Shown here in pieces: positions 1-37,168 of a stretch of DNA of 37,168 nt. Within the stretch, counting starts at the first letter, position 1. Every line of letters starts with the position of its first letter. The translations under genes were made by a program, and so were the position numbers. The DNA is taken from contig JAGMBO010000008.1 of the NCBI GenBank assembly GCA_023129715.1, positions 122,340-159,507 on the forward strand, written 5' to 3'. Under the pieces are notes generated by a model that did no database searches, was not told where the DNA came from, and saw nothing but the letters and a program-made list of their open reading frames with translations. The stretch is from Candidatus Eiseniibacteriota bacterium. Its GTDB lineage: Bacteria; Eisenbacteria; RBG-16-71-46; CAIMUX01; WJJG01.

Positions 1-2
1 CG

Positions 3-755
3 CTGAACTACAGCAGCAATCAATGGTTGGGCAAGGGAAGACAGCTGGAAGCCGATTCGCTGGATTTCCCCGCTTTGGGCAGAACCGGTCTGCATTCTGA
101 GGCGGAGCTGGAGCAGACCGAGACGATCACAGGCGTGCCAGTGGCGGAAATCACGCGAATCGGACGTCCGGGAGCGTACTCCATCGCGGGTTTCATGAGC
201 CAGGACGAGGACATCGTGTCCGTACTCCAAGGCGATGACGGACTGGTTCGCCGGCTGGGGCTCACTCACCCGCAGTGCGCCAAGCCCTTGTTCCATGTCT
301 TCAACGTCATTCTCTCCGTTGGAAAGGACTCTGAACCGGGCAATGTAGGAGGCATCCTATACGACGGCAGAAATGTGCATCTGAAGTTCTCCGGCCACAA
401 GGGTTGGCAGGAATCCATCTTCAATGACGAGATCCTCGGATACTGGGAGATTGAGATCCGGAGGGAGCTGGACCAAGAGGAGGAGGCCTTCCTTTCCAGC
501 CGATATCCACATCATGCTGCAGACAAGATGGCCGAGCTGACTGGCAAGCTCGGCTTCATCCATATAGGAGAGATGGTGCCATACTACATCATGCGATACG
601 GTTTCTACGAGGGGCACACTTCGTATCGCGCCGACCCGCTTGCCATCGCGTGCATCTTCGGCCTGAAGAGCATTCAGGAGATTGAATCCGCCTTTGAGGG
701 CAGGCTGTATCAGATCCTGACCAATCACTTCCGCGACGAGAGCAGCGGTGAGTGA
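3..755 (+). CDS. Hypothetical protein, 5'-truncated by the window edge
   Basis: The reading frame is open from the first bases of the window to a TGA at 753-755, so the true start lies upstream; the TTG at 27 is probably internal because the frame continues leftwards without a stop. About 250 residues are visible. I do not recognise the family. The protein looks soluble: no signal peptide or membrane segment is visible, and it is a mixed alpha/beta-like sequence with an acidic stretch (EIEIRRELDQEEEAFLSSR) near residues 145-165. The gene is clearly less GC-rich than the genes from 1.8 kb onward. It is followed 25 bases after its stop by an attC-like hairpin and then by an rluA-like gene, so it could be a mobile cassette gene. 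Codon structure is consistent with real coding sequence, but function is unknown. Confidence 0.6.
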   Translation: MNYSSNQWLGKGRQLEADSLDFPALGRTGLHSEAELEQTETITGVPVAEITRIGRPGAYSIAGFMSQDEDIVSVLQGDDGLVRRLGLTHPQCAKPLFHVFNVILSVGKDSEPGNVGGILYDGRNVHLKFSGHKGWQESIFNDEILGYWEIEIRRELDQEEEAFLSSRYPHHAADKMAELTGKLGFIHIGEMVPYYIMRYGFYEGHTSYRADPLAIACIFGLKSIQEIESAFEGRLYQILTNHFRDESSGE

Positions 756-780
756 TGTGGCATTGTAGGAGGTGAACGCC

Positions 781-843
781 GTCCAACAAGCCGATACAGG
801 CCCCCGACGCCTCGCGTCGCTGGTGATCAGCATCCCGTTCGGC
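781..843 (+). other. attC-like recombination site (candidate)
   Basis: The 63-bp segment starts with GTCCAAC (781-787, fits the integron core RYYYAAC) and ends with GTTCGGC (837-843, close to GTTRRRY with one mismatch). The centre has a perfect hairpin CGACGC-CTC-GCGTCG (805-819) flanked by partly pairing arms (GATACAG and CTGGTGATC). It starts 25 bases after one stop codon and ends 19 bases before the next ATG, as in integron cassettes. The two outer cores are not fully complementary to each other and no integrase is visible, so this is tentative. Confidence 0.3.
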
Positions 844-862
844 ATCACGAAAAGGAGAAGAC

Positions 863-931
863 ATGATCGCGAATACACTGTCCGCATGCATCGCCACTGA
901 AAGGGACGGACCCTCCGAACATCTTGAGTGA
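863..931 (+). CDS. 22-codon leader mini-ORF coupled to the rluA-like gene
   Basis: An ATG at 863 follows a strong Shine-Dalgarno sequence (AAAAGGAGAAGAC) and opens a 22-codon frame starting MIANTLSACI that ends at TGA 929-931. That stop overlaps the GTG start of the pseudouridine synthase at 928 in a GTGA four-base overlap, an arrangement typical of translational coupling. The ribosome site for the downstream gene is otherwise poor, so the mini-ORF may be what delivers ribosomes to it. There is no homology I recognise and the peptide itself may not matter. Confidence 0.4.
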   Translation: MIANTLSACIATERDGPSEHLE

Positions 932-1650
932 GCATCATGCGGGACAGTCAAAACCACTTCAGAGGCCCACCAAAACGGCATCAGCCCAGAGGGCTTACTA
1001 TTCTCTATGAAGATCGTGATATCCTGGTTGTGGATAAGGCGAGTGGTCTTCTAACCGTGAGCACTGACAAAGTCAAAGAGAACACGGCGTACTATCTCTT
1101 GACGAAGTACGTTCGGAAAGGCAACCAGAAATCAAGACACCGGGTGTTTATCGTGCATCGCCTGGATAGAGATACTTCCGGTACTACCGTGTTTGCCAAG
1201 ACTCTCGATGCCAAGCGCTATCTTCAGGAAGAGTGGCAGCAGTTCCAGAAGACGTACTATGCCGTGGTACATGGAAAGTTGCCGGAGACACAGGGCATCA
1301 TTGCATCATATCTTGCAGAGAACCGTGCGCACAAAATGTATTCTGTCGATGATCCTGCAAGAGGCAAGCTTGCCAGGACCGGCTATAGAGTTCTGAGAGA
1401 AGCACGGACGTACAGTCTGCTTGAAATAGATCTGCTTACAGGTAGGAAGAATCAGATCCGGGTCCATCTTGCGGACCAGGGCTGCCCCGTAGTTGGAGAT
1501 AGGAAGTATGGGGGAAAGGGAAAGGGAAAGGGCATCAAGAGGCTTGCGCTTCATGCGGCTTCCATCACGATAGTGCACCCCTATTCAAGAGAGGAGATGA
1601 CCTTTACAGCAAGGATTCCCGCCTACTTTCAGGTACTCATGAATACCTAA
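928..1650 (+). CDS. RluA/RsuA-type RNA pseudouridine synthase
   Basis: This enzyme isomerises uridine to pseudouridine in rRNA or tRNA. The catalytic signature HRLDRDTSG lies at residues 77-85 with Asp80 as the expected catalytic residue, and the later conserved block with GRKNQIRVHLADQGCPVVGD is at about 172-191. At 240 residues it is a compact single catalytic domain; no N-terminal S4 RNA-binding domain is visible, as in RluA, RluC-lacking-S4 or TruC relatives, so the exact target base cannot be told. The start is either GTG 928, overlapping the stop of an upstream mini-ORF, or ATG 937. The gene is markedly less GC-rich than its right-hand neighbours, which together with the attC-like site before it suggests acquisition by transfer. 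Confidence 0.88.
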   Translation: MSIMRDSQNHFRGPPKRHQPRGLTILYEDRDILVVDKASGLLTVSTDKVKENTAYYLLTKYVRKGNQKSRHRVFIVHRLDRDTSGTTVFAKTLDAKRYLQEEWQQFQKTYYAVVHGKLPETQGIIASYLAENRAHKMYSVDDPARGKLARTGYRVLREARTYSLLEIDLLTGRKNQIRVHLADQGCPVVGDRKYGGKGKGKGIKRLALHAASITIVHPYSREEMTFTARIPAYFQVLMNT

Positions 1651-1740
1651 GGAAAACCGTTGGGTCAAGCAGTCCACGGCGGCCTGCGTTGTGAGTTGAG
1701 CTTCTGTCACCTCACGAGCGCTGGGGACTTGCAGTGCTTC

Positions 1741-1780
1741 CCTTCGTCACCCTTCGTCACCCTTCGTCACCCTCCCTCAC
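1741..1780. repeat. 10-bp tandem repeat
   Basis: CCTTCGTCAC occurs three times in a row (1741-1770), followed by a degenerate fourth copy, CCTCCCTCAC, which runs into the 3' end of the convergent YifB gene. The flanking part of the gap (1651-1740) shows no other feature. Confidence 0.85.
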
Positions 1781-3324
1781 CCCACCTCCTCCCGATCCAG
1801 CACCCGGTAGGACACCGCTTCGGCGACATGCGCCTCTTCGATCTCGTCACTCTCGCCCAAATCCGCGATCGTCCGCGACAACCGCAGGATCCGGTGATAG
1901 CCGCGCGGGGAGAGATTCAGCCGCGACATGGCCATCCGTAGCAATCCCAGCGATCTTCTCCGCAACGAGCAGTGCTCCCGGATCTCCGGCAGCCCCATCT
2001 CGGCATTCAGGCGCACGCGCGGATGCCCGGCGAACCTCTCCTGCTGCCGCTGCCAGGCAGCCGCCGCACGCCCGGCCACGGTGGCACTGTCCTCGGAGGG
2101 TTGCGTGAGTGAGATCTGGCGAAAGCGCACCGTCGCCATCTCGATGTGCAGGTCGATCCGATCAATCAAGGGACCGCTCACGCGCCCGAGGTAGTTCGCC
2201 ACCATCCGCGGCGTGCAGCGGCAGCCGCCACGCGGGTCGAGGCGCCGGCCGCAAGGACAGGGATTCATCGCCGCGATCATCTGGAAGCGACAGGGGAAGC
2301 GCACCGACTGGGAAGCCCGCACAATGGCGACCGCACCCGACTCGAGCGGCTGGCGCAGCGCCTCGAGCACCTCGCGGCGGAACTCGGGCAGCTCGTCGAG
2401 GAAGAGCACACCCCGGTGGGCCAGACTGATCTCACCGGGACGCGGCGGGCTTCCTCCCCCGATCATCCCGGCGCGGGTGACCGTGTGGTGCGGCGCCCGA
2501 AAGGGCCGCTGCGCCAGCAACCCGCTTCCGGGGGGCAGCAACCCGGCGGCGCTGTAGACCATCGTCGCCTCGAGCTGTTCTTCCTGGCTCATCGGCGGCT
2601 GGATGCCCGGCAGGCGCTCGGCGAGCATCGACTTGCCCGTTCCGGGCGATCCGATGAAGAGCAGATTGTGCCCGCCCGCCGCGGCCACCTCGAGCGCCCG
2701 GCGGGCGGCGGTCTGTCCGCGGACGTCGGCGAGATCCGCGCCGAGCGCCGGGGGGCGAGGCAGTGCCTGCCGACCGGCGGGCACCGCCGGGACCCGGAAG
2801 CCTGCAGGCCCTTCGAGGAGCAGACGCACCACCTCGCGCAGCGCCCCCACCTCGCTGACCGGTACGCCCTGGGCAGCGGCCGCCTCGGCACCGTTGCCCC
2901 GCGGGAGCACCAGCGTGCGCGGCCGGCGCCGCTTGCGTTCACTGACCGCCATCGAGAGGCTGCCGCGGATCGAACGGATGCGTCCTTCGAGGGAGAGCTC
3001 CCCTGCCCAGACCAGCTCCCCCAATCGCTCGGGCGGCGCCTGGCCCGAGGCGACCAGCAGGGCGATCGCGATCGGCAGATCGAAGCTCACCCCCGCCTTG
3101 CGCAATCCGGCCGGGGCGAGATTGACGGTGATCTTGCGATCGGGGTAGCGCAGGCCCTGATTGCGCAGCGCGGCAACGATCCGCTCGCGGCTCTCGCGCA
3201 CGGCCGTATCAGGCAGACCGACCAGGACGAGACCCGGAAAGGCTCCCGCGGCCAGATCGACTTCCACCCGTACCGGCGTTGCCTCGACACCGACCAGGGC
3301 ATAGGTGTGAACCGTGGCGAGCAT
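1777..3324 (-). CDS. YifB/ComM family AAA+ ATPase (Mg-chelatase-like)
   Basis: At 515 residues this matches full-length YifB/ComM proteins. In order it has an N-terminal ribosomal-S5/Lon-protease-like domain (about 1-180; FPGLVLVGLPDTAVRESRER is near 29-48), then a Mg-chelatase-type AAA+ module with Walker A GSPGTGKS at 225-232, the family motif RAPHHT at 276-281, Walker B LFLDELPEF at 307-315 and a NPCPCG motif at 354-359, and a C-terminal helical lid. ComM of naturally transformable bacteria is a hexameric helicase that drives branch migration of incoming DNA; most bacteria carry a homologue of unproven role. The ATG at 3324 begins the conserved family N-terminus. It is convergent with the rluA-like gene, and the SMR-like gene lies upstream on the same strand with a 29-bp repeat array between. 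Confidence 0.95.
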   Translation of the reverse strand: MLATVHTYALVGVEATPVRVEVDLAAGAFPGLVLVGLPDTAVRESRERIVAALRNQGLRYPDRKITVNLAPAGLRKAGVSFDLPIAIALLVASGQAPPERLGELVWAGELSLEGRIRSIRGSLSMAVSERKRRRPRTLVLPRGNGAEAAAAQGVPVSEVGALREVVRLLLEGPAGFRVPAVPAGRQALPRPPALGADLADVRGQTAARRALEVAAAGGHNLLFIGSPGTGKSMLAERLPGIQPPMSQEEQLEATMVYSAAGLLPPGSGLLAQRPFRAPHHTVTRAGMIGGGSPPRPGEISLAHRGVLFLDELPEFRREVLEALRQPLESGAVAIVRASQSVRFPCRFQMIAAMNPCPCGRRLDPRGGCRCTPRMVANYLGRVSGPLIDRIDLHIEMATVRFRQISLTQPSEDSATVAGRAAAAWQRQQERFAGHPRVRLNAEMGLPEIREHCSLRRRSLGLLRMAMSRLNLSPRGYHRILRLSRTIADLGESDEIEEAHVAEAVSYRVLDREEVG

Positions 3325-3459
3325 CGATCCTCGCGGCGGGTGCGGCCTGGTAGAAAGACATGCCGGTCAGGGGTCGCCGCGCTGCCCGGCAGGCGGGACA
3401 CGAGGGCGATCGGAGGTGGGCGCTCGACACCCCGCCTCGGGAGTCAAGCCAATGCCGCG

Positions 3460-3546
3460 CCAGTTGAGCAACGAACTCAAGCGCCAGGCCGGTTGAGCGA
3501 CGGGCCCAAGCGCCGGGCCGGTTGAGCGACGAGCCCAAACGCCGGG
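3460..3546. repeat. 29-bp direct repeat, three copies
   Basis: Three head-to-tail 29-bp units (3460-3488, 3489-3517, 3518-3546) share the pattern GTTGAGCgACg..CCcAAgCGCCgGG. The first copy is the most diverged. The array fills the gap between the SMR-like gene and the start of the YifB gene. Confidence 0.85.
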
Positions 3547-3611
3547 CCACGGGGGAGCCGGATGACCAAGGAAGCCCCTCACCCGCGTGCGCGGCCCGGG
3601 CGCCCCCAGCC

Positions 3612-3977
3612 TCAGCGCACCAGCAGCCAGAGGCCCAGCAGCATGAAGCCGGCGCCGATATAGCGCGGCGGCGCCATGCGCTCATGGAAGAGGAACCAGG
3701 AGACGGCGAGGATCATCAGGTAGCCGACGGAGACCATGATCGGATAGGCCGCCGAGATCGGCAGCTTCTTGAGCGCCTGGGTGTAGGCGAGCAGGTTGAG
3801 CCCGAAGCAGAGCACCCCAAGCACGAAGGGAACAGAGACGTAAGTCTGCACCAGGCCCGCCAAGCCGGCGGCCGGCGGCGATCCACTCCCCTCCCGGGCG
3901 ATGGCCGCATACTTGATCAGCAGATTGGCGGCCGCATTGAGGACCAGTGCGATGACCAGGAACAGGTAGGCATTCAT
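3612..3977 (-). CDS. Small four-helix DMT/SMR-like membrane transporter
   Basis: The product is 121 residues with four predicted membrane helices (about 2-24, 43-65, 75-97 and 101-120), the size and layout of small multidrug resistance proteins, which act as dimers in the inner membrane. The start at 3977 is chosen because GGGGAGAGACCGAC precedes this ATG and MNAYLFLVIALVLNAAANLL aligns without gaps to the EmrE N-terminus; longer in-frame starts give only low-complexity extension. The residue matching the essential EmrE Glu14 is Asn14 here, so proton-coupled cation efflux of the EmrE type is unlikely. ArnE/ArnF-like lipid-carrier flippases or EamA-like permeases are better guesses. Substrate unknown. 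Confidence 0.8.
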   Translation of the reverse strand: MNAYLFLVIALVLNAAANLLIKYAAIAREGSGSPPAAGLAGLVQTYVSVPFVLGVLCFGLNLLAYTQALKKLPISAAYPIMVSVGYLMILAVSWFLFHERMAPPRYIGAGFMLLGLWLLVR

Positions 3978-4205
3978 GTCGGTCTCTCCCCGCTCGCGCT
4001 CACCCCGCTGGGGGCTCTCCGCTCCGCCTGGCCGAACCGGGGCGGGTAACGCCCGCCCGGCTCTCTCCCGGCTGGAAGTTCCGGCGAGTATGGCATTCCG
4101 CGCGATCGGGACCAAGTCCTCCCGCATCTCTCGAGCACCGGCGGGCCGGGGGCGGGACACCCGGGCCAGGCCCCTACTTGCCGTTTCCCCCGTTCTCGAC
4201 AACCC

Positions 4206-4234
4206 TTGAAACGTTGCCCCGCTTCGGGGATACT
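4206..4234 (+). promoter_or_regulatory. Sigma-70-type promoter for the lipoprotein-thyX unit
   Basis: TTGAAA (4206-4211) and GATACT (4229-4234) are separated by exactly 17 bases, with transcription expected to start near 4241, about 35 bases before the lipoprotein ATG. A short hairpin CCCCG-CTT-CGGGG lies in the spacer. Confidence 0.55.
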
Positions 4235-4275
4235 CCCCCGAGGTGAGATCTGATCGATCGATGGAGGTTCGGGCG

Positions 4276-4791
4276 ATGCGGAGAGGTTGCGAGGTTCGCG
4301 GTGGTGGGCCTGCCCGCCGGATGTATCGACTGCTCCCGACGGCGGGGATCCTGATCCTGGCAGCTCCCCTTCTGCTCAGCGGCTGCTTCGGCGTCGATCA
4401 CACTGCCGGCGACCCGGTCGCCAAGTACCACTACAACCACACGATCACGGTCACCGGGGACTTCTCCAGCATCTCGATCCAGACCTACATCAGCCGGACC
4501 CAGTGGCAGGTGGGCTTGCAGCGCCAGGACCTCTACGACGGCGACCGCGACGGCACCTTGACCACCCCCGGCATGGATCGGGTCGCGATCACCGACTACA
4601 TCGATATCGAAGACCCCACCAGCCAGGCGGTGCGCCGCATCGGAGAGCTGCGGGACTACGACGAGCTCTTCCAAAGGATCATCGCCGCCGCCAAGGCCGG
4701 CAAGGAGAACATCGAGATCGAAGACCGTCGGCACGACTTCCGCTTCATCTCTCAGAACCTGCAGGCCGCCAGCCCCCACGCCTTCGGCTAG
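4276..4791 (+). CDS. Putative lipoprotein of unknown function
   Basis: The 171-residue product has a basic N-terminus, a hydrophobic segment (about 19-33) and a lipobox LLSGC with Cys37 as the expected lipidated residue, so it should be exported and membrane-anchored. The mature part is acidic, with no motif I recognise. The ATG at 4276 is preferred because GGAGG (4263-4267) lies eight bases upstream; an ATG at 4321 would also leave an intact signal peptide. The stop is 11 bases before the ThyX start, so the two genes probably share a transcript driven by the promoter at 4206-4234. A functional link to thymidylate synthesis is not evident. Confidence 0.7.
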   Translation: MRRGCEVRGGGPARRMYRLLPTAGILILAAPLLLSGCFGVDHTAGDPVAKYHYNHTITVTGDFSSISIQTYISRTQWQVGLQRQDLYDGDRDGTLTTPGMDRVAITDYIDIEDPTSQAVRRIGELRDYDELFQRIIAAAKAGKENIEIEDRRHDFRFISQNLQAASPHAFG

Positions 4792-4802
4792 GTGGCCCCG
4801 CC

Positions 4803-6314
4803 ATGGAGGTCATCCTCGCCGGATACAACCTCGACTGCGAGCTGATCTCCCGCTTGGGCCCGGCGGCAAAGGTCCCTGAGTCCACCGCAGCCGGCGAGCC
4901 CCCGACGACCGATGCCCTGACACCCGAGACCCTCTCCGCCGCCTACGCCCGCATCAGCCGCGATCCCCGCCCGATCCCCGAGCTGCGTCGTGATGCGCGC
5001 CGCGATGTCGCCCGCGCCCGCCAGTCCAACCGGAGGATCATCTTCGACTTCGGCCATGCCAGTGTCGCCGAGCACGCCGTCTTCAACTTCGACATCCTCG
5101 GTCTCTCGCGCCTGGCGGTCGAGGCGTTCGAAGCCGCGCGCCTCGGCTCCTACACGGAGAAGTCCCAACGCTACATCCTCCTGGGACGCGACGTGCTTCT
5201 GCCGACCGAGATTGCCGGCACCGCCCACGAGGCCACGTTCCTGGCCTTGATGAAGGAACAGCAGGAGGCCTACCACAGCGCCTACGATTCCCTGGCTCGC
5301 CACTACGCCGAGACCCGGCCGGAGGCCTGGGCCGAACCCCACGGCCGGCGCGATCTCGAGGGGGCGGCCAAGGAAGATGCACGCTACTTCCTCGCGCTGG
5401 CGACGACCGGCCAGCTCGGCGCGACGCTCAACGCGCGCATGGTCGAGGCGAGCATCCGTCGGCTCGCCGCCGATCCGTTGGCCGAGGCCCGCGAGCTCGC
5501 CGAGCGGCTGCATCGCGCCGTAGAGTCCGTCGCCCCCTCCCTCGTGCGCCACGCCGACCCGACTCCCTACCGCGCGCAGACTCCAGCGGCACTGGCGGAG
5601 TTGCGAGATGCCCTCTGCCCGGATGGCGCTACACCAGGCGCCAAGGTACCCGCCGGTGTGCCAGGAAATGTGCACCTGATCGCGGTCACCCCCGCTGCGG
5701 AGAAGCACCTGCTGACCGGCCTGCTCCATGGGTGCGGGGGGATCTCCTGGGAGGGAGCTGCGGCGCGCGCAGCCGGCCTGGATGCGCATGGTCGCCGGGC
5801 GTTGATCACCGAGAGCCTGCGGCGTCTGTCTGCTCACGAGGCGCCCATGCGGGTCTTCGAGCTGGTCGAATTGACCTACGAGCTCATCGTCAGCGCGAGT
5901 TGCTTCGCTCAGCTCAAGCGCCATCGCATGGCGACGCTGCTGCCGCAGCCGTACGAGCCCGATCTGGGCGTCACGCTTCCGCCGGTCTTTGATTCACTGG
6001 GGCTCACGAAGCCGTTCACCGAAATGCGGAGCCACGCCGAGGCCATCTATGCCGACATCCGGCGTGTCCACCCTCATGCGGCCCCCTATGCGCTGACCAA
6101 CGCCCACCGGCGACGGGTGATCTTCAAGACCAACCTCCGCGAGCTCTATCACATCGCCCGCCTGCGCCTCGATCAGCACGCGCAGTGGGATGTCCGCGCG
6201 ATGGCCGAGGCGATGGTCGCGCAGGCGCGCGCGCGGCTGCCGCTGGCAACACTGCTGGCCGCGGGCAAGGATGCGTTCGATGAGACGCGGGGACGGGTTC
6301 TCGGGAATCCCTAG
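4803..6314 (+). CDS. thyX: Tandem-domain FAD-dependent thymidylate synthase (ThyX)
   Basis: ThyX methylates dUMP to dTMP using methylenetetrahydrofolate and FAD. This protein has 503 residues, about twice the usual ThyX, and contains two ThyX-like domains. Domain 1 (about 1-255) has GHASVAEH at 84-91, the substrate-loop part SYTEKSQRY at 116-124 and NAR at 210-212, but the RHR of the ThyX motif reads AAR. Domain 2 (about 285-503) has an intact RHR (373-375) and RLRLDQHAQW (453-462), whose Arg455 matches the key arginine R174 of the Thermotoga enzyme, but lacks the S..E.S.RY loop. Each half keeps what the other has lost, which suggests an active site shared between halves. ATG 4803 begins the conserved region. 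Long two-domain ThyX proteins are known in several phyla. No thyA is in the window. Confidence 0.85.
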   Translation: MEVILAGYNLDCELISRLGPAAKVPESTAAGEPPTTDALTPETLSAAYARISRDPRPIPELRRDARRDVARARQSNRRIIFDFGHASVAEHAVFNFDILGLSRLAVEAFEAARLGSYTEKSQRYILLGRDVLLPTEIAGTAHEATFLALMKEQQEAYHSAYDSLARHYAETRPEAWAEPHGRRDLEGAAKEDARYFLALATTGQLGATLNARMVEASIRRLAADPLAEARELAERLHRAVESVAPSLVRHADPTPYRAQTPAALAELRDALCPDGATPGAKVPAGVPGNVHLIAVTPAAEKHLLTGLLHGCGGISWEGAAARAAGLDAHGRRALITESLRRLSAHEAPMRVFELVELTYELIVSASCFAQLKRHRMATLLPQPYEPDLGVTLPPVFDSLGLTKPFTEMRSHAEAIYADIRRVHPHAAPYALTNAHRRRVIFKTNLRELYHIARLRLDQHAQWDVRAMAEAMVAQARARLPLATLLAAGKDAFDETRGRVLGNP

Positions 6315-6319
6315 CCGAT

Positions 6320-6447
6320 AGCTGACGTCGCTGCGGCAACCTACGGCTGATGCCGCTGCGGCAACCTGATGGCTGACACCGCTGCGGCAACCTACGGCTG
6401 ATGCCGCTGCGGCAACCTGATGGCTGACACCGCTGCGGCAACCCGAT
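6320..6447. repeat. 25/26-bp direct repeat, five copies
   Basis: Five units built on GGCTGAtgCCGCTGCGGCAA (6320-6344, 6345-6370, 6371-6395, 6396-6421, 6422-6447) follow the thyX stop. Two subtypes alternate, one ending CCTAC and one ending CCTGAT, so the array also reads as a 51-bp repeat. It sits between two convergent genes. Confidence 0.9.
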
Positions 6448-6475
6448 GGCCGGCGGCGGCGCGGCACTCCAATCG

Positions 6476-7018
6476 CTAACGGATGATCTTGATCCACTCC
6501 TTGAACGCCGGCGTATCGGACCGGCGCAGGATCTCGAAGATCGCCATCTCGTGCGTGCTGATGCGGCAGCCCATCTGCGCCGCCCGCTGTACGGCATGCT
6601 CGGCGTCGCGCGCCTCGCGCGAGGAGACGCAGTCGGCGATGAGATGAACCTCATAGCCCGCCTCGAGGAGGTCGGCCGCCGACTGATGCACACAAACGTG
6701 GGCCTCGATCCCGCAAAGGAGCACCTGGCGCTTGCCCGTAGCCTCGAGCGCCTCGCGGAATTCCGAGACCCCCATGCAGGACATCGTCTTCTTCTGAATC
6801 GGCCGGTAGGCGTCCCCCAGGGCGGTGACGATGCCCGCCTCGGTCGGCCCCACCCCCTTTGGATACTGCTCGGTCACGACGATCGACAATTCGAGCAACC
6901 GCGCCCCGCGGATCAGCCGCCCGGCGCGCCTGAGCAACCCCTCTTGTCCGGCGATCGAGGGCAGCAGCTTGCCTTGGTAGTCGACGACGACGAGCACGGC
7001 TTGGTCTTGCTTCAGCAT
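6476..7018 (-). CDS. Isochorismatase-like cysteine hydrolase
   Basis: The 180-residue protein has the isochorismatase fold with the expected catalytic triad: Asp13 in VVVDYQGKL, a lysine at 76-77 (IQKKTMSC), and Cys109 in CGIEAHVCV, which also holds the cis-peptide motif. It most resembles the YcaC-like branch of unknown substrate rather than nicotinamidase; the nicotinamidase metal-site pattern is not evident. The ATG at 7018 has a GAGG site just upstream and gives the usual length. It follows sppA by 23 bases on the same strand and is probably the last gene of that operon. Confidence 0.88.
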   Translation of the reverse strand: MLKQDQAVLVVVDYQGKLLPSIAGQEGLLRRAGRLIRGARLLELSIVVTEQYPKGVGPTEAGIVTALGDAYRPIQKKTMSCMGVSEFREALEATGKRQVLLCGIEAHVCVHQSAADLLEAGYEVHLIADCVSSREARDAEHAVQRAAQMGCRISTHEMAIFEILRRSDTPAFKEWIKIIR

Positions 7019-7041
7019 CTCAGTCCTCTCTCCTGAGTCTT

Positions 7042-8796
7042 CTAGAACTTCCAGGGTAGGACGTAGAGTGCGTCCCTCGACTTCAGATAGGTCATCCAGA
7101 ACCGCGCCGATTCCCGCAACTGCTCCTCTTCGACCGTGCGCAGCCCCACCCCCCCGGCGACATAGGCGGCCGCGGCGGGCCAATCTCCCTCGGCCATCAT
7201 CTCGAGTAAACCCTTCGGCTGCGGGTAGTGCAGCACGGTGACCGGCGCATCCTCGGCGAGCCCCATCTGGACCTTCAGCATCGCCAGGGCCTCATCGAAG
7301 CCACCGAGGGCATCGATCAGTCCGTTTTCCAGCGCCTGCCGCCCCGTATAGACTTGGCCGCGGGCCAGATCATCGACGCGCTCGACCGTCATCTGCCGGT
7401 GCTTGGCCACGCCCGCGATCCACTCCTCGTAGCTGCGGCGGTGAACCGCGCGGAAGCGCTGCAGCTCTTCATCCGAGAGTGACACCACGCCCGAGAAGAG
7501 CGTCGCGTGCGGCCCAACCGTGACACGGTCGAAGTCGACCCCCAGCCTATCCATCAAGCCCGCCATGTTTGGGCGCAGGGCGAATGAGCCGATGCTGCCG
7601 ACGATCGAATTCGGCAGGGCCACGATCGTCGGACTGCGATAGGAGATCATGTAGCCGCCGGAAGCATTGAGGTCGACCGAGGAGACGACCAGCGGTTTCT
7701 CCGCCGCCACTCGGGCGACCATGCGACCGATACGATCACTGGCGATACTCAAGCCACCGGGCGTATCGAGGCGCAGCATGATGCCCTCGATGTCGTCATC
7801 CTCGAGCACCTTCTCGAGCGCGGTGACCATCGTCTCGTCACCCATCGAGAGACCGAAGGGAAAGGCCCAGCCGCTCTCACCGAGGGTGATCATGCCCTGT
7901 CCATGAACGACGGCGATCTTCGGTCCCCGGACGCCGAAAGAGCTGCGCGGGATCTGCGCGTAGTCGCGTCCCTCGATCACTTCGATCTCCCCGCCATCGC
8001 CGGCGAGCAACGCCTCGAGATCCTCCCAGAAGAGCGCGCCGTCGATCAGTCCGGCATCGACCGCCTCCTGGGGGGTGAACTGCGCGATCTCCAGCCAGCC
8101 TTCGACCTCCGCGCGGTCGACGCCGCGGTCGGCGGCGATCGTCGTGACGAGTTGCTCGTAGAGATCCTCAAGGATCCACTCGGCGTTCTCGCGCGCCGCG
8201 TCCGACATATCGTCCCGCAGATAGGTTTCCACCGCCGCCTTGTACTCATCGATCTTGCTATACTGGACGTCGATTCCCACTTCCTCGAACATGTCTTTCA
8301 AGTAGTAGCGTTCGCTCATCAATCCCGTGAACCAGATCGCTCCCTCGGGCGCGATGAAAATCGAATCGCAGGCCGCGGCCAGATAGAGCGTGCGATTGAC
8401 GGCGAAGGGCACATAGGCATAGACCGGCTTGCCCGCCTCGCGCAGCTGTGTCACGCGACGCCGGATTTCCGCCATCTTGCCCCAACCGATCGCGGCCGCA
8501 TTGAGCTTCAGCACGACCTTCTCGACGCGATCGTCGGCCCGCGCGTGCTCGAGGTTGGCAAGGATCGATGTCTGGGTCGTCATGTGCCGCGGGATCGGGA
8601 TCCGCTTGAGCGGCTCGTGTTCGAGCAGCTCGGCAGGGATCTCCTGAACGAGACAGGCGCGCGGCGGGACCTTGGCGGCATCACCCGCCTGGCTGATCAC
8701 GATGGTCGCGAACATCATCAGCCCGCCGAAGAAGACCACCGCCAGGACGATCTGCGCCACGATCACCGCCAGAAAAGTCACGAAGAATCGTTTCAT
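7042..8796 (-). CDS. sppA: Signal peptide peptidase SppA, 67-kDa type
   Basis: SppA is a membrane-anchored serine protease that degrades cleaved signal peptides at the cytoplasmic membrane. The 584-residue product has one N-terminal membrane anchor (about 5-35) and two ClpP-like repeats as in the E. coli enzyme. The general base is expected to be Lys186 in DEYKAAVE of the N-terminal half, and the nucleophile Ser379 in NASGGYM of the C-terminal half; the two together form the Ser-Lys dyad. The start at 8796 is chosen over the upstream GTG at 8808 because AGGTGGAGGAGACG directly precedes this ATG. It lies 86 bases after the M20 amidohydrolase and 23 bases before the isochorismatase-like gene. 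Confidence 0.93.
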   Translation of the reverse strand: MKRFFVTFLAVIVAQIVLAVVFFGGLMMFATIVISQAGDAAKVPPRACLVQEIPAELLEHEPLKRIPIPRHMTTQTSILANLEHARADDRVEKVVLKLNAAAIGWGKMAEIRRRVTQLREAGKPVYAYVPFAVNRTLYLAAACDSIFIAPEGAIWFTGLMSERYYLKDMFEEVGIDVQYSKIDEYKAAVETYLRDDMSDAARENAEWILEDLYEQLVTTIAADRGVDRAEVEGWLEIAQFTPQEAVDAGLIDGALFWEDLEALLAGDGGEIEVIEGRDYAQIPRSSFGVRGPKIAVVHGQGMITLGESGWAFPFGLSMGDETMVTALEKVLEDDDIEGIMLRLDTPGGLSIASDRIGRMVARVAAEKPLVVSSVDLNASGGYMISYRSPTIVALPNSIVGSIGSFALRPNMAGLMDRLGVDFDRVTVGPHATLFSGVVSLSDEELQRFRAVHRRSYEEWIAGVAKHRQMTVERVDDLARGQVYTGRQALENGLIDALGGFDEALAMLKVQMGLAEDAPVTVLHYPQPKGLLEMMAEGDWPAAAAYVAGGVGLRTVEEEQLRESARFWMTYLKSRDALYVLPWKF

Positions 8797-8882
8797 CGTC
8801 TCCTCCACCTACGCGCCGAGCCTTGCCCCCCGAACTCGGCGGGCTGATTGGCGACATCGACTCCACTCATCCACGCTGGTTA

Positions 8883-10112
8883 CTACGAACCGCCCACGAA
8901 ACGCTCGGTCAAGCGCAGCAGGATCTCCACCCCGAGCTGCAGGGCGTCCTCATCGAAGTTGAAGTGCGGATTGTGGTGCGGGGCGTCAGCCTGCTTCTCA
9001 GGATTACCCGCCCCCAGGAAAAGGAAGCAGCCGGGCACCTCGCGCAGGTAGAAGCCCATGTCTTCCCCCCCCATGCTCAGAAAATCCCGCTGCACATGCC
9101 CCTCGCCGAGCAACGCCTCGACTACCCCGGCAGCGAACTCTGTCTTCTCGGGATCGTTGACCAGGGCGGGATAGCGCGGCACGTACTCGACCTCGGTCGA
9201 GGTGCCGAGGGCCGTGTCGATACCGGCGGCAACCTCCGCAACCCGGCGCATGCAGAGCTCGCGGATCTCGGGCAGGAAGGTCCGCTGGGTGCCGTCGAGC
9301 GTGACCGACTCGGCGAGCGCGTTCATCACCGAGCCGCCGGCGATCTTGCCGATCGTCAGCACCGCCGACTGAATGGGATCGACATTGCGGCTGACGATGC
9401 TCTGCAAGGCGACGACGAGTTGGGCGGCCGCCACGATGGCGTCGACGCCCTCGTGGGGATAGGCCCCATGCCCGCCCTTTCCGTGCACGCGCAAGTAGAG
9501 CTCCTCGGTGTAGGCCATCATCGGCCCCGGCCGCGTGGCCGCATAGCCGGTCGGCAGCTTGCTCCAGAGATGCAGGCCGAAAGCGACATCCGGACGGGGA
9601 TCTTGCAGGGCCCCCTCGGCGATCATCGGCTCCGCCCCCCCGGGGCTCTCCTCGGCCGGCTGGAAGATCAACCGCACGCGCCCCCGGATGCGATCCCGGT
9701 GGCGGGCGAGGATCTTGGCGACCCCGAGCAGCATCGCCATGTGGCCGTCATGGCCGCAGGCGTGCATCACGCCGGGATGGGTCGAGGCATACTCGAGGTG
9801 CGGGTTCTCTTCCTGGACGCGCAGGGCGTCCATGTCGGCGCGCAGCATCACGGTCGGTCCGGAACCCGCCTCACCGGTGAGATCGGCCACGATGCCGGTC
9901 TTGGCGACCTCGGTGCGGATCGCATAGCCCCCGCAGGCGCGCAGCTCCTCAACGATCCGCGCCGCGGTGCGCACTTCCTCGAACCCGCGCTCGGGATAAC
10001 GGTGGAAGTGTCGCCGCAGGGCAATCAGTTCCGGAGCCAGCTCCCGGACTTCCCCGCGGACGCGGCTCAGACCGGCAAGATCGGGTTCCCTGGCCTGCCC
10101 CGCCCAGCTCAT
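8883..10112 (-). CDS. M20-family amidohydrolase / N-acyl amino acid deacylase
   Basis: This 409-residue enzyme belongs to the M20D branch (hippurate hydrolase, N-acetyl amino acid or indole-acetyl amino acid hydrolases). Metal-site motifs are visible: HACGHDGH at 117-124 with Cys119 and His121, PAEE at 152-155, FGLHLW at 178-183 with His181, and a C-terminal HHNPHF. The dimerisation domain is the central block from about 200 to 315 (GKGGHGAYPHEG). The ATG at 10112 is preceded by AGGAGGATCC. Its ATGA overlaps the stop of a 19-residue mini-ORF, and degenerate copies of its start region lie upstream. The exact substrate cannot be deduced; the link with the thiamine genes is only positional. Confidence 0.92.
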   Translation of the reverse strand: MSWAGQAREPDLAGLSRVRGEVRELAPELIALRRHFHRYPERGFEEVRTAARIVEELRACGGYAIRTEVAKTGIVADLTGEAGSGPTVMLRADMDALRVQEENPHLEYASTHPGVMHACGHDGHMAMLLGVAKILARHRDRIRGRVRLIFQPAEESPGGAEPMIAEGALQDPRPDVAFGLHLWSKLPTGYAATRPGPMMAYTEELYLRVHGKGGHGAYPHEGVDAIVAAAQLVVALQSIVSRNVDPIQSAVLTIGKIAGGSVMNALAESVTLDGTQRTFLPEIRELCMRRVAEVAAGIDTALGTSTEVEYVPRYPALVNDPEKTEFAAGVVEALLGEGHVQRDFLSMGGEDMGFYLREVPGCFLFLGAGNPEKQADAPHHNPHFNFDEDALQLGVEILLRLTERFVGGS

Positions 10113-10248
10113 GGATCCTCCTGGTTCGATCGGCTCATGGCGCCTCCCGGCGCCCCCGGCCGGCTCATGGTCGTGCCCGCATCGTTCAGCGCATGGTTCT
10201 TCCCGCGCCGACCGGGGTAGGATTATGCGCGCATCGATCAGCTCATTG
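10105..10248. repeat. Degenerate 26-30 bp repeats of the amidohydrolase start region
   Basis: CagCTCATGG-like words recur at 10105-10114, 10131-10140, 10161-10170, 10187-10196 and 10239-10248, spaced 26 to 52 bases. On the minus strand each reads CCATGAGC or similar, the same as the true start of the M20 gene, so the gap between thiL and this gene looks like diverged copies of its translation start region. Confidence 0.6.
10109..10168 (-). CDS. 19-residue mini-ORF overlapping the amidohydrolase start
   Basis: On the minus strand an ATG at 10168 opens MSRPGAPGGAMSRSNQEDP and stops at TGA (10109-10111), which overlaps the ATG of the M20 gene in an ATGA. An internal in-frame ATG at 10137 follows GGGAGGCGCC. 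Likely a by-product of duplication of the start region; it could couple translation of the two genes. Confidence 0.3.
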   Translation of the reverse strand: MSRPGAPGGAMSRSNQEDP

Positions 10249-11442
10249 AGCTTCCCGGCTCGACAAGTGGTCCCAGCCCCCGGCGAGTGGCCGCCGCGTT
10301 CCCTCCGCCGTGCGCAGTGTCACCTCCGGCGGGCCGGCACTCAATACCCCAACCGGGGAAACCCGCAATCCGATGATATCCCGCATGGCGAAGACCAAGT
10401 CGGCGCACTCGGGCGCAACGGCGAAGAGCAGCTCGTAGTCATCGCTCGCGCCCAGCATCCAGGCGAGCGGGTCGCGATCGAGAAGCGCGGCCAGTTGGGT
10501 CAGGTCGGGATCGACGGGCAGAAAGACCTCCTCGATCACCGCACCCAGGCCACTCTCGTCGCAGAGATGGCGAAGGTCGCCGGCCAGCCCGTCGCTCGTG
10601 TCGATCGCCGCTGTCGCCAGCCGGTTCTCGAGCAGATAGCGCCCGGCGGCAAGCCGCGCCCGCGGGGCGGCGAGGGCCCGGCGGAAGCGCTCGCGCAACT
10701 CAGCGGGCGGCGCATCCTCCTCCAGCCGCTCGGCGAGCCTGCGCCACACGGCGGGATCGGCATCGAGGCTTGCCAGCGCCGCCGCCGCGCGTCCGGGCGC
10801 GCCGGTGACGAAAAGCACATCTCCGGGGCGGGCCCCATCCCGGCGCAGGGCCATCCCCTGCTCGACCCGCCCGATCAGGGTGACATCGATGAGCAGATCG
10901 TCCGCGGCGGAGATGTTCCCGCCCAGCACCGCCGCGCCGTGGGCGCCGAGCCCGGCGACAAAGCCGTCGAAGAACTCATCGAGCACCGCCAGCGGCAAGC
11001 CAGGGGGCAGCCCGAGCGAGAGCAACGCACCGACGGGCAATCCCCCCATGGCGGCAACATCGCTCAGATTGACCGCGGCCGCCCGCGCACCCAGTTCCCG
11101 GGGGGTTAGCCATCGGCGTTGGAAGTGGCGCCCCTCGATCTGCATGTCACAGGTCAGCAGGAGATCCCATCCGGGCTCGGGAGTGAAGATGGCCGCATCG
11201 TCACCGATCCCGTGCGACCCAGCGGCGGATGATCCCGAAACCGTGGTCGTGCTCGCACCGGCGGATGATCCCGAAACCGTGGTCGTGCTCACACCCGCGG
11301 GCGCGCCCGTCCCCGTGGCCGGGTCCGGCGTCGATCCCAGTCGCCGCCGGAAGCGCTCGATGAGGCCGAATTCCCCGACGTCGCGAACCGTCGGCTCGCC
11401 CTGCCAGACCCGCGGATCCACTGCGCCGCCGTCGGCCGTCAT
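10243..11442 (-). CDS. thiL: Thiamine-monophosphate kinase
   Basis: ThiL phosphorylates thiamine monophosphate to the active cofactor thiamine diphosphate. The family motifs are present: GIGDDAAI at 78-85, CDMQIEGRHF around 98-107, NLSDVAAMGG at 125-134, DTSDGLAGDL and GASDDYELLF further on. The protein has 399 residues, longer than the typical 320-340. The extra length is mainly a Ser/Thr/Gly/Ala-rich insert at about 37-76, just before GIGDD, built from two copies of STTTVSGSSA encoded by a perfect-length 36-bp repeat. The ATG at 11442 follows GGGAGAATAGCGAG and overlaps the stop of the last of three tandem mini-ORFs. It forms a same-strand series with thiE and thiD. Confidence 0.93.
   Translation of the reverse strand: MTADGGAVDPRVWQGEPTVRDVGEFGLIERFRRRLGSTPDPATGTGAPAGVSTTTVSGSSAGASTTTVSGSSAAGSHGIGDDAAIFTPEPGWDLLLTCDMQIEGRHFQRRWLTPRELGARAAAVNLSDVAAMGGLPVGALLSLGLPPGLPLAVLDEFFDGFVAGLGAHGAAVLGGNISAADDLLIDVTLIGRVEQGMALRRDGARPGDVLFVTGAPGRAAAALASLDADPAVWRRLAERLEEDAPPAELRERFRRALAAPRARLAAGRYLLENRLATAAIDTSDGLAGDLRHLCDESGLGAVIEEVFLPVDPDLTQLAALLDRDPLAWMLGASDDYELLFAVAPECADLVFAMRDIIGLRVSPVGVLSAGPPEVTLRTAEGTRRPLAGGWDHLSSREAQ
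11225..11296 (-). repeat. 36-bp in-frame duplication inside thiL
   Basis: Two adjacent 36-bp units (11225-11260 and 11261-11296), nearly identical, each encode a STTTVSGSSAGA-like 12-residue segment in the N-terminal loop of ThiL. The unit length keeps the reading frame. Confidence 0.9.
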
Positions 11443-11486
11443 CTCGCTATTCTCCCAGCGCCCAATCGACTGCCTCGCACCGTCAT
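11439..11486 (-). CDS. Mini-ORF 3 of the thiE-thiL chain (15 residues)
   Basis: Starts at ATG 11486, encodes MTVRGSRLGAGRIAR, and stops at TGA 11439-11441 overlapping the thiL ATG (ATGA). It has its own purine-rich ribosome site in the preceding repeat. Product of the 44-bp repeat; expression is unproven. Confidence 0.35.
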   Translation of the reverse strand: MTVRGSRLGAGRIAR

Positions 11487-11530
11487 CTCGCTACTCCCCC
11501 GGCGCCCAATCGACCGCCTCGCGCCGTCAT
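11483..11530 (-). CDS. Mini-ORF 2 of the thiE-thiL chain (15 residues)
   Basis: Starts at ATG 11530, encodes MTARGGRLGAGGVAR, and its TGA overlaps the start of mini-ORF 3 in an ATGA. Differs from its neighbours at a few positions only. Confidence 0.35.
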   Translation of the reverse strand: MTARGGRLGAGGVAR

Positions 11531-11574
11531 CGCGCTACTCTCCCGGCGCCCAATCGACCGCCTCGCACCGTCAT
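11527..11574 (-). CDS. Mini-ORF 1 of the thiE-thiL chain (15 residues)
   Basis: Starts at ATG 11574, four bases after the thiE stop, encodes MTVRGGRLGAGRVAR, and ends in a TGA overlapping the start of mini-ORF 2. The thiE tail supplies GGGGGAG as a ribosome site seven bases before the ATG. Confidence 0.35.
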   Translation of the reverse strand: MTVRGGRLGAGRVAR

Positions 11575-11578
11575 CTCG

Positions 11579-12214
11579 CTACTCCCCCAGCGCCCGGTCG
11601 ATCGCCTCGCGCAGCGCGCGCGCGGCGGCAGCCGGTTCCTCGCTTTGGGACACCGCACTGATCACCGCCAGACCATGAACGCCGGCCCCCAGGATCGCGG
11701 GGGCCGTCTCGATGGCAATGCCTCCGATCGCGACCATCGGAACCTCGAGGACAGCGACGATGGGCTTGACGCCCTCGGCCCCGAGCACCGGCCCGGCGTC
11801 GGCCTTGCTCGCCGTCGCGTAGACCGGCCCGAGGCCGACGTAGTCGGCGCCGGCCCGCGCGCCGGCCTCCGCTTCGGCGAGCGTCCGCGCCGAGGCGCCG
11901 ATGATCCGGTCGGGACCGAGTAGTTCGCGGGCGAGGCTGACGGGGAAGTCGTCGCGGCCGAGGTGGACCCCATGGGCGTCACTCGCCAAGGCGACATCGA
12001 CACGATCGTTGACGATCAGGGATGCGCCCGCCCGCCGGCACAGGTCGGTCAGGGCGCGGGCGATCTCAATCTGCTTGCGCGTCGATGCCTGCTTCTCACG
12101 GAACTGGATCACATCGGCGCCGCCCTCCAGGGCCATCCGGGCGACTTCGAGGTGGCTCCAGCGATCCTGGTGGATGACATCGGTGATCACGTGTAGGCGC
12201 CCGATGTTTCTCAT
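11579..12214 (-). CDS. thiE: Thiamine-phosphate synthase
   Basis: ThiE joins HMP diphosphate with the thiazole phosphate carboxylate to give thiamine monophosphate. The 211-residue TIM-barrel protein shows IQFREK at 36-41, VNDRVDVA at 68-75, HGVHLGRDD at 81-89, IIGASART at 104-111, GLGPVYAT at 127-134, AIGGI at 162-166 and GLAVISAV at 181-188, covering the diphosphate, Mg and substrate sites of the family. Its ATG overlaps the thiD stop by four bases (ATGA), so the two are translationally coupled. Its 3' end is the source of the 44-bp repeats that separate it from thiL. Confidence 0.95.
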   Translation of the reverse strand: MRNIGRLHVITDVIHQDRWSHLEVARMALEGGADVIQFREKQASTRKQIEIARALTDLCRRAGASLIVNDRVDVALASDAHGVHLGRDDFPVSLARELLGPDRIIGASARTLAEAEAGARAGADYVGLGPVYATASKADAGPVLGAEGVKPIVAVLEVPMVAIGGIAIETAPAILGAGVHGLAVISAVSQSEEPAAAARALREAIDRALGE

Positions 12215-13086
12215 CGACTCTTCCGCTCCTCGGCAGGGTCCAGCAGCGAGGTGGGCTGGGTGTGAAAGGGATCGACGACCGGTGTCCCGCGTCCGATCGT
12301 CAGACTGTGGGTGATCGAATCCCCAACCAAGCGCTTGGCGATCGTGACCGCGGCCTCCAGCGTTGCGCCCGCGGCCAGGCCGGTGGCGATCGCTGCGCCG
12401 AAGAGGCAGCCCGTTCCATGCGGAGAGGGCCCCGCGATCCGGGGGGCTTCGAAGCGCTGAAATCCCTCCTCACCGAGCAGCAGGTCGACAACGGGGGGCG
12501 CCTCCGAGGAATCGCCGGGACGTCCCGGCGCTCCACCCTGCGCATGCCCCCCCTTGATCAAGACCGCCCGGGGCCCCAGGCGGCGGATGCGCTCGGCCGC
12601 CCGCTGCGCATCTTCGATCGTCTCCACCGGATGACCCGCGAGAATGGCTGCCTCGGACCAGTTGGGCGTGCAGACAGTCGCCAGGGGCAGCAGCCGCTCC
12701 TTGAGGGGCTTGAGTGCGGTCTCATCGAGCAGCGGCTCTCCGCCCGATGATGCCAATACGGGATCGACGACCAGCGGCAGGCGGTGCGCCGCCAGCGTCT
12801 CCGCCAGAAGCCCGACGATCTCTTCGTTGGCCAACATACCGGTCTTGACCGCCCCCACTCGGACATCAGCGAACACGTTCTCGATCTGGGCGCGGACAAT
12901 CCCCGCGGGGAGCGGCAGCGTCTCCCGGACCCCCTGCGTGTTCTGCACCGTGACGGCGGTGAGGGCCACGACCGCGTACCCGCCCAGAGCGTGGATCGTC
13001 TTCAGATCAGCCTGAATTCCCGCCCCACCGCTGGGATCCGAGCCGCCGATGGCGAGGACGACCGGGGGCTTGCGATTCCGATCCAT
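12211..13086 (-). CDS. thiD: Hydroxymethylpyrimidine / phosphomethylpyrimidine kinase
   Basis: ThiD phosphorylates HMP and HMP phosphate, feeding the pyrimidine half of thiamine to ThiE. The 291-residue ribokinase-fold protein has GGSDPSGGAG at 14-23, KTGML at 81-85, and the anion-hole/catalytic HGTGC at 223-227 ending in Cys227. A Gly/Pro-rich insert (about 181-198) makes it slightly longer than the usual 260-275. A good ribosome site, GGGAGG, lies upstream of the ATG. It is the first gene of the thiD-thiE-thiL run, with a promoter candidate at 13229-13258. No thiC or thiG is in the window. Confidence 0.95.
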   Translation of the reverse strand: MDRNRKPPVVLAIGGSDPSGGAGIQADLKTIHALGGYAVVALTAVTVQNTQGVRETLPLPAGIVRAQIENVFADVRVGAVKTGMLANEEIVGLLAETLAAHRLPLVVDPVLASSGGEPLLDETALKPLKERLLPLATVCTPNWSEAAILAGHPVETIEDAQRAAERIRRLGPRAVLIKGGHAQGGAPGRPGDSSEAPPVVDLLLGEEGFQRFEAPRIAGPSPHGTGCLFGAAIATGLAAGATLEAAVTIAKRLVGDSITHSLTIGRGTPVVDPFHTQPTSLLDPAEERKSR

Positions 13087-13228
13087 GGAGCGACGCCCTC
13101 CCTGCCTCCCATAGTGCTCAGTGCCGGAAGCCTGACCGACACGGCTCTGCCTGCCGCCTGCAGCTGGTCACGGGGCCCGGATTGCCCCAGACGATAGGAG
13201 ACCTGGCCCCACTTGATTCCAGCGCCTG

Positions 13229-13258
13229 AAGATAGAGCGGCGTGGGACTGCTGGTCAA
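13229..13258 (-). promoter_or_regulatory. Sigma-70-type promoter for thiD
   Basis: On the minus strand TTGACC (13258-13253) and TATCTT (13234-13229) are separated by 18 bases; transcription would start near 13222, giving a leader of about 135 bases before thiD. Confidence 0.4.
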
Positions 13259-13274
13259 GCTGGATCTCTAGTAC

Positions 13275-13291
13275 GCAACAAGTAGTGTTGC
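13275..13291. promoter_or_regulatory. Inverted repeat, possible operator
   Basis: GCAAC-AAGTAGT-GTTGC is a perfect five-base inverted repeat in the AT-rich part of the thiD-hsp20 divergent region, just upstream of the thiD promoter candidate. Confidence 0.3.
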
Positions 13292-13415
13292 ATATGTGAA
13301 CGCATAGTGTTTCGTTATGGAACGTGCCCTCTTGCAGCTCCACATACGACCTGCTGCGACTTCGAGTCGACCGCCGGTGATCGGGCCGACCGACTTCTCT
13401 CGCCCTGCCGCCCGG

Positions 13416-13431
13416 ATACCATACGGGTATG
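13416..13431. promoter_or_regulatory. Inverted repeat, possible activator site for the sigma-54 promoter
   Basis: ATACCATACGGGTATG contains two overlapping perfect inverted repeats (ATACC/GGTAT and CATAC/GTATG). It lies about 115 bases upstream of the -24 element of the hsp20 promoter, where enhancer-binding proteins commonly bind. Confidence 0.3.
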
Positions 13432-13545
13432 CTGTAATTGTCCGCCTTCGAGCCAATTACCGCCTTGTGCCCCCCCCCGACCGCTCGCTTCCAAACCCCC
13501 GGCCGCACCGCGGAAGCCCGTCGCCCCTCCCCCTCGATGGACGCT

Positions 13546-13561
13546 TGGCACGGGTCCTGCA
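13546..13561 (+). promoter_or_regulatory. Sigma-54 (RpoN) -24/-12 promoter for hsp20
   Basis: TGGCACG-GGTC-CTGCA matches the consensus TGGCACG-N4-TTGCW at all but one defined position. The invariant GG (13547-13548) and GC (13559-13560) are separated by exactly ten bases. Transcription should start near 13572, giving a leader of about 160 bases. Confidence 0.65.
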
Positions 13562-13577
13562 ATCCATAGGGGTGTCG

Positions 13578-13615
13578 GCGGGAGCCCAGCGCCGGCAAGA
13601 CCGGAAGGCTCCCGC
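13578..13615 (+). promoter_or_regulatory. Leader hairpin at the 5' end of the hsp20 mRNA
   Basis: GCGGGAGCC (13578-13586) pairs perfectly with GGCTCCCGC (13607-13615); inside, CCGG (13592-13595) pairs with CCGG (13601-13604) around a CAAGA loop. The hairpin starts within a few bases of the predicted sigma-54 start point. It may stabilise the transcript or be a regulatory RNA element; it does not mask the ribosome site, which lies over 100 bases further on. Confidence 0.45.
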
Positions 13616-13731
13616 GACTCGAAGCGGAAACAGAAGACTTGGAGGAAACAAGGGATTCAGAAGGCGGAATCGCCGATCACCGTCGTCGGCCCATCGAGGC
13701 CGTGGCGACGGTCAGGAAGGAGGGATGAGTC

Positions 13732-14184
13732 ATGACGTTAGTCAGATGGACACCAAGGACGCTGAGCCGTTCGACCCAGGATCGCGAAGTTCCCTCACCG
13801 CTCAATCGCTGGGACACCCTGTTCGACGAGTTCCTCGGCCTCGCGCCGGCGACCTCGTGCGATTGGGTGCCTGCGCTGGATGTCAGTGAGGAAGCTGGTG
13901 ACTACAAGGTCAGGGTCGATCTGCCGGGGATCAGCAAGGATCAGGTCGAGCTGAGCTACGAGAACGACGTGCTGACGATCTCCGGTGAGCGCAAGCAGCA
14001 AGAGGAGCGCAAGGAGGGCAAGCTGCATCGCAGCGAGCGCTTCATCGGCCGCTTCACCCGCTCGCTGCGCTTCCCGGGTGATGTCAAGCCTGCGGGGATC
14101 GACGCCTCGTTCAAAGATGGTGTGCTCGAGATCATGCTGCCCAAGGCGGATGAGGCCCGCAGGCGGCGGATCGAAGTGAACTAG
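13732..14184 (+). CDS. Hsp20/alpha-crystallin small heat-shock protein
   Basis: Small heat-shock proteins bind unfolding proteins without ATP and hold them for refolding. The 150-residue product has a short N-terminal arm, an alpha-crystallin domain from about 43 to 137 (WVPALDVSEEAGDYKVRVDL at the start) and the family signature GVLEIMLPK at about 129-137, followed by a short basic tail with an I-E-V C-terminal motif. AAGGAGG lies nine bases before the ATG. Expression appears to depend on sigma-54 from the promoter at 13546-13561; I see no CIRCE element. A strong hairpin follows the gene. Confidence 0.95.
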   Translation: MTLVRWTPRTLSRSTQDREVPSPLNRWDTLFDEFLGLAPATSCDWVPALDVSEEAGDYKVRVDLPGISKDQVELSYENDVLTISGERKQQEERKEGKLHRSERFIGRFTRSLRFPGDVKPAGIDASFKDGVLEIMLPKADEARRRRIEVN

Positions 14185-14203
14185 CGAGCAACTACATTCG
14201 ACG

Positions 14204-14233
14204 GCCGGGCCCGGGGGGAACCCCGAGCCCGGC
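14204..14233 (+). terminator. GC-rich hairpin after hsp20
   Basis: A 13-bp stem with one mismatch, GCCGGGCCCGGGG / CCCCGAGCCCGGC, closes a GGAA loop 20 bases after the hsp20 stop. A poly-U tract is lacking, so it may terminate inefficiently or protect the 3' end. Confidence 0.55.
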
Positions 14234-14249
14234 TCATTGCTTCCCCCCG

Positions 14250-14352
14250 GCGCCTCCTGGGTGCCGGCTCCCAAAGCGCCCCGGGGTACCGGCTGCCCGG
14301 GCAGCGCCCGAGGTCTCGACCCCCAAGCGCCCCTGGGGTGTCGACCCCTCAG
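14250..14352. repeat. Degenerate ~26-bp repeat, four copies
   Basis: Units starting GCGCC at 14250, 14276, 14304 and 14327 share a GCGCCcc.gGGgt.cCGgCtCCC pattern with lengths of 23-28 bp. The array fills the gap between the hsp20 hairpin and the BtpA-family gene and covers the GTG at 14338, which argues against that codon as the start of the next gene. Confidence 0.6.
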
Positions 14353-14362
14353 GCGGCCGTGC

Positions 14363-14368
14363 TAGACT
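14363..14368 (+). promoter_or_regulatory. Extended -10 element for the BtpA-family gene
   Basis: TGC-TAGACT fits an extended -10 (TGN-TANNNT). The -35 region is poor. Transcription would start near 14375, giving a very short leader before the TTG start at 14389. Confidence 0.35.
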
Positions 14369-14388
14369 CATCCACCGGAGGAATCGCC

Positions 14389-15234
14389 TTGAAGGCGCTC
14401 GGAGTCGACAAACCGCTGATCGGGGTCGTCCACCTCGCCCCCCTGCCCGGCTCGCCCCGTTACGGGGGGTCGATGACCACCGCTGTGCGCCGCGCCCGTG
14501 AGGATGCCACCGCCTATCTCAAGGCAGGCATCCACGCGATCCTGGTCGAGAACTACGGAGATGCCCCCTTTTTCGCCGGCCCGGCGCCCCGCGAGACGAT
14601 TGCCGCGATGGCCGCCATCGCCCGGCAGGTACGCGACCTGGGCCGCTTCCCTCTGGGAATCAACGTGCTGCGCTCGGATGCCGAGGCCGCGATGGCGATC
14701 GCCGCCGCGGCCGAGGCCGACTTCATCCGCGTCAATGTCCTCGCCGGAACAGTGCTGACCGACCAGGGTCTGATCACCGGCCGGGCCGCCGAGACGCTGC
14801 GCCTGCGCGCGGCCCTGGGCGCGACAGTGGAGGTCTGGGCCGACCTGCTCGTCAAGCACGCCCGCCCGCTGGTGGCGCAGGAGGCAACCGAGATCGCCCG
14901 CGATCTCGTCGAGCGTGCGCACGCCGATGCCCTGATCGTGACCGGTCCGCGCACCGGCTCTCCCGCCGATCCCGAAATGCTCCGCCCCTTGGCGCGGACC
15001 GCCGCGCGGGTTCCGCGGATCGTCGGTAGCGGGATCACCGCCGAGAATCTCGCGCGCTACTGGTCCCTGGCGGATGGCTTCATCGTCGGGAGTTCGCTGA
15101 TGCAACGCGGGCGCGCGGGGGGGCGTGTCGCTCCCGCGCGCGTGCAGACGCTGGTCGAGGCACGCCGGCGGTTGCGCCGCCGGGTGCGGCGAGATGCTGG
15201 CCCACGATCCAAGGGGTCGCGATCGAAGGGGTAG
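14389..15234 (+). CDS. BtpA/SgcQ-family TIM-barrel protein
   Basis: The sequence PLIGVVHLAPLPGSPRYGGS near the N-terminus, VENYGDAPFF in the first third and the C-terminal GSGITAENLARYWSLADGFI block are characteristic of the BtpA family. BtpA was linked to photosystem I stability in cyanobacteria, but most bacterial members, such as SgcQ, have no proven activity; the fold is a TIM barrel with a phosphate-binding C-terminal end. The start is placed at TTG 14389 because GGAGGA lies six bases upstream and this gives 281 residues, the usual size; the longer frame from GTG 14338 runs through a repeat array. The C-terminal tail is Arg-rich, ending in a repeated SKG motif. Confidence 0.85.
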   Translation: MKALGVDKPLIGVVHLAPLPGSPRYGGSMTTAVRRAREDATAYLKAGIHAILVENYGDAPFFAGPAPRETIAAMAAIARQVRDLGRFPLGINVLRSDAEAAMAIAAAAEADFIRVNVLAGTVLTDQGLITGRAAETLRLRAALGATVEVWADLLVKHARPLVAQEATEIARDLVERAHADALIVTGPRTGSPADPEMLRPLARTAARVPRIVGSGITAENLARYWSLADGFIVGSSLMQRGRAGGRVAPARVQTLVEARRRLRRRVRRDAGPRSKGSRSKG

Positions 15235-15245
15235 AGAATCCGCGG

Positions 15246-15317
15246 AGAGACACGGAGCAGACACAGAGGCACAAAGACACAGAGACACAGATGACACAGA
15301 AACACAGAGACATAGAT
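15246..15317. repeat. ~8-bp purine/CA tandem repeat
   Basis: A run of imperfect ACACAGAG units (such as GACACAGAG, ACACAGAT, AACACAGA) fills the gap between the BtpA-family gene and the next start codon. It is strongly strand-biased (A, C and G with almost no T), quite unlike the surrounding GC-rich DNA. It provides no Shine-Dalgarno sequence for the following gene. Confidence 0.85.
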
Positions 15318-16473
15318 GACGGAACGTGAACCAGAGCCAGTCCACGGCGCGGAGCCGGACACCGAGTTCGAGGCTCTGCCCAGCACCTGGGAAGAGCAGG
15401 CCGTCTCGCTGGCCGACGCTTTCATCTCCCCGCGTGAACCGACCGGGGAAGAACATCGCATCCTGACGCGCTTCGCTCACCTCTGCCTGCGATTCGCCCA
15501 CATGGAACACCGGATCCAGGGCGACGTGCTCTTCGATGTGTCCGCGCATCCGGCGGTCATCCGCGGCGACCACGACGAAAACCTCCTCACCGGCGCCGAG
15601 GAACTCGCCGCCGCCGAGCGTGAAATCCTCGAGATCCCCGAGGGACCAATCGACGATCTCAGCGAGTTGCTCGACGACCGGGGGATCAAGATCATCGAAT
15701 GGACCCAACCGCCGGGGAACGATCCTTCCGGCGCCTTTCTCTTCGACGGCAACACGGGGCCCGCCCTGCTCGCGCTGGCCCCGGAGGGTTCGCCCGCCGG
15801 ACGTCTGATCCTGGCCCACGAGTACTGCCACCTGATTGCCGATGTCGATCCCTACGAGAACCGGTTCTGCCCGGCGGCCTCACAAGAAGAGGCCGGCACC
15901 AAGGGGGGCGGACGGCTCTTCGAACCCGATCGCCCCGATGGCGGCGATCGCCGCTTGATCCGCAGCGAGATCCGGGCCGATCTCTTCGCCCGAGCCTTCC
16001 TGCTGCCGGCCGAGCACTTCCTGCGCAGCCTGCGGCTCTTCGAGATTCGCCCCGAGCACGACCTCGCGCTCCCCCGGGTGGCGGATCTCGCCCTCTACTA
16101 CGGCGTCGAACCGGCCGTTGTCCTGGGTCGGCTCGTCGATCTCGGGATCCTTCCCCCCGAGGAGGTGCGCTCGATCACCGTAGAGCCCCGGGTCCTCCCC
16201 GGCTCAGGCCCACCCGACGCGCCCCCACCGGCCGGACCGGCCGACTTCCGCAGCGACCGCCCGGAACGCTTCGTCAACCTCGGCCTGGCGATGTTCCTGA
16301 AACACCTCGTCTCCCTCGATCAACTGGCCACGTTGCTGGGCATCGATCGCGACACGGCCCGCCAATTCCTTGCCTGGTGTGATCTTCCACCATCGATCGC
16401 GAAGGCGGCCAAGGGCGCCGATCCTCCCGAAACACCGGAGACGGGGCGGCCCGAGAGTCGGGGGACGCGATGA
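15316..16473 (+). CDS. ImmA/IrrE-type metallo-endopeptidase domain protein
   Basis: The 385-residue protein contains a zinc-metallopeptidase motif HEYCH at 168-172 within LILAHEYCHLI, followed by EIRADLFARAFLLP at 218-231, the pattern of ImmA/IrrE (COG2856) peptidases. In phages and ICEs these cut repressors; stand-alone relatives often pair with an XRE regulator. Here no helix-turn-helix repressor is adjacent. The C-terminal part (about 285-365) has a helical segment resembling a small HTH (LATLLGIDRDTARQFLAWC). The region 180-215 is a Gly/Asp/Arg-rich insert inside the peptidase domain. The start ATG 15316 lies at the end of a purine-rich repeat with no ribosome site, so translation may be weak or the start could differ. 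Confidence 0.8.
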   Translation: MTEREPEPVHGAEPDTEFEALPSTWEEQAVSLADAFISPREPTGEEHRILTRFAHLCLRFAHMEHRIQGDVLFDVSAHPAVIRGDHDENLLTGAEELAAAEREILEIPEGPIDDLSELLDDRGIKIIEWTQPPGNDPSGAFLFDGNTGPALLALAPEGSPAGRLILAHEYCHLIADVDPYENRFCPAASQEEAGTKGGGRLFEPDRPDGGDRRLIRSEIRADLFARAFLLPAEHFLRSLRLFEIRPEHDLALPRVADLALYYGVEPAVVLGRLVDLGILPPEEVRSITVEPRVLPGSGPPDAPPPAGPADFRSDRPERFVNLGLAMFLKHLVSLDQLATLLGIDRDTARQFLAWCDLPPSIAKAAKGADPPETPETGRPESRGTR

Positions 16474-16515
16474 GCGCATCCGCCCGGCCCGCCCGCGGTG
16501 AGCGACTGAACTCGG

Positions 16516-16660
16516 TTGACCGGGGGGAAGCCGCTGAGCCCGGTTGACCGATGGGAGCGGCTGAGCCCGATTGACCCGAGGGGACGGCTGAGCCCGATTG
16601 ACCCGAGGGGAACGGCTGAGCCCGATTGACCCGAGGGGACGGCTGAGCCCGATTGACCGG
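16516..16660. repeat. 27/28-bp direct repeat, six copies, each with a TTGACC
   Basis: TTGACC occurs at 16516, 16544, 16571, 16598, 16626 and 16653 (spacing 28, 27, 27, 28, 27). The consensus unit is GGCTGAGCCCGATTGACCCG plus AGGGGAC. The last copy supplies the -35 element of the yihY promoter. Confidence 0.92.
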
Positions 16661-16680
16661 GGGTCGCGGGGTGCTATGCT
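16653..16680 (+). promoter_or_regulatory. Sigma-70-type promoter for yihY
   Basis: TTGACC (16653-16658) and TATGCT (16675-16680, with an extended TGC before it) are separated by 16 bases. Transcription would start near 16687, at or next to the ATG of an eight-codon mini-ORF. Confidence 0.6.
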
Positions 16681-16687
16681 GCGCGCC

Positions 16688-16714
16688 ATGAGCGGAGGCG
16701 ACCGGGAATCATGA
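16688..16714 (+). CDS. 8-residue leader mini-ORF coupled to yihY
   Basis: ATG 16688 encodes MSGGDRES and ends at TGA 16712-16714, overlapping the yihY ATG at 16711 in an ATGA. The predicted transcription start falls at the mini-ORF's first base, so it may be read leaderless and deliver ribosomes to yihY. Confidence 0.35.
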   Translation: MSGGDRES

Positions 16715-18129
16715 GCCTGTCGGATCGCAAGAGCCGGGTGCGCGGAAGTCTCCGGCGTCTGGGACGCTTCATGGGCGAGGGCCTCTGGGAAGAGGATCTC
16801 GGGCGCTACGGGAAGTTCCAGCGCTTCGGCCTGCGGCAACTCCGCGTGATGGTCGTCATCGGGCGCAGTCTGCCGCGCGGGCAGATCCCGCTGCGCGCGG
16901 CCGCGATGACGCTCGCCACCCTCCTCGCACTCGCCCCGGGGATCGTGCTTGCCTTCAGTCTCCTGGGTGCCTTCGGGGGCTTAGAGGAACTCCGCGCGGC
17001 GCTACAGCGCTTCATTCTCGAGAACCTGGTCACGGGAGTTCGGGAACAGATTTCGAGCTTCCTCGAGCAGTATTTCCAGGGTGCGCGGGCCTTTCAGGGA
17101 ATCAGCGTTCTCTTCCTGTTGGGTGGTGTCTTCGGTCTCCTGGCAACGATCGAGGATGCCTTCAATCAGATCTGGGGGATCAAGCGAGGGCGCAGTCTCT
17201 CGCAGCGTCTGACGACCTACACGACCATCGCCGTGCTCGGTCCCTTCTTCGTCGCCCTCAGCCTGACGATGACCGCCTCGGTGCAGAATGCCGAGATCAT
17301 GATCGCGCTCCAGGGCTGGGCGCCCGTGGGGGGGCTGGTCAACTTCCTCTTCGGCCTCCTGCCGGCCTGCGTGACGATTCTCGGCCTGACGATGCTCTAT
17401 TGGATCATGCCCAACACCCGGGTCGGCTTCTTCTCGGCCCTGCCGAGTGCGGTGATCGCGGGGCTGATCTGGGAAGCGAGCAAGTGGGGCTATGGGCTCT
17501 ACCTGAGCTCGGCGACAATGTACCGCACCCTCTATGGGCCCCTGGTGGCGATTCCGCTGCTCTTCCTCTGGATCCAGCTCAGCTGGGTGATCGTGCTCTT
17601 CGGCGCGCTGCTGACCTTCGCGCGCGAGGCAGCCGACGACTTCCAACGCGAGGAGGGCGCGGTCACCGCCAGCTTCCGCGAACGACTGAAGGCAGCACTG
17701 TGCTGCATGACCGAGATCTGCCGGGCCCACTCGCGCGGCGAGACGGCACCCAATGTGAGCGCCCTCGCCCAGCGCCTCAACATCCCGGTGCGCCTGGTGC
17801 GCGCCGCGGTCGGTGATCTGCTCTCCGGAAGTCTGCTTCACGAGGTCGTACGCCATCGCGACCGAGGCGAAGGGGGTCTCGTCCCCGCCCGCGACCTCCA
17901 TCATCTGACCGTCTACGGCGTCATCCAGACGATCCACACCGCGGGCACCTCCAGCCCCTCCTCCGAGCAGGGCGGCGGGGCCCGCGCGGCCGAAGAGATC
18001 CTCGCCCAGATCGACGAACGCCTGGCCCTCCTCGGCAAGGCGACCAGCTTCGCCGACATGGTCGCCGCTCTCGAGCAGCACCAGCAGCCCGACCATCCCG
18101 ATCCCGTGCAGCTCTTCACTCGCCCCTGA
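16711..18129 (+). CDS. YihY/BrkB-family inner-membrane protein
   Basis: The 472-residue protein has a YihY core with about six membrane segments (roughly 65-88, 130-150, 172-192, 208-232, 240-262, 280-303). Family landmarks are RAAAMTLATLLALAP near 62-76, FNQIWGIKRG near 151-160, and YGPLVAIPLLFLWIQLSW near 275-292. A soluble C-terminal region (about 310-470) resembles a winged-helix domain, as in other long YihY proteins, and ends in a charged tail. Its role is unknown; older database names call the family ribonuclease BN, which is an error. ATG 16711 is chosen because it begins the family N-terminus and overlaps the mini-ORF stop. The gene is preceded by a strong promoter built onto a repeat array. 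Confidence 0.9.
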   Translation: MSLSDRKSRVRGSLRRLGRFMGEGLWEEDLGRYGKFQRFGLRQLRVMVVIGRSLPRGQIPLRAAAMTLATLLALAPGIVLAFSLLGAFGGLEELRAALQRFILENLVTGVREQISSFLEQYFQGARAFQGISVLFLLGGVFGLLATIEDAFNQIWGIKRGRSLSQRLTTYTTIAVLGPFFVALSLTMTASVQNAEIMIALQGWAPVGGLVNFLFGLLPACVTILGLTMLYWIMPNTRVGFFSALPSAVIAGLIWEASKWGYGLYLSSATMYRTLYGPLVAIPLLFLWIQLSWVIVLFGALLTFAREAADDFQREEGAVTASFRERLKAALCCMTEICRAHSRGETAPNVSALAQRLNIPVRLVRAAVGDLLSGSLLHEVVRHRDRGEGGLVPARDLHHLTVYGVIQTIHTAGTSSPSSEQGGGARAAEEILAQIDERLALLGKATSFADMVAALEQHQQPDHPDPVQLFTRP

Positions 18130-18217
18130 CCGAGAGACCCGCCCGCAAGACGACGCCCCCACGTGTCCGGCCCGCGCTCCCCGATCGCTGCCCCCCCAGA
18201 TGCTCCCCCAGGGCGTC

Positions 18218-18357
18218 CGCCCGGAACCCGCGGGACCCTCATCCGGGCTCCTCGCCCGGAACCCCCGGGATCCTCCGCCGGAACCCTCGCCCGGAACCCC
18301 CGGGACCCTCATCCGGGCTCCTCGCCCGGAACCCCTAGGATCCTCCCCCCAGGCCGG
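18218..18357. repeat. 35-bp direct repeat, four copies
   Basis: Units at 18218-18252, 18253-18287, 18288-18322 and 18323-18357 share CGCCCGGAACCCcCGGGAcC at their start. Copies 1 and 3 are almost identical; copies 2 and 4 share GATCCTCC, so the array may have grown as a 70-bp double unit. Confidence 0.92.
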
Positions 18358-18445
18358 CCGCCCCGTCCCTCCCGAGGCCCTCGCCGACAACCCGAGCCAG
18401 ACGCTCGATCCGTGGGGATCGGGGCCTGAAGAGCCGAAGAGATAC

Positions 18446-18473
18446 TTGCAGGGAGGACGCAGTAAGGTATACT
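18446..18473 (+). promoter_or_regulatory. Sigma-70-type promoter for korAB
   Basis: TTGCAG (18446-18451) and TATACT (18468-18473) are separated by 16 bases in a locally AT-rich stretch; transcription would begin near 18480, about 120 bases before korA. Confidence 0.6.
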
Positions 18474-18495
18474 TATCTGTTTGCATATCGGGATG

Positions 18496-18558
18496 GGAGC
18501 GCGCTGCGTTGGCGCGCTTCTCGTTGCGCGGCGCAGCGGGCCCGGCGGGGGCCGGGCC
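18496..18558 (+). promoter_or_regulatory. Two GC-rich hairpins in the korA leader
   Basis: GGAGCGCGC (18496-18504) pairs with GCGCGCTTC (18512-18520, one G-U pair), and GGCCCGGC (18539-18546) pairs perfectly with GCCGGGCC (18551-18558) around GGGG. They lie between the promoter and the start codon and could act as an attenuator or mRNA stabiliser; no known riboswitch motif is seen. Confidence 0.4.
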
Positions 18559-18598
18559 AAGTCGATTCGCGACCGCAACCAGCGGGGGCCGACGAGCC

Positions 18599-20413
18599 AT
18601 GAATCGCAATGACTTCGTGATGGGCATCAGCGGAGACGCCGGTGAGGGCGTGTTGCTCTACGGCGACCTGATGACCCGCATCGCCGCCCGGGCGAATCTG
18701 CACATCAGCAGCACGCAGACCTTTCCCGCGGAAGTCCGGGGAGGACAGTCATACGTGCAGATCCGCTTCGGTGTCGATAGCGTCTTCAATCCCGGTGACA
18801 AACTCGATGTGCTCATCGCCTTCAGCAATCTCGCCTACCACTGGTGCAAGGGGATGATCTCGAGTGGGGCGATCCTGATCATCGACGGCGAGCCCGAGAC
18901 AGTCGATCGGGCAGCCCGCTTCGGTGATTGGAAGGGCGGCCCGATCTATGTCGTGCCGATGACGCGGATCGCCGGCGAGGAAATCGGTGAGAAGCGGGCC
19001 AAGAACATCGTCGCCTTGGGCGTGACCTGCGCCCTGCTCGGTTTTCCCGCAGACCATGCCGAGGATCTGATCCGCCGCCAGTTCAAGCAGAAGGGCGAGA
19101 AGGTCATCGCCTCGAACTTGGCCGCCTACACCGCCGGGCGGACCTATGCCGAACAGCACATCGAGAAGCGCGACACGCTCACCATCCCCGAGATCGACGG
19201 TGACGGCCACATGGTCATGAGCGGCAACGACGCGATCGCCCTGGGCGCACTCTATGCCGGCTGCCGCTTCTACGGCGGGTATCCGATCACGCCCGCCACC
19301 GAGATCATGCAGCTGCTCGCCGACGAGCTTCCCCTCGTCGGTGGCACGATGTATCAGGCCGAAGATGAGATCGCCTCGCTCGCCGCGGTGCTCGGCGCCT
19401 CCTTCTCGGGTGTGCGGGCGATGACCGCCACCTCGGGGCCGGGGCTCTCGCTGATGTCGGAGCTGCTCGGGCTCTCGGCGATGGCTGAGATTCCCGTAGT
19501 GGTCGTCGATGTCCAGCGCGGCGGACCAAGCACCGGCCTGCCCACCAAGACCGAACAATCGGATCTGAACATGGCCGTCTATGGCGGGCACGGTGAGTTT
19601 CCCCGGGTCGTGATGGCCCCGATCTCGATCCGTGATTGCTTCAACGTCATGCGCCGGGCCTTCGAGATCGCCGAGTTCTACCAGGTCCCGGTGATCGTGC
19701 TCTCCGAGCAGGGACTCGGCCACCGGCGGGCGACCCTGCCCAGGAGGATGCTCGAGCAGACGCCCAAGGCCGATGTCGTCCGCCCGCTGAAGCAATGGCG
19801 CGACGGATATGCGCGCTACGCCTTCACCGAGAGCGGCATCTCGCCGCGTTCGATCCCGGGCGACCCGGGTGGGGCGCACGTGATCACCGGGTTGGAGCAC
19901 TGGGACTTCGGCGGACCCTCCCACGAGCCCGAGAACCGCGTCGAGATGGTCCGGAAGCGCTTTCGCAAGCTGCGTAATCTGGATCGCAAGTACGGCGGCG
20001 TCTTCGCCTTCAAGGGCGCCGGCATTCTCCAGCGCCATCACGCCACAACCGACGGCGAGGCCGGCCGGCTCTCCTCGGTCGAGGAAGCCTTCCGCGGCGA
20101 CATCGGGATCATCGGCTGGGGCGCGACCGCGGGTGTGGTTCGCGAGGCAGTTGCGCGCGCCGAGCGGCGCGGGATCAGCGCGGCGGCGATCTTCCCGCGG
20201 ATGATCCTGCCGCACAACGACATGACCATCCGTCCCTTCATCGAGGGGCACAAGAGCATCCTGGTCGTCGAGGAGAATTTCACCGGTCAGTACGCCAAGT
20301 TCCTGGCACACCACTACAGCATCAGGCCCGCGAAGTTGAACAAGTACGACGGCCTTCCCTTCACCCCCGATCAAGTCCTGAGCAAGATCGAGGAGCTGGC
20401 CGATCATGTCTAA
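18599..20413 (+). CDS. korA: 2-oxoacid:ferredoxin oxidoreductase, fused gamma-alpha subunit
   Basis: With KorB this enzyme oxidatively decarboxylates a 2-oxoacid (probably 2-oxoglutarate) to an acyl-CoA and reduces ferredoxin; it can also run in the reductive direction. The 604-residue protein begins with the gamma domain (about 5-190, NDFVMGISGDAGEGVLLYGD) followed by the alpha pyrimidine-binding domain with YPITP at 228-232 and RGGPSTGLPTK at 307-317, and a C-terminal domain II/III near 490-600. This gamma-alpha fusion is typical of KorA-type enzymes. ATG 18599 starts the conserved N-terminus. The stop lies just before korB, so both are co-transcribed. Substrate is inferred from subunit layout; pyruvate or branched-chain oxoacids cannot be excluded. 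Confidence 0.93.
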   Translation: MNRNDFVMGISGDAGEGVLLYGDLMTRIAARANLHISSTQTFPAEVRGGQSYVQIRFGVDSVFNPGDKLDVLIAFSNLAYHWCKGMISSGAILIIDGEPETVDRAARFGDWKGGPIYVVPMTRIAGEEIGEKRAKNIVALGVTCALLGFPADHAEDLIRRQFKQKGEKVIASNLAAYTAGRTYAEQHIEKRDTLTIPEIDGDGHMVMSGNDAIALGALYAGCRFYGGYPITPATEIMQLLADELPLVGGTMYQAEDEIASLAAVLGASFSGVRAMTATSGPGLSLMSELLGLSAMAEIPVVVVDVQRGGPSTGLPTKTEQSDLNMAVYGGHGEFPRVVMAPISIRDCFNVMRRAFEIAEFYQVPVIVLSEQGLGHRRATLPRRMLEQTPKADVVRPLKQWRDGYARYAFTESGISPRSIPGDPGGAHVITGLEHWDFGGPSHEPENRVEMVRKRFRKLRNLDRKYGGVFAFKGAGILQRHHATTDGEAGRLSSVEEAFRGDIGIIGWGATAGVVREAVARAERRGISAAAIFPRMILPHNDMTIRPFIEGHKSILVVEENFTGQYAKFLAHHYSIRPAKLNKYDGLPFTPDQVLSKIEELADHV

Positions 20414-20441
20414 CACTCCTGAGCCGCAGGAGGAGGGGACA

Positions 20442-21326
20442 ATGACGACGCAGACCGAACCGAAGCCGAAGCCTTCCGCGAAGGACTACAAGGGCCGTCT
20501 GAAGCCGATCTGGTGCCCCGGGTGCGGGGATTACGGGGTCCTGAGTGCGCTGCTGGCCGCATTTGCCGATCTCGAGATCGATCCCGACAACCTGGCCATC
20601 GTCTCAGGCATCGGCTGCTCGAGCCGCCTGCCGGGATTTGTCAAGAGCTACGGTTTCCATGGTCTTCACGGCCGGGCGCTGCCGGTGGCGCTGGGCGTCA
20701 AGCTCGGCAGTCCTCACCTGACCGTCCTGATCGTCGGCGGCGACGGCGACGGTCTCTCGATCGGCGCCGGGCACTTTCCCCACCTCGCCCGCCGCAATGT
20801 CGATGTGACCTACATGATGCTCGACAACCGGATCTACGGACTGACCAAGGGCCAGACTTCACCGACAACCCCACATGGGATCTGGACGAAGACCTCGCCC
20901 GCCGGGGTCGTCGAGTTCCCGATGAATCCTGCCGCGCTCGCGCTCTGCTATGGCGCCACCTTCGTTGCGCGCGGCTACAGCAGCCAGGTCAAGCCGCTGA
21001 AGTCGCTGATCATGGCTGCCATTCAGCACCGGGGGTTTTCCCTGCTGCAGGTGCTCTCTCCCTGCGTGACGTTCGGCCGGAAATGCGGCTTCGATGCGAT
21101 CGCCAACAGCATCAAGGAATGCCCGGCAGAGCACGATTGCCGCGATGCCAGCAGCGCCTACCAGCTGGCAACCGACCCGCAGAACATCTATTCCGGCATC
21201 CTCTATCAGGAGGAGCGCCCCGAGTTCATCTCGACCCTGCAGGCGATGGGGGGGGCGCGCGGCCGGGAACTCGATGACGGCGCCCCCGAAATCGATGTCG
21301 ATCGCCTGGTGGATCAATTCAGCTAA
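20442..21326 (+). CDS. korB: 2-oxoacid:ferredoxin oxidoreductase, beta subunit
   Basis: The beta subunit binds thiamine diphosphate and a [4Fe-4S] cluster. The 294-residue protein shows the cluster ligands expected of the family: Cys25 and Cys28 in WCPGCGDYG, Cys59 in GIGCSSR and Cys208 in LSPCVTF. The TPP/Mg motif GDGD at 100-103 is followed by the metal ligand in DNRIYG (Asn129), and GLTKGQTSPTTP at 133-144 is typical of KorB. The ATG at 20442 is preferred because GGAGGAGGGGACA precedes it; an in-frame ATG at 20406 overlaps the korA stop and would add 12 residues. The cofactor requirement fits with thiamine genes nearby, though the link is only positional. Confidence 0.93.
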   Translation: MTTQTEPKPKPSAKDYKGRLKPIWCPGCGDYGVLSALLAAFADLEIDPDNLAIVSGIGCSSRLPGFVKSYGFHGLHGRALPVALGVKLGSPHLTVLIVGGDGDGLSIGAGHFPHLARRNVDVTYMMLDNRIYGLTKGQTSPTTPHGIWTKTSPAGVVEFPMNPAALALCYGATFVARGYSSQVKPLKSLIMAAIQHRGFSLLQVLSPCVTFGRKCGFDAIANSIKECPAEHDCRDASSAYQLATDPQNIYSGILYQEERPEFISTLQAMGGARGRELDDGAPEIDVDRLVDQFS

Positions 21327-21350
21327 GCCCCCGTCCGCTTGCGCGGGGGC
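21327..21350 (+). terminator. Hairpin immediately after korB
   Basis: GCCCCCG (21327-21333) pairs with CGGGGGC (21344-21350), with an inner CGC-TT-GCG stem. It starts at the base after the korB stop. No U-tract follows, so partial read-through into the EIIA gene is likely. Confidence 0.55.
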
Positions 21351-21374
21351 CATCGAGGCCAGACGAGTAACACC

Positions 21375-21875
21375 ATGAACCTGGCACGCATGGTCAGACC
21401 CGAACTGATCCGCCTGGAACTCCAGACGGTCGCCCCGCCGGAGCCCGAGGGGGACTGCGACCGGGAACGCTACGTCTGGTCGATCAAAGAAGCAGTGATC
21501 GTGGAACTCGCCGAACTGATGGCGGAATCGGGCCGGGTGGGCAACGCCAACCGGCTGCGCATCGATCTGATCAACCGCGAGAGGAAGGCGACCACCGGGC
21601 TCGCCCATGGGGTCGCCGTTCCGCACGTACGCACCCGTGAGGCGCGTGAATTCCTGATCGGCTTCGCCCGCTCGACGCCCGGAGTGCCTTTCGCTTGCCT
21701 CGACGGCGGCCTGGCCCACATCTTTCTCGTCCTCATCGCGCCGCCCTACGACGATACGCTCTACCTGCGCATTTACAAACAGATCGCCGAGGCATTCACC
21801 TTCCGCGATGCAGGTCGCACGCTACAGGAAGCAGAGAATGAGGGTGAGGTTCTGCGGGCGCTCAAGGACCTCTGA
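21375..21875 (+). CDS. PTS EIIA type-2 (PtsN-like) domain protein
   Basis: The 166-residue protein is a single EIIA domain of the fructose/nitrogen-PTS class. The phosphorylatable histidine is His84 in GLAHGVAVPHVRT, and LEDGGLAHIFLVLIAPP-like sequence (CLDGGLAHIFLVLIAPP, about 111-127) matches the conserved core strand. No EIIB or EIIC is adjacent, so a regulatory role is more likely than sugar transport. ATG 21375 follows the korB terminator hairpin by 24 bases; its ribosome site is weak. It may be transcribed by read-through from korAB, hinting at control linked to carbon or redox state, but this is inference. Confidence 0.87.
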   Translation: MNLARMVRPELIRLELQTVAPPEPEGDCDRERYVWSIKEAVIVELAELMAESGRVGNANRLRIDLINRERKATTGLAHGVAVPHVRTREAREFLIGFARSTPGVPFACLDGGLAHIFLVLIAPPYDDTLYLRIYKQIAEAFTFRDAGRTLQEAENEGEVLRALKDL

Positions 21876-21960
21876 CCCGCCCTTCTGCACGTGTCCAAGA
21901 TCGTCGATCCGAGCCTGTTCACTCCCCTGTAGCCGGCACCACCGCAGCACCCGTCCGGTC

Positions 21961-22000
21961 AGCACGCCGTATTGATCACAGCGCAACGGCGTGCTAAGCT
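21961..22000 (+). promoter_or_regulatory. Sigma-70-type promoter embedded in a 10-bp inverted repeat
   Basis: TTGATC (21972-21977) and TAAGCT (21995-22000, extended by TGC) are separated by 17 bases. A perfect ten-base inverted repeat, AGCACGCCGT (21961-21970) and ACGGCGTGCT (21986-21995), brackets the -35 element and ends at the first base of the -10. This is the layout of a repressor operator. It should drive the secreted-protein gene at 22127. Confidence 0.6.
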
Positions 22001-22015
22001 CCTATACAGCATGAG

Positions 22016-22065
22016 GAAGTGTGTCATCCCGTGCGATGGTCGAAGCTGGGGCCTGGACACTTCGT
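22016..22065 (+). promoter_or_regulatory. Structured mRNA leader element
   Basis: GAAGTGT (22016-22022) and ACACTTC (22059-22065) are perfectly complementary and enclose a smaller CATC-N6-GATG stem, giving a possible multi-branched fold in the leader just after the predicted transcription start. It matches no riboswitch class I recognise. Confidence 0.3.
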
Positions 22066-22126
22066 CCCGCCGCATGGCGATGATGCGTGACCGTTACCAC
22101 TCACGCCTGCATCGTGGAGGTCGCCA

Positions 22127-23884
22127 ATGCGCCCAAGAGCTATCTTTCCGCCGTTGTCTTCCACTCCCGTCGTTCAGATCACCCTGCTCGCGTTGCTCGT
22201 CGCGATCGTCCTCGTTCGGCCCGTGGCTGCCGAGAAGTCCGGCTTGATGTCGTCGACGCATCCGGTGGTCGCTTCGTTTCCGGACAGCCCCGCGAGCCGA
22301 TCGTCGATTTCGAGCAGAGGAGACACCCTCTGGTATGGCGGCGACGACGGCACCGGGGTCGCCTATGAGGGAGGGGTCTGGGACTGGGAGACAATCACCG
22401 GCGATACGTTGCAGGGATGGACGAGTGTCGGGAATGTCGATGACTGGAATGTATACGTCGGATGGGTCTGTGAGGACAGCTTCCTCGTTCACGGCGATCC
22501 GCAGCATTCGATCATCAACGGCTCCGACGGCATGCTCTGGTGCGGCATCCACGAGGACCAGGCCGACTGCGCCGGCTACTACACCGGCATGGGATACGGG
22601 AATAGCTGGTGCCAGACGGCCCAATCTCCGCACCTCACGTACACGCCAATGTCGAGTCCCTTGGTGGAGTTCTCCTATTTCGTAGACACCGAGGTCGACT
22701 ACGACTACGTCTATGTCTATCTCCTATGCTTCGATATCAGCAACGAGCTGATCGACGAGGAAGAGGTCAGCCGCCGGGACGGGTGGGGGTTCACGCCGCA
22801 AGATCCGATATTCTTCAGTCAGCAAGTCCACTTCACAGCCATCCCTGTCCTGACCTATGAAATCGCCTGCGAGATCCGATTCGTCAGTGACCACCTCTGG
22901 TCCGACGAGGACGGCGAGCGCGACAGTGAGTTGGGCGCCTTCGGCCTGGACGACTTCTACCTGAGCAGCGGACTCATGGCGCCGCCAATAGAGTGCGATT
23001 TCGAGACGGGGCCCGATGGCTGGACCTTCGGCATCTGCCCCGAGTGGGGCACGGAGAAGTTCGGCTATCTGGTCGGCGATTCCCTCTGGACGAGTTGGAT
23101 CCCGCCCGAGTGCGGATTCTCGGGCTACGCGTACGGCGTCTTCCATCCCACCCTTCCCTTCGATCCCATCGCACATCGCACCCACGTCCGGACCTTGTCC
23201 GGGCCGGTGCCCCACTCCAGTCTGCTGCCCCCGCAGTGGAGCCAACCGGTCGTGCGCGGCCACCTCGCCACCGGGGATGGGGCAGGCTACATTGACTACC
23301 GCTTTGGGATGACCTACTTCCCCCACTACTTCGACGGCTGCGCCGTCCCGCAATGGTCGCGCGTCCTCTGGGATCCCCTCTATACGCCTCTGACGCCGGA
23401 CTGCACCGAGTTCCTGTGGACGCCCGAGCAGGTTCCGACCGAGTGGGATTCGGTACGGTTTGCCGTTGAGTGCGAAGTCCGCAGCACGCCCGGCCCCCTG
23501 AGCTTCCACGGCTCGCCGCTCTTCGACAATGTGCAGGTTGGGCAGTTCGATTCGCAGCCGAGCGGGATCGAGGATCGGGATGAGCCTCAGGGTACGAATG
23601 CACTCGTCGATCGCCTCGAGCCGGTCCGCCCCAATCCGCTGAACGAATCAGCACGGATTGGCTTCCGCCTGGCCGCAGAGCAGCCGGCCACGCTCGTGAT
23701 TGTCGATTCCGCCGGGCGCCGCGTCCGCACGCTGCACCGCGGGCGACTTCCCGCGGGTGAGCACAGCCTGGTCTGGGACGGACAGGACGATCAGGGAAAT
23801 CCGGCCGGCGCGGGTGCCTTTTGGGCCCGTCTCGAGTTGGGCAACGGTCGCTCGCTCAGCCGCAGGGTAATCCGGTTGCGCTAG
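22127..23884 (+). CDS. Secreted protein with C-terminal FlgD-Ig / sorting-like domain
   Basis: The 585-residue protein has a signal peptide (hydrophobic core about 15-30, probable cleavage after VAA35). The middle is rich in Trp, Tyr, Asp and Gly and appears to hold two beta-sandwich (jelly-roll/MAM-like) domains, about 75-285 and 286-470; I do not recognise a catalytic motif. The last 85 residues (LEPVRPNPLNESARIGFRLA to the end) form a FlgD-Ig/type-A sorting-like domain with GRRVRTLHRG and AGEHSLVWDGQD, the same kind seen on the beta-helix protein at 32.5 kb. In Bacteroidota such tails direct type IX secretion; whether this organism has that system is not shown here. GGAGG precedes the ATG and an operator-like promoter lies upstream. 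Confidence 0.8.
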   Translation: MRPRAIFPPLSSTPVVQITLLALLVAIVLVRPVAAEKSGLMSSTHPVVASFPDSPASRSSISSRGDTLWYGGDDGTGVAYEGGVWDWETITGDTLQGWTSVGNVDDWNVYVGWVCEDSFLVHGDPQHSIINGSDGMLWCGIHEDQADCAGYYTGMGYGNSWCQTAQSPHLTYTPMSSPLVEFSYFVDTEVDYDYVYVYLLCFDISNELIDEEEVSRRDGWGFTPQDPIFFSQQVHFTAIPVLTYEIACEIRFVSDHLWSDEDGERDSELGAFGLDDFYLSSGLMAPPIECDFETGPDGWTFGICPEWGTEKFGYLVGDSLWTSWIPPECGFSGYAYGVFHPTLPFDPIAHRTHVRTLSGPVPHSSLLPPQWSQPVVRGHLATGDGAGYIDYRFGMTYFPHYFDGCAVPQWSRVLWDPLYTPLTPDCTEFLWTPEQVPTEWDSVRFAVECEVRSTPGPLSFHGSPLFDNVQVGQFDSQPSGIEDRDEPQGTNALVDRLEPVRPNPLNESARIGFRLAAEQPATLVIVDSAGRRVRTLHRGRLPAGEHSLVWDGQDDQGNPAGAGAFWARLELGNGRSLSRRVIRLR

Positions 23885-23956
23885 AGTGAGAGCTGTCATG
23901 CGAGGCATTCACCATCCGCGATGCCGGACCGCACGCATCAAGAGGCAGGCGGTACC

Positions 23957-25276
23957 CTAGGGATTCTCCGGTTGGGCGCGTAGCTGCCGGAGCTGGGGGT
24001 TCTCCGGATCCAGCTCTTCCCAGCGTGCCAGAATGCGCGCAAGCCATTCGCGCTCTTCGTGGAAGATGAGGAACTGTGCCGCGCGCTGGAAGTAGGCCGC
24101 CCCGTCTCGCGGCGGCTCCTCCATGGAGAGGGCTTCCCCGACTTTGGCCAGCAAGACGCCGTAGTTGGTGCCGAGCTTGGCCACCGCCATCTCGCGCTCC
24201 CAGTCGATTTGCGGATCGGTGATCGAGTCCAGTCGATAGACCGAGTCGAGCAACTCGCGCGTGCGCGCAACGTCGAGCTCTGCATCAACCACCGCCGCTT
24301 CTGTCCCGGGGAGGATCCGCTCGAGGAGTCCTTCCAGCAGGCGCCGGCCGGGCAGGATCTTGCAGGACCCATAGACCGTTACGGCATAGCAGATGGATCG
24401 CGGCCAACTCGCCTCTTCGAGCTGAGCGTAGAGATGTCGCTGCATCTGAGCAGAGACCAGGTCGTCCTTGGTGGCCTTCAGCGCATCGATCTCCGCATCG
24501 CCCAGCGTGATCGGCAACCCCTTCCCGCGCAGGTAGCGGATGTACCACTTGGTGTTGAGCAAGGAGAGATTGACGATCGCGACATCGGGACGCACGCCCT
24601 CGAGGACCTGAATCGCCAAGGGCGGATAGGTGTCATTGTCGCCATTGGTGAAGATGATCGCCGCCGGCGGCGCCCCCGCGAGCATGTTGTAGGCATAGTC
24701 GTAAAGTGGCTTGGAGATGTCGCCCAGCGCCACCATCCGCTCGAGACTCGAAGCTGCCTGCTCGAAACGGCCCGTGCGCATCGAGGTCATCCAGAGGTTG
24801 TAGTAGATCTCGGGATTCTCGGGCGCCGTCGCCGCCGCACGCAGCAGCCGTCCATGCGACAGCTCCCAGTCGGCCCCATCGGCGTGCTCCATACACTGCA
24901 TTTGCACATAGGCGTTGATCGCGCGCGCATCGGTCGAATCGAGGGCAAAGGCATGTCGGTATTTCTCATTGGCCGCCCCGGTCTCGCCCGCGTAGCGTAG
25001 CGCATCGCCCCACTCGACGAAGACGAACGGGTCCTGAGAATGGGCGCGGGCATGCGTCTCCCACTGATCGGCCAATTCGCGATAGCGTTCCGTGGAAAAG
25101 ATCTGGTGACGCAAGGAGAGCACCTCGGGCGGCGCCTCGGCCGAGCCGCGCGAGCAGGCACTGAAGGCGAGCGAGACGGCCAGCGCCGTCAGCGCGATTG
25201 CCCACCCCAGGTCGAGCCTCCCTGCCGGCGCGGGAGCGCGCCGCGAACAGTGCGTTTTCCACGAACCGATGACCAT
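23957..25276 (-). CDS. Lipoprotein with TPR-like region and DUF2723-type motif
   Basis: The 439-residue product has a basic N-terminus, a membrane segment (about 23-39) and a lipobox FSAC with Cys41. Residues about 60-190 look like helical TPR repeats. At 207-218 it has IIFTNGDNDTYP and at 236-246 NLSLLNTKWYI, the pattern found in the soluble C-terminal part of DUF2723 (GT117) membrane glycosyltransferase-like proteins; the multi-pass part is absent here. It is therefore likely an outer- or inner-membrane-anchored periplasmic protein of unknown activity. The start 25276 is chosen because GGAGGAGAC directly precedes it; a longer frame extends into a 16-bp repeat array. The N-terminal segment CSRRAPAP has a second copy upstream, suggesting duplication of the gene's 5' end. 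Confidence 0.7.
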   Translation of the reverse strand: MVIGSWKTHCSRRAPAPAGRLDLGWAIALTALAVSLAFSACSRGSAEAPPEVLSLRHQIFSTERYRELADQWETHARAHSQDPFVFVEWGDALRYAGETGAANEKYRHAFALDSTDARAINAYVQMQCMEHADGADWELSHGRLLRAAATAPENPEIYYNLWMTSMRTGRFEQAASSLERMVALGDISKPLYDYAYNMLAGAPPAAIIFTNGDNDTYPPLAIQVLEGVRPDVAIVNLSLLNTKWYIRYLRGKGLPITLGDAEIDALKATKDDLVSAQMQRHLYAQLEEASWPRSICYAVTVYGSCKILPGRRLLEGLLERILPGTEAAVVDAELDVARTRELLDSVYRLDSITDPQIDWEREMAVAKLGTNYGVLLAKVGEALSMEEPPRDGAAYFQRAAQFLIFHEEREWLARILARWEELDPENPQLRQLRAQPENP

Positions 25277-25654
25277 GTCTCCTCCGGCCATGCTGGATTC
25301 CCGTATTGGCGCCGGAGCGCGCCGCGAGCAACCATCGTCGCCAGCACCCATCGCCACCAGCAACCATCGTCGCGAGCAATCAGCGCCACGAGCAATCAGC
25401 GCCGCGAGCAACCATCGTCGCCAGCACCCATCGCCGCAAGGGGCGACCGGTCTGTCTGCGGATGTAACGCCCACGATAGCAGCGCAGTTCAACGGACGGG
25501 CCGAGAATGGTCGAGAGAATCGAACTTTCCCGACGGCGAGGCGTTATCGAGTCAGGGGGCATCCAACTTCGCTCCCCAGGAGCTACAAGACGGCATGGCC
25601 GGGGGGCACGAAACGATGCAGACACCCGGCCCGGGCACTCGCTAAGGTCTTGCC
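25277..25654. other. 378-bp divergent gap between the lipoprotein and sigma-factor genes
   Basis: No convincing gene. The left part contains a diverged copy (25302-25337) of the lipoprotein gene's own 5' coding segment (25217-25252) and then a 16-bp repeat array (25326-25437). The right part (25438-25654) should hold both divergent promoters, but I see no pair of elements strong enough to name. Confidence 0.5.
25326..25437. repeat. 16-bp direct repeat, seven copies
   Basis: Seven consecutive 16-bp units, variants of GAGCAACCATCGTCGC, CAGCACCCATCGCCAC and GAGCAATCAGCGCCAC. The block gagcaaccatcgtcgc+cagcacccatcgcc occurs twice, 80 bp (five units) apart. Confidence 0.92.
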
Positions 25655-26365
25655 GTGAGCAGATTCGCCGGACACAGGCAGCGCCCCCGCCCGGAGGAGA
25701 CGTCGTTGGGAAGACCCTGCGACACCTCGCGCTCTGCGGAGCCCGACGATGCCGGGCTTCTCCGGAGCGTGGGGGCGGGCAGCGAACCGGCCTTCCGCAC
25801 CCTCTTCGATCGTTGGAGCCCCCGCCTCGGGCGCTTCCTCTTCCGGGTCGCGGGATCGCGTGAGACAGGCGAGGACCTGCTCCAAGAGGCCTTCGTGCGC
25901 ATCGTGCACGCCGCGCCCCGCTTTGAGCCCCGAGGTTCGGTGGGCGCCTGGATGTATCGGATCTGCGCCAACCTCGCCTACAGCCACTGGCGGCGGCAAC
26001 GCGCCCGCGCCGCGGCGATCCCCTGCAAACCGCTCGTCCTCGAGAGCCTTCCCGCGACGTCGGCCGAAGCTCCCGACCGGATGCGTCTCTCCCGGGCGTT
26101 CAGCGAGGACGTCGGCCGGGCGCTCGAGCGACTCTCGCGCAACCACCGGGTCGTCTTTCTCCTGAAGGCCCAGCAAGGTCTGACCTACGCGGAGATCGGC
26201 GAGATCCTGCAGTGCCCGGAGGGAACCGCCAAGTCACGATTCCATTACGCCGTCCGGCATCTGCGGGCGGCACTGCAAGAATGGCGACCCCGAGGAGTCG
26301 CCGATTCCTCCGCCGCCCCCCGGGAGCATCCGGGAAGGGCGCGCCCACGGGAGGTCCAACCATGA
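25655..26365 (+). CDS. ECF-type RNA polymerase sigma factor
   Basis: The 236-residue protein has sigma region 2 at about 45-115 (ETGEDLLQEAFVRIVHAAPRF, then WMYRICANLAYSHWRR) and region 4 at about 155-208 (LERLSRNHRVVFLLKAQQGL, YAEIGEILQCPEGTAKSR), joined by a short linker without region 3, as in group 4 sigma factors. It has a 30-residue low-complexity N-terminus and an Arg/Pro-rich tail. The start GTG 25655 has AAGG nearby; a later start within the N-terminal tail is possible. Its stop overlaps the start of the anti-sigma factor gene (ATGA). The promoter it recognises cannot be told from this window. Confidence 0.92.
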   Translation: MSRFAGHRQRPRPEETSLGRPCDTSRSAEPDDAGLLRSVGAGSEPAFRTLFDRWSPRLGRFLFRVAGSRETGEDLLQEAFVRIVHAAPRFEPRGSVGAWMYRICANLAYSHWRRQRARAAAIPCKPLVLESLPATSAEAPDRMRLSRAFSEDVGRALERLSRNHRVVFLLKAQQGLTYAEIGEILQCPEGTAKSRFHYAVRHLRAALQEWRPRGVADSSAAPREHPGRARPREVQP

Positions 26366-26985
26366 ACTGCGAACAGTGGCGGGATATCATAGTCGACCTG
26401 CTGGCCGGCGAGCTCGATGAGGAGCAGGCCATCCAGGCCGAGCAGCACATCGCGGAATGCGACGCCTGCGCCGAGGAGGAGCGACTCCTGCGAGCCACGC
26501 TGAGCGCCGCGGCTCCACCGGTCGAAGGCATCCCCTCGATGCGCCTGCGCGAGCGCGTGCTGGAGACATTCCGGCGTCACCAGCCCGAGCCGGCGGCGGC
26601 GATCGCCGCGACCCCCTCGCTCGGCGGGCGTCTGCGCCACCTGCTGGCACGTCCGCTGCCGACCTACGCGGCCGCGTCACTGGCCGTCCTCGCGCTTCTC
26701 GCCGGCCTCTGGCTCGCCGGACCCGGGGGGATCGTGCCCGGATCGCTGGCCCCGGGGATCGACCGTCAGACCGCGCCCGGTGCGGGATTCGACGGCGGAT
26801 CGTCGTCGCCCGATCCCCCGGGATGGATCTCCGCACCCTCCGATACGGGAGGCGCGGAGACGCCGCGAGGCGAGAATCTCGCGATTCACCTCCCGCGAGC
26901 CTCGCGCACCCTGGAGACGCGTTTCGTCTCAACGCCATCGGATGCGATCGCCCCGCGTTGGAGTATCACACCCGACAGCCTCTAG
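26362..26985 (+). CDS. Zinc-finger anti-sigma factor
   Basis: The 207-residue protein starts with a ZAS/zf-HC2 domain: HIAECDAC at 29-36 gives the H-x3-C-x2-C motif (His29, Cys33, Cys36, with Cys3 a possible fourth ligand). A single membrane helix follows at about 103-121, then a Pro/Gly/Ser-rich extracytoplasmic tail without a recognised sensor domain. Such proteins hold the partner ECF sigma factor inactive at the membrane until a signal releases it, in some families by thiol oxidation. GGGAGG lies seven bases before the ATG, and the four-base overlap with the sigma gene ensures balanced synthesis. It ends five bases before the convergent tyrS. Confidence 0.9.
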   Translation: MNCEQWRDIIVDLLAGELDEEQAIQAEQHIAECDACAEEERLLRATLSAAAPPVEGIPSMRLRERVLETFRRHQPEPAAAIAATPSLGGRLRHLLARPLPTYAAASLAVLALLAGLWLAGPGGIVPGSLAPGIDRQTAPGAGFDGGSSSPDPPGWISAPSDTGGAETPRGENLAIHLPRASRTLETRFVSTPSDAIAPRWSITPDSL

Positions 26986-26990
26986 GTGAT

Positions 26991-28253
26991 CTAACCGCTC
27001 AGTCGGTAGTACCGGCGCTTGCCCAGCCGCACGAGCAACCCTTCGGCGGGGATCTCGGCTACCGCATCGGTGTCGTGCACCGGCTCCTGCTCGACGTAGA
27101 AGCCTCCCTGGCTGATCAGCCGGCGCGCCTCGCCCTTCGACTTGGTCAGATGGAGTCCCGCGAGCAGATCCACCCAGGTCGCACCTCGCAGCTCCGCCGG
27201 AACTTCGACCTCGGGCACCTCGTCGGGGGCCTCCTTCTGCTGGACGACTTGACGGAACTGGTCGGCCGCCTGGGCCGCAGCCGTCTCCCCGTGATACTGG
27301 CTGACCAGGTTCCAGGCGAGCTCCTTCTTGACCTCCATCGGGTTCTCACCCGCCTTGAGTCGCACGAGCAGTTCGTCGACTCTGCTCGGCGAGAGCGAGC
27401 TGGTCAGTTCGATATACTCGGCGAAATGCTCATCGGAGATCCGCATCGTCTTGCCGAACATGTCGACCGGGTCGTCGCCGATATTGATCGTGTTGCCGTA
27501 GGACTTCGACATCTTGCGCCCATCGGTGCCGATGATGATCGGATTGGTGATCATCGCATGCGGCGGATCGTCGAAGTGCTCCTGGATCGCCCGGCCGGCA
27601 AGCATGTTGAAGTGCTGGTCATACGAACCGACCTGGACGTCGCATTTCAGCGCATAGGCGTCATAGCCCTGCATCAAGGCATAGAGCGCCTCGTGGAAGC
27701 GCAGGGACTCGCCGCGCTCCATGCGCTGCTGAAAATCACGCCGGGCGATGATCTGCTTCATCGGGAAGATGCTCGCCAGCTCGATCAGGTCGGCAAAGGA
27801 GAGCTGGGCGAGCCACTCCCCGTTGTAACGCACCTCGGTCTTGCGGGAATCGAGGATGCGGAAGGCCTGCTCGGTGTAGCCCTCGGCCAGCTTGAGGACC
27901 TCCTCGTGACTGAAGCGATGGCGTTCACTCGCCTGCCCACTGGGGTCGCCGATCGTCGCCGTGTAGTCGCCGATCAGGAAGATGACCTGGTGGCCGAGTT
28001 CCTGGAACTTGCGCAGCTTCTGCAGCGGCACGAAGTGGCCCACGTGGAGGTCGGTGCCCGTCGGATCAACGCCGAGATAGACGCGCAGCGGGCGTCCCAG
28101 CTTAAGCTTTGCCCGCAGCTCCTCGCGCATCTGCGCGCGGAGGCCGCGCTCCCCGGAATCCAGCTCTCCCCACTCGGCGGTCTCATCGGCGAAGCGGGTG
28201 CCCCGCATCAGGATCTCGAGCTGCTCTTCCACCGGCCTGAATGACTCCGCCAC
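26991..28253 (-). CDS. tyrS: Tyrosyl-tRNA synthetase
   Basis: This class I enzyme charges tRNA-Tyr. The 420-residue protein has the HIGH-type motif HVGH at 70-73, the KMSKS motif exactly at 247-251, and a C-terminal S4 RNA-binding domain from about 355. The insertions and the PHAMITNPIIIGTDGRKMSK block resemble the TyrZ (TyrRZ) subgroup rather than E. coli TyrS. The start is placed at GTG 28253, preceded by GGGAGGCACG; an upstream TTG at 28268 overlaps that ribosome site. It follows rtcB by 53 bases on the same strand, and its 3' end meets the anti-sigma gene almost without a gap. Confidence 0.95.
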   Translation of the reverse strand: MAESFRPVEEQLEILMRGTRFADETAEWGELDSGERGLRAQMREELRAKLKLGRPLRVYLGVDPTGTDLHVGHFVPLQKLRKFQELGHQVIFLIGDYTATIGDPSGQASERHRFSHEEVLKLAEGYTEQAFRILDSRKTEVRYNGEWLAQLSFADLIELASIFPMKQIIARRDFQQRMERGESLRFHEALYALMQGYDAYALKCDVQVGSYDQHFNMLAGRAIQEHFDDPPHAMITNPIIIGTDGRKMSKSYGNTINIGDDPVDMFGKTMRISDEHFAEYIELTSSLSPSRVDELLVRLKAGENPMEVKKELAWNLVSQYHGETAAAQAADQFRQVVQQKEAPDEVPEVEVPAELRGATWVDLLAGLHLTKSKGEARRLISQGGFYVEQEPVHDTDAVAEIPAEGLLVRLGKRRYYRLSG

Positions 28254-28306
28254 CGTGCCTCCCTTCAACCGATCCCTCGCCTGCCGGCGGCTCTCGATCC
28301 CGCCGA

Positions 28307-29755
28307 CTATCCCTTGATCACCGCCAACGGGCGCAGGCGGGCAACCTTCAGACTCAAGCCCGCCTGATGCATCACCTCGACGACGTCCCCGACGTTCTTG
28401 TAGGCCTCACTCATCTCTTCGGCCACCGTGCCCCGGTCTTTCGCCATCACCAGCACGCCTTGCCGGCGCATCTCCCCGATCAGATCCCGCCCCCGGAAGC
28501 GACGCGTCGCCGCCCGCCGGGACATCACCCGCCCGGCCCCATGGCAGGACGACCCGAAGGTCGCCGCCAGCGAGGCCTCCTGGCCGACGCAGATGAAGGA
28601 CTCCGACCCCATGTCGCCCGGCACCAGGACCGGCTGCCCTACTCGCCACGGGTTCTTTACATTACGGGGGGGATAGGCACGCGTTGCCCCCTTGCGATGG
28701 ACGCACAGGCGCCGCTGCTCGCCATCGACGTCGTGATCCTCGAGCTTGGCGATGTTGTGGCAGACGTCATAGAGCAGGCGCAGGCCGAGTTCGCGTGGAC
28801 TCGCCCCGAGCGCTTCGAGCAGGGCCCGTTCGGCAAGTGCCATGATCGTCTGCCGGTTGGCCCAAGCATAGTTGGCTGCACAGGCCATCGCCCCCAGATA
28901 GCGCCGGCCCTCCTCCGACTCGACCGGCGCACAGGCGAGCTGGCGGTCGGGCAGGTCGAGATGATAGCGGCGCACGGCACGCGCCATCACCTTCAGGTAA
29001 TCGTCGCAGACCTGATGGCCGAAGCCGCGCGAGCCGGTGTGGATCTGGACGACGATCTGGTTGGCATGCAGGCCGAACTCGGCCGCGGCGTCTTCATGGA
29101 AGATCTCCTCGACGACATCGATCTCGCCGAAGTGATTGCCCGATCCCAGGGTGCCGAGCTGCGCGCGGCCGCGCTCGCGGGCACGCTCGCTGACCACGGA
29201 GGGATCGGCCCCTTCGAGACAACCCCCCTCTTCGGTGTGCTCGAGATCGCCTGCCTGTCCATACCCCTGCCCCACGGCCCAGCGGGCGCCTTGGCGCATG
29301 ACCCGATCGAGTTCCTTGCTCGAGACCTTGGCGATCGCCCCCGCGCTCCCCACCCCGGTCGGAATGTGCCGAAACATCGCCTGGACCATGCGCTCGAGCT
29401 TGCCGCGCACTTCATCGGCCTCGAGTGCGGTCGTCAGCGCGCGCACGCCGCAGTTGATGTCGTAGCCGACGCCCCCCGGCGAGACGACCCCACCCGCAGC
29501 CGGATCGGTGGCCGCCACCCCACCGATCGGGAAGCCGTAGCCCCAGTGAATATCGGGCATCGCCAGCGAGTAGCCGACGATCCCGGGCAGGTGGGCGACG
29601 TTGCGCACCTGGGCCAGGCCCCCCTCGCCGCGCACCTGATCGAGCATCGCCGCGCTGCAATAGATCCGCCCCGGCACGCGCATCGGATCCTCGCGCGGGA
29701 TCTCATAGAGATAGTCGGTGACCTTCTTCAAGGGAATCGTCTCACCCTTGTCCAT
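28307..29755 (-). CDS. rtcB: RNA-splicing ligase RtcB
   Basis: RtcB joins RNA 2',3'-cyclic phosphate or 3'-phosphate ends to 5'-OH ends with GTP and Mn2+. The 482-residue protein has the metal ligands Asp99 and Cys102 in GYDINCGVR, His208 in GSGNHFGE and His239 in IHTGSRGFGH, His333 in YDVCHNIA, and the guanylylated histidine His405 in SSCHGAGR; it ends in the conserved lysine-glycine (VIKG). GGAGGTGACCC precedes the ATG at 29755. Archease, its activating partner, lies directly upstream on the same strand, which is the classic RtcB operon. No RtcA or RtcR gene is next to it. Confidence 0.97.
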   Translation of the reverse strand: MDKGETIPLKKVTDYLYEIPREDPMRVPGRIYCSAAMLDQVRGEGGLAQVRNVAHLPGIVGYSLAMPDIHWGYGFPIGGVAATDPAAGGVVSPGGVGYDINCGVRALTTALEADEVRGKLERMVQAMFRHIPTGVGSAGAIAKVSSKELDRVMRQGARWAVGQGYGQAGDLEHTEEGGCLEGADPSVVSERARERGRAQLGTLGSGNHFGEIDVVEEIFHEDAAAEFGLHANQIVVQIHTGSRGFGHQVCDDYLKVMARAVRRYHLDLPDRQLACAPVESEEGRRYLGAMACAANYAWANRQTIMALAERALLEALGASPRELGLRLLYDVCHNIAKLEDHDVDGEQRRLCVHRKGATRAYPPRNVKNPWRVGQPVLVPGDMGSESFICVGQEASLAATFGSSCHGAGRVMSRRAATRRFRGRDLIGEMRRQGVLVMAKDRGTVAEEMSEAYKNVGDVVEVMHQAGLSLKVARLRPLAVIKG

Positions 29756-29895
29756 GGGTCACCTCCGCTCTCGCCGCGCACCCCGGGGGCTTCACGATTC
29801 GGCCGCCTCGGGTTCCTGCGGCTCGCGGTCGTGCGCCTCACGGTCCTTCCGCTTCACGACCCTGTGCCTCGCCGCCAGTCCGTCCGACTTCGCCT

Positions 29896-30357
29896 CTACG
29901 TGTCGAGCACGACCGTCACCTCGTAGGCCCCCGTCTCCCCGGGCAGGATCCGCAGCCCATGATAGGTGGCCGCCTTGATCTCGGTGCCGCCGGGGTGACG
30001 GCGGGGATCGAAACGCTCGCCGTGCACGGTGGCCTCCAGAAGATAGGCCGTCCCCTGCCGCTCGATGCGCAGCCGGCGGCAGTCGGCCAGCAGAAACTGC
30101 TCGGTCTCGAAGCGATAGAGCAGCTCGCCCAGCCAAGCTACCAGCAACTCTTCCAGATCGATCCCCTCGATCCGCAGCTCGTGCCGCTCGACCGCTGAGA
30201 CCTGCTCCGGGTCGGTCAGGAAGCTCACCAGCCCGAGAGCCGCCTGGCGGAAGAGCCCCTCGAGATCAGCGGCCCAGATCCGCAGGGCGACGTCGGCCGT
30301 GTGATCGACCGGCTCGAACCCCTCGCCGCCCGGCTCACGCCGCTCCTCGACCGTCAC
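29896..30357 (-). CDS. Archease, RtcB activator
   Basis: Archease speeds guanylylation of RtcB and allows multiple turnovers. The 153-residue protein has the family signature DHTADVALRIW at 18-28 with its acidic metal ligands, the middle block LDLEELLVAWLGELLYRFE, the later KAATYHGL and the C-terminal Asp in VTVVLDT. It starts at GTG 30357 with GGGAGGGGCAATC before it. The 140-bp gap to rtcB carries faintly repetitive sequence with a period near 29 bp but no gene. Pairing with RtcB makes the assignment firm. Confidence 0.95.
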   Translation of the reverse strand: MTVEERREPGGEGFEPVDHTADVALRIWAADLEGLFRQAALGLVSFLTDPEQVSAVERHELRIEGIDLEELLVAWLGELLYRFETEQFLLADCRRLRIERQGTAYLLEATVHGERFDPRRHPGGTEIKAATYHGLRILPGETGAYEVTVVLDT

Positions 30358-30502
30358 GATTGCCCCTCCCGGCTCTCTCCGGCATTCAGTCAGGGAACCT
30401 CAGGCGTCGCGCAGCGTGCATAGTAGCGCAGGCGTGGGAGCCCACTCCAGCAACAGATCCTGAATCTCAAGAGCCGGCGGCGCCCGGGACTCGAGATTCG
30501 GC

Positions 30503-30520
30503 GATCACAGGCTTGTGATC
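30503..30520. promoter_or_regulatory. Palindromic operator candidate
   Basis: GATCACA-GGCT-TGTGATC is a perfect 7-4-7 inverted repeat in the divergent gap. Its half-sites resemble Crp/Fnr half-sites in the outward orientation, so the binding protein is uncertain. It could also form an RNA hairpin. Confidence 0.35.
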
Positions 30521-30533
30521 TCCCCCACCCCAC

Positions 30534-30548
30534 TGGCATCATGGGTGC
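30534..30548 (+). promoter_or_regulatory. Weak sigma-54-like promoter for the cytochrome gene
   Basis: TGGCATC-ATGG-GTGC keeps the invariant GG and GC separated by ten bases, but the -12 box is poor. It lies 14 bases after the palindrome, 142 bases before the start codon. Confidence 0.2.
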
Positions 30549-30690
30549 CTGCCCGCGGCATGCATGCGGCATGCTCGGGGTGCTGGAGCAGCGTCCCTTC
30601 CCGGCCCGGCCGGCACGCTGTCCCCGCTCGCCACCTGGATGCGCCGACCCTTCCCGCCACGGGAGGGCGGCACGGGGAAAAGGGAGCCCG

Positions 30691-32295
30691 ATGAAGACGA
30701 AGCCCGCGACCGCCCGCCGGTCCTCGCATCCCCCCATCGATCCTGCAACCATTGCCGACCGGATGCGCGCAACGCTCTTGGCCCTCTCGGCCGCGCTGGC
30801 GGTCACCGTCCTCTTGATCGGCGGCTGTGCCGAGGAAGACGAGACCTGCCCGGTCTGCCCCGCATCAAGCATCCGCTTGGAGGAGATCTACCTCACCGAC
30901 GATTCGGTCGCCATCGGCGGCGAAGTGCGCATGTGGGCCTTGCCGGAGCTCACCAACCAGGAATATGTCTGGACCGCTTCAGCGGGCAGCTTCCAATACG
31001 TCGAGGATTACTACGCCCGCTGGAAGGCACCCGACGTGGCCAGTGTGGTCAAGATCAGCGTGGTCGCCACCAACACGGACGATGAGAGCAAGGTGGTCAG
31101 CGCTCCGATCGCCGTCGAGACCTATCTGCCCCGGCACACGCCGACCTACACGGGCGCCGGCTATTGCGGACTCGAGTGCCACAGCGTCACCGGCCACGGC
31201 GAGAACTACGATTCCTGGGCCGCCAGTCGACACGCGACCACCTTCGCGGCGGTCGACCAGCACGCCGAGTACCTGCCGGGAGATTGCGCGCAGTGCCACA
31301 CCGTCGGCTACGGCGATACCGACGCTCGGGACTGGGCCCGTCACAATGGCGGCTTCGATGAGATCCCTGTCGCCAGGTTGGAAGGCGTCCAATGCGAGAA
31401 CTGCCATGGCCCGATGGCGGATGTCTATGGTCAAGTCCCGATCCCGGAACACGAATCGATCGGCTTGGGCGATTCACTCTATCTCGCCACGGCCGGAGCG
31501 GTTCCGGTCGGCTGCGGGAAGTGTCACGCGCAGTATGAGAGCGCGGCCCACGCCCAGGGCGCCGACTACATCGCCGACTGGTCGGGCAGCGCTCACGGGA
31601 CGATCCCCGCGGGCGTCGATCTCGAAGATCCCACCTGTGTGCAGTGTCACACGGTGCGGGGCTTCATCGCCCGCCTGGAGGGCGGCGCCGCGCCCTCGCC
31701 CGACACATCTCTGCCGATCACCTGCGTCGCTTGCCACGATCCGCACGGCAGCAACCATCCTGGCGATCTGCGGCGAGATCCCGCCGACGATGTGTGCAGC
31801 CAATGCCATACCGACGCCGAGGCCGGCTATCCGAACGAACCGCACGCACCGCACGCGGAGATGCTGGCGGGTACAGGCGGCTACGAGGGCTTCATCACCG
31901 GCCCGATCAAGTCGACTCCCCACATCAACGTGATCGAGCACGGCTGTGCCGAGTGCCACTACCCGAGCGGCAGTGGCGAGGCAAGCCACTCCTTCGCCGC
32001 CGATCCGGCGAGCTGCACCGCCTGCCACCCCGGCGCCAACGGAACCAATTTCGAGTGGAGCACGGTGCGGGACGCACGCAACGAAATCCTCGCCCTGTTG
32101 CTCGAGTTGAGTGCCGAGCTGAACGCCGCGACCCCGGGGGATACGCTGACCGATGCCTACCGGCAGGCGCGGTTCAATGCCCGCTTCGTCATCGCGGCCA
32201 CGGGAGATCAGGACCCCCTCTACGGCGTTCACAACTACAAGTACGCCAAGCAACTCCTGGAGTCCTCGATCGAAGGATTCGCGCCGAGCGAGTAG
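30691..32295 (+). CDS. Multihaem cytochrome c lipoprotein (8-9 haems)
   Basis: The 534-residue protein has a signal peptide with lipobox IGGC (Cys46), a beta-rich Ig-like segment (about 60-145) and then a cytochrome region with eight CxxCH haem motifs (199-203, 235-239, 275-279, 316-320, 345-349, 369-373, 419-423, 442-446) plus an unusual CGLECH (159-164), a CX3CH that may bind a ninth haem. Scattered additional histidines can serve as distal ligands. The pattern resembles cytochrome c554 and related electron carriers. It is probably exposed on the periplasmic or outer face and moves electrons, but partners are not in the window. Start ATG 30691 follows AAGGGAGCCCG; a longer frame back to 30541 has no support. 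Confidence 0.9.
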   Translation: MKTKPATARRSSHPPIDPATIADRMRATLLALSAALAVTVLLIGGCAEEDETCPVCPASSIRLEEIYLTDDSVAIGGEVRMWALPELTNQEYVWTASAGSFQYVEDYYARWKAPDVASVVKISVVATNTDDESKVVSAPIAVETYLPRHTPTYTGAGYCGLECHSVTGHGENYDSWAASRHATTFAAVDQHAEYLPGDCAQCHTVGYGDTDARDWARHNGGFDEIPVARLEGVQCENCHGPMADVYGQVPIPEHESIGLGDSLYLATAGAVPVGCGKCHAQYESAAHAQGADYIADWSGSAHGTIPAGVDLEDPTCVQCHTVRGFIARLEGGAAPSPDTSLPITCVACHDPHGSNHPGDLRRDPADDVCSQCHTDAEAGYPNEPHAPHAEMLAGTGGYEGFITGPIKSTPHINVIEHGCAECHYPSGSGEASHSFAADPASCTACHPGANGTNFEWSTVRDARNEILALLLELSAELNAATPGDTLTDAYRQARFNARFVIAATGDQDPLYGVHNYKYAKQLLESSIEGFAPSE

Positions 32296-32399
32296 CCGCG
32301 CTCCGCCTCTGTATGATCCGGCCGGCGCGTCAGCCCGATCGTTCCCAGCACGTCTCCATCTCGGCGGCAGGGGGGCTATCTCTCGCCGCGTGTTTGAGA

Positions 32400-32405
32400 T
32401 ATACT
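32400..32405 (+). promoter_or_regulatory. -10 element before the beta-helix gene
   Basis: TATACT lies 70 bases upstream of the start codon in an AT-richer stretch. No good -35 is seen at the right distance. A GAAGCG/CGCTTC inverted pair in the leader encloses a CTC/GAG stem. Confidence 0.3.
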
Positions 32406-32474
32406 CCTTTCTGTCTTCCCGAAGCGCCGATCTCCGAGTGCAGAGTTCGCTTCCTGACGCGAAAGGAGCCCGCC

Positions 32475-35282
32475 ATGCCTCGTTCCATCAGCATCGTGTG
32501 TATGCTATTCGCCCTCGCACCGGCCGCATCGACGACGACATATGTCATCGCTCCCGACACCAGCGGTGACTATCCGACGATCCAAGCCGGGATCGATGCC
32601 GCCAGTCCCGGCGACACGCTCGAGCTGACCAGCGGCACTTTCTCCGGCCTAGGCAATCGAAATCTCGACTACGGGGGCAAGGCGATCACCATCCGCTCGG
32701 AGACCGGCGACCCGGCCTACGTTACGATCACCGGCGACGGGGTCGACCGGGGCTTCATCTTCACGAACTACGAGGGATCCGACTCCGTCCTGGAAGGGGT
32801 CACGATCTACGATGGCTACAAGGACATCGGGGCCGGAATTGCCTGCTTTAACTCCTCACCGACGATCATCAACTGCGTGATCGCCTCCTGCGGCGCCTCC
32901 CTGTATGGCGGTGGCTTCTACTGCGGCGCGTGCTCCCCCACACTGACCGACTGCGCCTTTGCGACCAACTCGGCCGGACAGTATGGGGGCGCGTTGAGCT
33001 GTACCTGGGGCAGTGCTCCCGCGTTGACCGGTTGCACTTTCTCGTGGAACACCGCGCCGCGCGGCGGGGGGCTGGGCTGCCAGACGAGCTCCGCGCCGGA
33101 ACTCTCCGGCTGCACCTTCGATCACAACACCGGCACGGCCAACGGCGGCGCGGTCTACGTCGTGGGTACCGCGGCACTCTCGCTGACAACGTGCGACCTG
33201 CTTTACAACACCGCCATGAGCAATGGGGGCGGGCTGTATGTCGAGAGTGATGCATCGGCAACACTCACAACTTGCAGTTTCTATGACAACCAAGCCAACA
33301 AGGGCGGGGCGATCTGTCTCAGCAGCAGTCGCGACGTCTCCGCGACCAGCTGTTCGATAACCCATAACGACGCCACGGCGGGCGGCGGCGGCCTCTATTG
33401 CTATGCGGCCGATTCCAGTAACGTCTTCTTCAACTGCACGATCGAGTCCAACACGACGGCCGGTGACGGCGGCGGCATGCACTGCCGCAGCGCCTCGCCC
33501 CAGATCACCCAGTGCACGTTCAGGTACAATCTCTCCAGCGCCGGGTCCGGCGGCGGTCTCTTCTGCCGGGAGGCCTCCGCCCCCCAGGTGCTCGAGTGCA
33601 CGTTCAGGTACAACGACGCCGAGTTGGATGGCGGCGGTCTCTACTGCAGCGCCAGCCCCGCGACACTAACCGACTGCGAGGTCTACAGGAACGATGCCTT
33701 GGGCAACGGCGGCGGGGCGCGCCTGATCGATGCATCTCATACTATCAGCGGATGCACCTTTGCCTATAACGAGGCCGGAGGCTCGGGCGGCGGCGTTTCG
33801 TTCAGCGGTGATGTCCTGACGGTGACGGCTTGCGACATCCGAAACAACGACTCCGGCGGGGGCAGTGGTGATGGAATGCGTATCTATGCTGCGGACTTCG
33901 CGCTGACCGACTGCCTGATTGCAGAGAATCTGGGCATAGGTCTGACCGTCTATGCCGACGACGACGAGGGGCTAATCGCGGATTGTACAATCGCCTACAA
34001 CACCGGCTCCGGGATGTTCGTCTGTGAGGATGCGGACCCCTACGTCCTGCGGACGATCATCGCCTTCAACGAGGGTCAGGCCATTCAGATGGCGCTGGGG
34101 ATTCCGGTCACCGCGGACGCCGATCTCACGTGCTGCAATCTCTATGGCAACACGAACGGAGACTACACGGTCTACCTCGCCGACGAGCTCAACGATCCCA
34201 GCAACATCTCAGCGGATCCGCTCTTCTGCGATGCGTCCAGCAATGACTACCGGATTGCGATTGAATCTCCGAGCGCGACGGCATCCTGCGGACTGATGGG
34301 CGGCCAGGGGATCGGGTGCGGGATCGCGATCACCGGGATCACGGATGTCGGCAACGATCAGGGACGTCAGGTCTATGTGACCTGGGCACGCTCTTTCCAT
34401 GACATCCCCGATTCTCCCTACCCGATCACCCATTACAGCCTCTGGCGGCGGATCGACGAGTTCGCGGCTCGCGGCGCGGAGGGGGAACCCCGCGTGATGA
34501 CCGCCGGAGGGGACCGGGCCTTCCCGCCAGGCGACTGGTGCTTCGTCAAGGATGTCCCGGCCTACGGGGAGAAGACCTACACCACGGTTTGCCCGACCGT
34601 GTGTGATTCGACAATTGGCGCGGGCGCGTGCTGGTCGAGCTTCTTCGTGCGGGCGGGCACCCTCGAGCCGACGACCTCCTTCGACTGCCTGCCCGACAGC
34701 GGCTACTCGGTCGACAATCTTGCCCCCGGCGTGCCCGAGGGCCTGCGCCTCGAATCTCCAGACGTTCTCGCCTGGGAGGAGTGTGCAGCCGCCGACTTCG
34801 ACTACTTCACCGTCTACGGTTCGGCAACGGACCACCTCGATGAAACGGCGGTGGTCATCGGCTACACCATTGGGAGCACAATGGATGTAGGTGGTGCCTC
34901 ACACGACTACTACCACGTGACGGCGACTGACTTCGCCGGCAACGAAGGCGAGGAGGCCACGCTCGACCAAGCGGCCGGCGCACCTGAGAGTCAATGGATC
35001 CCGCAGCGCTATGCGCTCTACCAGAATCGCCCCAACCCGGGGCGGCCGGGGACGCTGATCCGCTTCGACCTGCCCTCACCTGGCGAGGTCCGCCTCGAAA
35101 TCTTCGATGTTGCCGGCCGCAGGGTAACGACCCTCCTCGACGGCCCGCGGCCGGCGGGAGTTCACTCCGTCGCCTGGGCGGGAACGACTGATGATGGACA
35201 GCCAGTGGAGAGCGGAGTGTTCTTCTTCCGCCTGAGGGCGGGATCGTTCAGCAAGACGCGCCAGCTCATGATCGCCCGCTGA
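32475..35282 (+). CDS. Secreted right-handed beta-helix protein with FlgD-Ig tail
   Basis: The 935-residue protein starts with a signal peptide (about 1-18) followed by YPTIQAGIDAASPGDTLEL, the usual entry of pectate-lyase-like beta-helix proteins. Residues about 100-560 hold some 15 or more repeats of the form C.F..N.A..GGGLYC, as in polymorphic outer membrane protein repeats, with a cysteine at fixed rungs and many Gly-Gly-Gly turns. A fibronectin-like segment (about 620-830) leads to the C-terminal sorting-like domain (LYQNRPNPGRPGTLIRFDLP to the end, with AGRRVTTLL and SGVFFFRLRAG). AAAGGAG precedes ATG 32475. Probably a cell-surface or released protein; binding or lytic activity on polysaccharide is possible but no catalytic motif is recognised. 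Confidence 0.85.
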   Translation: MPRSISIVCMLFALAPAASTTTYVIAPDTSGDYPTIQAGIDAASPGDTLELTSGTFSGLGNRNLDYGGKAITIRSETGDPAYVTITGDGVDRGFIFTNYEGSDSVLEGVTIYDGYKDIGAGIACFNSSPTIINCVIASCGASLYGGGFYCGACSPTLTDCAFATNSAGQYGGALSCTWGSAPALTGCTFSWNTAPRGGGLGCQTSSAPELSGCTFDHNTGTANGGAVYVVGTAALSLTTCDLLYNTAMSNGGGLYVESDASATLTTCSFYDNQANKGGAICLSSSRDVSATSCSITHNDATAGGGGLYCYAADSSNVFFNCTIESNTTAGDGGGMHCRSASPQITQCTFRYNLSSAGSGGGLFCREASAPQVLECTFRYNDAELDGGGLYCSASPATLTDCEVYRNDALGNGGGARLIDASHTISGCTFAYNEAGGSGGGVSFSGDVLTVTACDIRNNDSGGGSGDGMRIYAADFALTDCLIAENLGIGLTVYADDDEGLIADCTIAYNTGSGMFVCEDADPYVLRTIIAFNEGQAIQMALGIPVTADADLTCCNLYGNTNGDYTVYLADELNDPSNISADPLFCDASSNDYRIAIESPSATASCGLMGGQGIGCGIAITGITDVGNDQGRQVYVTWARSFHDIPDSPYPITHYSLWRRIDEFAARGAEGEPRVMTAGGDRAFPPGDWCFVKDVPAYGEKTYTTVCPTVCDSTIGAGACWSSFFVRAGTLEPTTSFDCLPDSGYSVDNLAPGVPEGLRLESPDVLAWEECAAADFDYFTVYGSATDHLDETAVVIGYTIGSTMDVGGASHDYYHVTATDFAGNEGEEATLDQAAGAPESQWIPQRYALYQNRPNPGRPGTLIRFDLPSPGEVRLEIFDVAGRRVTTLLDGPRPAGVHSVAWAGTTDDGQPVESGVFFFRLRAGSFSKTRQLMIAR

Positions 35283-35350
35283 GGGCACACGGCGCGAACG
35301 CGGATGGCGCCGGCAAGACGGCACCGCAGAGAGCCCCAGTGCTCTTGCAC

Positions 35351-35662
35351 CTACTCGGGCTGCGCGTCTTCCGCCACGGGGCGCAAGCGGACGACCGTGG
35401 CCCCGTAGTGCCCGCGGTCGGCGGAGGCGAGTTGATAGGAGGCGACCGCCGGATGGCGGTCGAGCACACCGGCTACGATTCGGCGTTGCACGCCGATGCC
35501 TTTGCCGTGGATGATGCGCACCTCGGAAAACCCGCGGCGGGCCGCCTCGCGGAGGTACTCTGCAACCACCTCGGCGACATCGCGCGGATGAAACGTGTGC
35601 AGATCGAGGGCATCCTCGATCGGGACGGCCCGGGGTTCGTCTTGCGGATCAGGGCCGCGCAT
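35351..35662 (-). CDS. Stand-alone Smr-domain protein
   Basis: The 103-residue protein is a single Smr domain, related to the C-terminal endonuclease domain of MutS2. Motifs are DLHTF at 20-24 (the usual DLHG-type motif with Thr for Gly), RIIHGKGIGVQR at 49-60 and GATVVRL at 87-93. Smr proteins nick nucleic acid or act on stalled ribosomes; the role of short versions is not fixed. Its ATG overlaps the end of the OsmC gene by 14 bases, so the two form an operon. Confidence 0.9.
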   Translation of the reverse strand: MRGPDPQDEPRAVPIEDALDLHTFHPRDVAEVVAEYLREAARRGFSEVRIIHGKGIGVQRRIVAGVLDRHPAVASYQLASADRGHYGATVVRLRPVAEDAQPE

Positions 35663-36137
35663 CGGGCGTCACTCCCGGAACCACACCCTCGATGCACTCG
35701 TCTCCGTAGTGCAGGGCGTAGGTCACCGTACCGGTCGAGGCGAGGGTCGCCGAGGCTCCGCAGTACTTGCGCGTCGAGAGCTCCACCGCGCGCCGGACCC
35801 TGCGTAGGTCGTGCGGCTCGGTGGCAATGCGGTAGTCGATGTGGACCCGCCGGAAAACCCGGGGATGCTCGAGCGCCCGCTCGCCCTCCACGACGATGCG
35901 GAGCGAGCGGACCACCACCCGCATCTTGATGAGAATCGAGACCAGATCGACACCGGTGCAGCCGCCCACCGCGCCGAGCAGGAGCTCCATGGGCTTGGGG
36001 CCCGTCAGGGGACGCCCCTCCTCACCCTCGACGAGGGCATCACTGCGATAGGCAACCCCGCTGTCGGCGAGATGCTCGAAGGCGCCCCCCTGCTCCCAGC
36101 GCGACTCCGAATGCGTGGTCACCCCTTGCCCTGCCAT
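35649..36137 (-). CDS. OsmC/YhfA-family peroxiredoxin-like protein
   Basis: OsmC proteins reduce organic hydroperoxides through two cysteines. Both are present: Cys60 in GAVGGCTGVDLVSIL and Cys126 in STRKYCGASATL; the sequence is closer to the YhfA-like branch than to Ohr. The product has 162 residues with the start at ATG 36137, preceded by GGAGG ten bases away; the alternative ATG at 36176 sits directly against a GGAGG with no spacing and is less likely. The gene is translationally linked to the Smr-domain gene downstream. Confidence 0.88.
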   Translation of the reverse strand: MAGQGVTTHSESRWEQGGAFEHLADSGVAYRSDALVEGEEGRPLTGPKPMELLLGAVGGCTGVDLVSILIKMRVVVRSLRIVVEGERALEHPRVFRRVHIDYRIATEPHDLRRVRRAVELSTRKYCGASATLASTGTVTYALHYGDECIEGVVPGVTPDARP

Positions 36138-36562
36138 CTGCCATCTTCCTCCTTCATAACCGCCCGGCGAACCCATCCTCCGTGATCATGAGTGAGACAC
36201 CATCGTCTTCGGTGTGACGAGGCGGGCGCGCCCGGGGCGCCTCCGCCCCTCTGATGTCCACGCACGGGCGGTGACAGGATCGCTCAGGGCGTGACGCGAA
36301 TCAACCGGCGGGCGGAGCGGACCCTCGTAGGCCAGGCCAGCGAGGTTCGCCGGGGCCAACGGGACCCAACAACGACAAGGAGGCCCGCTAGTGGTGCAGG
36401 CCTCCTCTGTTCGTCACCCGGTTGCCCGGGCACCGTCATCCTGGGCAAACGCCCCCGAACCGCGATGGCCGAAGACGGCCGGGCGGTTCGTCTGGGAAGC
36501 CCGAGCCTCCAGATCGATGACGGCTGATACTGAGTTCCGGCGTTCCCGGCGCTCTCGCGGGG
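36138..36562. other. 425-bp gap between osmC and the repeat-protein gene
   Basis: No gene on either strand. It carries a terminator-like hairpin for the minus-strand repeat-protein gene at 36378-36406 and a GC-rich stretch (36220-36260); the promoter for the OsmC gene should lie near 36180-36260 but no clear elements are seen. Confidence 0.5.
36378..36406 (-). terminator. Rho-independent terminator-like hairpin (minus strand)
   Basis: AGGAGGCC (36378-36385) pairs perfectly with GGCCTCCT (36399-36406). Read on the minus strand the stem is followed by TGTCGTTGTTGGG, a moderately U-rich tail, about 155 bases after the stop of the Asn/Tyr/Gly-rich gene. Confidence 0.5.
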
Positions 36563-37168
36563 CTAGGCAGCCACCGTGAAATCGTGGCCGGGCATCGGCC
36601 GGTACTCACTCCACCAGCGCGGCGTTGTCCGATAAGCATAGTGCGGATAGCCATGATGCGGGTACTGGGGCATCCCAAAGAAGCGATTCGTGTAGTTGAA
36701 GGGCACCCCGTAGCCGTAGTCGTTCGAGTAGTTCGTCCGGTACGGGTAGTAGCCGAACTTGCGGTAGGAGTCCCAGTAGGGATAGCCATACCGATTGTAG
36801 TCGCCCTGCGGGTAGCCGGAGCCATAGCTGCGACTGGGATCGCCGTAGTCATCCCCGTAGTGGCCATAGGGGTAGTAGCCAGACGGGTTGTAGTCCTGAC
36901 GGCCGTAGATCGAATTGACCGTGTGGCCGCCCCACATCGTCGTGGGGTTGGTGTAACCCGTCATCGGGTTACTGTAGTTCATCGACGTGTTCTCAAAGTT
37001 CTGATTCCACCAGCCGTAGTTGTTCGGCATCCACGGCTGGTAGTTGTTCGTGCTGGGGAAGCCCTGGTTCTGCGACCCGTAGTTGGAGTTCATCCAGGGG
37101 AAGCCCTGGTTCTGCGACCCGTAGTTGGAGTTCATCCAGGGGTAGTTCTGGTACTGCGACCCGTAGTT
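36563..37168 (-). CDS. Asn/Tyr/Gly/Pro-rich repeat protein, 5'-truncated by window edge
   Basis: The frame is open from the window's right edge to TAG at 36563-36565, giving 201 visible residues; the start lies outside. It is made almost entirely of Asn, Tyr, Gly, Pro, Ser, Gln and aromatic residues, with a single lysine. The N-terminal visible part is a 14-residue repeat (MNSNYGSQNQGFPW) encoded by 42-bp units; the rest is degenerate, with YYPYGHYGDDYGD-like runs. No enzyme motif is visible. Composition matches prion-like or disordered surface/biofilm proteins, but no family can be named. The frame is probably real because it is long, free of stops, and strongly biased in composition unlike its antisense. 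Confidence 0.65.
   Translation of the reverse strand, partial: NYGSQYQNYPWMNSNYGSQNQGFPWMNSNYGSQNQGFPSTNNYQPWMPNNYGWWNQNFENTSMNYSNPMTGYTNPTTMWGGHTVNSIYGRQDYNPSGYYPYGHYGDDYGDPSRSYGSGYPQGDYNRYGYPYWDSYRKFGYYPYRTNYSNDYGYGVPFNYTNRFFGMPQYPHHGYPHYAYRTTPRWWSEYRPMPGHDFTVAA
37052..37168 (-). repeat. 42-bp in-frame coding repeat
   Basis: Two full 42-bp units (37094-37135 and 37052-37093), nearly identical, and a diverged partial unit running off the window edge (37136-37168). Each encodes MNSNYGSQNQGFPW or a close variant. More copies probably lie beyond the window. Confidence 0.9.

Follow-up and report, generated by a model that had tools for sequence, protein, structure and literature searches.

Single-domain flavin-dependent thymidylate synthases (ThyX or FDTS; TIGR02170, PF02511), among them TM0449 of T. 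maritima and ThyX of M. tuberculosis, are the best described relatives of the protein studied here. An initial annotation of the DNA had noted that each active site of the ThyX homotetramer draws residues from several chains, and this agrees with the structure of M. tuberculosis ThyX, in which three subunits contribute to a site: subunit A provides Arg95-His96-Arg97 and Arg199, subunit B provides Ser71 and Arg190, and subunit C provides Arg87, Ser105, Arg107 and Tyr108 (PMC6514825). In T. maritima ThyX, His53 sits on the third monomer (PMC11940539). Canonical positions are here those of T. maritima ThyX, and the equivalents to the M. tuberculosis residues were taken from alignments, in which the subunit A residues correspond to positions 78-80 and 174, the subunit B residues to 55 and 165, and the subunit C residues to 70, 88, 90 and 91, respectively. 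Arg147 is presumably part of the subunit C set and has been grouped with it. All solved ThyX chains that were found by sequence are single-domain proteins of 216-270 aa. A duplicated ThyX from Chloroflexi was recorded in 2009 by Valas and Bourne, who referred to it as uncharacterised (PMC3224940).

The window analyzed in this study is a stretch of 37,168 nucleotides from a genome of Candidatus Eiseniibacteriota, and it contains a gene for a ThyX with two domains in tandem, D1 and D2 (Table 1). The ATG at 4803 is located closely downstream of an upstream stop codon, and the N-terminus that it predicts is common to the relatives; residues are numbered with Met1 at this base. A Pfam search with the 503-aa protein assigned two stretches of it to a single family, Thy1 (E = 6.6e-53), and the protein scored 119.5 bits against the NCBIfam model TIGR02170 (thyX), which is above the cut-off of 87.9. 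A Foldseek search with the AlphaFold model recovered ThyX chains from T. maritima and M. tuberculosis (best E 4.8e-7), as expected for a ThyX fold. The presence of two Thy1 domains on one chain identifies the protein as a duplicated ThyX, and this holds in 87 window-type homologues. All of the motifs quoted in the initial annotation were located at the residue numbers given there. A 26-base tandem array of about 5 copies (6317-6450) starts three bases past the thyX stop codon, and arrays of other repeat units are found in the window at 3454-3548, 11426-11612, 16492-16658, 18218-18335 and 25320-25437.

Table 1. Features of the tandem ThyX gene in the window. Fractions are counts among 87 aligned window-type tandems.
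Feature	Position	Strand	Remarks
Tandem ThyX gene	4803..6314	+	503 aa plus stop; ATG start backed by the kept N-terminus M(K/E)VILAG
D1, first Thy1 domain	4908..5588	+	Residues 36-262; Pfam Thy1 40-246
D1 HASVAEH (85-91)	5055..5075	+	H85/S87/E90 = canonical His53/Ser55/Glu58, 87/87 each; putative third-subunit role
D1 R103	5109..5111	+	Canonical 70 = M. tuberculosis Arg87, dUMP; 87/87
D1 AAR (111-113)	5133..5141	+	Replaces RHR; FAD residues Arg78, His79 lost, Arg80 (R113) kept
D1 dUMP loop SYTEKSQRY (116-124)	5148..5174	+	E119, S121, R123, Y124, 87/87
D1 R194	5382..5384	+	Canonical Arg147, 87/87; replaced in D2 by P428 or others
D1 NAR (210-212)	5430..5438	+	Canonical Asn163-Arg165; N210, R212, 87/87
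D1 R220	5460..5462	+	Possible Arg174 counterpart, moved by a one-residue deletion; Arg in 86/87; aligns with D2 R455
Linker D1-D2	5589..5657	+	Residues 263-285; length and sequence vary among homologues
D2, second Thy1 domain	5658..6311	+	Residues 286-503; second Thy1 match
D2 QLKRHR (370-375)	5910..5927	+	FAD residues Arg78-His79-Arg80 kept; R373, H374, R375, 87/87; Q370, 86/87
D2 replacement loop MATLLPQPYEPDL (376-388)	5928..5966	+	S..E.S.RY loop gone; other loop Q-x-Y-x-P conserved
D2 NLR (444-446)	6132..6140	+	R446, 87/87; N444, 78/87
D2 RLRLDQHAQW (453-462)	6159..6188	+	R455 = canonical Arg174; R455, D457, Q461, W462, 87/87

Conservation was counted in an alignment of 87 full-length window-type tandems, the window protein included. 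The window protein bears out the description of D1 as a domain with the SYTEKSQRY loop and AAR instead of RHR. The conserved loop residues E119, S121, R123 and Y124 are equivalent to canonical positions 86, 88, 90 and 91. In D1 of the homologues, position 78 is mainly K (with R, H or A in the others), and F and E predominate at positions 79 and 75, respectively. The serine in the HASVAEH segment has its counterpart on subunit B in M. tuberculosis ThyX (PMC6514825). A clean loss of Arg174 from D1 was considered and dropped: between Asn163 and the next APS motif, D1 has one residue fewer than single-domain ThyX proteins, owing to a deletion in the helix, and since a one-residue gap puts R220 on Arg174, we do not claim that this residue has been lost.

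D2 was likewise seen to keep RHR and RLRLDQHAQW and to lack the S..E.S.RY loop. The canonical residue is gone from D2 at positions 70, 86, 88, 90 and 147 in the window-type homologues, so that the residues of the loop half that are missing also include Arg70 (A365 in the window protein), Glu86 (P381) and Arg147 (P428). The loop found there instead is conserved in its own right (Y384 in 87/87, Q382 in 81/87 and P386 in 83/87), and the invariant Tyr384 may be located near the position of Tyr91. R350 and E353 are also among the invariant residues of D2. NAR had been listed as a feature of D1, where it is indeed present, but it is not exclusive to this domain, as D2 keeps NxR with N444 and R446. 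The comparison of D1 with D2 is affected by gaps at D2 positions 53-55, 86-91 and 174, for which the printed alignment and the counts within each class were used.

The motif RHR...S..E.S.RY is absent from any one stretch of the protein, with RHR in D2 only and the loop in D1 only, and it is complete only when D1 and D2 are taken together. D1 carries the residues with subunit B and C roles and D2 those with the subunit A role, nearly invariantly in the 87 homologues, of which 85 pass a joint test of the D1 and D2 residues. This confirms that the pattern of complementary loss is not due to chance. A pseudogene was ruled out by the single open frame and by the role residues, which are retained in 87/87 sequences across phyla. 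More divergent tandem classes, some of them encoded by plasmids and phages, show this core split in the identical order, and in all tandems compared the loop half comes first and the RHR half second. In the class from Euzebya, Miltoncostaea and Parabacteroides, and in one additional tandem (L012), Arg165 is gone from D1 and retained in D2; in the Euzebya and Parabacteroides proteins D1 also lacks His53, and D2 retains Asn163/Arg165. The role of the third subunit is thus not constant between classes.

We infer the quaternary structure, stoichiometry and activity from the sequence and the published ThyX structure, and assign a probability of roughly 0.82 to the reading that the protein is the two-domain flavin-dependent thymidylate synthase of the cell and acts as a dimer of the fused chain, in which two of the sites are complete and the other two are vacated. 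Two tandem chains would assemble as a pseudo-tetramer of two D1 and two D2 domains. In a complete site, D2 would contact FAD with Arg78-His79-Arg80 and activate dUMP with Arg174. The dUMP residues Arg70, Arg147 and the Ser88/Arg90/Tyr91 loop would come from one D1, and the FAD/folate residues His53, Ser55, Asn163 and Arg165 from the other. Most ligand residues would be missing from the two reciprocal sites, which would hence be dead or repurposed, and the assembly would have two working sites rather than four. A pseudo-dimer with asymmetric subunits and half as many complete sites had already been proposed in the initial annotation, and the proposal is supported by the finding that the residues lost from D1 and D2 fall on different subunits (PMC6514825). 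Because Arg78 and His79 are located on one subunit and Arg70, Ser88 and Arg90 on another (PMC6514825), the combination of D1 with D2 would restore a site, and the reciprocal pairing would probably be dead. The conservation of His53, Ser55, Asn163 and Arg165 in D1 suggests that the third contributor to the site is the second D1.

There is also counter-evidence, in that D1 retains Arg80 and the shifted R220, and D2 retains Asn163/Arg165 and the invariant Tyr384, which means that the stripping of the reciprocal sites is incomplete. If the vacated positions had been rebuilt by other residues, such as K/F at 111-112 in most D1s and Q382/Y384 and R350 in D2, all four sites could be active and the enzyme would have two types of site. 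R113 and R220 in D1 would fit such an arrangement, as would the loop that is peculiar to D2, Q382-x-Y384-x-P386, and the invariant R350, E353 and R446. However, the reciprocal site is jointly without Ser88, Arg90, Arg70, Arg147 and Arg78/His79, and residues 111-112 of D1 are variable among homologues, unlike an active site, which makes four active sites very unlikely. Alternatively, the reciprocal sites might have been repurposed, e.g., for binding of NADPH or folate or for regulation, beside two normal sites. The D2 replacement loop and the K-F-R found in most D1s show conservation and not random change, as would be anticipated for a second function, but this conservation may reflect packing only, and we regard repurposing as improbable; it would be compatible with two complete sites and add to that explanation.

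With respect to the dimer with two complete sites, an AlphaFold2 model of a single tandem chain, based on 83 homologues, contains two well-formed domains (pLDDT 84.2, pTM 0.82). The N-terminal 80 residues of D1 and the active-site loop residues 122-124 were modelled with low confidence; this would fit regions that are completed by another chain or by a ligand, but is no evidence for such completion.

We also searched for other enzymes of thymidylate synthesis. In the window genome, which is 95.9% complete, neither another Thy1/ThyX protein nor ThyA was found. A second complete thyX or thyA had been named, together with failed complementation, as a finding that would speak against the proposal, and a role of the tandem as a back-up gene beside either of them can be ruled out for this genome. 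In a sample of 47 genomes from the phylum, ThyA was found in one genome, which is without ThyX, and in none of the tandem-bearing genomes. Outside the phylum, 34 tandem genomes were searched: ThyA was identified in two of them (one a weak partial match) and an extra ThyX in four, and in the remaining 28 no synthase other than the tandem was found. No DHFR scored above the cut-off in the 47 genomes of the phylum, as expected since ThyX releases THF directly. The window genome also encodes a thymidine kinase, so salvage is possible and de novo synthesis need not be essential. As the sole synthase found, the tandem is indirectly indicated to be the thymidylate synthase of the cell. A shift from thymidylate synthesis to methylation of another uracil compound has a precedent in PolB, a ThyX relative that is reported to act on UMP (PMC5003785), but most tandem genomes, including the window genome, have no second thymidylate synthase, and D1 and D2 together hold the full set of dUMP/FAD residues, for which reasons we consider such a shift very improbable.

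Full-length window-type tandems were identified in 6 of the 47 phylum genomes, namely the window genome, three genomes of the same family and two of the same order, and in three more genomes the gene is cut at contig ends. The tandems L004-L006 from the window's family agree in profile score and ORF length with the named Eisenbacteria loci L073-L075, which places the group in Candidatus Eisenbacteria. Other tandem classes in the phylum are found in G007 (one class) and in G024 and G031 (a third class). Two tandems from family f7 of the phylum (L060 and L061) represent a third, very divergent type with the loop-first, RHR-second split. A 399-aa ThyX-like frame with an unusual layout (L062) is present in G043, which has a normal ThyX elsewhere in its genome. 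A scan of genome contigs recovered at least 544 relatives, of which the best 80 all encode full-length tandems and belong to the Syntrophales, other Deltaproteobacteria, Aminicenantes, Omnitrophota, Elusimicrobia, WOR-3, Calditrichota, Delongbacteria, Myxococcota and other groups. Window-type tandems with 40-46% identity were also found on four IMG/VR viral contigs of 87-470 kb (L153-L156), and may thus be carried by large phages. More distant tandems were identified on plasmids of Euzebya, Miltoncostaea, Parabacteroides, Bacillus and Paenibacillus and in phage Tunturi_5; the one from Parabacteroides distasonis (L066) is on a 278-kb circular plasmid record.

In a phylogenetic tree of 70 rows with 28 D1s and 28 D2s, 26 of the D1s group in one clade and 26 of the D2s in another, with support of 100/99 each. 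The phylogeny of the two halves, a check proposed in the initial annotation, hence places D1s and D2s in separate clades, with the exception of the family-f7 type (L060 and L061), whose two halves fall outside both clades on long branches. The clustering by position indicates that those classes derive from one fusion and that the halves diverged once, before the classes split, and have remained joined since; by this topology, most tandems share one ancient fusion. A single clade for all D1s (AU p 0.30) or for all D2s (AU p 0.42), as would follow from a single origin of all tandems, was not rejected, with long branches for L060 and L061. The family-f7 type may be an independent fusion with the same complementary losses in the same order. 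An extension of this reading, in which the tandems are a separate, widespread and obligately asymmetric class of ThyX that has arisen more than once and has two repurposed sites beside two catalytic ones, is in our view unlikely.

These results suggest that a sizeable share of the bacterial ThyX diversity would be a pseudo-heteromeric enzyme with halves unable to work alone. The tandems provide a natural test system for the contributions of individual subunits to a three-chain site, and for the question of whether a tetramer ever needs all four of its sites. The tandem is labelled an ordinary ThyX by annotation pipelines, and a motif check confined to one stretch would wrongly score each half as degenerate.

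Compared to the single-domain ThyX proteins, the tandem shares the fold and the Thy1 profile, at about 20-23% identity to the solved chains in the Foldseek alignments, but consists of two fused domains that are each without part of the site, equals the dUMP/FAD residue set only with both halves combined, and would be expected to have two sites per assembly, not four. The plasmid and phage tandems are annotated as 'FAD-dependent thymidylate synthase' and have an equal two-domain layout and core split, with about 26-31% identity to the window protein where matched, but differ from the window type in the third-subunit residues in some classes. No description of complementary loss in a tandem ThyX was found in the literature, a weak negative result as subscription papers were mostly outside the search. 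The passages on the duplicated ThyX in the Chloroflexi report, with which the comparison is by description, do not mention it (PMC3224940). The duplication of ThyX was thus already known (PMC3224940), and what appears to be new here is the complementary split between the two halves.
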